Notes under the pieces: model-generated
The model's database searches: none
Seen by the model: the letters and a program-made list of their open reading frames with translations, nothing else
Told to the model about the DNA's origin: nothing
Origin: Flagellatimonas centrodinii
GTDB taxonomy: Bacteria > Pseudomonadota > Gammaproteobacteria > Nevskiales > Nevskiaceae
Assembly: GCF_016918765.2 (NCBI RefSeq)
Contig: NZ_CP092104.1
Location: 2,790,001 to 2,854,000, forward strand
Reading direction: 5' to 3'
DNA length: 64,000 bases
Shown here: in pieces, positions 1 to 64,000 of the stretch
How the letters are laid out: the number at the start of each line of letters is the position of its first letter
Numbering within the stretch: position 1 is the stretch's first letter
Program-made: the position numbers and the translations under genes

Positions 1-1
1 C

Positions 2-952
<951 letters not shown>

Positions 953-965
953 ACCCCGACTAGCG

Positions 966-994
966 ACCTGCCCCGTGCATCGCATGGGGCAGGT
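966..994 (+). terminator. Hairpin 1 downstream of ilvC
   Basis: A 13-bp inverted repeat with one G-U pair (arms ACCTGCCCC and GGGGCAGGT at the base) closes on a 3-nt loop 13 bases after the ilvC stop. No T-run follows, so it may protect the 3' end rather than terminate. Confidence 0.4.
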
Positions 995-1021
995 AGCGTC
1001 AGGGTCGCTTGCGTGGCCCGA

Positions 1022-1047
1022 AAATCGCCCTCTCCGGAGGGCGATTT
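1022..1047 (+). terminator. Intrinsic terminator after ilvC (UNCG tetraloop)
   Basis: A perfect 11-bp stem starts AAATCGCCCT and ends AGGGCGATTT. It closes on a C(UCCG)G loop, a member of the very stable UNCG class. The 3' arm ends in TTT with another TTT three bases later. The A-rich 5' side makes it potentially bidirectional. It separates ilvC from pssA. Confidence 0.65.
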
Positions 1048-1094
1048 CCGTTTCTGACTGGGGTGCGCGTGTCCGGCTGCGCTACCATGCACGC

Positions 1095-1859
1095 ATGAAC
1101 GAACACGATCAGCCGCGGCGCCAGCGCAAGGGAATCTACCTGCTGCCCAACCTGTTCACCACCGGCACCCTGTTCGGTGGCTTCTTCGCCATTGTCTCGG
1201 CGATGAACGGTCATTTCAGCATGGCCGCGGCCGGCATCCTGGCGGCGATGATCGCGGATGCCCTGGATGGACGCATTGCCCGCCTCACCAATACCCAGAG
1301 CGATTTCGGCAAGGAATACGATTCGCTTTGCGACATGGTGGCCTTCGGCGTTGCCGCCTCGGTGGTGATGTACGCCTTCAGCCTGCACCACCTGGCCGAC
1401 TACAAGTGGCTGGGGGGCAAGCTGGGTTGGGTGGTCGCGTTCCTGTTCACCGCCTGCACGGCGTTGCGGTTGGCGCGCTTCAACGTTCTGGCGGCCATCG
1501 CCGGCAGCAACAAGGACTTTTTCGGCCTGCCCAGCCCGGCAGCTGCGGCGGTCATCACCTTCTTTGTCTGGACCGCGCACAGCAACGGTCTCGACGGCGC
1601 CACCCTGCTGGTGCCGGCCACAGTACTGACGGTGGTGATTGCCTTGCTGATGGTGAGCAATTTCCGCTACTCCAGTTTCAAGCAGATCAAGCTGGCGGAG
1701 CGGGTGCCCTTCTTCAAACTGCTGGTGGCGGTCGGGTTGATCGTGCTGGTCGCCACCAATCCGCCACTGGTCCTGTTCCTGACCTTCTTCGGTTATGCCT
1801 TGTCAGCGCCGTTGGCGGCCGCCTGGCGGCGCTATCGGGGCCGACCGACGGCGGTTTGA
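1095..1859 (+). CDS. pssA: CDP-diacylglycerol--serine O-phosphatidyltransferase
   Basis: Membrane enzyme that transfers phosphatidyl from CDP-DAG to serine, giving phosphatidylserine, the precursor of phosphatidylethanolamine. The 254-residue protein carries the full CDP-alcohol phosphotransferase signature D-x2-DG-x2-AR-x8-G-x3-D-x3-D at about residues 55-80, followed by several hydrophobic helices. I chose the ATG at 1095 because the protein then begins shortly before the conserved KGIYLLPNL segment; the frame stays open upstream but is unlike the family. There is no Shine-Dalgarno sequence. A TACCAT hexamer sits 6 nt before the ATG, so the transcript may be leaderless. It makes type II (multi-pass) PS synthase, unlike the E. 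coli enzyme. Confidence 0.93.
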   Translation: MNEHDQPRRQRKGIYLLPNLFTTGTLFGGFFAIVSAMNGHFSMAAAGILAAMIADALDGRIARLTNTQSDFGKEYDSLCDMVAFGVAASVVMYAFSLHHLADYKWLGGKLGWVVAFLFTACTALRLARFNVLAAIAGSNKDFFGLPSPAAAAVITFFVWTAHSNGLDGATLLVPATVLTVVIALLMVSNFRYSSFKQIKLAERVPFFKLLVAVGLIVLVATNPPLVLFLTFFGYALSAPLAAAWRRYRGRPTAV

Positions 1860-1883
1860 ACGCTGGCGGGTTTGGAGTATCAT
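1856..1883 (+). promoter_or_regulatory. Candidate sigma-70 promoter of the leuA leader
   Basis: TTGAAC and TATCAT are separated by 16 bp, directly over and after the pssA stop codon. The -10 matches the consensus at 5 of 6 positions. Predicted transcription would start near 1890, just before the leader ORF. Confidence 0.45.
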
Positions 1884-1891
1884 CCAAGGCC

Positions 1892-1981
1892 ATGATCATG
1901 TCGTATGCCAAGCAGGTCTTCCCGGTGGCCCCCGGCCGCTGTGGTGCGCTGCGACTTCCGGGCCTGCGCCTTCTGCCGTAA
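1892..1981 (+). CDS. Putative leuA leader peptide (29 aa)
   Basis: A 29-codon ORF lies between pssA and leuA and starts 8 nt after the candidate -10 hexamer. Five of the last ten codons are leucine (CTG, CTT, CTG, CTT, CTG), interleaved with Arg and Pro, and two use CTT, an uncommon Leu codon in this GC-rich sequence. The last codons and the TAA stop fall in a small hairpin (1971-1988). Leu-codon clusters upstream of a leucine gene are the hallmark of ribosome-mediated attenuation. That role here is inference. A second ATG at 1898 is an alternative start. Confidence 0.55.
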   Translation: MIMSYAKQVFPVAPGRCGALRLPGLRLLP

Positions 1982-1988
1982 GGCAGAA
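1971..1988 (+). promoter_or_regulatory. Hairpin over the leader-peptide stop codon (attenuator candidate)
   Basis: The 7-bp stem TTCTGCC/GGCAGAA closes on GTAA, a GNRA-type loop that contains the TAA stop. A ribosome stalled on the last Leu codons would cover the left arm. Further hairpins follow before leuA: 2004-2023 (GCGCGG/CCGCGC) and 2054-2075 (ACGCG/CGCGT core plus GGC/GCC). No U-tract is present, so control, if any, may be translational or Rho-dependent rather than by intrinsic termination. Confidence 0.4.
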
Positions 1989-2095
1989 CGACGATCAGCG
2001 CCCGCGCGGGGCCCAAGCCGCGCAACCTGAACCGCTTATCCCCGAATCGCCACGGCGACGCGTTGAGCGCGTGCCGGAAGACCTGAGGTGCCCTC

Positions 2096-3766
2096 ATGGC
2101 CATGTTGACTGATCCCTCCAAGAAATACCGTTCCTTCGCGCCGGTTCACCTGCGCGACCGTACCTGGCCGGACGCGGTGCTCACCGCGCCGCCGATCTGG
2201 CTGTCGACAGACCTGCGGGACGGCAACCAGGCCCTCATCGAGCCGATGAATGCCGAGCGCAAGCTGCGCATGTTCGACCTGCTGGTGAAAGTGGGTTTCA
2301 AGGAAATCGAGGTCGGCTTTCCGTCGGCATCGCAGACCGAATTCGACTTTCACCGTCACCTGATCGATAACGGTCTGATCCCTGATGACGTCACCATCCA
2401 GGTCTTGACGCCGGCGCGGGATACCCTGATCCGCCGGTCCTTCGAGGCACTGAAGGGCGTGCCGCGGGCGATCGTGCACATCTATAACGCAGTGGCCCCG
2501 GTGATGCGGCGCGTCGTCTTCAAGATGAGCGAGGACGAGATCGTCGAGCTGGCCGTGTCGCACATCCGGCTGGCGCGCGAACTGGCCGAGGCCAATCCGG
2601 AGACCGACTGGCGGTTCGAATACTCGCCGGAGATGTTCTCGGGCACCGAGCTGGCGTTCTCCAAGCGGGTGGTGGATGCGGTGGTGGAGGCCTCCGGGGC
2701 AACACCGGAACGGCCGATCATCATCAATCTGCCGTCGACGGTGGAGCACTCGACGCCGAACATCTTCGCCGACATGGTCGAGTGGATGCATCGTAATCTG
2801 GCCCGCCGCGACGCGGTGATCCTGTCGATTCATCCGCACAATGACCGTGGCACCGGCATTGCTGCTGGCGAGTTTGCCTTGATGGCCGGCGCCGATCGCA
2901 TCGAAGGCTGCCTGTTCGGCAACGGCGAGCGCACCGGCAATTTCGACGTCGTCAACCTGGCGCTGAACCTGTACACCCAGGGCGTACACCCGAAGCTGGA
3001 CTTGTCGGACATCGACGAGGTGCGGCGGACGGTCGAGTACTGCAACCAGTTGCCGGTTCATCCGCGGCATCCCTATGTCGGCGATCTGGTGTTCACCTCC
3101 TTTTCGGGGTCCCACCAGGATGCGATCAAGAAGGCCTTCGATGCCCGCAAGGCCGACGATATCTGGGAGATGCCGTATTTGCCCATCGACCCGCTGGATA
3201 TCGGCCGTTCCTACGAGGCGGTGATCCGCGTCAACTCGCAGTCTGGCAAGGGCGGCATCAGCTACCTGCTGGAGCACGAGTACGGCTTGGTGCTGCCGCG
3301 TCGTCTGCAGATCGAGTTCTCGCAGGTGGTGCAGGCCGTCACCGATCTGTCGGGCAAGGAAGTGACCGCGTCTGAGATCTGGTCAATCTTCGAGCAGACC
3401 TACCTGAACGCGACCGCGCCCTTTGCCTATCGCTCGCATCATCTGGTGGAGGATTCGACCCAGGATGCGGTAATGCTGAACTGCGAAGTAATGGTGAATG
3501 GCCAGCCCAACAAGCTGCGCGGCGAAGGCAATGGTCCCATCGACGCTTTCGTCAAGGCCATGACGGATGTCATCGGGGCGCCGGTATCGGTGGTTGATTA
3601 TCACGAGCACGCACTTGCTGGTGGCGCGGATGCCCGCGCCGTGACCTACATCGAGCTGAAGGCGGGTGACGGGCGCACCCTGTTCGGCGTGGGTCAGGAC
3701 GCCAATATCGTGACCGCTTCGCTGAAGGCGATTCTGTCGGCGCTCAATCGCCTGGCCGCCAGCTGA
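2096..3766 (+). CDS. leuA: 2-isopropylmalate synthase
   Basis: Condenses 2-ketoisovalerate with acetyl-CoA, the first committed step of leucine synthesis. At 556 residues it is the long form found in Pseudomonas and relatives. The TIM-barrel catalytic domain contains the metal/substrate segment STDLRDGNQ near residue 40 and the HPHNDRGTG signature near residue 245. A C-terminal LeuA dimer (leucine-feedback) domain follows. The ATG at 2096 is preceded by GAGGTG at 5-nt spacing; the ATG at 2102 would be 11 nt away and is less likely. The leader peptide upstream may add transcriptional or translational control by leucyl-tRNA supply. Confidence 0.97.
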
Positions 3767-3801
3767 TTGGCGGGGACGGCGGGTGGCAGCCACAATAGGG
3801 G

Positions 3802-4593
3802 ATGACCGGTTCCTCCCGCGACACCCTGAAACGCCTCGGCATCGAAACCTGGACCCTGCGGACGCCCCGCGGGGCCGGGTCTGTCGACTCCACAGCAGCG
3901 GCGGTGCCGTCGCCCGCCAGGGCCGCGGACACTGCCGTGGTGAGCACGATGCCCGTCTCGGCTGACCGCACGCCCACCGCGCCGGCGACCCGCCCGTCGC
4001 CCCCAGAGCGCCGTGCCGAGGATGCCCTGCCTGCCGACTGGGAGGGCTTGCAGGCTGCGGTTGCCGGCTGCACCCGGTGTTCGCTGTGCGAGACCCGCAC
4101 CCAGACCGTGTTCGGGGTGGGTGGTCGGTCGGCGCCGCTGATGGTGGTCGGTGAGGGGCCGGGAGCCGACGAGGATGCGCAGGGCGAACCCTTTGTCGGC
4201 CGTGCCGGCAAGCTACTCGACCAGATGCTCGCCGCGATCGGACATTCGCGACAGGACAACGTTTTCATCGCCAACGTCGTCAAGTGTCGGCCCCCCGGGA
4301 ACCGCGATCCGGCACCGTCCGAGGCCGAGGCCTGCCGCGCGTACCTCGAACAACAGATCGCGCTGGTGCGGCCGAAGCTGATCGTTGCCCTCGGGCGGGT
4401 GGCCGCACAGCGGCTGCTGGCCACCGATGAGGCGTTGGCCCGGCTTCGGGGGCCTCTGCATCACTACGGCCCATTGCAGATCCCGCTGATGATCACGTAT
4501 CACCCGGCCTATCTGCTGCGCAGCCCCCGCGAAAAAGCGAAGAGCTGGGAGGACCTGAAGAAGGTCCACCGTTTCCTCAACGGGATTGCGTGA
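3802..4593 (+). CDS. Family 4 uracil-DNA glycosylase with a HolD(psi)-like N-terminal peptide
   Basis: Removes uracil from DNA. The 263-residue protein has three parts. Residues 1-25 carry RD, then LGI at 12-14, W17, L19-R20 and P22, resembling the N-terminal clamp-loader-binding peptide of E. coli HolD. Residues 26-75 are Ala/Pro/Ser/Thr-rich linker. Residues 76-263 are the glycosylase. It shows C90/C93 and C162/C178 as likely 4Fe-4S ligands, the GEGPGADEDAQGEPFVGRAG active-site motif at about 117-136, and a late YHPAYLLR motif. It overlaps rimI by GTGA, the position holD holds in E. coli. No Shine-Dalgarno is present; CACAAT lies 5 nt before the ATG. The glycosylase call is firm and the psi-like peptide is my inference. 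Confidence 0.92.
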   Translation: MTGSSRDTLKRLGIETWTLRTPRGAGSVDSTAAAVPSPARAADTAVVSTMPVSADRTPTAPATRPSPPERRAEDALPADWEGLQAAVAGCTRCSLCETRTQTVFGVGGRSAPLMVVGEGPGADEDAQGEPFVGRAGKLLDQMLAAIGHSRQDNVFIANVVKCRPPGNRDPAPSEAEACRAYLEQQIALVRPKLIVALGRVAAQRLLATDEALARLRGPLHHYGPLQIPLMITYHPAYLLRSPREKAKSWEDLKKVHRFLNGIA

Positions 4594-5066
4594 GCGCCCG
4601 CGCCGACACGCTGTGGCGGTTGCAGCCGATGCATCCGCTACATCTGGACGCGGTGCTGGATATCGAGCACCGTGCCTATCCGTTCCCCTGGAGCCGCGGT
4701 GTGTTCGAGGACTGTCTGCGGGTCGGCTACAGCTGCTGGGTCGCCAACGACAGCATCGGCCGAATTCTCGGGTACGGGGTGATGACCATGGCCGTCGGCG
4801 AAGCCCATCTACTCAACATCTGCGTCGATCCCGCACAGCAACGGCGCGGCTTGGCCTGTTACCTGCTCGATCACCTGATCGACATTGCCCGGCACGCGGG
4901 GACCGAACACCTGTTTCTGGAGGTGCGCGGCTCCAACACGCCGGCGATCCGCCTCTATGAGCGCTACGGCTTTGCCCAGGTCGGGTTGCGACGGGACTAC
5001 TACCCGGCAGCCGATGGCCGCGAGGATGCCCGGGTGATGGCCCTGCAGATGGTGCCGCTGCGATGA
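4590..5066 (+). CDS. rimI: Ribosomal protein S18-alanine N-acetyltransferase
   Basis: GNAT-fold enzyme that acetylates the N-terminal alanine of S18. The 158-residue protein has the acetyl-CoA loop Q-Q-R-R-G-L-A near residue 82 and the RimI-typical NICVDP and RLYERYGF segments. It starts with GTG, overlapping the glycosylase stop (GTGA). It ends in an ATGA overlap with the downstream transporter, so the three genes are translationally coupled. Confidence 0.9.
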   Translation: MSARADTLWRLQPMHPLHLDAVLDIEHRAYPFPWSRGVFEDCLRVGYSCWVANDSIGRILGYGVMTMAVGEAHLLNICVDPAQQRRGLACYLLDHLIDIARHAGTEHLFLEVRGSNTPAIRLYERYGFAQVGLRRDYYPAADGREDARVMALQMVPLR

Positions 5067-6301
5067 ACGACCATCGTCGCGCGCAGTGGTCGTGGGCCAT
5101 CTACGACTGGGGCAATTCGGCGTTTGCCACCACCGTGATGGCCGGCTTCTTCCCGATCTTCTTCAATGAGTTCTGGGCGGTGGGCGTGGCGCCCGAGACC
5201 CAGACCCTCTACCAGGGGCTGACGTCCACCGTCGCCAGCCTGTTCGTGATGCTGACGGCCCCATGGTTCGGCACGCTGGCCGATCGCCACGGCCGCCACA
5301 AGCACTGGTTGGCCGCCTTCACGGTGATCGGCGTTGTGACCACCGCGGCGCTGTTTCTGGTCGGCCGCGGTCAGTGGGGATGGGCGGTGGTGTTGTCCAT
5401 CATCGGTCGCATCGGGTTTTTCGGGGGGCTCAGCTTTTACGATGCGCTGCTGACCCGGGTGGCGGCACCGGATGAACGTGACCGCGTGTCGGCGCTCGGG
5501 TACGGCCTGGGGTATCTGGGGGGCGGGGTTCTTTTTTCGGTCAACGTGATGATGGCCCTGAAACCGGCCTGGTTCGGCCTGCCGGATGCCGCCTGGGCCA
5601 CCCGAATTGCCTTTCTGAGTGTGGCAATTTGGTGGGCGGTGTTCTCGTTGCCGCTGTTTCTGCGGGTGCCGGCGGCAGCGGCGCAGCCGGGGGGGGTGTC
5701 GAGCTGGACGAGCCTGCGTGAGACCGCACGGGAGCTGCGGGCGATGCCGGCAGTCTGGATGTTTCTGCTCGCGTACTGGCTGTATATCGACGGCGTCGAC
5801 ACCATCATCATCATGGCGGTCGACTTCGGCATGAAGCTGGGGCTGCCGTCCGAAAGCCTGATCAAGGCCCTGCTACTGGTGCAGTTCATCGGGTTTCCGG
5901 CAGCGATCATCTTCGGCCGCCTGGGTGACCGCCTGGGCACCCGCAACGCCTTGTTGCTGGCGCTGGCGGTCTATATCGGGGTCACCCTGTGGGCCTACAC
6001 GCTGCAGACCGAGGGGCAGTTCTATGCCATGGCAGCCGCCATCGGCTGTGTTCAAGGGGGTATCCAGTCGCTATCGCGAGCGTATTTCTCGCGTCTGATT
6101 CCGGTCGAGCAGGCGGGCAAGTTTTTTGGCTTCTACAACATGCTTGGCAAGTTCGCGGCGGTGCTGGGGCCCTTGGTTGTCGGCCTCACGGCCCAGTTCA
6201 CCGGCAACCCCAGGCTGGCGATTCTCAGCCTGCTGGTGTTCTTTGTGGCCGGAGCAGCGCTGTTGTGGCGCGCCGACCGATTACGCGGGGCCAGCGCCTG
6301 A
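5063..6301 (+). CDS. MFS transporter, UMF1/Atg22-like family
   Basis: A 412-residue integral membrane protein with about 12 hydrophobic helices. The N-terminal AIYDWGNSAFATTV segment is the signature of the UMF1 (vacuole effluxer Atg22-like) branch. A typical MFS loop follows helix 2 (GTLADRHGRHK), with its repeat in the second half (GRLGDRLGTRN). The substrate is unknown; amino-acid efflux is described for yeast Atg22 but cannot be assumed here. The start overlaps the rimI stop by ATGA. The last 21 bases overlap the convergent tgpA gene. Confidence 0.85.
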   Translation: MNDHRRAQWSWAIYDWGNSAFATTVMAGFFPIFFNEFWAVGVAPETQTLYQGLTSTVASLFVMLTAPWFGTLADRHGRHKHWLAAFTVIGVVTTAALFLVGRGQWGWAVVLSIIGRIGFFGGLSFYDALLTRVAAPDERDRVSALGYGLGYLGGGVLFSVNVMMALKPAWFGLPDAAWATRIAFLSVAIWWAVFSLPLFLRVPAAAAQPGGVSSWTSLRETARELRAMPAVWMFLLAYWLYIDGVDTIIIMAVDFGMKLGLPSESLIKALLLVQFIGFPAAIIFGRLGDRLGTRNALLLALAVYIGVTLWAYTLQTEGQFYAMAAAIGCVQGGIQSLSRAYFSRLIPVEQAGKFFGFYNMLGKFAAVLGPLVVGLTAQFTGNPRLAILSLLVFFVAGAALLWRADRLRGASA

Positions 6302-8281
6302 GCGGTCGACCGGCGCCTTCAGCAAGGCGTTCACGGCCACCCGCAGGCGCTGCAGACCGGTGGCGTCGGGGACCTGCAGGTACCGCATCTGCTGATAGGC
6401 AGTGCCGGCGGCGGTCAGCAGGTCGGCCTGCTCGGGACGCTGGGTGCAGAGACGACGAACGAAATCGCGCGGCCCTTCGTGGGCGCGCTGGGGCAACCCC
6501 TGACGGGCAAAGTGACGTTGCAGGCGCCGCCATTCGCGGCTGGCGGCGTCGGCCGGACGAGCAGGGCGCAGACCGCGCAGCAACTGCAAGCTGATCAATG
6601 CCAGCAGACCGGTGACCCCGGCGGTCAGCCACAACACCATTTCGGTCCAGTCGTCGATGCCGAGGCGGCTCAGCAGGTCGCGCTGTACCTCCGGGCCGTA
6701 GGCCAGTACCCAGCGGTTCCATTTGGCGTTGAGCCAGTCCCAGCGCGCCACGGTGGCGGTCCACAGGCCTTCGCCGCGGTCCCAGAAGCCGGCGTCGCCA
6801 GCACCACCGCCAGCGATCGACTCGCTGAAACCCTGCTCGATGCGGTCGGGTGAAACCGCTGCGGTGGGATCGATCCGTTGCCAGCCGACCCCTTCGAGCC
6901 AGACTTCGGTCCAAGCATGCGCATCGGACTGGCGGACCACCCAGTAGCCGCCGACGCCATTGGGTTCGCCGCCCTGGTAGCCGACGACCACGCGGGACGG
7001 TATTCCCGCCAGCCGCATCATCACCACGAAGCTGCTGGCGTAGTGTTCACAGAAGCCGGCTCGGGTCTGGAACAGAAATTCGTCCACCGGCTGGGCGCCG
7101 AGCAGGGGCGGTTGCAGGGTGTAGCGGAACGGTTCCTGTCGAAAGTATCGGAGCGCCCGTTCGATCATGGCCGGGTCGTCGAGGCCGTCGTTTCGCCAGC
7201 CGGATACCAAGGCGCGGGCACCGGGTGCCACGTCGTCCGGTAGCCGCAGGTTGCTGGCTTCCTGCCAGCGGCTCAGGCCGTGCGGCTCCAGCTGGAAATC
7301 GGTGCGCGCAACCGCACGATAGAGACGGCGTTCGGTGACGCGCTTGCGTGCCACCAGCTGCGCATCACTGTTGACCCGGGTTTCCGGTGGCAGCGCTGCT
7401 GTATCGGTGAGTTCGAGCCCGAACAGCCAATGAGTGCGGGTCGGCTCGAGGACCATCTCATAGGGCAGGGCGGCGCCCTCGAAGCGCATGTCGGGAGTCG
7501 GTGCATCATTGCGCCGAAAGCCGATTTCCCACTTGCGGCCGTCGTAGAAATCGAACACCGGCCCGCGCCAATAAAGATCGCGCTGTGATGGCGGTGTGCC
7601 TTCGAACTGCACCCGGAACGCCACGGCCTCGGACAGGATCAGGTCGGCGATGTCGCCCGGCGACATACTGTCGGGGATGCCGCTGCGCGAGGCGCCGGCA
7701 TCCGCAGGCAAGCCCCATAGCGGCCCGGGAATCCGCGGAAACAGGACGAAGATCACCAGCATGACCGGCAGCGCCTGCCCGGTCAGTCGCAGGCTGAGGC
7801 GCAAGGTCTCGCGAAATGGCAACAGCGGCTCGCGATGATGAATTTCGATCAGCAGCGCGGTAATCATTACGGCGCTACTGAGCATCCACAGCAGGGTCCA
7901 GATTTCCTGTGAGAACAGGAAATGGGTGAGCAGCAGGAAGTACAGCAGGAACACCACCACCATCACGTCGCGGCGGCTGCGCATCTCCAGCAGCTTGAAG
8001 CCGGTCATCAGCACCAGCAGCGCGGTTCCCGAATGCTGACCGTTGATGCGGCCGAAACTCAGGTAGACGGCGATGAAGGCCGCGACGGTCAATATCACCC
8101 TGACCGCCATGCCGGGTAGGGGCCAACCGCGCTGCAGGGCGGCGTAGCGCCACAGCAGGCTGGCGGCTACGGCGACACTCTCCCACCACGGCAATCGCAG
8201 TGCATGCGGCGCCAGCACCAGCACCAGTACTGCCAGCATTCGCAGCAGGGTGGCGCGGGGCAGAACGTCGTCGACCCTCAT
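6281..8281 (-). CDS. tgpA: TgpA-type membrane transglutaminase (DUF3488 plus transglutaminase-like)
   Basis: A 666-residue protein. An N-terminal block of about six transmembrane helices (DUF3488) precedes a periplasmic transglutaminase core. The catalytic Cys is in TRAGFCEHYASSF (about residue 410), His in SDAHAWTEVW (about 452) and Asp in RIDPTAAV (about 465). One further helix and a soluble tail with a DUF4129-like look follow. In Pseudomonas aeruginosa TgpA is essential and membrane bound, but its substrate is unclear. The ATG at 8281 overlaps the stop of the DUF58 gene (ATGA). It is the last gene of a moxR-DUF58-tgpA operon, and its 3' end overlaps the convergent transporter by 21 bp. 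Confidence 0.88.
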   Translation of the reverse strand: MRVDDVLPRATLLRMLAVLVLVLAPHALRLPWWESVAVAASLLWRYAALQRGWPLPGMAVRVILTVAAFIAVYLSFGRINGQHSGTALLVLMTGFKLLEMRSRRDVMVVVFLLYFLLLTHFLFSQEIWTLLWMLSSAVMITALLIEIHHREPLLPFRETLRLSLRLTGQALPVMLVIFVLFPRIPGPLWGLPADAGASRSGIPDSMSPGDIADLILSEAVAFRVQFEGTPPSQRDLYWRGPVFDFYDGRKWEIGFRRNDAPTPDMRFEGAALPYEMVLEPTRTHWLFGLELTDTAALPPETRVNSDAQLVARKRVTERRLYRAVARTDFQLEPHGLSRWQEASNLRLPDDVAPGARALVSGWRNDGLDDPAMIERALRYFRQEPFRYTLQPPLLGAQPVDEFLFQTRAGFCEHYASSFVVMMRLAGIPSRVVVGYQGGEPNGVGGYWVVRQSDAHAWTEVWLEGVGWQRIDPTAAVSPDRIEQGFSESIAGGGAGDAGFWDRGEGLWTATVARWDWLNAKWNRWVLAYGPEVQRDLLSRLGIDDWTEMVLWLTAGVTGLLALISLQLLRGLRPARPADAASREWRRLQRHFARQGLPQRAHEGPRDFVRRLCTQRPEQADLLTAAGTAYQQMRYLQVPDATGLQRLRVAVNALLKAPVDRSGAGPA

Positions 8282-9291
8282 GTCGCCATCGCTTCGGGGG
8301 CCCCATGCAAGGCGAGAGCTCGCAGGCAACGGTGTCGATGCTGATCGCCGGTGCCCAGCGGCACCGTCCGATCGGGCAACTGCAACCCGTAGGGCGTGCC
8401 GCGGGCATCAAGGTCGAGCACCCAGCGGGTGAGACGCGACAGTCGTGCCTCAAGGTCGACGCCGGGCGCCGCATCAAGTGTCAGCCAGCTTTCGGGTGCT
8501 TGCGGATCGTCGAACTGCTTGACCACCGGCTGCTGGAGCTTCGGCAAGCTTTTCCAGTGGATGGTGTTGAGAGTGTCGCCACGCTGATAGCCGCGCAGGC
8601 CGGCAAAGCGGTCCTGGCCGCTACGGGCGGCCTCGGCCTCGCCGGTCTCCGCAGGGGCCTGCTGCGGCGGTGGCAGATGGTCGGCGGCAGGTGTTGGGTA
8701 GACCAGCACCCGCTGCCGCAACCAGATCAGGGTCCAGGCATGGAACAGACCGAGCGGAAATTCCGAGGCGATGCTGAAGATCGGTGCCGGATGCCAACCG
8801 CGGCGCTCGGTCGGCAAGGCGAGATTCAGCGTTACCGTGCCTTCCAGTGGCACGTCGACCGGCGGCCCCAGGGGCCGTCCAGGGGTTGCGCGCGACCAGG
8901 CCGCGGCGATGCTGTAGTGCGGCCGTCGACCGTGTTGCCGCAACTGTAGCTGGAAGCGAGCCGACTCCCCGGCGAACACCGGCGCAGCGCCCCCGGCGCT
9001 GACCTCGACGCCGGCCAGGTTGGCGTGGGTGTGGTGCATGCCCACCAGTCCCAGTGCCCCGATCAGGAAGGTCAGCGCGAAGCCCATGCTGTTGGTGTAG
9101 TTCATCGACCCCAGCAGCATCACCAGCGCCAACAACCCGAAGCCATAGCCGAAGCGGGTGGGCAGGATGTAGACCCGCTGACGCGGGATGGTGACCGGGC
9201 CGGGCTGCTGTTTCACCCGGGCCAACACCCAGGCATCGATGCGGGCCTGGATGGCCTGGAACGGGCGAGGGCGGCGGAGCCGGAACCGCAT
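8278..9291 (-). CDS. DUF58 domain protein (MoxR-associated)
   Basis: A 337-residue membrane-anchored protein. Two adjacent N-terminal hydrophobic helices (about residues 40-80) are followed by an extracytoplasmic/beta region and then the DUF58 signature, R-G-Y-Q-R-G-D-x5-I-H-W-K-S. The C-terminal part has a von Willebrand A-like fold in this family. The ATG at 9291 overlaps the moxR stop (ATGA), which excludes the longer open frame running upstream antisense to moxR. Its place between a MoxR ATPase and a transglutaminase is the standard arrangement; the molecular role is not known. Confidence 0.88.
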   Translation of the reverse strand: MRFRLRRPRPFQAIQARIDAWVLARVKQQPGPVTIPRQRVYILPTRFGYGFGLLALVMLLGSMNYTNSMGFALTFLIGALGLVGMHHTHANLAGVEVSAGGAAPVFAGESARFQLQLRQHGRRPHYSIAAAWSRATPGRPLGPPVDVPLEGTVTLNLALPTERRGWHPAPIFSIASEFPLGLFHAWTLIWLRQRVLVYPTPAADHLPPPQQAPAETGEAEAARSGQDRFAGLRGYQRGDTLNTIHWKSLPKLQQPVVKQFDDPQAPESWLTLDAAPGVDLEARLSRLTRWVLDLDARGTPYGLQLPDRTVPLGTGDQHRHRCLRALALHGAPEAMAT

Positions 9292-10202
9292 CAGGGGATC
9301 GGCACTGCCTGGAGGATGTCGTCCGCTGTCGGCACGGCGACGCCCTGGCCGCTGGCCGGCAGCAGCCGATGACCCACCACTGCGGCGAACACCGCCTGAA
9401 CATCCTCGGGTAGCACGCCACTGCGATCGTCGAGATAGGCCCACGCCTGCGCAGCGCGCTTCAGACCCAACCCGGCGCGGGGTGACAAGCCCTGACGCAG
9501 GCCCGGATGCTCGCGGGTGTAGGTGATGAGTGCCAGCAGGTAGTCGATCAGTGCCGGGCTGGTGCGGATGGCGCTGACCTCGGCCTGCGCCTGCTGCAGG
9601 CCCTCGGGTGGCAGCGCGGCGGGCATCGACGCCAGCAGGTCCCGCCGGTCCCGCTCGACCAGCAGCGCCCGCTCGGCATCGGCGGGCGGATAGCCCATCG
9701 ACAGTCGGAGCAGGAACCGGTCGAGCTGGCTTTCCGGCAGCGGAAACACCCCGACCTGGGTGGTCGGGTTCTGGGTGGCAATCACGAAGAAGGGAGAAGG
9801 CAGCGGGCGTGTCTGCCCCTCTACGGTGACCTGGCTTTCCTCCATCGCCTCCAGTAGCGCCGACTGGGTCTTGGGGCTGGCGCGGTTCACCTCGTCCGCG
9901 AGGATCAACTGGGCGAAGATCGGACCGGCATGGAAGCGGAAGCTGCTGGTGGCGGATTCGTAGACCGAGACGCCAACGATATCGGCCGGTAACAGATCGG
10001 CGGTGAACTGGATGCGCTGGAAATCGAGCCCGAGCACCCGCGCGAAGGCCAGCGCAAGCGTGGTCTTGCCGACGCCGGGGACGTCTTCCACCAGCAGATG
10101 GCCGCGGGCCAGCAAACCACTCATGGCCAAACGCAGCACCTGCGGTTTGCCCAGCACCACTTCGTTGAGGCGGTTCAGCGCCTCGTCGAGACGACGTTTC
10201 AT
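9291..10202 (-). CDS. moxR: MoxR-family AAA+ ATPase
   Basis: A 303-residue AAA+ ATPase with Walker A GVGKTT at residues 43-48 and Walker B LILADEVNRA around D103-E104. Sensor 1 is ATQNPTTQVG and the arginine-finger region is PESQLDRFL. The C-terminal lid has the MoxR-typical SPRAGLGLKRAAQAWA. MoxR proteins act as chaperone-like partners of VWA/DUF58 proteins encoded beside them. I chose ATG 10202; a TTG three codons upstream is possible. The promoter must lie in the divergent gap with the patatin gene. Confidence 0.9.
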   Translation of the reverse strand: MKRRLDEALNRLNEVVLGKPQVLRLAMSGLLARGHLLVEDVPGVGKTTLALAFARVLGLDFQRIQFTADLLPADIVGVSVYESATSSFRFHAGPIFAQLILADEVNRASPKTQSALLEAMEESQVTVEGQTRPLPSPFFVIATQNPTTQVGVFPLPESQLDRFLLRLSMGYPPADAERALLVERDRRDLLASMPAALPPEGLQQAQAEVSAIRTSPALIDYLLALITYTREHPGLRQGLSPRAGLGLKRAAQAWAYLDDRSGVLPEDVQAVFAAVVGHRLLPASGQGVAVPTADDILQAVPIP

Positions 10203-10361
10203 GGAGATCAAGCGTAGGAAAGTGGGTTGAGTCTACGCAAAGCCCGTGCCTTGCGGGGCGACCGGACGGTGCGATTGCCGGGGTTGAACGCGGGCCCCGA
10301 CGATTGCCCCTACCATCGGCATCGGTCACCATACCGTCATTCAATGTAAAGGAGAGGTGTC

Positions 10362-11855
10362 ATGGATCGGACCCTTCGCGATCTGCACCGTGAACTCGAC
10401 GCGGCACAGGACTACACCACCTGGCGGGAGGTCGCAGGTGCGCTCGATCACCGCGAGGGCCGTGACGAGTGGAAGGAAGACGACACCTCGGACGATTTCG
10501 ATTGGCGACTGATCCGGTCACGGCTGCGGCAAGTACGGCAAATGCGGGCCGACGGCCAGTGGGACAAGTTGCGCCATCACCTGCGACAGGGGCTGCACTG
10601 GAATCTCGGCAACCTCGGCAACCCGCTTCTGTACGGGCGTGCCCGGGTCGGCACCAAGGCCCTGGTCCATGACTACGTTCAGGAGATCTCCGACGCGCTG
10701 ATGGCGCTGGCAGCCGCCGACACCAAGATCTTCTCGCACGACGACAAGCTCAAATTCTTTCGTGAGCTTGAACAGTCATTCGGCCGCTCGGCGCTGATGC
10801 TGTCAGGGGGCGCCACCCTCGGCCTGTTCCATGTCGGCGTGGTCAAGGCGCTCTACCTGGAGGGAATTCTGCCAAGCGTGCTGTCGGGCTCCAGTGCCGG
10901 TTCCATCGTCGCCTCCACCGTGGCTGCGCGGGCACCGCATGAAGCCGAGGAATTGCTCGATCCGGAGAACGTCTACCACCGCTTCTGGCGCCTGTTGCCG
11001 TGGCGTCTCTGGTGGCGGCGCGGCGCGATCATGGACCAGTCCCAGCTGCGGCGTGCGCTGGAAAAGAACATCCCTGACCTGACGTTCGGTGAGGCACATC
11101 GCCGCTCAGGGCGTATTGTCAATATTACCGTTTCACCGGCCGGACTGAACCAGCCGCCGCGCCTGCTGAACTACCTGACCTTTCCTTACCTCTACCTGCA
11201 CGAAGCGATTCTCGCCTCCTGTGCGGTGCCGATCCTGTTCCCGCCAGTCATGTTGATGACCCAGGATGAGCACGACAGTCGGGTGCCCTACATGCCATTG
11301 CTGCGGTGGAACGACGGCAGTCTCAAGTCGGACCTGCCGACGCTGCGCCTGCGCCGTCTGCACAACGTCAATCATTTCATCGTCAGTCAGACCAACCCGC
11401 ATGTGCTGCCCTTCATCAGCAAGCGTGAACCCGGCAGCGACGGGCTCGCCAACTCGGCGCGCGATTTTGCCCGGTCCAGTGCGCGCGGCAGCGTCAAGAG
11501 CGTGGTCGACCTCGCCCGAAAGGCGATGCCGATTGCCGGGCGCGCGCGCAAGACGCTGGATGTGGCCTCCAGCGTGCTCGATCAGGACTACCGCGGCAAT
11601 ATCAATATTTTCCCCGAGGTGAGTCTGTGGCGGTATGCCAATGTCACCTCGAATCCGAGCCTCGAATCGATTCACCGCTTCGTCCGCGAAGGTGAACGGG
11701 CCACCTGGCCGCGGATCGAAATGATCCGCAACCAGACCCTCATCAGCCAGACTCTGGCGGCCTGCCTGTCGGTCCTCGAAGGGCGAACCCAGCCGGCCGA
11801 GCCGAGCCGGTCGCCTCCGCGGAAAGCGGAGCTGCGGGTGGTGCGGTCCCGCTAG
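10362..11855 (+). CDS. Patatin-like phospholipase with DUF3336 N-terminus
   Basis: A 497-residue serine lipase. The N-terminal ~140 residues are the DUF3336 domain (begins MDRTLRDLHREL), also found on yeast triacylglycerol lipases. The patatin domain starts with the oxyanion motif SGGATLGLFH. The nucleophile is S178 in G-S-S-A-G, and the dyad partner is D318 in NDGS. A basic C-terminal tail may bind membranes. A strong Shine-Dalgarno AAGGAGAGG lies upstream. It probably deacylates phospholipid or triacylglycerol; the substrate is inferred only. It converges on the response-regulator gene with a 26-bp gap. Confidence 0.87.
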   Translation: MDRTLRDLHRELDAAQDYTTWREVAGALDHREGRDEWKEDDTSDDFDWRLIRSRLRQVRQMRADGQWDKLRHHLRQGLHWNLGNLGNPLLYGRARVGTKALVHDYVQEISDALMALAAADTKIFSHDDKLKFFRELEQSFGRSALMLSGGATLGLFHVGVVKALYLEGILPSVLSGSSAGSIVASTVAARAPHEAEELLDPENVYHRFWRLLPWRLWWRRGAIMDQSQLRRALEKNIPDLTFGEAHRRSGRIVNITVSPAGLNQPPRLLNYLTFPYLYLHEAILASCAVPILFPPVMLMTQDEHDSRVPYMPLLRWNDGSLKSDLPTLRLRRLHNVNHFIVSQTNPHVLPFISKREPGSDGLANSARDFARSSARGSVKSVVDLARKAMPIAGRARKTLDVASSVLDQDYRGNINIFPEVSLWRYANVTSNPSLESIHRFVREGERATWPRIEMIRNQTLISQTLAACLSVLEGRTQPAEPSRSPPRKAELRVVRSR

Positions 11856-11881
11856 CGGGAACGGGATGGGGGTCGGTCGGA

Positions 11882-12526
11882 TCAGCCGTTGGGGTTGACC
11901 AGGCCCATGCGCGCCGCCTGCAGGGTGGCTTCAGCGCGGCTGGTGACATTGAGTTTGCGATAGACCGTCTTGATGAAGCCGGCGGCGGTATTGCGGGTGA
12001 CACCGAGCTGCGCCGCCACCTCCGGGAGCCGGAAGCCCTTGGCAATCAGGGTCAAGGTTTCGCGTTCACGCGGCGATAATTTGGCGCCACTTTCATCCGC
12101 GCCGCCTTCGTCGCCGAAGACCCGCAGCAGTCGTTGGGCGATGGCGGGCGACAGCGGCGGTTCGCCAGCGGCAATTCCGCGTAGCGACTTCAACACCCGT
12201 TCCCGCGGCTGATCTTTCAGCAGATAGCCGGAAGCGCCAGCGCGCAAGGCCGGAAACAGGTGTCGGTCGTCGGCATAGATGGTGGTGACGACGCAGTGGC
12301 ATGCAGGGTGCGTCTGGTGCAGTTCGCGGATCAGGTCGACGCCGTAGCCATCCGGCAGGCCGAGGTCGATCAACGCGATGTCTGGCAGCCGGACATCCAG
12401 CTGCCGGCGCGCTTCGGCCAGCGATCCGGTGATGGCGACCGCAATCTCGGGGAAGGCCTCCGCCAGCATCTGGCCCAGCCATTGCGCAGGTGCTGGCAGG
12501 TCCTCAACGATCAATCCGTGCTGCAT
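11882..12526 (-). CDS. NarL/LuxR-family response regulator
   Basis: A 214-residue two-domain regulator. The receiver domain begins HGLIVED and has the phospho-acceptor D54 in ALIDLGLPDG. A linker leads to a LuxR-type helix-turn-helix (LSPRERETLTLIAKGF to the RKLNVTSRAEA segment) at about 150-214. The ATG at 12526 has a good GGAGG at 5-nt spacing; an upstream in-frame ATG at 12544 lacks one. The start lies inside the 3' end of the kinase gene (23-bp overlap), so translation is coupled. The regulon is unknown. Confidence 0.88.
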   Translation of the reverse strand: MQHGLIVEDLPAPAQWLGQMLAEAFPEIAVAITGSLAEARRQLDVRLPDIALIDLGLPDGYGVDLIRELHQTHPACHCVVTTIYADDRHLFPALRAGASGYLLKDQPRERVLKSLRGIAAGEPPLSPAIAQRLLRVFGDEGGADESGAKLSPRERETLTLIAKGFRLPEVAAQLGVTRNTAAGFIKTVYRKLNVTSRAEATLQAARMGLVNPNG

Positions 12527-13136
12527 TCGCGCCTCCGTCGGCATGCTGGAGCGCGAATCGTAGGGTCATCGCGTGGTGGTTGTCTGTTTCTTCGTAGCTC
12601 AATTCTGCGCGCAGGTCCTGCGCCCGCAGCGCCTGGTTGCGCAGTCCGCGCGCGGCGCGCCAGCCGGACATCGCTTCCCCATGCCCGTCATGCTCGATGC
12701 GGATCACCAGCACCGGCAGCCGCAACTGCAGCTCGACGGTAATCGTCGCCGGTCTGGCATGGGTCAGCGCGTTGTCGACAAACTCCGCCAGGATGCGGCG
12801 CGGGTTGAGGCGCTCCAGCGTCGTCAGCCAGACGTCCGGGAGCTGCTCGCTGCAGGGGAATCGCAGTGCCACCGGGGCATCACCCAGACGTTCCTGCAGG
12901 GTGGCGCGCCACTCGTTGAGGCATTCCTCCAGCGTGTAGCCGCGGGGGTCGAGGGTATCCAATAGGGCGCGCACATCTTCGAGCATGTGGCGCGAGCTGT
13001 TGGCGGCCGTATCGTCTACAGCCCGGTGCAGCTGGGTCAGCAGCCGGGCGCCGAGATCCTCGTGCAGATCCCGGGCAATGCGCTTGCGCAGCTGTTCGGA
13101 GGTTTCCGCCCAATGGGGCCGCAGGGTTTCGGACAT
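12504..13136 (-). CDS. Small sensorless histidine kinase (HisKA_3 type)
   Basis: About 210 residues. The dimerisation/phosphoacceptor helix has H25 in RIARDLHEDLG, as in NarX-type kinases. A HATPase domain follows, with an N-box-like EFVDNALTHA and a G1-like EHDGHGEAMSGW segment. There is no transmembrane helix and no PAS/GAF/HAMP module. The ATG at 13136 is the best fit to the family but has no clear Shine-Dalgarno; ATG 13163 would add nine residues. It overlaps the response-regulator gene it presumably phosphorylates. The signal must come from a partner protein or be cytoplasmic. Confidence 0.78.
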   Translation of the reverse strand: MSETLRPHWAETSEQLRKRIARDLHEDLGARLLTQLHRAVDDTAANSSRHMLEDVRALLDTLDPRGYTLEECLNEWRATLQERLGDAPVALRFPCSEQLPDVWLTTLERLNPRRILAEFVDNALTHARPATITVELQLRLPVLVIRIEHDGHGEAMSGWRAARGLRNQALRAQDLRAELSYEETDNHHAMTLRFALQHADGGANAARIDR

Positions 13137-13273
13137 TGGGGGAGGCTGACGTGCTGCCCGCATCGGGGTCAATCGACGACCCCCATCTACGGGGTGCAGG
13201 GCACCTCCCTGTCGCGGCTGTGGCCTGCCGCGAGGTCGCGGCGGGGGGGCGTATCCGATAAACTGACGGGCTT

Positions 13274-13361
13274 GGAGAAGTGGCAGAGTGGTCGATTGCG
13301 GCGGTCTTGAAAACCGCTGAACCGCAAGGTTCCGGGGGTTCGAATCCCTCCTTCTCCGCCA
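13274..13361 (+). tRNA. tRNA-Ser (anticodon UGA)
   Basis: The acceptor arms GGAGAAG/CTTCTCC pair perfectly. The anticodon loop is CTTGAAA with anticodon TGA, a long variable arm follows, the T-loop is GTTCGAATC, and the CCA end is encoded. The 88-nt length and long variable arm confirm a class II serine tRNA. No integrase or duplicated 3' end is nearby, so it is not an occupied attachment site. Confidence 0.97.
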
Positions 13362-13434
13362 AAGTATCGATTTTCGGCCTGCGTGCAGCCGCCGCGGCCG
13401 CCTGCCCACCTTTCCAGCTTCGGAGCCTGTCCTG

Positions 13435-14457
13435 ATGAATCCCGAGACCCTCAACCAGACCGCCCTTGCCATGGTGGCACCCGGCCGCGGCCTCCTGGCA
13501 GCGGACGAATCCACCGGCACGATCAAGAAGCGGTTCGACTCCATCGGTGTCGAGAACACCGAGCTCAACCGTCAGACCTATCGCGACATGCTGTTCACCA
13601 CCGAGGGCTTCGAGCAGCACACTTCGGGCGTCATCCTGTTCGAGGAGACCCTGTTCCAGAAGTCGCTGGCCGGCGTGCCGTTCCCCGAACTGTTGGCGTC
13701 GAAAGGGGTGGTTCCGGGGATCAAGGTCGACAAGGGCGCGCAGCCGTTGGCCAATGCCCATCCGGATGAAACCGTGACCGAGGGGCTCGACGGGCTGCGC
13801 GGACGGTTGGAGAAGTACAAGACCGCCGGTGCGCGCTTCGCCAAGTGGCGTGCGGTCATCAACATCACCGACAACGCCCCGACCGACTACGCCATCCATG
13901 TCAACGCCCACGCACTGGCGCGCTATGCGGCGCTGTGCCAGGAACACGACATCGTGCCCATCGTCGAGCCGGAAGTGCTGATGGATGGTGATCACGCCAT
14001 CGAGGTTTGCGAAGAAGTGACCGACCTCGTGCTCGATGCGGTGTTCGCCGAGCTGTCGGCGCAGAACATTCTTCTCGAAGGCATTGTCCTCAAGCCCAAC
14101 ATGGTGGTGTCCGGCAAGAAGTGTCCGGACCAGGCGGGTGTGGATGAGGTCGCCGAGCGCACCGTGCGGGTACTGCGCCGCCGGGTGCCGGCCGCAGTGC
14201 CGGGCATTGCGTTCCTTTCGGGGGGGCAGAGCGATGTCGATGCCACCGCGCATCTGGATGCGATGAACCGTCTCGGAGGCCTGCCGTGGTCGCTGACCTT
14301 CAGCTACGGGCGTGCGCTGCAGGCGGCAGCCTTGAAGGCCTGGGGTGGCCAGACAGGCAAGCTTGATGCCGGCCGTGCTGCCCACCTGCATCGCGCCAAA
14401 ATGAACGGTCTGGCCGCCCGCGGCCAATGGACCACCGCGCAGGAACAGTCGGCCTGA
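13435..14457 (+). CDS. Class I fructose-bisphosphate aldolase
   Basis: Cleaves fructose-1,6-bisphosphate through a Schiff base. The 340-residue protein is the eukaryote-like class I form (AADESTGTIKKRF near the N-terminus). The Schiff-base lysine is K220 in VLKPNMV, and the phosphate-binding SGGQS segment follows near residue 262. GGAG precedes the ATG by about 9-10 nt. The next gene starts 4 nt after its stop. Enolase is also in this window, but no other glycolysis gene is adjacent. Confidence 0.94.
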   Translation: MNPETLNQTALAMVAPGRGLLAADESTGTIKKRFDSIGVENTELNRQTYRDMLFTTEGFEQHTSGVILFEETLFQKSLAGVPFPELLASKGVVPGIKVDKGAQPLANAHPDETVTEGLDGLRGRLEKYKTAGARFAKWRAVINITDNAPTDYAIHVNAHALARYAALCQEHDIVPIVEPEVLMDGDHAIEVCEEVTDLVLDAVFAELSAQNILLEGIVLKPNMVVSGKKCPDQAGVDEVAERTVRVLRRRVPAAVPGIAFLSGGQSDVDATAHLDAMNRLGGLPWSLTFSYGRALQAAALKAWGGQTGKLDAGRAAHLHRAKMNGLAARGQWTTAQEQSA

Positions 14458-14461
14458 TCGG

Positions 14462-15373
14462 GTGGGCGTCACCCTCGACGGCAAGCTGGTGGTGGCGCTG
14501 TCGTCGAGGGCGCTGTTCGACTTCGAGGAAGAAAACCGCATTTTCGAAGCGGAGGCCGACCACGCCTACATGAAGCTGCAGTTGGAGCGCATGGAGACTC
14601 CGGCCCGGCCGGGGGTGGCGTTCCCGCTGGTGAAGAAGTTGCTCGCGTTCAACACCGGTGAGCAGGCGCGGGTTGAAGTGGTGTTGTTGTCTCGCAATGA
14701 CCCGGTGTCAGGGATGCGAGCGTTTCGCTCGGCAGCGCATCACGACCTTGCCATCGAGAGGGGGATGTTCACCCGCGGACGCCCCCCGTTCCGATACCTG
14801 GACGCCCTGCGCGCCCACCTGTTCCTGTCGATGAACGAAGACGACGTGCGCGCGGCGCTGGTGGCAGGGGTGCCGGCTGCCCGCGTATTTGCCCACTCGG
14901 CGCGGGCTTCCGAGGCGCATGTCAACGAGATCCGTATCGCCTTCGACGGCGACGCAGTCCTGTTTTCGGATGAGGCTGAACAAGTGTTCCAGGATCAGGG
15001 GCTGGATGCCTTTACCCGGCACGAGCAGGACGCCGTCAGTCGGCCGTTGCCTCCGGGGCCTTTCAAGCCCCTGCTGCAGGCCCTGCACACCTTGCAGAAG
15101 GCTGCCGGGACGTCGGTGCCGGTGCGCTTGCGGACAGCGCTGGTCACTGCCCGCAGCGCGCCCGCCCACGAGCGCGCCATTCGAACCCTGATGGCCTGGG
15201 GCCTGGAGGTGGACGAAGCCATGTTCCTCGGCGGGCTCGACAAGGGTCGTTTCCTGCACGCCTTCGAGCCGGACTTCTTCTTCGACGACCAGACCCGCCA
15301 CTGCGACTCTGCGGCCGAGGTGGTCCCCACCGGACACGTCGCCGGCGGTCGACTCAACCGAGTACCTGACTGA
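14462..15373 (+). CDS. 5'-nucleotidase (cytosolic type IA-like)
   Basis: Dephosphorylates nucleoside 5'-monophosphates. The 303-residue protein begins with GTG and reads LVVALSSRALFDFEEENRIF, then the PLVKKLLAFN and VVLLSRNDPVSGMR blocks typical of the NT5C1-type 5'-nucleotidase family (PF06189). RIAFDGDAVLFSDEAE is an HAD-like segment near residue 160. It follows the aldolase gene by 4 nt and is probably co-transcribed. A 9-bp inverted repeat (14472-14480/14502-14510) lies just inside the coding start. Its 3' end overlaps the convergent yheT gene by 20 bp. Confidence 0.85.
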   Translation: MGVTLDGKLVVALSSRALFDFEEENRIFEAEADHAYMKLQLERMETPARPGVAFPLVKKLLAFNTGEQARVEVVLLSRNDPVSGMRAFRSAAHHDLAIERGMFTRGRPPFRYLDALRAHLFLSMNEDDVRAALVAGVPAARVFAHSARASEAHVNEIRIAFDGDAVLFSDEAEQVFQDQGLDAFTRHEQDAVSRPLPPGPFKPLLQALHTLQKAAGTSVPVRLRTALVTARSAPAHERAIRTLMAWGLEVDEAMFLGGLDKGRFLHAFEPDFFFDDQTRHCDSAAEVVPTGHVAGGRLNRVPD

Positions 15374-16352
15374 CCTGTGCCACCGCCCAGCGCTCGCTCC
15401 AGCTGTGCAGGCTGTAGCGGTCGACATAGCCGCAGTGGCCGCCGTGACGCGTGCGCTGAAAATCACGCACCGCACCCTCCGTCCCCAGCCCGTCGAAATC
15501 GGCGGCCGGAATCACCGAGTCATCTTCTGCAGTGAGAATCGCCAGTGGCGTCGGGCTCGCCACCAGTTGAGCCGGCGTCAGGGTATAGGCTGCGAGGTAG
15601 GCCTCCATCGTCGGGTATTCGGTGTAGTCCTCAACGAATGCGCGGGTGATCTCGACAAAGCTGCGAATCCGGTAGTGACGTTGGAAATCGTATTCACCCG
15701 GCCAGGCGGCTGCCTTGCGTTGTAGGGTCTGGTGCCACTTGTCGATGAAGTAACGGTGGATCAGGGCAGGGCCGGCGTCGATGGCCGCCAGCGTCGCCCC
15801 CGGGGTCATGACCGGCGACACCGCCGCGCACAGCCGCGGATGCAGGCCGTGGGCCGGCCCCTGCAGGCCGACCCGCAGCGTGAAGTTCCCCCCGAGCGAG
15901 AAGCCCAGCACCACCAGCGGCAGGTCAGCGTGGGTCTGCTGCAGCTGCAGCAGTGCCGACAGCACCTCGCGCAGGCGTGCCGAGTGGAACATTTCCCGAT
16001 TGAGATGATGGGTGTCGCCGTGGTCCCGCAGGTTGAGCCGGAACAGCGCATGGCCGGCCTGATACAGCGCCGCGGCAACGCCATAGAGGTAGCTGGACTG
16101 ATGGCTGCCTTCCCAGCCGTGCAGGAGCACCACCAGCGCGCGGGCCCGTGGGTGGGGAGTGTAGTGCCCGGTCATGATCACCGGCGCGCCGTGTTCGTCC
16201 TCACAGTGCAAGGTTTCGGGGGTCGAAAGCGTACTGAGATCGATGCCGGCACGGCGCCAGATGCGAGCGGCTGGCCGTTTGCTGGCCAGCACCGACTGGA
16301 TAAATCCGCTGCGCAGCCCCGGCGGCGGCCGAAACGCTTCCAAGCGGGTCAT
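15354..16352 (-). CDS. YheT-family alpha/beta hydrolase
   Basis: A 332-residue hydrolase of the AB-hydrolase/YheT (UPF0017) family. The nucleophile elbow GFSLGG gives S152, preceded by LVVLLHGWEGS. The acid is likely in LTAEDDSVIP (about 275), and the base in RHGGHCGY (about 303). The substrate is unknown; relatives are esterases. The ATG at 16352 overlaps the dapE stop (ATGA), so it is the last gene of the dapD-dapE-yheT run. Confidence 0.87.
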   Translation of the reverse strand: MTRLEAFRPPPGLRSGFIQSVLASKRPAARIWRRAGIDLSTLSTPETLHCEDEHGAPVIMTGHYTPHPRARALVVLLHGWEGSHQSSYLYGVAAALYQAGHALFRLNLRDHGDTHHLNREMFHSARLREVLSALLQLQQTHADLPLVVLGFSLGGNFTLRVGLQGPAHGLHPRLCAAVSPVMTPGATLAAIDAGPALIHRYFIDKWHQTLQRKAAAWPGEYDFQRHYRIRSFVEITRAFVEDYTEYPTMEAYLAAYTLTPAQLVASPTPLAILTAEDDSVIPAADFDGLGTEGAVRDFQRTRHGGHCGYVDRYSLHSWSERWAVAQVSQVLG

Positions 16353-17491
16353 GTCGCGACCAGCAGCCGGACCAGAATGTCTTCGTAGAGCGCTGACAGT
16401 GGCGCCAGATCTGCCACGCGGACATGCTCGTCCACCTTGTGAATGGACGCGTTGATCGGTCCGATCTCGACCGTCTGCGCCCCCCAGGGGGCGATGAAGC
16501 GGGCATCCGAGGTCCCGCCGCCAGTAAACAACTGCGGATCACGTCCGGTCACCGACCGGATTGCCGCGCGGGCAGCATCGATCAGTGCGCCCTGCTCGGT
16601 GAGGAACGGTTCACCCGAAACCTGCCAGTCGAGGGTGTAGCGCAGGCCCTCCCGGTCGAGCAGTGCATGAACGCGTGCGCGCAGGCTGTCGGCGGTTGAT
16701 GCAGTACAGAAGCGGAAATTGAAGACCACGTCGAGCGCGCCGGGCACCACGTTGTTGGCACCCGTGCCGGCATGGATATTGGAGATCTGGAACGAGGTTG
16801 GCGGAAAATGGGCGTTGCCGTCGTCCCAGCGTTCCGCCGCCAGCGCCGCCAGCGCCGGGCCGAACCGTAGGATGGGGTTCTCGACCAGATGTGGATAGGC
16901 GACATGTCCCTGGCGCCCCTCGATCCGCAGGATGCCGTTGAGCGAGCCCCGTCGGCCGACCATGATGCGGTCGCCCAGCGCTTCGTTGCTGGAGGCCTCG
17001 CCGACAATGGCGTAATCGGGCACCACGCCCCGTGCCTTCAGCACCTCGACCACATGGCGGGTGCCATGCCGCGCCACGCCTTCCTCATCGCTGGTGATGA
17101 GGAAGGCCAGGGTGCCGCGCCAATCATCACGGGCCACAAAGCGTTCGACGGCACAGACCATGGCGGCGATGCCGGACTTCATGTCAGCCGCGCCGCGGCC
17201 ATAAAGCACGCCGTCGCGTTCGCTGGGTTCGAACGGGTCGGACGACCAGGCCTCCAGCGGGCCGGTGGGGACCACATCGGTATGCCCGGCGAGGATCATC
17301 AGTGGGCCGTCGCCTCGCGACAGGGTTGCCCACAGATTGGTGACACCCTCGGCATTCAGCCACTCGGCCTGAAAGCCGAGGGGTGCGAGACGCGACATCA
17401 GCAGCCGGCAGCAGTCATCGTCGTTGGGGGTCAGCGAGCGGCGGGCAATCAACGCCCGGGTGAGAAGCAATGTGTCGTCGGCAGCGCCCAT
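16349..17491 (-). CDS. dapE: Succinyl-diaminopimelate desuccinylase
   Basis: Zinc-dependent M20 peptidase-family enzyme of the lysine/diaminopimelate pathway. The 380-residue protein shows the metal motif LAGHTDVVPTGP near residue 64, GRGAADMKSG, the catalytic Glu pair in TSDEEG, and the GGTSDARF segment near the C-terminus. The frame is open upstream to 17659 but this is not family-like; ATG 17491 gives the expected MGAADDTLLLTRALIARRS start. It sits downstream of dapD, two steps earlier in the same pathway. Confidence 0.95.
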   Translation of the reverse strand: MGAADDTLLLTRALIARRSLTPNDDDCCRLLMSRLAPLGFQAEWLNAEGVTNLWATLSRGDGPLMILAGHTDVVPTGPLEAWSSDPFEPSERDGVLYGRGAADMKSGIAAMVCAVERFVARDDWRGTLAFLITSDEEGVARHGTRHVVEVLKARGVVPDYAIVGEASSNEALGDRIMVGRRGSLNGILRIEGRQGHVAYPHLVENPILRFGPALAALAAERWDDGNAHFPPTSFQISNIHAGTGANNVVPGALDVVFNFRFCTASTADSLRARVHALLDREGLRYTLDWQVSGEPFLTEQGALIDAARAAIRSVTGRDPQLFTGGGTSDARFIAPWGAQTVEIGPINASIHKVDEHVRVADLAPLSALYEDILVRLLVAT

Positions 17492-17532
17492 GACAGTCTC
17501 GATTGGGAACCGTGCAAGGATAGCGGTCGGAT

Positions 17533-17561
17533 GCCGGGGCCGGTGAATGGCCGGCCCCGGC
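17533..17561 (-). other. Hairpin between dapD and dapE
   Basis: A perfect 11-bp GC-only inverted repeat (GCCGGGGCCGG / CCGGCCCCGGC) with a 7-nt loop lies in the 77-bp gap. It has no U-tract on the minus strand. It may partly terminate or stabilise the dapD mRNA end; a REP-like role is unproven because no second copy is seen. Confidence 0.4.
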
Positions 17562-17568
17562 TTTGACA

Positions 17569-18393
17569 TCAGCCGCTGGCCTGCGCCTCGCGCAACAGCT
17601 CGTTGATGCCGGTCTTGGCGCGGGTCTTGTCGTCCACTCGTTTGACGATGACCGCACAATTCAGGTGGTAGCGGCCGCCATCACGGGGCAGGCTGCCGGC
17701 CACGACGACGCTGCCGGGCGGCACCGCGCCGAAGCTGGTGGTCTGCGTTTCGCGGTCATAGATCGGGGTGCTGGCGCCAATGAAGACACCCATCGAGATG
17801 ACGCTGCCCCGGCCGATCACCACCCCTTCAACGATCTCGCTGCGGGCGCCGATGAAGCAGTCGTCCTCGATGATCGTCGGGTTGGCCTGCAACGGCTCGA
17901 GGACCCCGCCGATGCCGACGCCCCCTGACAGGTGCACGTTTGCCCCGATCTGGGCGCAGGAGCCGACGGTTGCCCAGGTGTCGACCATGGTGCCGCTGCC
18001 AACCCAGGCGCCGATATTGACGTAGCTGGGCATCAGCACCGCGTTGGGAGCGATGTAGGCGCCACGACGTACCGCCGCCGGGGGCACCACTCGCGCACCC
18101 TGGCGGGCGAAATCGTCCGCGCTCCAGCCTTCGAACTTGAGTGGCACCTTGTCGAAGCCGCGCAGGGCGCCCATGTCCACCGGCGCATTGTCCTGCAGGC
18201 GGAACGACAGCAGCACCGCCTTCTTCAGCCAGGCATTGACCTGCCAACCGCCATCGACCGGCTCGGCCACCCGCGCCTCGCCGCGATCGAGCAGCCCGAT
18301 AGCCTGCTCGACCGGATCGCGCATGGCAGGGTTTTGTGCATCGAATTCGGCGCGGTTGTCCCAGAGGGCATCAAGGGTGGCTTGCAAGGTCAT
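17569..18393 (-). CDS. dapD: 2,3,4,5-tetrahydropyridine-2,6-dicarboxylate N-succinyltransferase
   Basis: Succinylates tetrahydrodipicolinate in the succinylase branch of lysine/diaminopimelate synthesis. The 274-residue protein has an alpha-helical N-terminal domain. A left-handed beta-helix of hexapeptide repeats follows (from about residue 105), including [19 protein letters not shown] and [15 protein letters not shown] chose ATG 18393 because AGGA lies 7 nt upstream; the in-frame ATG at 18399 overlaps that site. Confidence 0.95.
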
Positions 18394-18465
18394 GGTCATT
18401 CCTGGAATGTCGATAGGTATCGGTATGGGGAGCGCGGCGCGATTCATGCCGCAACATGGCGCTGC

Positions 18466-21150
18466 TCAGGTGTCGGCTTCGGGACGATTGAGCGTGCGGG
18501 TGATGACTTCGCGCAGCTCGTCGAGTAGCCGTTCGTCGGTGATGGGTCGATCAAGCCGATCGGTGATGTAGAAGACGTCCTCGGCGCGTTCGCCGATGGT
18601 GGCGATCTTGGCGGCATCCACCAGGATGCCGCGCTTGGCGAAGATTCTTCCGATCATCGACAGCAGGCCCGGCTGGTCGGCGGCCACCAATTCCAGCAGG
18701 GTGCGACGTCCGGCGGTGTCCTGGCGAAAATGTACCCGCGTCGGTGTGTCGAAATGTTTGAGCCGGTGCGGGGTGCGGCGATTGACCGAGACGGTAGAGG
18801 TCTCCGGATCGCTCAGCACCTTGCGCAGCTGCTCGGTGATTTCGGGTGAGCGGACGCTGGCATCGATCGGACGATTGTCGGTTTCGGCAACCACGTAGGT
18901 GTCGAGCACGTGACCGTCACGGGTCGTGTGCAGCCGGGCGTCGAGGATGTTGAGGCCCAACCGGGCCAACACGCCGGTCGACAGGCCGAACAAATGATCG
19001 CGATCGTAGGTGTAGATGAAGACCGAGGTGCCGCGCTCCGGCAGCGTCTTGACCAACACCAGGGGCATCGAGGACTCGCTGACCTGCAGCAGTTCCGGCA
19101 GGTGCCAGGCCAGTTCCTCGGGACTGTGCCGGAGGAAATAGTCGGCGTCGAATTGCGACCAGACCGCCGCAACGGATTCGCGGGACACCGCCTGGTCCGA
19201 CAGCAGCGCCAGCGCCTCGGCCTTGACCTCGGCGATCAGTTCTTCTTCCCGCAAGGGGTTGCTGAGGCCCCGCTCAAGTGCCCGGGCGGTGGAGTTGTAG
19301 AGCTCGGTCAGCAGGCTCTCGCGCCAGGAGTTCCACAGCGCCGGGTTAGTGGCACGGATGTCGGCGCAGGTCAGCAGAAACAGATAGTCCAGCCGGTGAC
19401 GGTCCTCCACCTTGGAGGCAAAGGTGGCGATCACCTGGGGATCGGTCACGTCCTGCTTCTGGGCGGTGAGCGACATCATCAGGTGCTGGCGCACCAGCCA
19501 GGCGACCAGTTCGGCATCGGCATGGGACAGGCCATGTTCGAGACAGAAGGTTCGGGCCTCGTCGCTGCCGAGTTCGCTGTGGTCGCCGCCCCGGCCCTTC
19601 GCCATGTCGTGGAACAGGGCGCCGAGATACAACAGTTCCGGCTTCGGCAGACGCTTCATCACCTCATGCGCGAAGGGCAGCTCGTCGGCGAAGCGCTGCA
19701 TCACGAAGCGACGGGTGTTGCGCACCACGTAGAGCACATGCTCGTCGACAGTGAGGGTGTGAAACAGGTCGTACTGCATCAGACCGACGATGGTGCCAAA
19801 CGCCGGCAGATAGGCGCCGAGCACGCCGTAACGGTTCATCCGCCGCAGATTGCGGGTCAGGCCGCGGCCCTCGCGGAACAGTTCAATGAAGATGCTGCGG
19901 GCGCGCACGTCGCGACGCACGCTGTCATCGAGCAGTTTGCGATCGCGCAGGATCATGCGCAGCGTCTGCGCGCGGATGCCATCCAGCCGCGGATGGGTCT
20001 GCAGCAGGTTGAAGATCTCCAGCAGGGCCCAGGGGGTGCGCCGGAACACGTCGTCGTCCACCGCTTCTATGTAGTTGCCTCGCTGCTGGAACCGGCTATT
20101 GAGCGGCACCACCGGCGCCGGCACGCCGCCATCGAGGATGGCCTCCTCGAACAGTTGCAGCAGCAGGTCATTGAGGCAGGACAGCGACTTGATCGTGCGG
20201 TAATACAGCTGCATGAACTGTTCGACGCCGCGATTGCGGTCATTGTCGATGTAGCCGAACAGTTCGCCCACCTTGATCTGATGATCGAACAGCAGGCGGT
20301 CTTCGCGACGGCCGGTGATCATGTGCAGCGCGAAACGCACCCGCCAGAGGAAATCCTGTCCGGCGAACAACTCGTCACATTCCTGCTTGGTGAGGAACCC
20401 GCGTTCGCGAAGTTCACTCAGGGTGCCACTGCCAAAATGGCGCCGGGCCACCCAGGCCACGGTATGGATGTCGCGCAGCCCGCCCGGGCTCTCCTTGACG
20501 TTCGGCTCAAGCTTGTATCCGGTATCGTCATACTTGCGATAGCGCGCCGCCTGTTCGGCCTTCTTGGCCTCGAAGAACGCGCGCACCGGCCACAGCCGGT
20601 CCGGGGTCAGCGCCGCCTGCATTTCATTGACCAGCCGGGGATCTCCGGCCAGCCGACGCGCTTCCAGCAGATTGGTGATGACGGTGATGTCCTTCTCCGC
20701 CTCCAGCACGCAGTCCTCGATGGTGCGGACACTTTGGCCGACTTCGAGACCGATGTCCCAGCCGAAGGCGGTGATCTGTTCCAGTGCGGAGCGATGCAGG
20801 TTCAGTGCATCATTCTGGTGCAGTAACAGAATGTCGATGTCCGAATGCGGCAGCAGTTCGCCACGGCCATAGCCGCCGACCGCGACCAGCGCGAGATCGG
20901 GGGGGTCGTCTGGCAGAAACTTCGCCCAGACCGCCGCCAGCACCTCGTCGACCAGGTGGGCGCGGGCGAACACCAGGGTCTCCGCCGAGGCGCCGTCGTG
21001 GAACAGGCTGAACAGCCGCTCCCGCCCCCAGGCGAGGGTGTCGCGGAAGGCGGCAACCGAGAACTGGCCGGCGGCCAGGCGGGCACGGATACGCTGCGGG
21101 GAGAAGACGTTGGCGCCTTCGTCACCATCGTCGTCAAGAGCTGAGTTCAT
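18466..21150 (-). CDS. glnD: Bifunctional [protein-PII] uridylyltransferase/uridylyl-removing enzyme
   Basis: Nitrogen sensor that uridylylates PII when glutamine is low and deuridylylates it when high. The 894-residue protein is full length. The nucleotidyltransferase motif GGYGRGEL with HSDIDILLL is near residues 90-110. The HD domain motif LFHDMAKGRGGDHSELG is around residue 515. Two C-terminal ACT domains bind glutamine. The ATG overlaps the last base of the map stop codon (TAATG). Ends 73 bp before dapD. Confidence 0.97.
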   Translation of the reverse strand: MNSALDDDGDEGANVFSPQRIRARLAAGQFSVAAFRDTLAWGRERLFSLFHDGASAETLVFARAHLVDEVLAAVWAKFLPDDPPDLALVAVGGYGRGELLPHSDIDILLLHQNDALNLHRSALEQITAFGWDIGLEVGQSVRTIEDCVLEAEKDITVITNLLEARRLAGDPRLVNEMQAALTPDRLWPVRAFFEAKKAEQAARYRKYDDTGYKLEPNVKESPGGLRDIHTVAWVARRHFGSGTLSELRERGFLTKQECDELFAGQDFLWRVRFALHMITGRREDRLLFDHQIKVGELFGYIDNDRNRGVEQFMQLYYRTIKSLSCLNDLLLQLFEEAILDGGVPAPVVPLNSRFQQRGNYIEAVDDDVFRRTPWALLEIFNLLQTHPRLDGIRAQTLRMILRDRKLLDDSVRRDVRARSIFIELFREGRGLTRNLRRMNRYGVLGAYLPAFGTIVGLMQYDLFHTLTVDEHVLYVVRNTRRFVMQRFADELPFAHEVMKRLPKPELLYLGALFHDMAKGRGGDHSELGSDEARTFCLEHGLSHADAELVAWLVRQHLMMSLTAQKQDVTDPQVIATFASKVEDRHRLDYLFLLTCADIRATNPALWNSWRESLLTELYNSTARALERGLSNPLREEELIAEVKAEALALLSDQAVSRESVAAVWSQFDADYFLRHSPEELAWHLPELLQVSESSMPLVLVKTLPERGTSVFIYTYDRDHLFGLSTGVLARLGLNILDARLHTTRDGHVLDTYVVAETDNRPIDASVRSPEITEQLRKVLSDPETSTVSVNRRTPHRLKHFDTPTRVHFRQDTAGRRTLLELVAADQPGLLSMIGRIFAKRGILVDAAKIATIGERAEDVFYITDRLDRPITDERLLDELREVITRTLNRPEADT

Positions 21151-21932
21151 TACAGGGCCCCGTCACGTAGCGTCAGGACCTCGAAGCCGGTTTCGGTCAC
21201 CAGGATGGTGTGTTCCCACTGGGCGGACAGGGCATGGTCTTTGGTCACCACGGTCCACTGATCGGGCAACTCCTTCACCTCGGCGCGCCCGGCGTTGAGC
21301 ATGGGTTCGATGGTGAACGTCATGCCGGGCACCAGTTCAAGACCCGTGCCAGGCCGCCCGTAGTGCACCACTTGCGGGTCTTCGTGGAACACCTCGCCGA
21401 TGCCATGGCCACAGTACTCGCGGACGATGCTGAAGCCGCGCGCTTCGGCATAAATCTGGATGGCGTGGCCGATATCGCCCAGCCGGGCGCCGGGCTTGAC
21501 CTGACGGATGCCCTCGATCATCGCCTGATGGCAGGTTTCGACCAACCGGCGGCCGAGCACCGAGGGCTCGCCGACGAAGTACATCTTGCTGGTGTCGCCG
21601 TGGAATCCGTCCTTGATCACCGTGACATCGATATTGAGGATGTCGCCCTTCTTCAGCACCTTGGGGCCGGGAATGCCGTGGCAAACCACATGATTGACCG
21701 AGGTGCAGATGGCGCCGGTGAACGGCGGGCGGGAGCCGCCGGCGGTATACCCGACGGTGGCGGAGACGCAACCGAGCGGTCCTTCGATGTAGTGTCGGGC
21801 AATGCGGTCAAGCTCGGCGGTGCTGATACCGGGGCGGACGTGGTCCTCCAGCATCATCAGCACCGAGGCGGCGGCTTCACCGGCCGCGCGCATCTTGGCC
21901 TGTGCATCGGGGGATTTCAGCGTAATGCCCAT
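21150..21932 (-). CDS. map: Methionine aminopeptidase, type I
   Basis: Removes the initiator methionine from nascent proteins. The 260-residue protein has all five metal ligands: two Asp in DVTVIKDGFHGDTSKMY, His in CGHGIG, Glu in TIEPML and Glu in QWEHT. The ATG at 21932 gives the expected start MGITLKSPDAQAKMR; the open frame beyond it runs into the divergent rpsB promoter region. It is divergent from rpsB, the usual arrangement. Confidence 0.96.
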   Translation of the reverse strand: MGITLKSPDAQAKMRAAGEAAASVLMMLEDHVRPGISTAELDRIARHYIEGPLGCVSATVGYTAGGSRPPFTGAICTSVNHVVCHGIPGPKVLKKGDILNIDVTVIKDGFHGDTSKMYFVGEPSVLGRRLVETCHQAMIEGIRQVKPGARLGDIGHAIQIYAEARGFSIVREYCGHGIGEVFHEDPQVVHYGRPGTGLELVPGMTFTIEPMLNAGRAEVKELPDQWTVVTKDHALSAQWEHTILVTETGFEVLTLRDGAL

Positions 21933-21981
21933 CAGGACGGTACTCACACCACCCTGGCCACCGGGTGCGGCCGAGAAGTGG

Positions 21982-22011
21982 TTGTTTTCAAAGGGGGCGC
22001 AATGGTATAAA
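21982..22011 (+). promoter_or_regulatory. Candidate rpsB-tsf promoter
   Basis: TTGTTT and TATAAA are separated by 18 bp. A GC-rich stretch (GCGCGCCC) follows the -10, as in stringently controlled ribosomal promoters. A 6-bp dyad GGGCGC/GCGCCC flanks the -10, and TTCAAAGG occurs on both sides as a direct repeat. Transcription would start near 22018. Confidence 0.5.
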
Positions 22012-22017
22012 GCGCGC

Positions 22018-22125
22018 CCTTCAAAGGCAATTGTGCCGATGAAGGAATTCATTCGCGCCGACCAAGGGTGACCGCCAGTCGGTTCACTGGCGCGATTTGC
22101 CACTATAACCCTAGGAGTCATGGCC
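22018..22125 (+). promoter_or_regulatory. rpsB 5' leader with hairpin (possible S2 autoregulatory element)
   Basis: The predicted ~108-nt untranslated leader contains a perfect 7-bp hairpin (CGCCAGT/ACTGGCG, 22073-22092) with a 6-nt loop, and a weaker ATGAA/TTCAT stem before it. Gammaproteobacterial rpsB leaders are known to be bound by S2 for feedback control. That this leader folds the same way is inference. Confidence 0.35.
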
Positions 22126-23058
22126 ATGGCCGATATCACCATGCGTCAGTTGCTGGAAGCCGGCGTTCACTTTGGACACCGCACCCGCTACTGGAACCCC
22201 CGGATGGAGCAGTTCATCTTCGGGGACCGCAACCGTATTCACATCATCAACCTCGAACAGACCCTGCCGATGCTGCGGGATGCCTGCTCGTATGCCGGCA
22301 AGATCGCCGCCAACGGCGGCCGCATTCTGTTCGTCGGGACCAAGCGCGCCGCCCGTGACGCGATCGAGGAAGAAGCCCGCCGCTGCGGCATGCCGTACAT
22401 CAGCCAGCGCTGGCTGGGTGGCATGCTCACCAACTTCAAGACGGTCAAGGCATCGGTCAAGCGCCTGATCGAAATGGAGAAGCAGGTCGAGGACGGCTCC
22501 ATCAACCGCCTCACCAAGAAGGAACAGCTGATGTTCCAGCGCGAGTTGGAAAAGCTCACCCGCTCGCTGGGCGGCATCAAGGGCATGCCGAGCCTGCCCG
22601 ACGGGCTGTTCATCATCGACACCGGCTACGAGAAGAACGCCGTGGCCGAGGCCCGCAAGCTGGGGATCCCGGTGATCGCCGTGGTCGACACCAACAACGA
22701 CCCCAGCCTGATCGACTGCGTGGTGCCCGGCAACGATGACGCCACCCGCGCCATCAAGGTTTACACCCAGTGTGTGGCCGACGCCATCATCGAAGCGCGT
22801 GCCGCCAGCGGCGTGCCGTTCCGCGAAGCGCCGGAAGAGCCCCAGGCCGACGAGCGTTCGTCGCGTCCGCGCCGGCCCGGTCCGCGTCGCGAGGGTGACC
22901 GCCCCCGTGGCGGTGGTGGTGGCAGCCGTGGCCCGGCACCGGTGAAGGCCGCTGAAGCGGCTCCGGCGCCGACCGCCGCGGTTGAAGCGCCGGCAGCTGC
23001 CGACGCACCGGCCGAGGCCGCACCCGCTGACACACCCGCCGCAACCTCAGGGGAATAG
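22126..23058 (+). CDS. rpsB: Small ribosomal subunit protein uS2, with long C-terminal tail
   Basis: Ribosomal protein S2, needed for 30S assembly with S1. The start [18 protein letters not shown] is canonical. ATG 22126 is chosen over ATG 22120 because AGGAG lies 8 nt before the former and only 2 nt before the latter. The conserved core ends near residue 233. The last ~77 residues form a low-complexity tail: a basic Arg/Pro/Gly part with a run of five glycines, then an Ala/Pro/Glu-rich part. E. coli S2 is 241 residues, this protein 310. Confidence 0.97.
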
Positions 23059-23062
23059 CCGC

Positions 23063-23938
23063 ATGACCATTACAGCCGCGCTCGTCAAGGAACTGCGTGA
23101 CCGCACCAGTGCCGGGATGTCCGACTGCAAGAAAGCGCTGGAAGCGACCGGTGGCGATCTCGACAAGGCCGCAGAAAAGCTGCGCATGGACGGGATGGCC
23201 AAGGCCGACAAGAAGGGCGCCCGCGTGGCGGCCGAGGGCGTGATCGCGCTGGCCTCGGGCGATGACGCCATCGCCCTGGTCGAGCTCAACTCGGAAACCG
23301 ACTTTGTCTCCAAGGGCGACGACTTCAAGGCGTTCGCCCAGCAGGTCGCCGATCTGGCGCTCAAGCACCGCCCCGCAGATCTCGAGGCGCTGCTGAAGCT
23401 CGATGCCGGTAACGGCTCACTCGACGAACAGCGGCGCGGCATGGTGGCGCGGATCGGCGAGAACATCTCGGTCCGTCGCTTCGCCGTGGTGGCAAAGAGC
23501 GGTGGTGACATCGCGCATTACATGCACGGTGCCAAGATCGGCGTGGTGGTGGCGATGAAGCAGGGGAGTGCCGAAGTGGCGCGTGACGTGGCGATGCATA
23601 TTGCCGCGTCGAGCCCGCGCTTCCTCGATGCCGATGCGGTGCCCGAGGACGTGTTGGCGGCCGAGCGCAAGATCATCGAGGCGCAGTCGGCCGAGCAGGC
23701 CGCCGGTAAGCCGGCTGAGATCGTGGCCAAGATGATGGATGGCAAGATCCGCAAGTTCGTTGCCGAAATCACCCTGACCGGTCAGCCGTTCGTGAAGAAT
23801 CCGGACCAGACGGTGGCGCAGCTGCTGAAGGCTCATGATGCCGAAGTGGCCAGTTTCGTCCGCTTCGCGGTGGGCGAGGGGATCGAGAAGGAAGTGACCA
23901 ACTTCGCGGACGAGGTGGCGGCCCAGGCCGGCCTCTGA
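23063..23938 (+). CDS. tsf: Elongation factor Ts
   Basis: Guanine-nucleotide exchange factor for EF-Tu. The 291-residue protein has the N-terminal UBA-like motif ELRDRTSAGMSDCKKALEA. The EF-Tu contact segment TDFVS lies near residue 80, and two core subdomains follow. ATG 23063 lies 4 nt after the rpsB stop with AGGGGA upstream. A strong terminator follows the gene, so rpsB-tsf is a two-gene unit. Confidence 0.97.
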   Translation: MTITAALVKELRDRTSAGMSDCKKALEATGGDLDKAAEKLRMDGMAKADKKGARVAAEGVIALASGDDAIALVELNSETDFVSKGDDFKAFAQQVADLALKHRPADLEALLKLDAGNGSLDEQRRGMVARIGENISVRRFAVVAKSGGDIAHYMHGAKIGVVVAMKQGSAEVARDVAMHIAASSPRFLDADAVPEDVLAAERKIIEAQSAEQAAGKPAEIVAKMMDGKIRKFVAEITLTGQPFVKNPDQTVAQLLKAHDAEVASFVRFAVGEGIEKEVTNFADEVAAQAGL

Positions 23939-23970
23939 AGCCCGCTTCTCGGTTACCATTGCAGTATCTG

Positions 23971-23996
23971 AAAAGGCCCCGGAAACGGGGCCTTTT
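23971..23996 (+). terminator. Intrinsic terminator of rpsB-tsf
   Basis: A perfect 11-bp stem (AAAAGGCCCCG / CGGGGCCTTTT) closes on GAAA, a GNRA tetraloop. The 3' arm ends in TTTT. The A-run on the 5' side would also allow termination from the opposite strand. Confidence 0.85.
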
Positions 23997-24052
23997 CCTA
24001 GGACCCGCCGACACGCTGCCGGCGGGACTGACGCGTCCCAGAGGGAACTGCC

Positions 24053-24775
24053 ATGTCGTCTTCGCCTGTGTACCAACGGATCCTGCTGAAGCTGTCTGGT
24101 GAAGCGCTGATGGGCGATGCCAATTTCGGTATTGCCCCGCAGGTGATGAATTTTCTCGCCGGTGAGCTCAAGTTGGTGATCGACGCCGGCGTGCAGGTGG
24201 CGCTGGTCGTGGGCGGCGGCAACATCTTCCGTGGCGAAGGCCTCGCGCGTGCCGGGATGGATCGGATCACCGGCGACCATATGGGGATGTTGGCCACCGT
24301 CATCAACGCACTGGCATTGCAGGATGCCGTTGAACGGGTCGGGCTGGAGGTGCGGGTGATGAGCGCCCTGCGCATCAACCAGGTCTGTGAGGACTACATC
24401 CGGCGACGGGCCGTACGCCACCTCGAAAAAGGCCGTGTGGTGATCTTCGCTTCCGGCACCGGCAACCCCTTCTTTACCACGGATTCGGCGGCAGCCCTGC
24501 GCGCGGTCGAGGTGGGTGCCGACTTGCTACTCAAGGCCACCAAGGTCGATGGTATCTACACCGCGGACCCCAAGAAGGATGCGACCGCGACCCGGTATGC
24601 CGAGCTTACCTATGACCAGGCCATCGACGGACGTCTCGGCGTCATGGACCAGACCGCCCTGGTGCTCGCCCGCGATCACCGGATGAAACTCTGCGTCTAC
24701 GATATGGACCGTCCGGGTGCGTTGATGCGCATCCTCGGCGGCGATACCTCGATCGGCACTTACGTGCAGGCCTGA
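24053..24775 (+). CDS. pyrH: UMP kinase
   Basis: Phosphorylates UMP to UDP. The 240-residue protein of the amino-acid kinase fold has the phosphate loops KLSGEALMG and [10 protein letters not shown], and the [12 protein letters not shown] segment. It opens the pyrH-frr-uppS-cdsA-dxr-rseP run. Its promoter should lie between the tsf terminator and the ATG, but I see no clear hexamers there. Confidence 0.97.
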
Positions 24776-24812
24776 ACACTTTCGTGCTGTTCCCCATTTT
24801 TCGGAGTTGACC

Positions 24813-25376
24813 ATGACCGATCTCACCACGCTCAAGCGCGACGGCGAAAAGCGGATGCAGAAGTGCATCGACACCCTCGGTAACCAATTGATGAAGCTGC
24901 GTACCGGCCGCGCCAACGCGTCCCTGCTTGATCATGTCCGGGTCGATTATTACGGCTCCGAGGTGCCGGTCTCGCAGTTGGCCAACGTGGTGGTGGAGGA
25001 TGCCCGCACGTTGTCCATTACCCCGTGGGAAAAGAACATGGTGTCGGTGGTGGAGAAAGCCATCCTCACCTCCGATCTCGGACTGACCCCGAACACCGCT
25101 GGCAATACCATGCGCATCAACCTGCCACCGCTGACCGAAGAACGGCGGCGTGAGCTGGTGAAGGTGGTGAAGGGCGAGGCCGAGCAGGCCAAGGTAGCGA
25201 TTCGCGGGATCCGCCGCGATGCCAACCAGACAGTCAAGGACATGCTCAAGGACAAGGCGATCACCGCCGACGACGAAAAGCGGGCCGAAGCCGATATCCA
25301 GAAGCTGACCGACCAGTATGTGACCAAGGTCGACGATGTCGCTGCCGCCAAGGAAAAGGAGTTGATGGCGATCTGA
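24813..25376 (+). CDS. frr: Ribosome recycling factor
   Basis: Splits post-termination ribosomes with EF-G. The 187-residue protein has the standard length and the motifs LRTGRANASLLD, YYGSEVPVSQLA and the C-terminal three-helix bundle (VKDMLKDKAITADDEKRAE). GGAG lies 7 nt before ATG 24813, which rules out the TTG two codons upstream. Confidence 0.97.
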   Translation: MTDLTTLKRDGEKRMQKCIDTLGNQLMKLRTGRANASLLDHVRVDYYGSEVPVSQLANVVVEDARTLSITPWEKNMVSVVEKAILTSDLGLTPNTAGNTMRINLPPLTEERRRELVKVVKGEAEQAKVAIRGIRRDANQTVKDMLKDKAITADDEKRAEADIQKLTDQYVTKVDDVAAAKEKELMAI

Positions 25377-25381
25377 GGCTG

Positions 25382-26098
25382 ATGTCCGTCCCCAGTGACA
25401 AGCTGCCCCGGCATGTGGCCGTCATCATGGACGGCAATGGCCGCTGGGCGCAGCACCGCGGCGAAGCGCGTGGATTCGGCCACCGTGCCGGGGTCGAGGC
25501 CGCCAGAGGGCTGATGAAGGCGGCGGCGGAGTACGGCATCGAGGTACTGACGGTTTACGCCTTCTCGCAGGAGAACTGGCAACGCCCGGGTGCCGAGGTG
25601 GCGTTGCTGATGCAGCTGTTCTCGCGCGCCCTGGACCGGGAGGTTGCCGAACTGCACGCCAACAACCTGCGGCTCCGGTTTATCGGCGACCGCAGCAGGT
25701 TCGAAGGCGCCCTGACCCGGGCGATGGGCCGTGCCGAAGCCCTGACGGCGGGCAACACCGGGATGACCATCCTCATTGCCATCGGCTACAGTGGGCAATG
25801 GGAGCTCGTGCAGGCGGCAGAACGCTGTCGTCTGGCAGGGACACCGGTCACCGTGAGCGCGTTGGCGGCACAGCTGGAAACGGCCGGCCTGCCCGACGTC
25901 GACCTGTTGATCCGCAGTGGCGGCGAGCACCGGATCAGCAACTTCCTGCTCTGGCAGTCGGCCTACGCCGAACTGTACTTCACTGATCAACTCTGGCCCG
26001 ATTTCAATCGCGAGGCGTTTGACGCCGCACTGCACTGGTACGCTGCCCGTGAGCGCCGCTTCGGCGGCCTGGCAACGCCGGGCGACTCAACAACCTGA
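25382..26098 (+). CDS. uppS: Undecaprenyl diphosphate synthase (cis-prenyltransferase)
   Basis: Makes the C55 lipid carrier for peptidoglycan and O-antigen. The 238-residue protein has MDGNGRWA with the catalytic Asp near residue 18. It also has the late motif RSGGEHRISNFLLWQSAYAE; here one residue differs from the more usual RTSGE form. Starts 5 nt after frr. Confidence 0.96.
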   Translation: MSVPSDKLPRHVAVIMDGNGRWAQHRGEARGFGHRAGVEAARGLMKAAAEYGIEVLTVYAFSQENWQRPGAEVALLMQLFSRALDREVAELHANNLRLRFIGDRSRFEGALTRAMGRAEALTAGNTGMTILIAIGYSGQWELVQAAERCRLAGTPVTVSALAAQLETAGLPDVDLLIRSGGEHRISNFLLWQSAYAELYFTDQLWPDFNREAFDAALHWYAARERRFGGLATPGDSTT

Positions 26099-26156
26099 CC
26101 GCCGACGCGCATACTGCGCGGAATCGGCCCCGCAACCGCGGCGACACCACAACATC

Positions 26157-26981
26157 ATGCTGCTACCCCGTCTGCTGACCGCCCTGATTCTGCTGCCACT
26201 GCTGTTGGGGCTGGTCTGGTTTGCGCCAACGGTTTGGGTCTATGCCGTATTCGCAGGGGTTGGTGGCCTGGCCGCCCGGGAGTGGGCGGCCCTGTGTGCT
26301 TGGGGGCGGCGACCTGGCGCCGGGGTCGCCTACGGTGGGCTGGTGGTCGGCATGCTGGCGGTGGCCTGGTGTCTGCCCGCACGTGACCAGTGGCTACCCT
26401 GGTTGCTCGGGCTCGCCGCACTGCATTGGCTGGCGGCAGTGTTTTGGTTGCGGGCCGGCCCCACGCGGCTGGCAGCGCTCGCCGACAGTCCGCTGAGTGC
26501 GGTGCAAGGATTGCTCCTGCTCTCCACCACGATGCTCGCATGTGCGCATCTGCATGCGCAGCCCGACGGTGCCGTCAAGTTGTTGTTCGCCTTCTTTCTG
26601 GTGTTTGCCGCCGATGTCGGCGCCTACCTGGCCGGTCGCAACCTCGGTCGCCACAAGCTGGCGCCGGCGATCTCTCCGGGCAAGACGCTGGAAGGTGCAG
26701 TGGGGGGTCTTGTGCTGTGCGGCCTGTGGGCGCTGACAGCGGGGGTGTGGATTTTCGCCATTCAGGGATGGGCCGCCGTCGGATTGGTGGTGCTGTGTCT
26801 GGTTGTGGCCGCGGGGTCGGTGGTGGGCGACTTGCTGGAATCCGCTTTCAAGCGTGCGGCCGGGGTCAAGGACAGCGGCCAGTTGCTACCCGGTCATGGC
26901 GGTGTGCTGGATCGAGTCGACAGCGTGGTGGCGGCACTGCCATTGTTCACCTTCGGGCTCATGCTGATGGGGTTGGCATGA
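26157..26981 (+). CDS. cdsA: Phosphatidate cytidylyltransferase (CDP-DAG synthase)
   Basis: Makes CDP-diacylglycerol, the substrate of PssA encoded at the start of the window. The 274-residue protein has about eight membrane helices. It carries the family signature S-A-F-K-R-x4-K-D-S-G-x3-P-G-H-G-G-V-L-D-R-x-D near the C-terminus. I chose ATG 26157; the frame is open far upstream, overlapping uppS, but only from this ATG does it look like the family. The stop overlaps the dxr start (ATGA). Confidence 0.95.
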   Translation: MLLPRLLTALILLPLLLGLVWFAPTVWVYAVFAGVGGLAAREWAALCAWGRRPGAGVAYGGLVVGMLAVAWCLPARDQWLPWLLGLAALHWLAAVFWLRAGPTRLAALADSPLSAVQGLLLLSTTMLACAHLHAQPDGAVKLLFAFFLVFAADVGAYLAGRNLGRHKLAPAISPGKTLEGAVGGLVLCGLWALTAGVWIFAIQGWAAVGLVVLCLVVAAGSVVGDLLESAFKRAAGVKDSGQLLPGHGGVLDRVDSVVAALPLFTFGLMLMGLA

Positions 26982-28168
26982 AGCAGTTGGTGGTGCTCGG
27001 CGCGACCGGTACCGTCGGTCGCAATACGCTGGACGTCGCGGCGCGGCATCCGCAACGGGTCACGGTGCTGGCGCTGACCGCCAACCGGGATGTCGACACC
27101 ATGTTTGGCCTTTGCCAGGTGCATCGACCGGCGTTGGCCGTCATGCGCGATGCCGGGGCCGCGCTGACCCTTGGACAACGGTTGCGAATGTCCGGCCTGG
27201 CCACCGAGGTCCTCGCGGGTGCTGACGGATTGCACAGCGCAGCCTGTCTGCCGACGGCAACGCACGTGATGTCGGCGATCGTCGGTGCAGCGGGCCTGCT
27301 GCCAACGCTGGCGGCGGTGGATGCCGGCAAGCACGTGCTGATCGCCAACAAGGAGCCACTGGTGATGGCCGGGCCCTTGATCATGGCCGCCGCCGCCCGC
27401 AGCGGCGCAGTGATTCTGCCGATCGACTCCGAACACAACGCTATCTTCCAGTGTCTGCCGGCAGGTTATCGCTGCGGGGCGGTGCCCCAGGGCGTTGCCG
27501 GCCTGGTGCTCACCGCATCGGGCGGGCCGTTTCGTGACTGGACGCCGGCACAGTTGGCAGCCGCGACCCCGGAAGCGGCGGTCAAACACCCCAACTGGGT
27601 AATGGGCCCCAAAATTTCGGTGGATTCGGCCACCATGATGAACAAGGGCCTCGAGCTGATCGAAGCTGCGGCCCTGTATGACCTGCCAGCCGACCGGCTG
27701 TCAGTGGTGATTCATCCCGAAAGCGCTGTGCACTCGCTGGTGAGTTACGTCGATGGCTCCCAGCTGGCCCAGCTCGGCAGCCCCGATATGCGGGTGCCGA
27801 TCGCCCATGCACTGGCATGGCCGGAGCGGTGGGCATCAGGCGTTGCACCGCTGGATCTGGTGGCACTGGGCCGGATGCACTTCGAGGCGCCGGACCCTCA
27901 GCGGTTCCCCTGCCTGGACCTCGCGCGCGCCGCCTTGCAGGCTGGCGGACAGGCGCCGCTGGTGTTGAACGCCGCCAATGAAGTTGCGGTCCAAGCCTTC
28001 CTCGACCATCAGATGGGATTCATGGACATGCCGCGCGTGATCGAACACTGCCTGGAGGCCCACCCGGCGCCGTGCGCCAACGACCTGGATGCCGTGTTGG
28101 CGCTGGACGCCGCCGTGCGGCAGACGGCACGGGCGGCAGTCGGGCGGACGCCGGAGATGTCGGCATGA
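26978..28168 (+). CDS. dxr: 1-deoxy-D-xylulose 5-phosphate reductoisomerase
   Basis: Second enzyme of the MEP isoprenoid pathway; ispD and ispF of the same pathway are at 48-49 kb. The 396-residue protein has the NADPH loop VLGATGTVGRNTLDV, ANKEPLVMAG, metal-binding PIDSEHNAIFQ, and the SASGGPF-like TASGGPF. The ATG overlaps the cdsA stop and its own stop overlaps the rseP start (both ATGA). Confidence 0.97.
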   Translation: MKQLVVLGATGTVGRNTLDVAARHPQRVTVLALTANRDVDTMFGLCQVHRPALAVMRDAGAALTLGQRLRMSGLATEVLAGADGLHSAACLPTATHVMSAIVGAAGLLPTLAAVDAGKHVLIANKEPLVMAGPLIMAAAARSGAVILPIDSEHNAIFQCLPAGYRCGAVPQGVAGLVLTASGGPFRDWTPAQLAAATPEAAVKHPNWVMGPKISVDSATMMNKGLELIEAAALYDLPADRLSVVIHPESAVHSLVSYVDGSQLAQLGSPDMRVPIAHALAWPERWASGVAPLDLVALGRMHFEAPDPQRFPCLDLARAALQAGGQAPLVLNAANEVAVQAFLDHQMGFMDMPRVIEHCLEAHPAPCANDLDAVLALDAAVRQTARAAVGRTPEMSA

Positions 28169-29508
28169 TGGATTTTCTGTGGTCGGTGGGGGGGTTTCTC
28201 GTCGCCATCGGTGTGCTGGTGGCATTTCACGAGTTCGGCCATTACTGGGTGGCGCGGCGCTGTGGTGTTCGCGTGCTGCGATTTTCCATCGGTTTCGGCA
28301 AGCCGATCTGGACCCATCGTGCCGCCGACGGCGTGGAATGGTCGGTGTCGGCGATCCCCCTCGGTGGCTACGTCAAGATGCTTGATGGCCGTGAGGGCGA
28401 CGTCCCGCCGGAACAAGCGCACCTGGCCTTCAACAATCAGACCGTCGGCAAGCGGGCCTTGATCGTGGCCGCCGGCCCGGCGTTCAACTTCGTGTTGGCG
28501 GCCGCGTTCTACTGGCTGATTTTCGTGATCGGCGTACAGGGTATGAAGCCACTGATCGCCGCGCCGCCAGCCGGCTCGGTGGCGGCCGTTTCCGGTTTGC
28601 AGGCGGGCGAGACCGTGCAACGCGTGGCCGGGGTCGAAACCCCCACCTGGCAGGTCTTGCACACCGAAATGATCGACCTCGCGCTGGATCGGCAGGCGGT
28701 GGCGCTGGACGTACTGGCGACCGACGGCTCCCCGCGAACGGTGTCGTTGGACCTGTCCGCGGTGCGGATCGATCCGGAGGTGCTGTTCACCGATCTCGGG
28801 CTGCGGCCCTTCGACCCGCCGGTGCCGGCGGTGATCGATCAGGTGATCGACGGAGAGGCCGCCGCGCGCGCCGGGTTCGTCAGCGGCGATCGGCTGCTGG
28901 CGGCAGATGGTGAAACCATTGAGTCCTGGCAGCAATGGGCCGCCTGGGTTCGGGCGCGCCCGGCCGAGCTGGTGCGCGTTCGCTTCGGCCGTGACGGGCA
29001 GATTCTGGAGCAGGACGTCATCCTTGGGGATGTCGAAGGCCAGGGCCGGTTCGGCGCCAGCGTGGCGATGCCGGCAGACTTGTGGCAGGATTTGCGCGCT
29101 GAGCATCGACTGGGTGTGCTGGCGGCGTTGCCGGCCGCGGTGACGCAGACCTGGAAGATGTCTGCACTGACGCTGAAGATGTTGTGGCGCATGGTGCTGG
29201 GGGATGTGTCCCTCAAGAATGTCAGCGGACCCATCCAGATCGCGCAGGTCGCGGGGTTCTCGGCTCAGGTCGGGTTGGTTTCGTTCCTGAGCTTCATGGC
29301 GGTTGTCAGCGTCAGTCTGGGTGTGTTGAACCTGTTGCCCGTGCCCATGCTGGATGGTGGGCATTTGCTGTATTTCGGCGTTGAGGTGGTGAAGGGCTCG
29401 CCCGTTTCGGAGCGGGTCCTTGAGGCAGGGACGCGAGTGGGTTTGTTATTTCTGGTCGCGCTCATGAGCCTCGCCTTCTATAACGATATCGTGCGACTGA
29501 TTCCTTAA
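28165..29508 (+). CDS. rseP: RseP-type site-2 intramembrane zinc metalloprotease
   Basis: Cleaves anti-sigma factors and signal peptides within the membrane. The 447-residue protein has the zinc motif H22-E23-F-G-H26 in the first helix. Two central PDZ domains lie at about residues 115-290, and the third metal ligand is in NLLPVPMLDGGH near the C-terminus. Its position between dxr and bamA fits a role in envelope stress control. Confidence 0.96.
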   Translation: MMDFLWSVGGFLVAIGVLVAFHEFGHYWVARRCGVRVLRFSIGFGKPIWTHRAADGVEWSVSAIPLGGYVKMLDGREGDVPPEQAHLAFNNQTVGKRALIVAAGPAFNFVLAAAFYWLIFVIGVQGMKPLIAAPPAGSVAAVSGLQAGETVQRVAGVETPTWQVLHTEMIDLALDRQAVALDVLATDGSPRTVSLDLSAVRIDPEVLFTDLGLRPFDPPVPAVIDQVIDGEAAARAGFVSGDRLLAADGETIESWQQWAAWVRARPAELVRVRFGRDGQILEQDVILGDVEGQGRFGASVAMPADLWQDLRAEHRLGVLAALPAAVTQTWKMSALTLKMLWRMVLGDVSLKNVSGPIQIAQVAGFSAQVGLVSFLSFMAVVSVSLGVLNLLPVPMLDGGHLLYFGVEVVKGSPVSERVLEAGTRVGLLFLVALMSLAFYNDIVRLIP

Positions 29509-29531
29509 AAGAAAGAAGCGAAGACCCATCG

Positions 29532-31835
29532 ATGGGGTTCAAATCCAAGGTATTCAATTACGTGGCGTTCGCCATGGCCGGGCTTTTCATTGCCGGCTCC
29601 GCGTCCGCTTTCGACCCGTTCGTGGTGAAGCAGATCCGCGCCGAGGGCCTCGAGCGGCTCGAGGTCGGCACCCTGCTGACCTATCTGCCGTTATCGGAGG
29701 GTGATGAGCTCAACACGCTGACCTCCCGGCAGGCGATCCGCGCGCTTTACGGCACGGGCCTGTTCGAGGACGTGCAACTGGAGCGCGAGGGCGATGTGTT
29801 GGTCATTCGGGTGGAAGAACGCCCGGCCATCAGCACGTTCGAGATCGAGGGCAACGAAAAGATCGGGGGTGACGAGCTCAACGAATCGCTGACCGACCTC
29901 GGCCTGGCCGCCGGCGAGCTGTTCAAGCGCGAGTTGCTGGACCAGGTCGAACAGGAGCTGCAGCGCCAGTATTACGCCAACGGCTACTACGATATCGAGA
30001 TCGAGACCGCCGTTACCGAAGAGCCCAACAATCGCGTCAGCCTCAAGATCGATGTCACCGAGGGTCGCCAGACCCGCGTCCGCAGCATCAACATCCTCGG
30101 CAACAAGGCGTTCTCGACCGACGAGCTGAAGGAACAGTTCAAGCTCGAAGCCACCAACTGGCGGCCGTTCCAGTCCACCGACAAGTATTCGCGCCAGCAG
30201 CTCGGCGGCGATCTTGAATCCCTGCAGTCCTATTACCAGGACCGCGGCTACCTCAAGGCGACCGTGTCGTCGGTACAGGTGGCAATGACCCCCGAGCGGG
30301 ATGCGATCTACGTCACCATCAATCTCGAGGAAGGCGAGGTCTATCGCATCAAGGACACCAAGCTGTCCGGCGAGACCATCGTCAACCCGGCGTTCCTCAA
30401 GCAGTTGTTGTCGACCCGCGCCGGCGATGTTTTCTCCCGTCGTCTCGCCACCGAGAGCGCCGACCGCATCGAGGTCGCACTGTCGGACATCGGCTACGCC
30501 TTTGCCGAGGTGGAGCCGGTGCCGGAAGTGGACGAAGAGAACCGCGAGGTGGTGCTCAACTACGTCATCGAGCCCGGGAGCCGCGCCTATATTCGTCGCA
30601 TCACGTTCACCGGCCACACCTCCACCAACGACGAGACGCTGCGCCGGGAAATGCGCCAGTTGGAAGCCTCGCCGTTCTCGAAGAGCGCGGTCGAGCGCTC
30701 CCGCGTGCGTCTGGCCCGCTTGCCGTTCCTGGAGGAAGTGGAAGTCGAGACCGTGCCGGTTCCCGGCAGCGAAGACCTGGTGGATATCGTCTTCACCGTC
30801 AAGGAACGGCCGCCCGGTTCGGTGCAGTTCGGTGTCGGCTTCTCCGGTTCGCAGGGCTTCCTGGTGACCGGGCAGGTGACCCACACCAACTTCCTCGGCA
30901 CCGGCAATCGGGTGGATCTGTCGGTCGACAACAACACCATTTCGCGCAGCATCAGCGCGTCATGGACCGACCCCTATTTCACCGAGGACGGCATCAGCCA
31001 GAGCATCTCCGGCTTCTACCGGCGGTCCGAATCGGTGATCCGGTTCAGTTCGGGCTTCAACACCAATGTGGTGGGGCTCAATCTCACCTATGGCATTCCG
31101 CTGTCGGAGTTCGCTGCATTCCGGATCGGCGGTGGTGTCGATCGCACTGCGATCGAAACCTTCCCGGGATCGTCTTCCAACGAGGTGCTCACCTTCGCCA
31201 TCGAGAACGGCACGCTGTTCACCAATTTCGAGCTGCGGACCGGGATCACCTTCGACTCCCGCAACCGGACGTTCTTCGCCAGCCGTGGGGCGCTGCACCA
31301 ACTGAACTTCGACGTCACTGTGCCGGGCAGCGACTTGCAGTTCTACACGGTGTCGTACCGGGCGCAGCAGTATCTGCCGATCTGGCGCGGCTTCTTCCTC
31401 GAGATGAACGGCTCGGCGGCCGTGGTGGAGCCCTACGGCGATACCCGCTCGGTGCCGCCGTACCAGAACTTCTTTGCCGGCGGGCCGCGGACGGTGCGGG
31501 GTTACCGCGACGGTACCCTGGGCCCGCGCGACACGCCGTTCAACAACCCGTTCGGGGGCACCGTGAGGACGACCCTGCAGAACAAGTTGATCATCCCGCT
31601 GCCGATCGAGAGCGATGGTCGGTCGACCCGTCTATCGCTGTTCTACGATATCGGCAACGTGTTTGCGGAACCTTCCGACTTCGAGGCTGACGAATTGCGG
31701 CAGTCGGCTGGTATCGCCTTCTCCTGGTTCACGCCTTTCCTGGGGCTGCTCGATCTGTCGTACGCCTTCCCGCTGAATGATCAGCTGGGCGACGAGACCG
31801 ACCGTTTCCAGATCACCTTCGGCCCCGGATTCTGA
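29532..31835 (+). CDS. bamA: Outer membrane protein assembly factor BamA
   Basis: Core of the BAM complex that inserts beta-barrel proteins. The 767-residue precursor has a signal peptide ending near AGSASA. Five POTRA domains span about residues 25-420. A 16-strand barrel follows and contains the conserved PYQNFFAGGPRTVRGY loop and an ends-in-Phe C-terminus (TFGPGF). It precedes its periplasmic helper skp. Confidence 0.97.
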   Translation: MGFKSKVFNYVAFAMAGLFIAGSASAFDPFVVKQIRAEGLERLEVGTLLTYLPLSEGDELNTLTSRQAIRALYGTGLFEDVQLEREGDVLVIRVEERPAISTFEIEGNEKIGGDELNESLTDLGLAAGELFKRELLDQVEQELQRQYYANGYYDIEIETAVTEEPNNRVSLKIDVTEGRQTRVRSINILGNKAFSTDELKEQFKLEATNWRPFQSTDKYSRQQLGGDLESLQSYYQDRGYLKATVSSVQVAMTPERDAIYVTINLEEGEVYRIKDTKLSGETIVNPAFLKQLLSTRAGDVFSRRLATESADRIEVALSDIGYAFAEVEPVPEVDEENREVVLNYVIEPGSRAYIRRITFTGHTSTNDETLRREMRQLEASPFSKSAVERSRVRLARLPFLEEVEVETVPVPGSEDLVDIVFTVKERPPGSVQFGVGFSGSQGFLVTGQVTHTNFLGTGNRVDLSVDNNTISRSISASWTDPYFTEDGISQSISGFYRRSESVIRFSSGFNTNVVGLNLTYGIPLSEFAAFRIGGGVDRTAIETFPGSSSNEVLTFAIENGTLFTNFELRTGITFDSRNRTFFASRGALHQLNFDVTVPGSDLQFYTVSYRAQQYLPIWRGFFLEMNGSAAVVEPYGDTRSVPPYQNFFAGGPRTVRGYRDGTLGPRDTPFNNPFGGTVRTTLQNKLIIPLPIESDGRSTRLSLFYDIGNVFAEPSDFEADELRQSAGIAFSWFTPFLGLLDLSYAFPLNDQLGDETDRFQITFGPGF

Positions 31836-31885
31836 GGCCGACCCGTTTTACCCCCACTAACTACACTCCTGGACGAGACTTCACC

Positions 31886-32398
31886 ATGAACACTTCCAAA
31901 TCAATCTACGGCTCCCTTCTGGCGATGGCGCTGATGGCGACGCCGGCGCTGTCGATGGCGCAGGGTGCCAAGATCGGTGCCATCCGGACCTCCGAGGTGG
32001 TGCTGCAATCCCCACAGTTCAAAGCCGCCTCCGAGAAGATGAAGGCCGAGTTTGAACGCCGTCGTAATGAACTCGAAGCCTCTGCCAAGAAGTTCCAGGA
32101 AGATGCCGAGAAGTTCCAGAAAGAAGCTGACCTGCTGTCCGCCGCGGATCGTGCCAAGCAGGAAAAGGAACTCAACACCCGGCGGATCGACATTGGCTAC
32201 CAGCAGCGCCAGCTGCAGGAAGACGTGCAGAACCGTGACCGCGAGCTGACCCAGGAGATGCAGGGCAAGATCGCCCAGGTTATCGAGGACGTGGCCAAGG
32301 CCGGTGGCTTCGACCTGGTGGTGCAGGATCCGGCCTACGCATCGGATGCGGTGAACCTCACGGACGAAGTGATCGCCAAGCTGAAAACGCTGAAGTAG
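31886..32398 (+). CDS. skp: Periplasmic chaperone OmpH/Skp
   Basis: Holdase for unfolded outer-membrane proteins. The 170-residue precursor has a signal peptide ending ALSMAQG, then a short beta core and a long charged coiled coil from about residue 50 to 125 rich in Lys, Glu and Gln. Directly follows bamA. Confidence 0.93.
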
Positions 32399-32405
32399 CG
32401 CGTCG

Positions 32406-33464
32406 GTGGCGAGCCTGTTGCTGTCGGCCCTCGCCGAGCGCTTCTCGCTGCGCCGCCAGGGTGATACAGACCCCCTCATCGAGGGGGTCTGTACGCTGAC
32501 CCCCGGAAAGCCCGGAGGTATCGGCTTTCTGGCCAATCCCCAGTATCGGAAGGCACTGGCCGCTTCGGCCGCCAGTGCCGTTGTCGTGTCCGAACGTGAC
32601 GCCGAAGTGGCGCCGATGCCGGTGTTGGTGGCGGCTGATCCGTATCTCGCATTTGCGCGAATCGCCGCCCTGTTCGACCCGACGCCGGCGACAGTTCCCG
32701 GTATTCACCCCTCGGCGGTAATCGGCGCCGGCAGCGCAATCGATGAGACCGCCGAGATCGGGCCGCTGGTGGTGGTCGAGCCCGGCGCGCATATTGGCCC
32801 CGGGGCCTATGTCGGCGCCCATAGCGTGGTCGGGCGCGATGCCGTCATCGGCGCTGAAACCCGGCTGGAAGGGCGCAACTGGGTCGGCGCCCGTAGTCAG
32901 GTGGGTGCCCGCTGTCGGCTCAACGCCGGCTGTGTCATCGGCGCGCGCGGCTTCGGGCTGGCGCCGACACCCCAGGGCTGGGAAGAAGTGCCGCAATTGG
33001 GGCGGGTGGTGATCGGCAACGATGTCGAAGTCGGCGCCAACACCTGCATCGACCGGGGCGCCATCGATGACACCGTCATCAGCGACGGCGTAAAACTGGA
33101 CAACCTGATCCAGATCGCGCACAACGTCCACATTGGCGCGCACACGGCCGTGGCTGCCAATACCGGCATCGCCGGTTCGACACGCATTGGCGCACGGTGC
33201 CTGATTGGCGGGGCGGTCGGCATTGCCGGACACCTCACCATCGTCGATGACGTGGTGGTGCTGGCGCGGGCGATGGTGACCCACAGCCTGATGGAAAAGG
33301 GGGCATACGGTTCCGGTCTGCCGGTTGCCGATGCCCGCAGTTGGCGGCGCCAGGTGGCGCATATCCGCCGGCTGGACCGCTGGGAGGCGCGCCTGAAGCG
33401 CGTGGAGCGGCAGAGGGACCTGCCTGATGACGATGGCGAGCCCCGGGGGGCCTCTGATGATTGA
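32406..33464 (+). CDS. lpxD: UDP-3-O-(3-hydroxyacyl)glucosamine N-acyltransferase
   Basis: Third step of lipid A synthesis. The 352-residue protein has an N-terminal uridine-binding domain ([11 protein letters not shown]). A left-handed beta-helix follows with the catalytic His in QIAHNVHIG, and the C-terminal helix [10 protein letters not shown]. It starts with GTG 7 nt after skp. Codons 20-30 contain a perfect 13-bp inverted repeat, although the encoded [10 protein letters not shown] segment is normal for the family. Confidence 0.95.
32465..32493 (+). repeat. Perfect 13-bp inverted repeat inside lpxD
   Basis: The arms TACAGACCCCCTC and GAGGGGGTCTGTA are separated by only ATC, 59 bases into the coding sequence. 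It would form a very stable hairpin in the mRNA. No T-run follows. Confidence 0.7.
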
Positions 33465-33912
33465 TATCCGCACCATTCTCGAGCTGTTGCCACACCGATC
33501 ACCGTTCCTGCTGGTCGACCGCGTTCTGGAGCACGACGACCAGCATCTGGTGGCGATCAAGAACGTGACGTACAACGAGCCGTTCTTTCCCGGACATTTT
33601 CCCGGTGTGCCGACCATGCCGGGTGTCCTGATGTTGGAGGCGTTGGCACAGGCCTGCGGTCTGCTGGCGGTGTTGCGTTCCGGCCTGCGGGCCGATTCCG
33701 GGCTGCTGCTGTACTTCGCCGGTATCGACGAAGCGCGGTTCAAGCGCCCGGTCGTTCCCGGGGACCAGCTGATCCTGACCGGCACGCTGATCAAGCAGAA
33801 GCGGGATATCTGGAAGTTCGATGCCCGCGCGATGGTGGGCGATGAACTGGCCTGCGAGGCGAAGATGATCTGCGTCTTGCGGCATCCGGCGAACATGAAG
33901 GACCGGGGTTGA
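33457..33912 (+). CDS. fabZ: 3-hydroxyacyl-ACP dehydratase FabZ
   Basis: Hot-dog fold dehydratase of fatty-acid elongation; it competes with lipid A synthesis for 3-hydroxyacyl-ACP. From ATG 33457 the protein has 151 residues, the same as E. coli. It has [16 protein letters not shown], the catalytic His in FFPGHFPG, and the helix Glu in MLEALAQ. An ATG at 33427 would add ten unconserved residues. Overlaps lpxD by 8 nt and lpxA by TGATG. Confidence 0.95.
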
Positions 33913-34703
33913 TGGCGAAGATTCATCCGACCGCCGTGATCGACCCCGGTGCCGAGCTCGCGGCCTCGGTGTCGGTGGGGCCGTACAGCATCATCGGTGC
34001 CGATGTCAGGGTCGGGGAAGACACCGTCATCCACGGGCACGTCGTGCTGGATGGCCCGATGACGATCGGTGCCCGCAACGAGTTCTACCCGTTTGCCGCG
34101 ATCGGCGCGCTGTCGCAGGACAAGACGGCCCGTCGCGACGAGCCGACGTCCACCGTGATCGGCGACGACAACGTCATTCGCGAGTACGTGTCAGTGCAGC
34201 GCGGCACCATGAAGGAATGGGACACCAAGCAGGGTGTCACCCGGATCGGTGACCGCAACCTGATCATGAACTACTGCCACATCGCCCATGACTGCGTCAT
34301 CGGCAGCGACGTGATCATGGCCAACAATGCCAGCCTGGCCGGCCACGTCGAGATCGGCGATTTCGCCGGGCTCGGTGGATACACGCTGGTCTACCAGTTC
34401 TGCCGCATTGGCGCGCATGCCTTTACCGCGTTTTCCAGCGGCATCGCCGGCGACGTGCCGCCCTTCGTGCTGGTGCAGGGCAATCCCGCAGAGGCGCGGG
34501 CCATCAACAAGACCGGCCTGAGCCGCCGCGGTTTCTCGAAGGCCGCCATCGAGGCGATTGAAGAGGCCTACAAACTGATTTACCGCTCCGGCAAGCTGAT
34601 GGCCGACGTCCGCCGCGAACTCGCCGAGCGCGCGCCGACGTCCCCCGAGGTGGCGCAGATGGAAGCCTTCATCGCGGCGGGCAAGCGGCCGCTGGCGCGC
34701 TGA
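33912..34703 (+). CDS. lpxA: UDP-N-acetylglucosamine acyltransferase
   Basis: First step of lipid A synthesis. The 263-residue protein has an N-terminal left-handed beta-helix of hexapeptide repeats and a C-terminal helical domain. The catalytic His is H126 in HIAHDCVIG. The start codon shares a base with the fabZ stop (TGATG), so the two are translationally coupled; a TTG one codon earlier is not needed. Confidence 0.96.
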   Translation: MAKIHPTAVIDPGAELAASVSVGPYSIIGADVRVGEDTVIHGHVVLDGPMTIGARNEFYPFAAIGALSQDKTARRDEPTSTVIGDDNVIREYVSVQRGTMKEWDTKQGVTRIGDRNLIMNYCHIAHDCVIGSDVIMANNASLAGHVEIGDFAGLGGYTLVYQFCRIGAHAFTAFSSGIAGDVPPFVLVQGNPAEARAINKTGLSRRGFSKAAIEAIEEAYKLIYRSGKLMADVRRELAERAPTSPEVAQMEAFIAAGKRPLAR

Positions 34704-34704
34704 C

Positions 34705-35841
34705 ATGAAAGTGGCACTGGTCGCCGGAGAACTGTCGGGCGACTTGCTGGGCGCTGCCGTCATCGAAGGTCTGCGGGCACGGGTGCCCGAGCTGCAGTGC
34801 TACGGCGTCTGCGGTGATCGTATGCGCGCGGCGGGCTGCAAGCCGATCGCCTCCATCGACGAACTGTCGCTGATGGGCATCGCCGAGGTGCTGCCGGCCC
34901 TGCCGCGGCTGTTTCGGCTGCGGGCGCGCCTGATCGAGCACATCCTCGCCGATCCACCGGACGTGGTGGTCGGGATCGATGCGCCCGACTTCAATCTCGG
35001 ACTCGAGCGTCGCCTGCGCGAGGCCGGTTTGCGGACGGTTCACGTCGTCAGCCCCACCATCTGGGCCTGGCGCCAAGGTCGGGTGAAGGCCATTGCCCGT
35101 GCGGTGGATCAGATGCTCTGCCTGTTCCCGTTCGAGCCGGCGTTCTATGCTGGCCATCGGGTTCCCGCCACGTTCATCGGCCACCCACTGGCCGATCAAC
35201 TCGACGATGCGGTGACGCCGGCCCAGGGGCGTGTCGCGCTGGCGCTGCCGGAGCGACCGACCCTGGCAGTCCTGCCGGGCTCGCGCAGTGGCGAGGTCAA
35301 GCACCTGATGGCACCGTTCGCGGCGGCTGCCGCCCGGTTGGCGGAACAGATTCCCGGTCTGCAGGTGCTGACTCCGGTGGCCAAGCCCGGCTTGCGGGCG
35401 GCCATCGAAGCCACCCGGCAGCAACGGGCGCCCGGTCTCGACTGGCAGTGTCTGGCCGGCAACACGCGCGGCGTGCTGCAGGCGGCGGATGCGGTCTTGC
35501 TGGCTTCCGGGACCGCGACCCTGGAAACCCTGCTGCTCGGCCGTCCGATGGTGGTGGGTTACCGCACCGGGCCGCTCACCGCCTGGTTGATGCTCAAGGC
35601 CGGCTTGCTCAAGAGCCGACATGTCAGTCTGCCGAACCTGCTGGCGGCCACCGCCACCGTGCCCGAACGGCTGCAGCAGGCCTGTCACCCGCAACAATTG
35701 GCCGACGACCTGTTGCCGCTGCTGACCGATGCCGCAGCGCGAGAACGGCAGCTTGTCACCTTTGCCAGCGTGCGGACGCAGTTGGCGGGTGGCGCCGGTG
35801 ATCGTGCCGCCGAGGCCATCCTGGATGGTCTGACCGCGTAA
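34705..35841 (+). CDS. lpxB: Lipid-A-disaccharide synthase
   Basis: Glycosyltransferase (GT19) that joins UDP-2,3-diacylglucosamine and lipid X. The 378-residue protein has AGELSGD near the N-terminus, GIDAPDFNLGLE, the SPTIWAWRQGR segment and LPGSRSGEV. Starts one base after the lpxA stop. Confidence 0.96.
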   Translation: MKVALVAGELSGDLLGAAVIEGLRARVPELQCYGVCGDRMRAAGCKPIASIDELSLMGIAEVLPALPRLFRLRARLIEHILADPPDVVVGIDAPDFNLGLERRLREAGLRTVHVVSPTIWAWRQGRVKAIARAVDQMLCLFPFEPAFYAGHRVPATFIGHPLADQLDDAVTPAQGRVALALPERPTLAVLPGSRSGEVKHLMAPFAAAAARLAEQIPGLQVLTPVAKPGLRAAIEATRQQRAPGLDWQCLAGNTRGVLQAADAVLLASGTATLETLLLGRPMVVGYRTGPLTAWLMLKAGLLKSRHVSLPNLLAATATVPERLQQACHPQQLADDLLPLLTDAAARERQLVTFASVRTQLAGGAGDRAAEAILDGLTA

Positions 35842-35850
35842 ACTGCCGGC

Positions 35851-36471
35851 ATGAAGGGGGATCTCATTGCCGGTGTCGACGAGGCGGGGCGGGGCTGTCT
35901 GGCCGGGCCCGTGGTGGCCGCCGCGGTGATTCTCGCGGCGCCGATCGACGGCCTGCGGGACTCCAAGAAGCGGAGCCCGGCGCGCCGCGCCCGGCTGGCG
36001 GAGCAAATCCGTCAAACGGCGCTGGCCTGGTCGGTGGCCCAGGCCTCGGTGGAGGAGATTGACCGCCTCAATATCCTCCAGGCCAGCCTGCTGGCCATGC
36101 GGCGGGCGGTGACGACCTTGCCGCGACCGCCCACCCACGTGCGGGTGGATGGCAATCAGGACCCGCATGTCGGCCTGCCGACCACCTGCGTGATCGGCGG
36201 CGACGGCCAGCATGCCGAGATCATGGCCGCCAGCATCCTGGCCAAGGTGGCGCGCGACGAACTGCTCTGCCGACTTGATGCGGCGCATCCAGGCTACGGC
36301 CTGGCCCGGCACAAGGGCTACGGCACCGCCGGGCACCTTTCGGCGCTGCAGGCACTGGGGCCTAGCCCGTTGCACCGCATGAGTTTTGCCCCCTGCGCCG
36401 GGCTGCGCTCGGTGGGTGGGTCGCCGGTAGCCGGCCATCCGCCGCTGACGCTGGCCGGGCCGGGGCGCTGA
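35851..36471 (+). CDS. rnhB: Ribonuclease HII
   Basis: Cleaves RNA in RNA-DNA hybrids and single ribonucleotides in DNA. The 206-residue protein has the catalytic D10-E11 in GVDEAGRG, a third Asp in VDGNQDP and a fourth in KVARDEL. The C-terminal ~20 residues are Gly/Pro-rich and not conserved. No Shine-Dalgarno is present; TAAACT lies 6 nt before the ATG, a possible leaderless start in addition to readthrough from lpxB. Confidence 0.94.
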
Positions 36472-36477
36472 GCAGCC

Positions 36478-40071
<3,594 letters not shown>

Positions 40072-40087
40072 ACTGCCCGTCTCGTCC

Positions 40088-41050
40088 ATGAACCTCAATT
40101 ACCTCGATTTCGAACAACCGATCGCCGAGCTCGAACAGAAGATCGAGGAACTCCGCTTCTCGACCAATGGTTCCGGTGTCAACCTCAACGAGGAAATCAC
40201 CCGACTGCAGGGCAAGAGCCGCGAGTTGACCGAGAAGATCTTCTCGTCGCTGACGCCATGGCAGGTCGCCCAGTTGGCGCGGCACCCGCAGCGTCCCTAT
40301 GCCCTCGACTATGTCCGCGAATTGTTCACCGAGTGGGAAGAGCTGCACGGTGACCGGCACTGTCACGACGACCCCGCCATCGTCAGTGGTGTCGCCCGGC
40401 TTGATGGCCGTGCCTGCGTGGTGATCGGGCAGCAGAAGGGCCGCGATGCCAAGGAACGGGTACACCGCAATTTTGGTATGCCGAAGCCCGAGGGCTATCG
40501 CAAGGCACTGCGGGTGATGAAACTGGCTGAGAAGTTTCATCTGCCGGTGCTGACCTTTATCGACACCCCGGGGGCCTATCCGGGCATCGACGCCGAGGAA
40601 CGGAATCAGTCGGAGGCCATCGCCCGCAACCTGTTCGAGCTGTCGCGGCTGCGGACGCCGGTGCTGGCGACGGTGATCGGTGAGGGTGGGTCGGGCGGTG
40701 CGCTCGCCATCGGTGTCGCCGACCACGTGATGATGCTGCAGTACAGCATCTACTCGGTCATTTCGCCCGAAGGGTGTGCGTCGATCCTCTTCAAGGATGC
40801 CGGTCGTGCCGCCGAGGCTGCCGAAGCCATGCGGATCACCGCACGCGATCTCTACGGGCACCAGCTGATTGACGAGATCGTGGCGGAGCCGCTGGGTGGC
40901 GCCCATCGCGACGTCAACACCATGATGCAGACACTGAAGTTGCGGCTCATCGCCAACCTCGAACGGCTGCGCGGCATGCCGCTGACCCAGCTCGCGGCCC
41001 GTCGGCAGCAACGGCTGATGGGCTACGGCGCCTTCGAGCAAGTTGCCTAG
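40088..41050 (+). CDS. accA: Acetyl-CoA carboxylase carboxyltransferase alpha subunit
   Basis: Transfers the carboxyl group from biotin to acetyl-CoA with AccD. The 320-residue protein starts [19 protein letters not shown]. It shows [17 protein letters not shown], the oxyanion/CoA segment, and the [17 protein letters not shown] block. The open frame upstream overlaps the end of dnaE; ATG 40088 fits the family. Confidence 0.97.
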
Positions 41051-41056
41051 ACGCCG

Positions 41057-42316
41057 ATGAGGCTGCCGCTGCCGTCCGCGCCCACCCCCGGCGCGTGGGT
41101 GGTGGCATATTCGGGCGGTCGCGATTCCACGGTTCTCTTGCATGCCCTGTGGTCCACCGGGCAGCCGCTACGTGCGGTGCACGTGCATCACGGTCTGCAG
41201 CCGGCGGCCGATAGCTTTGCGCATCATTGTCGACAGACCTGCAAGGCCCTCGGGATCGCGCTCGACGTGCGTCATGTCGCGGTGTGCCGTGACGGTAGCG
41301 GCCCCGAGGCTGCAGCGCGCACGGCACGCTATGCGGCGCTGTCGGCGGCGCTGGGTGACGACGACCTGCTGATCACCGCTCACCATGCGCAGGACCAGGT
41401 AGAAACCCTGCTGGCCCGGCTGCTGCGCGGTAGCGGTCTGGATGGACTGGGGGGAATCGCCCACTATCGAACCTCGCCGTCCGGGCGCGGCGTCTGGCGG
41501 CCACTGCTGGACTGTTGGCCGGCACAGCTGGCGGCCTATGCTGTCCACCATGATCTGCGCTGGGTCGATGATCCCCACAACGCCGATCCGCGATTTCAGC
41601 GCGTCTGGCTGCGCCAGACGGTGCTGCCGATGCTGAGTAGCCGACATCCTGGGGTGGCGTCGACGTTGTCGGACCTGGCCGCCGAGGTGCGGGCGACAGC
41701 GCCGATGCGCAAGGCGCGAGATGCCGCACTGCGGCATCAGTGCGAACGCCCCGGTCCGTGGGGCACCGCGCTACTGATTCCGCGACTCCTCGCGTTGCCG
41801 CGGGTCGATCAGCAGCGGGTTCTGCGGGCCTGGTGGGCGGCGCAGGGTGGGGCACCGCCGGGCGCCGCGGCCGTTGCCTCGGTGCTGGATGAAGTGGTGC
41901 CGGCCCGCGCCGATGGGCAGCCGGCACTTCAGATCGGCCCGGATACGCTGCGACGGTATCGCCAGTGCCTGTACCGCGATCGGTCATGGTCGCCGCCCGC
42001 CGCCCAGACTTGGCGTGATGGACGGGAGCTGAGCGTTCCCGGCCTCGGCCGTTGGCAGGCTGCGCAGGCGCCGACGCGACCGTTGCAACTTGCATTTCCA
42101 TGTGGCGGCGAGCGGATCCTGCCGGCAGGTGAAGTGCACCATCGGCGACTCAAGCAGTTGTTTCAGCAGCATGGGGTGCCGCCCTGGCAACGACCGAGAA
42201 CACCGCTATTGCTCGCTGAAGGCAGGCTGGTGGCGGTTGCCGGTGTTGCGGTCGCCGCCGATGCGCCGATGGCACTCAAATGGATCGAACACGCGGACGA
42301 TGCTGTCACAACTTGA
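41057..42316 (+). CDS. tilS: tRNA(Ile)-lysidine synthase
   Basis: Converts C34 of the CAU anticodon of tRNA-Ile2 to lysidine. The 419-residue protein has the PP-loop SGGRDS at residues 19-24, HVHHGLQPAAD, the TAHHAQDQVET segment, then the TilS substrate-binding and C-terminal domains. Starts 6 nt after accA and ends the long run from rpsB. Confidence 0.95.
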   Translation: MRLPLPSAPTPGAWVVAYSGGRDSTVLLHALWSTGQPLRAVHVHHGLQPAADSFAHHCRQTCKALGIALDVRHVAVCRDGSGPEAAARTARYAALSAALGDDDLLITAHHAQDQVETLLARLLRGSGLDGLGGIAHYRTSPSGRGVWRPLLDCWPAQLAAYAVHHDLRWVDDPHNADPRFQRVWLRQTVLPMLSSRHPGVASTLSDLAAEVRATAPMRKARDAALRHQCERPGPWGTALLIPRLLALPRVDQQRVLRAWWAAQGGAPPGAAAVASVLDEVVPARADGQPALQIGPDTLRRYRQCLYRDRSWSPPAAQTWRDGRELSVPGLGRWQAAQAPTRPLQLAFPCGGERILPAGEVHHRRLKQLFQQHGVPPWQRPRTPLLLAEGRLVAVAGVAVAADAPMALKWIEHADDAVTT

Positions 42317-42381
42317 GTTGCCGGCGAGCGTCGGCCAAGATTCGCGGTCTGACAAAACCACACAAGAGAGAGGAGCACTGC

Positions 42382-44004
42382 ATGCAAGGCCTGATGATGG
42401 ACCAGCCGCTGTCGATTTCGTCGCTGCTGGTTCATGCGGACCGTTATCACGGTGATACCGAAATCGTGTCACGGCGCGTGGAAGGTGACATTCATCGTTA
42501 CACCTACCACGATGCCCACCAGCGCAGCCGCAGGGCGGCCAACATGCTGGAGCGTCTCGGGGTCGCCGTTGGAGAGCGCGCTGCCACGCTGGCGTGGAAC
42601 GGCTATCGCCACTTCGAGCTCTACTACGCGATCTCCGGCTCCGGCCGGGTGATGCACACCATCAACCCGCGACTGCATCCCGAGCAGGTGGCCTGGATCG
42701 CCAACGACGCTCAGGATCAGGTGCTGTTCTTTGATCTGACCTTCGCCCCGTTGGTCGATGCCGTGGCACCGCACTGCCCGAACATCAAGCACTGGGTGGC
42801 ACTCTGTGCCGAAGCTGACCTGCCAGCCTTGAAGAACATCAAGCCGCTGGCCTACGAAACCTTGCTGGAGCAGGCCGACAGCGCGTATGACTGGCCACTG
42901 CTCGACGAGCAGTCGGCGGCCTGTCTCTGCTACACCTCGGGAACTACCGGCAACCCCAAGGGCGTTCTCTACTCGCATCGTTCGACGGTGCTGCATGCGA
43001 TGGGCTCGTGCATGCCCGACGTGATGAATTTGTCGGCCTGTGATGTGGTGCTGCCGGTGGTGCCGATGTTCCACGTCAACGCCTGGGGCACGCCATATTC
43101 ATGTCCCATCGTCGGTGCCAAACTGGTGTTCCCGGGGCCGGCACTCGATGGTGCCAGCCTCACGGAGCTGTTCGAACAGGAAAAGGTCACCTTCACCGCC
43201 GGTGTGCCGACGGTGTGGCTGGGCCTGCTGCAGCACCTGCAGAAGAGCGGCCAGAAGCTGACGACCGTCAACCGTATGGTGGTGGGCGGTTCCGCCTGCC
43301 CGCCGGCACTGATGAAAGCCTTCAAGGACGAGTTCGGCATCCACATCCACCATGCCTGGGGGATGACCGAGATGTCACCACTGGGGACTTTCAACCAGCT
43401 CAAGAACAAGCATCTGCCGCTGTCAGCCGAAGAGCAGTTCAAGGTGCATGTCCGTGCCGGGCGCCCGGTGTTCGGGGTTGATATCAAGATCGTCGACGAT
43501 GCCGGCAAGGACCTGCCTTGGGATGGCGTCGCCTTCGGTGACCTGCTGGTCAAGGGTTACTGGGTGGTCGGCCAGTACTACGGGCTCGACAAGTCACCGT
43601 TGGTGGATGGCTGGTTCCCCACCGGCGATGTGGCCACCATTGACCCGGACGGCTTCATTCAGATCACCGACCGTTCGAAGGATGTCATCAAGTCCGGAGG
43701 CGAATGGATCAGCTCCATCGACCTGGAGAACATCGCGGTCAGTCATCCGGCCGTGGCCGAGGCTGGAGTGATCGGGGTCTATCACCCGAAATGGGATGAG
43801 CGGCCGCTGTTGGTCGTGGTGCTCAAGGACGGGCAGGATGTCGACCGTGATGCGCTGTTGGCCCATTTCGACGGCAAGATCGCCAAGTGGATGCTGCCCG
43901 ATGACGTCCAATTCGTGACCGAGCTGCCGCATACGGCGACGGGCAAGATCAGCAAGCTGAAGCTGCGGGAACAGTTCAAGGACTATCGTCTGCCCACCGT
44001 TTGA
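42382..44004 (+). CDS. Fatty acyl-CoA ligase (AlkK-like, AMP-binding)
   Basis: Activates a carboxylic acid, probably a medium- or long-chain fatty acid, via an acyl-adenylate. The 540-residue protein has the P-loop [11 protein letters not shown] near residue 186, the adenine motif [11 protein letters not shown], the YWVVGQYYG region, the hinge [16 protein letters not shown] and the catalytic Lys in [13 protein letters not shown]. Length and motifs resemble Pseudomonas AlkK-type ligases. AGGAG lies 6 nt before ATG 42382. It is preceded by a 65-bp gap, so it may have its own promoter. Confidence 0.88.
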
Positions 44005-44010
44005 GCGATC

Positions 44011-44042
44011 GCCGCCGTCCCGGCAGGGTTCGGGACGGCGGC
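44011..44042 (+). terminator. Hairpin after the acyl-CoA ligase gene
   Basis: A perfect 12-bp stem (GCCGCCGTCCCG / CGGGACGGCGGC) with an 8-nt loop lies 7 bases past the stop. There is no T-run, so it is a weak intrinsic terminator or a Rho/processing barrier. Confidence 0.5.
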
Positions 44043-44074
44043 GGCAGCGGCGCGCAGAGGCTTGCGGCCAAGGA

Positions 44075-44083
44075 TGGTAAAAT
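44075..44083 (+). promoter_or_regulatory. Possible extended -10 promoter of pyrG
   Basis: TGG-TAAAAT matches an extended -10 element, 31 bases before the pyrG ATG. No convincing -35 is seen at 17-18 bp. The transcript leader would be about 25 nt. Confidence 0.3.
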
Positions 44084-44096
44084 CGCGGATCACTGA

Positions 44097-46621
<2,525 letters not shown>

Positions 46622-46633
46622 GCCCGAACCTGA

Positions 46634-47938
<1,305 letters not shown>

Positions 47939-47943
47939 AGACG

Positions 47944-48231
47944 ATGCGCGGCCGAATCATCATCGCCGCACTTGCGCTGATGCTGTTGGGTCTGCAATGG
48001 CGGTTGTGGGTCGCCGACGGCGGGGTGACCCATGCCCACACCCTGCAGACCCAGGTGGCCGCGCTGGAAGCCGAGATCGAACAATTGCGGCAACGCAACG
48101 GTCGTCTGGCTGCCGAAGTTCAGGACCTCAACGTCGGTAGCCGGGCACTGGAAGCCCGTGCGCGCACCGCGCTGGGCATGATCGAGCAGGACGAAACCTT
48201 CTACCTGGTGGTCTCCACCGACGGACCGTGA
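47944..48231 (+). CDS. ftsB: Cell division protein FtsB
   Basis: Bitopic divisome protein that pairs with FtsL and FtsQ. The 95-residue protein has one N-terminal membrane helix (about residues 5-25). A periplasmic coiled coil follows (TQVAALEAEIEQLRQRNGRL), then the conserved RTALGMIEQDETFY end. ATG 47944 lies 5 nt after eno. The gene also overlaps ispD (GTGA). Confidence 0.9.
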   Translation: MRGRIIIAALALMLLGLQWRLWVADGGVTHAHTLQTQVAALEAEIEQLRQRNGRLAAEVQDLNVGSRALEARARTALGMIEQDETFYLVVSTDGP

Positions 48232-48956
48232 CCGAGGGGCCTCGTTACTGGGCGGTGCTGGTGGCCGCCGGAGCCGGTACCCGGATGGGCATGGAGACTC
48301 CCAAACCCTGGCTACCGTTGGCCGGTCGCACCGTACTCGAGTGGTCGCTGACAACCTTGCTGCGCCAGGGTTGGATCGACGGTGTGGTACTGGTGCTGGC
48401 GGCTGGAGACACCCCCTGGTCAGCATCGCCGATGGCCCGGCATCCGCGGGTACTGACGGTGACCGGGGGCGCCGAACGCGCTGACTCGGTTCGGGCCGGA
48501 CTGGCGGCGGTGCGGTGTCATGCCGGCTGGCCCGAACGTACCTGGGTGCTGGTCCACGATGCCGCGCGCCCCTGTCTGCGCGAGGAGGCGCTTCTGCAGC
48601 TGCGTGATGCCGCCACCACATCTGAGGGCGGGCTGCTGGCACGGCCGCTGACCGACACGCTCAAACGCCACCAAGACGGCCGGGCGGTCGAAACCGTGCC
48701 GCGTGCCCACCTGGCCGGCGCCCAGACCCCTCAGCAGTTCCCCCTGTTGACGCTGGTCGATGCCCTCGCCCGGGCGGCAGCTGCCGGCACGGATGTCACT
48801 GACGAGGCAAGCGCCATCGAGGCGCTCGGCTTGCGGCCCACGGTGGTGTGGGGTCACGCCAGCAATCTCAAGATCACTTACCCGGACGATCTGGCCCTGG
48901 CTGCGTTCTGGTTGCGGCTTCAGGCGGGAGAATCGAACCACCATGAATCTGTTTGA
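48228..48956 (+). CDS. ispD: 2-C-methyl-D-erythritol 4-phosphate cytidylyltransferase
   Basis: Third enzyme of the MEP pathway. The 242-residue protein has the CTP loop LVAAGAGTRMG, VLVHDAARPC, and RAHLAGAQTPQQF. It starts with GTG overlapping the ftsB stop and overlaps ispF by 14 nt. Confidence 0.95.
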   Translation: MTEGPRYWAVLVAAGAGTRMGMETPKPWLPLAGRTVLEWSLTTLLRQGWIDGVVLVLAAGDTPWSASPMARHPRVLTVTGGAERADSVRAGLAAVRCHAGWPERTWVLVHDAARPCLREEALLQLRDAATTSEGGLLARPLTDTLKRHQDGRAVETVPRAHLAGAQTPQQFPLLTLVDALARAAAAGTDVTDEASAIEALGLRPTVVWGHASNLKITYPDDLALAAFWLRLQAGESNHHESV

Positions 48957-49440
48957 TGCGCGCATTGGGCATGGCTTCGATGCCCATCAGTTGGCAGCCG
49001 GGACGGGGGTGACCCTCGGAGGGGTTCAGATCGCATGTGACTACCGGCTGGTGGCGCACTCCGATGGCGATGTGCTGATCCATGCGCTGTGTGACGCGTT
49101 GTTGGGCGCGTTGGGGCGGGGCGATATCGGTCAGTGGTTTCCGGACACGGATGCTCGCTTTGCCGGTGCTGACTCTCGGGACCTGCTGCGGACCGTGGTG
49201 GATGCCCTGCATGCCGCCGGGTATGCCCTGGTCAATGCCGACCTGACCCTGATCGCAGAGGCGCCGCGGGTGGCCGCATACACCGGCGCCATGCGCGAAT
49301 GTCTGGCGGCCGACCTCCGGGTCACTGTGGACCGGATAGGCGTCAAGGCGACCACCAATGAGGGGATGGGTCACATTGGTCGCAAGGCCGGTGTTGCGGC
49401 TCATGCGGTGGTGCTCATCGCCCCCCGAGAAGGCGTCTGA
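48943..49440 (+). CDS. ispF: 2-C-methyl-D-erythritol 2,4-cyclodiphosphate synthase
   Basis: Fifth enzyme of the MEP pathway. The 165-residue protein has RIGHGFDAHQL with metal ligands D and H, HSDGDVLIHALCDALLGA, and KATTNEGMGHIGR. The open frame upstream lies inside ispD; ATG 48943 gives the normal length. The usual next gene, truD, is not here; a TetR gene follows. Confidence 0.96.
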   Translation: MNLFDARIGHGFDAHQLAAGTGVTLGGVQIACDYRLVAHSDGDVLIHALCDALLGALGRGDIGQWFPDTDARFAGADSRDLLRTVVDALHAAGYALVNADLTLIAEAPRVAAYTGAMRECLAADLRVTVDRIGVKATTNEGMGHIGRKAGVAAHAVVLIAPREGV

Positions 49441-49467
49441 AATGCTGTCGAATCAGCGAGTTATGGT

Positions 49468-49496
49468 TTGTGTGATGGCGTCCCCCACCGTAGACT
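49468..49496 (+). promoter_or_regulatory. Candidate tetR promoter (leaderless)
   Basis: TTGTGT and TAGACT are separated by 17 bp. The -10 ends 6 nt before the tetR ATG, so transcription would begin at or beside the start codon. No Shine-Dalgarno is visible. Confidence 0.4.
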
Positions 49497-49502
49497 GCCG
49501 AC

Positions 49503-50126
49503 ATGCTTGAAACGCTCGTGAAGGACCGCCTGCGCCTCCGCCCGCGTCGCGACACGCGGGAGGAGATTCTCAATACCGCCGAAGAACTGTTGCAGCGTCG
49601 CGGCTACAACGCTTTCAGCTATCAACATATTGCGGTCCAGTTGGGTATCCGCAACGCCGCTATTCACTACCATTTTCCCGGCAAGGAAGATCTGGGGGTG
49701 GCGCTGGTGCGCCGGTTTCGCCAGCGCTTTCGGGACTGGGCCGAGAGCGTGGCCGGACAGGGTGATGCTTGGTCGCGGCTGACGGCCTTCTTCGAGACCT
49801 ACATCGCGTATCTCGCCGCGACTGACATGCGAATCTGTCCGGTCGGCGTTCTCGGGTCCGAGTTCGGGGTCATTCCCGAGCCGATGCGGCATGAAGCTCG
49901 GCTGCTGATGCGCGAAAACTACGAATGGCTGGCGGAAACGCTGCAGGCCGGACGCGATGAAGGCAGTCTGCAGTTTCCGGGCGAGGCCCGGTCAAAGGCG
50001 GTCGAAGTTGGCGCGGCGCTGCAGGGTGGCTTGCAGATCGCCCGCATGGCTGGTCCCCAGCGCTTCCATCAGGTGCTGGAGCAGCTGGGGCTGGAATTGC
50101 GCGGCGGTGCCTCCGGGCGCAACTGA
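49503..50126 (+). CDS. TetR/AcrR-family transcriptional regulator
   Basis: A 207-residue regulator. The N-terminal helix-turn-helix includes TREEILNTAEELLQRRGYNA and the recognition region GIRNAAIHYHFPGKEDL. The C-terminal ~140 residues form a helical ligand/dimer domain. A perfect palindrome of TetR-operator type lies 67 bp past its stop, at the promoter of the 61-codon gene, which is therefore the likely target. The ligand is unknown. Confidence 0.88.
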   Translation: MLETLVKDRLRLRPRRDTREEILNTAEELLQRRGYNAFSYQHIAVQLGIRNAAIHYHFPGKEDLGVALVRRFRQRFRDWAESVAGQGDAWSRLTAFFETYIAYLAATDMRICPVGVLGSEFGVIPEPMRHEARLLMRENYEWLAETLQAGRDEGSLQFPGEARSKAVEVGAALQGGLQIARMAGPQRFHQVLEQLGLELRGGASGRN

Positions 50127-50192
50127 CGTTCGTCGGGTCGCGTCGACCATCGAAACCTGCTGTCCACACAGGCCCGGGGATTGGGTGTACGC

Positions 50193-50212
50193 TACTTACT
50201 GAGTAGTAAGTA
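50193..50212 (+). promoter_or_regulatory. Perfect 20-bp palindrome, likely TetR operator
   Basis: The arms TACTTACT and AGTAAGTA flank GAGT. It overlaps the -10 region of a possible promoter (TTGGGT at 50181, TAGTAA at 50204, 17-bp spacer), 19 bp before the next ATG. Binding here would block transcription. I found no second copy in the window. Confidence 0.6.
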
Positions 50213-50231
50213 ACCCTCGAGGGGGTATGTC

Positions 50232-50417
50232 ATGAATACACAGGTTATCAAGAGACCCGGAATGCCGGCCTTGCGGTTGCCGCAAGCGCTGTCGGAAGGC
50301 TGGAATGTTGATCAGTACCGTCATTATGTACAGTCGACAGTCGTGCGCCTGCGCCGCCGTGTGGTGGCCAGATTGCACCCGTTCCGCTTCGACATCGACC
50401 TGCGCGACGTACTCTGA
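50232..50417 (+). CDS. Uncharacterised 61-residue basic protein
   Basis: I do not recognise this gene. The evidence that it is real is contextual: a TetR-type palindrome over a possible promoter, a GAGGGGG ribosome site about 6 nt before ATG, and a stop exactly adjoining the convergent smr gene. The protein has a Pro/Leu N-terminus (KRPGMPALRLP). A likely amphipathic, Arg-rich helix follows (about residues 28-48, with RLRRRVVARL), then an acidic tail ending DIDLRDVL. No signal peptide or membrane helix is visible. It could be a microprotein partner or a remnant. Confidence 0.6.
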   Translation: MNTQVIKRPGMPALRLPQALSEGWNVDQYRHYVQSTVVRLRRRVVARLHPFRFDIDLRDVL

Positions 50418-50951
50418 TCAGCCGGGGTTTCGTAGCAGCACATAGATCGCGCCGGTCCCCCCATCCGGCGGCCGGGCGGAACAGAACGCCAAGACGTCGC
50501 GACGTCGTCGCAACCAGCTGTCGACGTGGGCTTTCAGTACCGGCCCGGTGTTGGGTGAGCCATTGCCCTTGCCGTGGATGATGCGCACACAGCGCACGTC
50601 ATCCTGCTGGCAACGGCTCAGAAAGCCGACGATTTCATGGCGCGCCCGATGGCGGTTCAGACCGTGCAGGTCAAGAGCCCGCTCGACCCGATACTGGCCG
50701 CGCCGCAGCCGGCGGATGACGCTGTCCTGTACCCCGGGCGAGCGATAGGTCAGCGTGTCGCCGCACTCGAAATCATCCGGGTCCGCTGCGGCCAGTAGCT
50801 CGGCCATCACCGCCACCTCATCGGCCTGCGCCTGCCGCGCCACTGGCGGTGGCGGTCGCCGCAAGGGGCTGACATGCCCAGCGGGGGCGGCACGTCGGAC
50901 ATCGCCAAGGGCAGCGCGGAACAGGGCGGAGTCGTTGTCGGAGTCGGACAT
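50418..50951 (-). CDS. Smr domain endonuclease (SmrA/SmrB-like)
   Basis: A 177-residue protein. The N-terminal ~85 residues are Arg/Pro/Ala-rich, ending in LRRGQYRVERALD. The Smr domain follows with DLHGLNRHRARHEI and the loop HGKGNGSPNTGPVLK. E. coli SmrB, which cuts mRNA at collided ribosomes, has the same layout (183 residues). I chose ATG 50951 as the point where family similarity begins; the open frame upstream overlaps surE. Confidence 0.85.
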   Translation of the reverse strand: MSDSDNDSALFRAALGDVRRAAPAGHVSPLRRPPPPVARQAQADEVAVMAELLAAADPDDFECGDTLTYRSPGVQDSVIRRLRRGQYRVERALDLHGLNRHRARHEIVGFLSRCQQDDVRCVRIIHGKGNGSPNTGPVLKAHVDSWLRRRRDVLAFCSARPPDGGTGAIYVLLRNPG

Positions 50952-51030
50952 GGCAAAAACACCGATGATGGAGTCGGCAGCATGCCGGTCAGACCGGTAA
51001 ACTACCCGGCGTTTTTCCCCGCTGTCCACC

Positions 51031-51777
51031 ATGCGCATCCTTCTTTCAAACGACGACGGCTGTACGGCCCCTGGTCTGCTATGCCTGCGCAACGCGCTGG
51101 AGGCGCATCACCGGGTTACGGTGGTGGCGCCCGATCGCAACCGCTCCGGCGCGTCCAACTCGCTGACGCTGCTCAATCCGCTGCGACCGCATCAGCACGC
51201 CGACGGCGTCTGGTGCGTTGACGGCACCCCCACCGATTGCGTGCATTTGGCGCTGACCTCGCTACTGCCGGAGCCCCCCGACATGGTGGTGTCCGGGATC
51301 AACGCCGGGGCCAACCTCGGCGACGACACCCTCTACTCGGGCACCGTGGCGGCCGCTATGGAGGGGCGACACCTGGGCTGTTCGGCGCTGGCGGTATCGT
51401 GCGTGGCGCACGAACCGCGGCACTATGAAACGGCCGCAGCAGTCGCCGTCACCCTGGTGGCCCGTCTGGCGACCCATCCGCTGCCACCGGATACCATCCT
51501 CAACGTCAACGTACCCGACGTGCCGCTGGATGAACTGCAGGGGTATGCGGTGACCCGCCTCGGCTTGCGGCATCGTGCCGAGAGCGTGACCCGCACCCAG
51601 GACCCGCGTGGCCGCACCATTTACTGGCTGGGGGCGGCCGGGGCCGAGGCGGACTGTGGCGCGGGGACCGACTTCCATGCCATCAGCCGCCATCAGGTGT
51701 CGGTGACCCCGATCACCGTCGATCTGACCCGCCATGCCGCCCTGGAGCGTCTGCGGGACTGGGTATCCGATCTGTGA
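51031..51777 (+). CDS. surE: 5'/3'-nucleotidase SurE
   Basis: Metal-dependent survival-protein phosphatase. The 248-residue protein has the metal-binding [11 protein letters not shown] at the N-terminus, [15 protein letters not shown], and [20 protein letters not shown]. It is divergent from smr; TAAACT at 51000 could serve as its -10. The stop overlaps the pcm GTG (GTGA). Confidence 0.95.
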
Positions 51778-52448
51778 CGCGCGGATCACGCAACCCCGTC
51801 AGTGGCGCCACCACGCCGCTGAAGACCCCGGCGCAACGGCTGGCCGAGGGCCTTTCCAGGCAGGGAATCCACGAACCCGCGCTGCTGGCGGCGGTCGGGC
51901 GCATCCCCCGTCATCAGTTTGTTGATGATGCATTCAAGGCGCGCGCCTACGAGCTGCAGTCATCGTTGCCGATCGGCTTCGCGCAGACGATCTCGCAGCC
52001 GGCGGTGGTGGCAATGATGACGCAGACCCTGCTGGAAGGCGGGACCCGGCGCCGGGTGCTCGAAGTGGGCACCGGCAGTGGCTACCAGACCGCGCTGCTG
52101 GCCGAGCTGTGCGAGGTGGTGTTCACCGTCGAGCGAGTCAAGGCCCTGACCGAACAGGCGCGCAAGCGCCTTGCCGCGCTGGGGTATCGCAATGTGCATT
52201 TCGGCTATGCCGACGGCATGCAGGGCTGGCTTCCGTATGCCCCTTATGACGGCATTCTGGTGACGGCCGCAGCCGCGGAGCTGCCGCCCGGGCTACCGGA
52301 GCAGTTGGCGCCCGGTGGACGCCTGGTGATTCCGGTGGGGCCCCCGGGTGCGCAGGTGCTGAAAGTGATTGACCGAGGGGTGATGGGCTTCCGCCAACGT
52401 GACATCGCCACGGTCAGTTTCGTCCCGTTGCTGGCAGGCAAGGTCTGA
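51774..52448 (+). CDS. pcm: Protein-L-isoaspartate O-methyltransferase
   Basis: Repairs isoaspartyl residues using S-adenosylmethionine. The 224-residue protein has the SAM loop [18 protein letters not shown], the upstream [13 protein letters not shown], and [12 protein letters not shown]. It starts with GTG overlapping surE and ends in TGATG with yqaA. Confidence 0.94.
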
Positions 52449-53023
52449 TGGGGTTGTTCAGCCGGTTGTATGCCTGGACGCTGACCAAATCCGCACATCC
52501 GCATGCCCGTTGGTGGTTGGGCGGGCTCAGTGTGGCCGAGGCCACCGTATTTCCGATCCCGCCCGACGTGATGCTGGCGCCGATGGTACTTGCCCGGCCA
52601 GCCCAGTGGTGGCGGCTGGCGGCCCTGACTACCATCACCTCGGTGGTGGGCGGCTTGATCGGCTTCATGCTGGGCGCCTGGGTGCTCGACCTGGTGTTGC
52701 CTTGGGTTGACCGTATCGGTAGGCGCGAGGCCTACGATACTGCCGTCCAATGGTTCGAACAGTACGGTTTCTGGGCGATCCTGATGGCCGGCATCACGCC
52801 GGTGCCCTACAAGGTCTTCACCCTTTCGGCAGGCGCGGCGCAGATGGGCCTGTTACCGTTCTTTCTCGGGTCGCTGATCGGGCGCGGTATCCGCTTCTTC
52901 GTCGTTGCTGGCCTGGTGAAAGCGCTCGGACCGACCTTTGAGCGTCACCTGTTGCGCTACATCGACGTCATCGGCTGGGTGTTGGTTCTCGTGGTTCTGG
53001 TGGGAATTCTATGGATGCGATGA
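52448..53023 (+). CDS. yqaA: YqaA-family (VTT/DedA-like) membrane protein
   Basis: A 191-residue integral membrane protein with four to five hydrophobic segments. The motif AEATVFPIPPDVML is typical of YqaA; re-entrant VTT-type loops follow (GITPVPYKVFTLSAGAAQMG). DedA relatives act in lipid flipping or membrane energetics; the role here is not shown. Lies between pcm and nlpD, as in xanthomonads. Confidence 0.85.
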   Translation: MGLFSRLYAWTLTKSAHPHARWWLGGLSVAEATVFPIPPDVMLAPMVLARPAQWWRLAALTTITSVVGGLIGFMLGAWVLDLVLPWVDRIGRREAYDTAVQWFEQYGFWAILMAGITPVPYKVFTLSAGAAQMGLLPFFLGSLIGRGIRFFVVAGLVKALGPTFERHLLRYIDVIGWVLVLVVLVGILWMR

Positions 53024-53871
53024 AGATGATCGGTACCCGCGTGATTACGCTCGGTCTGGCGCTGATGGCGACCGGGTGTGCGGCACTGCTGAGCTGGTCG
53101 CCGCCTGCCGAGCGGGTTCAGGTCGACTCCACCACGCCGATGGTCGTGCTGCCGCCGGTGGCGGCCGACGAGTATCGGGTCCAACAGGGCGATACCCTCT
53201 ATTCCATCGCCTTCCGCAACCAGGTCGACTTCCGCGAACTGGCGCAGTGGAACGCGCTCGCCAATCCCGAACTGATCTATCCCGGTCAGGTCCTGCGACT
53301 CAAGCCTGCGGCGACGATCAAGCCGGTCGCACCGGCGAACGGCGATGTCGCTACCGCAGCGGTGACCCTGCCGCCGCCCGTCGGCGCGCCGCGGCCCCTG
53401 GCCCCGGTGGCGCTGGGTAGCGCCGCGTCGGCATCGGCGCCTCCGACGACAGCGCCGCCGCCGGTAGCAGCGACGACCGCCGCCGTGCCGCCGCCGGTGA
53501 CCGGTCGCTGGACCTGGCCGACCGACGGCATCGTGTCGCGCGGCTATTCGCCCACTCAGGGCAGCAAGGGGCTGGAGTTCACCGGGCGTCGCGGCCAGCA
53601 AGTGGTGGCAGCGTCAGCCGGCAAGGTGGTCTACAGCGGCAACGCGCTCAAGGGCTATGGCGAGCTGATCATCATCAAGCACGACGAGGTGTTCCTCTCC
53701 GCCTACGGTTACAACCGCACGCGTCTGGTGAAAGAGGGCGACACCGTGCGGGCCGGACAACCCATCGCCGAAATGGGCGAGGGGCCGGAGCGCAAGCCGC
53801 TCCTGCATTTCGAGATCCGCGAGCGGGGCAAGCCGGTGAATCCGGTGAAGTTCCTGCCCGCCAAATCCTGA
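53011..53871 (+). CDS. nlpD: NlpD-like LysM/M23 lipoprotein
   Basis: Envelope protein that activates peptidoglycan amidases during division. The precursor has up to 286 residues. A signal peptide leads to a lipobox-like MATGC. A LysM domain follows (EYRVQQGDTLYSIA to YPGQVLRLKP, about 54-98), then a Pro/Ala/Thr linker. The LytM/M23 domain is at about 165-280; it lacks the zinc-binding HxxxD, as in non-enzymatic NlpD/EnvC activators. ATG 53011 has GGGA upstream; ATG 53020 would overlap the yqaA stop (ATGA) and is an equally good start. Confidence 0.9.
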   Translation: MDAMKMIGTRVITLGLALMATGCAALLSWSPPAERVQVDSTTPMVVLPPVAADEYRVQQGDTLYSIAFRNQVDFRELAQWNALANPELIYPGQVLRLKPAATIKPVAPANGDVATAAVTLPPPVGAPRPLAPVALGSAASASAPPTTAPPPVAATTAAVPPPVTGRWTWPTDGIVSRGYSPTQGSKGLEFTGRRGQQVVAASAGKVVYSGNALKGYGELIIIKHDEVFLSAYGYNRTRLVKEGDTVRAGQPIAEMGEGPERKPLLHFEIRERGKPVNPVKFLPAKS

Positions 53872-53915
53872 TGTTCCGCGGGTCGCCGTGCGCACACCCG
53901 GCGGCGGCCATTCCC

Positions 53916-53945
53916 TTGCCGGAAACCCCCGCAAGGTGCTAAAAC
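53916..53945 (+). promoter_or_regulatory. Possible alaC promoter
   Basis: TTGCCG and TAAAAC are spaced by 18 bp, with TGC directly before the -10 (extended -10). It lies in the 129-bp gap between nlpD and alaC, where rpoS begins in enteric relatives. Confidence 0.3.
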
Positions 53946-54000
53946 TTCGCGCTTTTCGCCGCCCGTCATCGGGCCCATCCTCGGCCTTCAGAGCCCGTCC

Positions 54001-55245
54001 GTGAAAACCAACTTCCCGCGCATCCAGCGACTGCCCCCCTACGTCTTCAACATCGTCGGTGATTTGAAGAAGGCAGCCCGCGCCCGCGGCGAGGACATCA
54101 TCGATTTCGGCATGGGCAATCCCGACCAGCCGACGCCCAAGCACATTGTCGACAAGCTGGTGGAAGCCAGCGTACGCGGCACCGAGAGCGACTACGTTCG
54201 CCCCGAGCTGCATGACGAAGAAGGCGTGCACACGCATCGCTATTCGGTGTCGAAGGGCATTCCGCGGCTGCGACGCGCGATGGCGCGCTGGTACAAGCGG
54301 CGCTACGACATCGACCTTGACCCCGAAACCGAGGTAATCGCCACCATCGGCTCGAAGGAAGGGCTGGCACATCTGGCCTTTGCCACTCTGGCGCAGGGCG
54401 ATGTCGTGCTGGTGCCCAACCCGGCCTATCCGATCCACCCGTATGGCGTGGTGCTGGCCGGTGCCGACGTCCGCCATGTGCGGATGACACCTGAGGTGGA
54501 TTTCTTCGAGGAGCTGCAGCGCGCGATCAAGGAGACATGGCCGTCGCCGAAGATGCTGGTGCTGAACTTCCCGGGCAACCCGACGACCCAGTGTGTGGAT
54601 CTCGAATTCTTCGAGAAGGCGGTGGCCATCTGCCGCGAGCACGAGATCTGGCTGGTGCACGATCTCGCCTACAGCGACATCGTGTTCGACGGCTACAAGG
54701 CGCCCAGTGTCCTGCAGGTGCCGGGGGCGAAGGATGTCGCGGTCGAATTTTTCACTCTGTCCAAGAGCTACAACATGCCCGGGTGGCGAGTTGGGTTCAT
54801 GGTCGGCAACCCGACATTGGTCGCCGCCCTGGCGCGTATCAAGAGCTACCTGGACTACGGGATGTTCACGCCGATCCAGGTTGCCGCGATTGCTGCGTTG
54901 GAAGGGCCGCAGGACTGTGTCGCCGAAATCTGCGAGATGTACCGGGTTCGCCGCGACGTGCTCTGCGAGGGCCTCAACAAGATCGGCTGGAAGGTCGAAA
55001 AGCCGCGAGCGACCATGTTTGTCTGGGCCGAGATTCCCGAGCCCTTCAAGGCCATGGGTTCGATCGAATTTTCCAAGAAGCTGCTGGCCGAGGCGCACGT
55101 GGCAGTCTCCCCCGGCATCGGCTTCGGCGAGTACGGAGATACCCACGTTCGCTTTGCCCTGATCGAGAACGAGCATCGGACGCGTCAGGCATTGCGGGGT
55201 ATCCGCCGGATGTTGCAGACCGCCGGCATCACCACTTCGGCGTGA
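54001..55245 (+). CDS. alaC: Alanine transaminase AlaC (class I/II aminotransferase)
   Basis: PLP enzyme that makes alanine from pyruvate and glutamate. The 414-residue protein starts with GTG and matches E. coli AlaC closely: [41 protein letters not shown], and the PLP lysine in [14 protein letters not shown]. About 16 extra residues (approximately 59-76, acidic, including ESDY and HDEEG) sit just before the THRYSVSKG motif, whose Tyr normally touches PLP of the other subunit. Confidence 0.92.
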
Positions 55246-55287
55246 CGACCGGCTCGTCGCGCTCCGCCCATCATGGATAAGGTGTTT

Positions 55288-56601
55288 ATGAAGACTCCCG
55301 TCAAGGTCGGCCTGATCGGCCTCGGTACCGTGGGGCAGGGCGTGATTCGCCTGCTCAAGGACAATGCCGACGCTATCTCCGCTCGCCTGGGACGCCCGCT
55401 GGTGGTGACGATGGCCGCGGCTCGCGACCTCAACCGCGCACGCGACTGTGACCTCGACGGTATCGCCCTGACCTCCGACGCGCAGGCGGTGGCGAGCAGC
55501 CCCGATGTTGATATCGTCGCCGAACTGATCGGCGGCACCGAGCCGGCCCTGTCGCTGGTGTCGGCGGCGCTGGCACGCGGCACGCCGGTGGTCACCGCCA
55601 ACAAGGCGTTGCTGGCGCTGGACGGCAACACCGTGTTCGAACGCGCCCGCGCCGGCAATGCGGCGGTCGGCTTCGAGGCGGCGGTGGCGGGGGGGATCCC
55701 GGTCATCAAGGTGGTGCGCGAAGGCCTTGCCGGCAACCGGATTGACCAGGTCGCCGGCATCATCAACGGCACTTGCAACTACATCCTCACCCAGATGCGG
55801 GATCAGGGTCAGAGCTTCACCGATGCACTGGCCGAGGCACAGCGGCTGGGTTACGCCGAAGCGGACCCCACCTTCGACATCGAAGGCATCGATGCGGCAC
55901 ACAAGCTCACCATCCTCGCCAGTATCGCCTTCGGCATGCCGTTGTCGTTCGATGCTGTGTCGGTACAGGGCATCACCGCAGTCAGTGCTCAAGACATCCG
56001 TGTGGCGGAGGCCCTGGGGTATCGCATCAAGCATCTCGGCATCGCCAAACGATCCGGCGGCAAGGTGGAGCTGCGGGTGCATCCCACATTGGTGCCCGAG
56101 CAGCATCTGCTGGCCAAGGTGGATGGTGTGCTCAACTCAGTGCTGATCCATGGCAACGGCAGTGGTCCGATCGGGCTCTACGGTGCCGGCGCCGGTGGGG
56201 ATGCAACTGCCTCGGCAGTGGTCGCCGATCTGGTCGATATCGCCCGCGGGCTTGGCGGCGATGCCGGCACCCGCGTGCCCGACCTCGGCTTTGCGCCGGC
56301 GTCGCTGACCGCGCTGCCAGTGTTGCCATTGGCCGAGACCGAGAGCGCCTTCTACCTGCGATTGCGGGTGGCCGACGAGCCCGGCGTGCTCAAGGGCATC
56401 ACCTCGATCTTTGCCGAACTCGACATCAGTATCGAGGCAATCCAACAACGCGAGCCGCCGCGTGCGTCCGATGACGCCACGGTGGCATTGATCACTTCCG
56501 AGGCCAGCGAACAGCGTATCCACGAAGCCGTGCAGCGCATCGAGGCCCTCCCGTTCGTGCGTGAACAGCTGTCACGTATCCGCGTCGAACATTTCAACTA
56601 G
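55288..56601 (+). CDS. hom: Homoserine dehydrogenase
   Basis: Reduces aspartate semialdehyde to homoserine, the branch to threonine and methionine. The 437-residue protein has the NAD(P) loop GLIGLGTVGQG, VTANKALLA, GIINGTCNYI, catalytic-region EAQRLGYAEADPTFDIEG, and a C-terminal ACT domain. ATG 55288 has AAGG at 5-nt spacing; the upstream ATG at 55273 has none. Confidence 0.96.
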   Translation: MKTPVKVGLIGLGTVGQGVIRLLKDNADAISARLGRPLVVTMAAARDLNRARDCDLDGIALTSDAQAVASSPDVDIVAELIGGTEPALSLVSAALARGTPVVTANKALLALDGNTVFERARAGNAAVGFEAAVAGGIPVIKVVREGLAGNRIDQVAGIINGTCNYILTQMRDQGQSFTDALAEAQRLGYAEADPTFDIEGIDAAHKLTILASIAFGMPLSFDAVSVQGITAVSAQDIRVAEALGYRIKHLGIAKRSGGKVELRVHPTLVPEQHLLAKVDGVLNSVLIHGNGSGPIGLYGAGAGGDATASAVVADLVDIARGLGGDAGTRVPDLGFAPASLTALPVLPLAETESAFYLRLRVADEPGVLKGITSIFAELDISIEAIQQREPPRASDDATVALITSEASEQRIHEAVQRIEALPFVREQLSRIRVEHFN

Positions 56602-56625
56602 AGCGCCCACGGGGCCAGCACTTCC

Positions 56626-57747
56626 ATGAACTACACCGGACTCATCGACCATTTCCGCCACCGCCTGCCGTTTGCGCCGGAGGTGCGGGCGATCTCGCTG
56701 GGTGAAGGGCGTACGCCGCTGATCCAGCTGCAGCACATCCCGCGCGAAGCCGGCTTCGAAGGCGAGATCTACGTCAAGTTCGAAGGTCTCAACCCCACCG
56801 GCTCATTCAAGGATCGTGGCATGACCGCCGCGGTGACCCAGGCGGTGCATGAAGGCTCGAAGGCCATCATCTGCGCCTCCACCGGCAACACCTCGGCTGC
56901 CGCCGCCGCGTATGCCGCCCGTGCTGGCATCACGGCATTCGTGCTTATCCCCGAAGGCAAGATCGCCCTCGGCAAGTTGGCCCAGGCGGTGGTGCATGGC
57001 GCCGTGGTAGTACAGATCCGCGGCAACTTCGATGATGGCATGCGGTTGGTCAAGGAAGTGGCGCAGACGGCCCCGGTGACCATTGTCAACTCGATCAACC
57101 CATACCGCTTGCAAGGGCAGAAGACCGCTGCGTTCGAGATTGCCGAAAGTCTCGGGCGGGCGCCGGATTATCACGCACTGCCTGTGGGCAACGCCGGCAA
57201 CATCACCGCACACTGGATCGGCTATTCCGAACTCGCCGGCCTCAGCACTGGCGGCTGTGCCTTCTGCGATGGCAACTGCAAGGTAGCGCATCCGCCGCAG
57301 ACGCAGTCTCGCCCGAAGATGCTCGGCTTTCAGGCCTCCGGCAGCGCCCCGTTCCTGCGTGGTGGACCAGTGAAGGACCCGGAAACGGTTGCCACCGCCA
57401 TCCGCATCGGCGATCCCCAGAGCTGGGATCGCGCCTGGGTGGTGCAGAAGGAATCTGACGGTTGGTTTGACGAGTGCAGTGACGACGACATCCTCACCAC
57501 GCAGCGATTGCTGGCGCAGAAGGAAGGCGTGTTCTGTGAGCCGGCGTCCGCCGCGTCGCTTTGCGGCGTGCTCGCCGATATTCGCAGCGGCAAGATTGCC
57601 CAGGGTAGTACGGTGGTTTGCACTCTGACCGGCAACGGTCTGAAGGATCCCGACATCATCATGAAGGATGGGTTGAAGGGCCTGATCCAGGTGCCCGCCG
57701 AGCGCAGCGCGGTCGAACGCACCCTGCTGGAGCACATGGCAGGGTGA
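56626..57747 (+). CDS. thrC: Threonine synthase with Cys-rich insertion
   Basis: PLP enzyme that converts O-phosphohomoserine to threonine, the step after hom and homoserine kinase (thrB is not in this window). The 373-residue short form has the PLP lysine K62 in GSFKDRG, ASTGNTSAAAAAYAARAG and GNAGNITAHW. Between GYSELAGL and PKMLGFQASG there is an insertion of about 15 residues containing C211, C214, C218 and H222. The stop overlaps the recJ GTG. Confidence 0.95.
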   Translation: MNYTGLIDHFRHRLPFAPEVRAISLGEGRTPLIQLQHIPREAGFEGEIYVKFEGLNPTGSFKDRGMTAAVTQAVHEGSKAIICASTGNTSAAAAAYAARAGITAFVLIPEGKIALGKLAQAVVHGAVVVQIRGNFDDGMRLVKEVAQTAPVTIVNSINPYRLQGQKTAAFEIAESLGRAPDYHALPVGNAGNITAHWIGYSELAGLSTGGCAFCDGNCKVAHPPQTQSRPKMLGFQASGSAPFLRGGPVKDPETVATAIRIGDPQSWDRAWVVQKESDGWFDECSDDDILTTQRLLAQKEGVFCEPASAASLCGVLADIRSGKIAQGSTVVCTLTGNGLKDPDIIMKDGLKGLIQVPAERSAVERTLLEHMAG

Positions 57748-59438
57748 TCCGCCGTCGGCCACCGCCGGCGCCGGCCGCGCTGGCGGGTTTGCCCGACACC
57801 CTCCATCCCCTGGTGCGTCAGCTCTACGCTGCACGTGGGGCGAAAACGGTCATCGATGCCGAGCTGCCGCTTGCCGCGCTGGCACCGCCCCATCTGCGAG
57901 GGCTGGCGACCGCGGTGGCGGTGCTCGCCGACACCCTGGCGCAGGGCCATCGCATCGTGCTGGCCGGTGACTACGATTGCGACGGCGCCACCGGCGTGGC
58001 GGTCGGCGTCCGCGGCCTGAGGCTGCTCGGCGCCGCCGATGTCGATTATGTGGTGCCCGACCGCTTCCGCATGGGCTATGGCCTGTCGCCCTTGCTGGTG
58101 GATGCAGCGGTGGCGCGCGGTGCCCGTCTGATCGTCACTGTCGACAGTGGCATCGCCAGTCTCGATGGTGTGGCCCACGCCCGGGCCCTGGGCGTACCGG
58201 TGATCGTCACCGACCACCATCTGCCGGGCCCGGAGCTGCCGGCTGCGGCGGCCATCGTCAATCCCAATCAGCCGGGTTGCGAGTTCCCATCTCGGCACCT
58301 CGCCGGTGTCGGCGTGATGTTCTACCTGCTGGCGGCCCTGCGCGCACATCTGCGGGGCCTCGGACAAACCCTGCCAAGCCTGTCGCCGCTGCTGGATCTG
58401 GTGGCGCTGGGCACGGTGGCCGATGTCGTGAGGCTGGATACCAATAATCGCGTGTTGGTGGCGGCCGGCCTGCGGCGGATGCGGGCCGGGCAGATGCACG
58501 AGGGGCTGCGGGCATTGCTACGGGTGGCAGGGCGTGAGCCACAACACCTCACCAGCCAGGAACTGGGTTTCGTGCTCGGCCCGCGGCTCAACGCCGCGGG
58601 ACGGTTGGACGACATCCGGACTGGTATCGAGTGTCTGCTCAGTGACGATTCCCTGCAGGCTGAGGCGCTGGCGCAGCAGCTGGACCGAATCAATCGTGAG
58701 CGGCGCCATATCGAGGCCGACATGCGGGACAGCGCCCTGCGGATCAGCGCCGAGGCGACGGCGACTGGCCTCTGCCTGTTTCAGCCGGACTGGCATGAAG
58801 GCATCGTCGGGCTGGTCGCCTCGCGGATCAAGGACCTCCACCATCGGCCGGTGATCGCCGCTGCCCGGGCGCAACAGCGAGGCATGCTCAAGGCCAGCGG
58901 CCGCACCATTCCCGGGCTTCACCTGCGGGATGTGTTGGCCGAGATCGACACCGCGCATCCGGGTCTGATCGAACGCTTTGGTGGCCATGCCATGGCCGCT
59001 GGTATGAGCCTGCCGGAGGCGAACTGGCCTGCCTTCAGTGCGGCCTTCGACGCTGCCTGCGCTGCGCATCTTGATGACGATGCCCTGCAGGCGGTGATCG
59101 AAAGTGATGGCGAATTACCCGGCGCCTGGCTGGACCTGGAAGCCGCGCTGGCCTTGGAGGCGGCCGGGCCTTGGGGGCAGGGGTTTCCCGAGCCACAATT
59201 CGATGGCCGGTTCGCCGTCCAGGCGGTGAAGTTCATGGGCAGTGCGCAGCAACATCTGCGGTACACGCTGTCTCATCCCGATGGCGGCATGGTGGAGGCG
59301 GTGCACTTCGGTGCCGGAGATGCGGCGCTGGCCGCCGGGCAGACCGCCCGCTTTGTCTATCGGTTGGGCGTCAATCGGTGGCAGCAACGGGTGACGCCAC
59401 AGTTGATGGTGGTCCACGTCGACCCTGCTTCGACATGA
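57744..59438 (+). CDS. recJ: Single-stranded-DNA-specific exonuclease RecJ
   Basis: 5'-3' ssDNA exonuclease of recombination and mismatch repair. The 564-residue protein has the DHH-family motifs DYDCDGATG (about residue 78), VDSG, VTDHH and GPRLNAAGR. DHHA1 GGHAMAAG and an OB fold follow. Start is GTG 57744, overlapping the thrC stop (GTGA); the frame upstream is inside thrC. Confidence 0.95.
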   Translation: MIRRRPPPAPAALAGLPDTLHPLVRQLYAARGAKTVIDAELPLAALAPPHLRGLATAVAVLADTLAQGHRIVLAGDYDCDGATGVAVGVRGLRLLGAADVDYVVPDRFRMGYGLSPLLVDAAVARGARLIVTVDSGIASLDGVAHARALGVPVIVTDHHLPGPELPAAAAIVNPNQPGCEFPSRHLAGVGVMFYLLAALRAHLRGLGQTLPSLSPLLDLVALGTVADVVRLDTNNRVLVAAGLRRMRAGQMHEGLRALLRVAGREPQHLTSQELGFVLGPRLNAAGRLDDIRTGIECLLSDDSLQAEALAQQLDRINRERRHIEADMRDSALRISAEATATGLCLFQPDWHEGIVGLVASRIKDLHHRPVIAAARAQQRGMLKASGRTIPGLHLRDVLAEIDTAHPGLIERFGGHAMAAGMSLPEANWPAFSAAFDAACAAHLDDDALQAVIESDGELPGAWLDLEAALALEAAGPWGQGFPEPQFDGRFAVQAVKFMGSAQQHLRYTLSHPDGGMVEAVHFGAGDAALAAGQTARFVYRLGVNRWQQRVTPQLMVVHVDPAST

Positions 59439-59445
59439 CCTGAGA

Positions 59446-59473
59446 GGTCATTGCGGTCGTCACCGCAATGGCC
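59446..59473 (+). terminator. Hairpin after recJ
   Basis: A 12-bp stem (core CATTGCGGT/ACCGCAATG, closed by CGTC) begins 8 nt after the recJ stop. It ends the alaC-hom-thrC-recJ run. No T-run follows. Confidence 0.5.
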
Positions 59474-59506
59474 AGACTGGGGGCTCCTCAATTTCCGAGA
59501 ATTGCC

Positions 59507-59908
59507 ATGTCCCCGACGACGCTGCTGCCCTGGCTCGCCGCACTGTTGTTCCTCGCCTATGGCGTCCAGGCCGCCCTGCGCCCAGTCGCTGTCACCGCCA
59601 GCCCGTTGCCGCCATTGCTGCTGTCGCTGCTGTTTGCCGGCCTGTCGGCTGCTGCGGTCGCACAGGAAGGACTGTTCGGCTTCTGGCCTGAGCATGTGCG
59701 CAGCCTCTGGGCTAACCAGATCTGGGTGGACCTGCTGCTCGCTGCCGGCATCGCCTGGACGCTGCTGCTTCCGCGCCTTCGGGCAGCGGGCATGAGCCCG
59801 CTGCCGTGGTTCGTGCTGATCGCCTGTAGCGGCAGCCTCGGCCTGCTGCTGGCGTTGGCGCGTCTGTCGCAGCGCGAGGCGCAGGCCGGCGCCGCCGTCG
59901 GGCAATGA
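59507..59908 (+). CDS. Small membrane protein (DUF2834-like)
   Basis: A 133-residue protein with four predicted membrane helices (about 5-20, 28-48, 65-85 and 95-115). The last two helices, with a DLLLAAGIAW pattern and a short basic loop between them, recall DUF2834 proteins, but I cannot confirm the family. ATG 59507 is chosen over 59468 because the earlier start falls inside the recJ hairpin. Function unknown. Confidence 0.6.
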   Translation: MSPTTLLPWLAALLFLAYGVQAALRPVAVTASPLPPLLLSLLFAGLSAAAVAQEGLFGFWPEHVRSLWANQIWVDLLLAAGIAWTLLLPRLRAAGMSPLPWFVLIACSGSLGLLLALARLSQREAQAGAAVGQ

Positions 59909-60083
59909 AGCGGCTCGGCAATCCGTTCCTGTTCGCGATGCGGTTGCGGGCCGACCGCTCTGATAAACGGCGGTCGCAGGTGGCGCCGTCGCCCTCCGAC
60001 GCAGATGGGGGCTTGCAAGCCCGGTCGGAATCCCGCAAAAGGGCGGCTCTGGCACCCCCCTGTGTCGCGATCAAGCCGCTCGT

Positions 60084-62318
60084 TTGACCCCGAACTCTGC
60101 CGCAAGACCTGGTTCGAAACTGCCCCCGCTCACCGTGGTGTTCGGTGCGGGTCTGTTCGGCCTGTTGTTGGCATTGGCGGCGGTCGTCACCGCTATCCGC
60201 CAGCCCTGGCTGGGCGTGGAGCTGGCGGTCGCCGGCTCCGATCAACCCCTGAGGATCGCGTCGGTATCGGCCGACGGCCCTGCCGCCCGGGTAGCCCCCG
60301 GTCAATGGGTGACGGCGCTGTCGTCGGCGCAGGCGCACATCGAACTGCAGGCGGTAGACCGGACCGAAGAGCCCGACATGCTGCCCAGTTACCATGCGAT
60401 CCGAGCGTTCCTTGCACGCCAGCAGGTGCTCGCCGGCATCCTGCGGAGCGGGCCGGTCACCCTATGGCTGACTGACAGCGCGGCCGAGGTTGATGGCGGC
60501 CTACGGCAGCCGGTATCGGTGGTGCCGGCCGACCATCGGCCGATTGCGCAACTGCCGTCGGTGTTCTGGATGCAACTGCTGGTGGGCCTGGCGGGCTTCT
60601 GGATGGGCGTGTGGGTGTGGGGCCTGCGGCGCGGTGAATGGAGCACCCGCCATCTGGCGCTGGTGGGCTTCGGTCTGATGCTGGCGGCGTTTTCGGCCGC
60701 GGTCTACAGCACTCGCGAACTGGCGTTGCCCACCGGTCTGTTCCGCACCCTGTCGGCCTTCAACCACTTCGGCACGCTGTTGTTCGGCGCCGCCATGTTG
60801 GGCCTGTTCATGGCCTATCCCCGAACCCTGCTGCGGCCGAGATGGGCGCTTCTGCCGGCCGCCCTGCTGGCCAGCGTGTGGGGCGTGGATGCGCTGCGCC
60901 CGGCGCAGGTGAGCTCGATGATCTTCCAGACCGCCATCCTCATCTGCATGGCTGCCATCGTGGTGCTGGTGATCTGGCAACGGCGCAGCAGCAAGGGCGA
61001 TCCGCGCGCCCGCGCCGCGCTGCAATGGCTGGGCTTGGGTGTGGTGCTGGGAGCGGGCGGCTTCGTGCTGACGGTGATACTGCCCACACTGTTGGGCCTG
61101 GGCGCGGTGATGACCCAGGGGCACGCGTTCCTGTTTTTCCTGGTCATCTATGCCGGGCTGGCGCTGGGGGTGGCGCGCTACCGCCTGTTCGAGCTGAATG
61201 ACTGGGCCTTCCGCATCCTGTTCTACCTGGTGGGTGTGTTGATGCTGGTGGGGCTGGATGCCCTGCTGATCTATGGCGTGGCGGTGGACCGGTTGCCGGC
61301 GCTGGGTCTGTCCCTGTTGCTGGTGGCGGCGCTCTACCTGCCGCTGCGGGATGCCCTGGCCCGTTGGTTTCTCGGCTATCGCGGCGGCCACGCGCAAGAC
61401 GACTTTCGGCAGGTGCTGGACCTCGCTCTGGCGCCGCCCGGCCACGACCAGCCGGCGCGCTGGCAGAAACTGCTGCAGGCCATGTACCGGCCGCTGTCGA
61501 TCGAGAAAGTGGCGCCAGTTGATGCACCGCAACTGGAGGAGGAAGGGCTGGCGCTGCGGGTGCCCGGCCTCGGCGCCTTGCCCCCCCTGCGGCTGACCCT
61601 GGCCGACAGCGGCCGCCGCCTTTTTGCCCCGCGCGATGTCACCCGTGTGTCGGCAGTGCTGGCGCTGCTGCGCCATGCCGAAGACAGCCGCGATGCCTAC
61701 GAAAACGGCGTGGCCGAAGAGCGCACCCGCATCGCCCGCGACATGCACGACAACATCGGCCTGCAACTGATGAGTGCGCTCACCAGCCCCGAATCTGCCC
61801 GCAAGGACGGGCGCATCCGCGCCGCATTGGCCGAGTTGCGCGACATCGTCAACAACGTCTCGGGCATGAACACCTCATTCGAGGAAAGCATGGCCGATCT
61901 CCGCCAGGAAGTGGACGAAGACCTGGTCAGCGCGGGTATCCAGTTGCGCTGGCACATGCCCGACACCGTGCCCGCGACCTTGCCCGCCTCCTCCATCCAT
62001 GCCCTGCGTTCGCTGATCCGCGAAGCCGCCAGCAATGTCATCAAGCATTCCGGCGCTGATGCTGTCAGCGTCACCATCCACGTCGGCGACCACGACCTGT
62101 GGGTGGACGTCGAAGACAATGGCCGGGGTATGGGCTCCAGTGCATCAAGTGCTGGCAACGGTCTCGCCAACCTGCGGGCGCGCATGGCGAGCCTCGGCGG
62201 TCGCTTCGATGTGCGGCAGGTCGGGCAGGGGGTGTGCTTGCGAGCGGCGTTTCCCCTGCCGGAACTGAGAAGGCGCGGGGCGATGGAAGCAACCGCGGCC
62301 GCGGTGACGAGGATTTAG
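60084..62318 (+). CDS. Membrane histidine kinase with PDZ-like periplasmic domain
   Basis: A ~744-residue sensor kinase. One N-terminal helix precedes an extracytoplasmic region (about 38-150), which reads like a PDZ fold (WLGVELAV, SVSADGPAARVAPGQWV). About eight membrane helices follow. The kinase core is HisKA_3 type with H in RIARDMHDNIG (about 554), N box LIREAASNVIKHSG, G1 DVEDNGRGMG and G2 GNGLANLRARMASLGG. The layout recalls ComP. The start is uncertain: TTG 60084 has no ribosome site, and GTGs further in (about 60136) are possible. No response-regulator gene adjoins it. Confidence 0.8.
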   Translation: MTPNSAARPGSKLPPLTVVFGAGLFGLLLALAAVVTAIRQPWLGVELAVAGSDQPLRIASVSADGPAARVAPGQWVTALSSAQAHIELQAVDRTEEPDMLPSYHAIRAFLARQQVLAGILRSGPVTLWLTDSAAEVDGGLRQPVSVVPADHRPIAQLPSVFWMQLLVGLAGFWMGVWVWGLRRGEWSTRHLALVGFGLMLAAFSAAVYSTRELALPTGLFRTLSAFNHFGTLLFGAAMLGLFMAYPRTLLRPRWALLPAALLASVWGVDALRPAQVSSMIFQTAILICMAAIVVLVIWQRRSSKGDPRARAALQWLGLGVVLGAGGFVLTVILPTLLGLGAVMTQGHAFLFFLVIYAGLALGVARYRLFELNDWAFRILFYLVGVLMLVGLDALLIYGVAVDRLPALGLSLLLVAALYLPLRDALARWFLGYRGGHAQDDFRQVLDLALAPPGHDQPARWQKLLQAMYRPLSIEKVAPVDAPQLEEEGLALRVPGLGALPPLRLTLADSGRRLFAPRDVTRVSAVLALLRHAEDSRDAYENGVAEERTRIARDMHDNIGLQLMSALTSPESARKDGRIRAALAELRDIVNNVSGMNTSFEESMADLRQEVDEDLVSAGIQLRWHMPDTVPATLPASSIHALRSLIREAASNVIKHSGADAVSVTIHVGDHDLWVDVEDNGRGMGSSASSAGNGLANLRARMASLGGRFDVRQVGQGVCLRAAFPLPELRRRGAMEATAAAVTRI

Positions 62319-62612
62319 ACCCTCATTGCGCAGGTCATCAGTGGTGCCGGTGGCGCCCATCCGTCGTCGACACCCCTGCGTTCCACGTCCACGAGCGCGA
62401 TGCCCTGCTGCTCGGCCTCAGGCGCAGTAGATCTCGATCCGACGTGGTGCCAGATCCATGGTGGGCGGCACTGGCGCGATGGTTCGCATCAGGTCGCGCG
62501 GTCCGCCAAAGGCCGCGGTAGTGCCCAAGGGTGACAAGTCAGATCAATTGTGGTCTTTTCCCGGATGACCGAGCGGGATGACCCCGGCGGAAATCAGGAG
62601 ACGCGGCGCCCC
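62319..62612. other. Intergenic region without a convincing gene
   Basis: 294 bp between the kinase and the GFA gene. The plus strand has no ORF with a ribosome site. The minus strand has a short open frame (about 62418-62535) that ends RRIEIYCA and lacks a good start; it could be the eroded end of a gene. No clear promoter or terminator is seen. Confidence 0.4.
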
Positions 62613-63020
62613 ATGGCACACGACCACGGCACCTGCCTTTGTGGAGCGGTTCAATTCGAGATTCATGGCCAGTTCGAAGGTTTTTTCCTTTGTCACTGCC
62701 GTCGCTGCCGCAAGGGCAGCGGGTCGGCACATGCCGCCAACCTGTTCTCGCCCAGCGGCCGCGTGCACTGGCTGACGGGGGCCGATCGGGTGGTGCAGTT
62801 CACGGTCCCGGGCACCCGGCATGTTCGGGCGTTCTGCTCCGCTTGCGGCGCGCCATTGCCACGGGCCGAGGCTGGGGGTGGGGTGGTGGTGCCCGCCGGC
62901 AGTCTGGACTCGACACCGTCGATCACCCCGCAAGCGCACATTTTCAGCGGTCACCGAGCACCTTGGGACGACGCGTTGGAGACTTTGCCCCGGTTTGAGT
63001 CGTTGCCGGGTCAGGGCTGA
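62613..63020 (+). CDS. GFA (CENP-V/GFA fold) zinc protein
   Basis: A 135-residue protein of the glutathione-dependent formaldehyde-activating-like family. Zinc ligands are visible in CLCGAVQF, CHCRRCRKGSG and CSACGAPLP, the standard two-site arrangement. The family is widespread and mostly not proven to act on formaldehyde. ATG 62613 has AGGAG 12 nt upstream; starts at 62550 or 62565 would add unconserved residues. Confidence 0.85.
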   Translation: MAHDHGTCLCGAVQFEIHGQFEGFFLCHCRRCRKGSGSAHAANLFSPSGRVHWLTGADRVVQFTVPGTRHVRAFCSACGAPLPRAEAGGGVVVPAGSLDSTPSITPQAHIFSGHRAPWDDALETLPRFESLPGQG

Positions 63021-63048
63021 CCTGATATGCGACCCACGTCGTCGGGCC

Positions 63049-63999
63049 TCAGCGCGATGGCACTGAAAAGATGACCGGGGTCGGTTTGGCCACCGCATGA
63101 CCCTGCAGGTAGTCGATGCCCATGCGTTGCCAGGCGCTCAGCAGGCCGCTATCGGGCACGTTGAAAACCACCACCTGCTTCTGCAGCGTTCGGGCCAGTT
63201 TGATGGCGGTTTCCGCCAACATCTGTTCGACCGGGTCGATGCTGAGCTGGCGGTAGTGCAGGGCGTTGATCTTGAGCACGTCGACGGCGAGCGCACGAAT
63301 TTGCTGCAGGGTTTCGCGGTCGCTGCCGACGAAATGATCGACCGACACCCGGCAGCCCATGGCGCGCATGGCATCGCAGAACAACGTGGCCTGTTGCGGG
63401 TGCCGCAGCAACGTGGCCTGGCGCAGTTCGAAGCAGAGTTTGCGTGGCGCCACGTCTGGATGCTGTTCGAACTGTTGTACCAGCCAGTGCAGCCAGTCGG
63501 GGTCGGCCATGGACGCGGGCGACAGGTTGATCACCACAAACCCGAGGCCGGCGAGGACATCGGGGGTCTGTTGCAGATAGCGCAAGGTCCGGGACACCAC
63601 CCAGCGGTCCATCTCCACCGTGAGCTCATGCCGTTCGGCGACTGACATGAAGGCATCCGGGCTGGCCCAGAAGCCTTCCTCGTCTTCCAGTGCCAGCAAC
63701 ACTTCGAACACGCCGCCGGGTTCGGGGTTGCCCGGCATCGACTGCACGAACTGAGTGGTCAGGTGGAAGCGGTCATTGTCGATGCCGGCGCGAATCCGCC
63801 TGACCCAGACTGCATCATCAATACCGGGTGTGCCGCGTGCCACGCTGGGGTCGAACTGCCGGACGCGGTTGCGGCCCTCCCGCTTGGCGGCCTGACAGGC
63901 ATCATCGGCTTCGCGCAGTACCTGGGCGGCGGCGTCGCTGTCGCCATGCAGGCGTGTCAGACCGATGCTGGTGGTGAGGTGAAGCGAACGGCCGCCCCA
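63049..63999 (-). CDS. GGDEF-EAL protein, C-terminal part (degenerate EAL)
   Basis: The gene enters from the window's right edge. The first ~50 residues are the end of a GGDEF domain (SIGLTRLHGD, then ADDACQAAKREGRNRV). The rest, about 250 residues, is an EAL domain with key positions altered. EAL is EVL (in FEVLLALEDEEG), the second acidic motif is FELRQ instead of FEITE, DDFG is DHFV, LKID is LKIN, and the AEGVE region reads VFNVPDS. It is thus unlikely to hydrolyse c-di-GMP, but could bind it or a partner, as FimX does. Confidence 0.88.
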   Translation of the reverse strand, partial: WGGRSLHLTTSIGLTRLHGDSDAAAQVLREADDACQAAKREGRNRVRQFDPSVARGTPGIDDAVWVRRIRAGIDNDRFHLTTQFVQSMPGNPEPGGVFEVLLALEDEEGFWASPDAFMSVAERHELTVEMDRWVVSRTLRYLQQTPDVLAGLGFVVINLSPASMADPDWLHWLVQQFEQHPDVAPRKLCFELRQATLLRHPQQATLFCDAMRAMGCRVSVDHFVGSDRETLQQIRALAVDVLKINALHYRQLSIDPVEQMLAETAIKLARTLQKQVVVFNVPDSGLLSAWQRMGIDYLQGHAVAKPTPVIFSVPSR

Positions 64000-64000
64000 G

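Follow-up and report, generated by a model that had tools for sequence, protein, structure and literature searches.

The DNA directly upstream of leuA in the window, by which we mean the whole 64-kb stretch that was analyzed, appears to encode a leucine-responsive leader of the attenuator type, in which ribosome stalling at leucine codons would control premature termination of transcription, most likely by Rho. We hold this reading with somewhat better than even confidence. In all probability, this is a leucine-sensing switch that is widespread, has so far escaped cataloguing and works without the customary terminator. Comparison supplies the leader ORF, its leucine and CTT content, the promoter spacing, the stop-codon hairpin (H1), the helices of a likely pseudoknot, the lack of any conserved terminator, the C-rich strand and the association with leuA; we infer the leaderless start, the response to leucine, the involvement of Rho and what the pseudoknot does.

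The leuA locus and the leader promoter

The window belongs to a Nevskiales genome whose nearest named relatives, as judged by LeuA, are Polycyclovorans, Solimonas, Sinimarinibacterium, and Hydrocarboniphaga. Based on names read from the translations, we take the gene order to be the 3' end of ilvC, a phosphatidylserine-synthase-like gene (pssA) ending at 1859, the leader, and leuA starting at 2096. All window features described here are on the + strand. The regulated gene, leuA (2096–3766), encodes a 2-isopropylmalate synthase of 556 aa, the first enzyme dedicated to leucine biosynthesis, an assignment based on its translation and on full-length homologs, and its start is preceded by the Shine-Dalgarno sequence GAGGTG (2085–2090).

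The promoter of the leader transcript (1856–1883), recognized from its sequence and from comparison within the Nevskiales, consists of a −35 box TTGAAC, a 16-nt spacer and a −10 box TATCAT, and is the sole sigma-70-like match between 1500 and 2600, a region for which shuffled sequences yield 0.2. The sequence-only reading of this DNA had pointed to this promoter-like motif, to a 29-codon ORF downstream with five Leu codons, two of them CTT, among its last ten, and to a hairpin with the stop codon in its GTAA loop and no U-tract; all three are present in the sequence. The ORF (1892–1981; assigned from sequence and comparison) starts with ATG at 1892, stops with TAA at 1979–1981 and encodes the peptide MIMSYAKQVFPVAPGRCGALRLPGLRLLP.

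In the window, the leader start codon lies 8 nt past the −10 box. In 41 of 42 leaders from the Nevskiales, the top-ranking −10 hexamer of the 90 nt searched upstream was located 6–10 nt 5' of the start codon, and a Shine-Dalgarno match, even one of 4 nt, was found in only three of the 42. Among 27 leaders from more remote relatives, roughly half have similar spacing. Based on this proximity of the −10 box, and on the fact that there is scarcely any Shine-Dalgarno match, we expect that the leader ORF is probably leaderless, with transcription starting at or within a few bases of its start codon.

Leucine codons of the leader ORF

Leaders of the same arrangement were found upstream of leuA in 42 cases in the Nevskiales, encoding peptides of 26–37 residues that typically end in Leu-Leu-Pro. 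The last ten codons in the window encode L R L P G L R L L P, and the control codons, assigned from the sequence and from codon counts, are CTG, CTT, CTG, CTT, and CTG (Leu 20, 22, 25, 27, and 28; 1949–1975). Five Leu in ten codons has by itself a probability of about 0.002 at 10.5% Leu, which is weak for a window-wide scan; that the cluster is certain follows from its conservation in relatives. Among 38 non-redundant relatives, 41% of the codons at −12 to −4, which lie outside the H1 arm, encode Leu, vs. 6.7% of earlier codons. The Leu codons of the run vary synonymously (CTG, CTT, CTC, CTA, and TTG), and CTT accounts for 50 of 140 of them (36%) compared to 1.9% of the Leu codons in leuA genes. 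The Leu enrichment, the synonymous variation and the excess of CTT argue that the run represents control codons, beyond any need of the RNA stem. The relatives have kept what characterizes such a leader, a short ORF in which codons for the end product are clustered. That the ORF arose by chance or reflects leftover coding constraint might be suggested by the fact that five Leu in ten codons are not rare in a window of 64 kb, but the conservation seen in dozens of groups at the family level refutes this explanation, and we give it practically no credence.

Two leaders from one genus (L011 and L035) have kept H1, the pseudoknot and the promoter spacing and have lost most of the clustered Leu (17 and 8% of the last 12 codons, respectively), so the RNA may act apart from the Leu codons. 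The ORF also contains a hairpin 5' of the Leu run (H0, 1920–1945), identified by folding against codon shuffles. The structure of H0 recurs in relatives with a different sequence (mean z −1.13 ± 0.14 in 38 leaders relative to codon shuffles), and by analogy with trp leaders it could be a polymerase pause hairpin.

The stop-codon hairpin and the likely pseudoknot

Hairpin H1 (1971–1988), supported by folding and covariation, pairs TTCTGCC (1971–1977) with GGCAGAA (1982–1988) and has the leader stop codon in its GTAA tetraloop; the 32-nt fold has an energy of −13 kcal/mol (z −3.1). The stop codon is in the H1 loop in nearly all relatives, as TAA, TAG, or TGA. In three leaders of one family (L021, L024, and L026) the loop is TTCG or CTCG, the stop is 9 nt further downstream and the stem is kept. 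For H1 and the pseudoknot helix S2 combined, both sides are changed in 21 cells, and the covariation score was attained by none of 500 shuffles, in tests that, like the permutations below, ignore the relatedness of the sequences; no slid structure reached that score. Covarying stem-loops are found within reach of a stalled ribosome. A stem flanking H1 (P0), formed by the Leu region with a segment 3' of H1 and spotted by eye in several species, was dropped as it was unsupported in the pairing test (z +0.4). In the leuA 5' regions of related genomes, the comparison by which the sequence-only reading proposed that its claim be checked, both the Leu ORF and the covarying stems are conserved, and because they are, the Leu-leader reading is not refuted. 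That reading had also claimed two further hairpins before the leuA ribosome site. The first (2004–2009/2018–2023) is conserved and is likely one helix of a pseudoknot, while the second (about 2053–2077) is not kept in relatives.

The likely H-type pseudoknot (2000–2023) is indicated by covariation, complementarity and the same topology in other Gammaproteobacteria. Its helix S1 pairs GCC (2000–2002) with GGC (2010–2012), S2 pairs GCGCGG (2004–2009) with CCGCGC (2018–2023), and its loops L1 and L3 are C (2003) and CCAAG (2013–2017), respectively. The S2 helix begins about 24–30 nt past the start of the H1 loop and is GCACGG/CCGTGC in the Nevskiales and GCGCGG/CCGCGC in the genus of the window. 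The 3–4 nt just 5' of the S2 5' arm can pair with the first nucleotides of the S2 loop, forming S1, whose pairs differ by lineage (GCC:GGC, GGCC:GGCC, GCCG:CGGC, GCGG:CCGC, ACCC:GGGT, and CCC:GGG). The order of the helices is x-y-x'-y', L1 has about 1 nt and L2 0–1 nt, and L3 is often A-rich. In the Nevskiales, the complementarity of S1 to its own partner was 10.3 vs. 8.0 ± 0.4 for permuted partners, with none of 2000 permutations as high. One fixed S1 register pairs in 79% of the cells of the MAFFT alignment A1 and shows zero double changes alone, because the register differs among lineages; the support for S1 is therefore the own-complementarity test.

The other Gammaproteobacteria share H1 (CTGCTGCC-GTAA-GGCAGC), and their second element is mostly different, with the consensus CCCUGGCGAGGGnnAAACGC. 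This consensus parses as the same pseudoknot (S1 CCCU:AGGG, S2 GCG:CGC) and has covarying variants, such as GCCCU/GACG/AGGGC/CGUC; the own S1 score in this group was 9.6 vs. 6.9 ± 0.4, again with 0 of 2000 permutations as high. Supported in this way in two groups of different sequence, S1 and S2 likely form an H-type pseudoknot, although in principle they might instead form at different times.

The pseudoknot may be a binding site for a factor, may protect or place the region where Rho loads, or may, once transcription has terminated, stop 3' exonucleases. Pseudoknots can have regulatory roles of their own, as in T4 gene 32, where one serves protein autoregulation. By this model, the pseudoknot upstream of leuA would be the sensor (a leucine riboswitch) or a protein site (autoregulation), and the leader ORF would be a helper or an independent input. 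Its strong conservation in sequence and structure, its often A-rich L3 and its retention in leaders that have lost the Leu run are consistent with such a role, but the Leu run and the rare CTT have been retained almost everywhere, and the pseudoknot is tiny, with helices of 3–6 bp, and differs in sequence between the two groups; we consider this explanation improbable. With similarly low confidence we raise the idea of a two-input switch class, widespread in Gammaproteobacteria, comprising a leaderless Leu ORF, a hairpin at the stop codon and an H-type pseudoknot that leucine, a protein or the transcription machinery would recognize, setting termination before leuA.

Termination and the region before leuA

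No intrinsic terminator was found in the leader of the window, and a terminator-like site was present in 0 of 42 Nevskiales leaders and in 7 of 58 other leaders, at scattered places. The earlier suggestion of an attenuator without a U-tract is borne out by this lack of a terminator in the window and of a conserved one in relatives. The leuA leaders of the Burkholderiales, which have a Leu leader and a clear GC hairpin with a T-run, could suggest that this is a classical attenuator whose terminator was overlooked, but these counts make that very improbable. No co-evolving long-range pairing of the kind expected for a mutually exclusive antiterminator was found, and folding of 30 sequences in different ribosome states also showed none, though S1 and S2 might in principle act as such alternatives.

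The same leucine-sensing leader might have a translational output, with stalling altering the RNA folds that cover or expose the ribosome site of leuA, for which the actinobacterial LEU element provides a precedent (PMC1262725). The lack of a terminator and the fact that the Shine-Dalgarno sequence of the window can sit in a small hairpin (2084–2096) are both in keeping with this possibility. Against it, the Leu run and the leuA Shine-Dalgarno sequence showed no co-evolution (z −1.1, p 0.14), pairing of the Shine-Dalgarno region with neighboring sequence is, if anything, weaker within a species than when the neighbors are taken from other species (z up to +2.5), and when 30 sequences were folded with the ribosome at simulated positions, the predicted opening of the leuA site did not switch consistently between ribosome states. 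Based on the folding and pairing tests a Shine-Dalgarno sequestration switch was rejected as a candidate, the earlier suggestion of an output by masking of the leuA translation start is disfavored, and we regard a translational output as unlikely.

The favored Rho-dependent output would involve a C-rich, G-poor, weakly structured stretch (2024–2053; fold −2 kcal/mol), which by its composition and folding is a candidate Rho loading region. Over the 20–30 nt past the pseudoknot, the 42 Nevskiales relatives have C at about 0.40 (0.35–0.46) and G at about 0.14 (0.12–0.18), and in the other group C is 0.24–0.38 and G 0.10–0.16 over 20 nt. The leader has the sequence attributes expected of a Rho attenuator, C-rich, G-poor, unstructured RNA and no intrinsic terminator. 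Rho access, which the sequence-only reading had also suggested, is favored by the conservation of this stretch and remains a candidate from sequence. The stretch is only 20–30 nt long, shorter than a typical rut site, which counts against the Rho model, and that model alone leaves the role of the pseudoknot unexplained.

Distribution of the element and LeuA types

A first covariance model, built from Nevskiales leaders as RNA only, found one strong site per Nevskiales genome, just upstream of leuA wherever coordinates were comparable. It matched 59 of 369 sampled Gammaproteobacteria at E ≤ 0.01, and 28 of 29 inspected loci (excluding that of the window) were directly before leuA. The second model, built from 27 of these loci, matched 109 of the 369 genomes (about 30%) at E ≤ 0.001; E-values of such home-made models are rough. 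Of the weaker sites, 33 of 40 were upstream of leuA, the other seven being six apparent chance matches and one second copy. Overall, 61 of 69 inspected sites were before leuA, mostly of the non-orthologous type described below. A well-formed second copy of the leader and pseudoknot (L239; G168 C96:4375–4458) has no leuA within about 900 nt downstream.

Outside the Gammaproteobacteria, model R2 gave weak matches only, and seven of eight examined loci were without leuA. One weak match (L232; G460 C18:48155–48238) is about 200 nt before a leuA from a different class within the phylum, making a wider distribution of the element possible. No Rfam 15 family, including the Leu leader families, matched at gathering score, and the gammaproteobacterial element is undescribed in the open-access literature that we searched, which excludes the comparison of proteobacterial attenuators by Vitreschak et al. 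(2004).

The leader also precedes a non-orthologous LeuA type in the Nevskiales (about 28–30% identity; G004, G030, G036, G037, and others). In one genome both LeuA types are in tandem behind the leader (G035 C22:90374–93690). As read from these sequences, leuA appears to have been replaced in place under a retained leader.

Comparison with known systems

Among described systems, the actinobacterial LEU element, compared here by description, comes closest, with a Leu leader and a pseudoknot that precede leuA (Seliverstov et al., 2005; PMC1262725); in Streptomyces lividans, the leader LeuL1 is leaderless and without a terminator (PMC8079986). The element described here shares with these a Leu-run leader before leuA, a pseudoknot, the lack of an intrinsic terminator and, with S. 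lividans, the leaderless start. The likeness in pseudoknot and Leu-run leader is one of topology only. The base stem of the LEU element, between the Leu run and the leuA Shine-Dalgarno sequence, is unsupported here (z −1.1, p 0.14), and, unlike in the LEU element, H1 around the stop codon precedes the pseudoknot.

Similar to the leuL attenuator of enterics and Shewanella (for Shewanella, PMC2659441), our element has a Leu leader upstream of leuA and hairpins within reach of the translating ribosome. It differs from leuL in having no terminator/antiterminator pair, no U-tract and no Rfam match, and in having a pseudoknot and, probably, a leaderless start. The Burkholderiales leuA leaders (L044–L066 and L082–L084) likewise have a Leu leader, a short −10-to-start distance, with the −10 often near the ATG, and LeuA of the type in the window, but they are rich in the rare CTA and have a true, clear intrinsic terminator with a T-run. 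They were rejected as members of the same family since model R2 gives no match to them, and are considered a separate one. Their terminator is an ordinary one, so leaders both with and without a terminator serve similar genes. In Herbaspirillum (L067–L081) there is a conserved element upstream of leuA with a long hairpin of the GGTTGCCTGGCC/GGCAACC type, and in Paraburkholderia (L091–L110) a CTACTACTAG hairpin is situated inside the Leu leader; neither has an obvious terminator.

Short sensing ORFs without an intrinsic terminator are known from E. coli tnaC, where termination is by Rho, and leaderless ones precede regulated genes in mycobacteria, as polycysteine ORFs. While tnaC senses free tryptophan via an arrest peptide, the end of the leader peptide here varies (LLP, LLS, LLA, and VPA) and the RNA stem is kept, and for this reason a TnaC-like nascent-peptide arrest was rejected as the main mechanism. 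We know of no stop-codon hairpin plus pseudoknot in trpL of Sinorhizobium meliloti. That leader, whose transcript starts at the ATG (PMC7298713), is similar in being a leaderless leader ORF of a proteobacterial attenuator and differs in being a Trp system.

Proposed mechanism and significance

In the mechanism that we propose, transcription would start at or near the leader start codon, so that the ribosome loads straight onto the 5' end. Charged leucyl-tRNA would be sensed by the ribosome at the Leu run, with its enrichment in rare CTT, and the position of the ribosome would set whether H1 forms beside the pseudoknot. When leucine is present, the ribosome would finish and depart, H1 and the pseudoknot would stand, and transcription would end early, most likely via Rho, in the exposed C-rich RNA that precedes leuA. 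When leucine is scarce, a ribosome halted on the Leu codons would cover part of the pyrimidine-rich leader as well as the 5' arm of H1, and the polymerase would continue into leuA. When Pseudomonas putida loses TruA, a tRNA pseudouridine synthase, its LeuA rises 4.2-fold (PMC7822408). This effect would be indirectly consistent with Leu-codon control of leuA in a gammaproteobacterium, a reading that is ours and not that of PMC7822408.

The probable leaderless start, the likely pseudoknot and the apparently wide gammaproteobacterial distribution go beyond the sequence-only reading. Control of leuA outside the enterics has been little described. If our model is true, the element would represent a second solution to leucine attenuation, with a pseudoknot replacing the terminator and a sensing ORF that is probably leaderless, and it lends itself to testing whether attenuation can work through Rho or through a pseudoknot. 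As the leader is found before two non-orthologous LeuA types, the regulatory leader appears to outlast the gene under its control.
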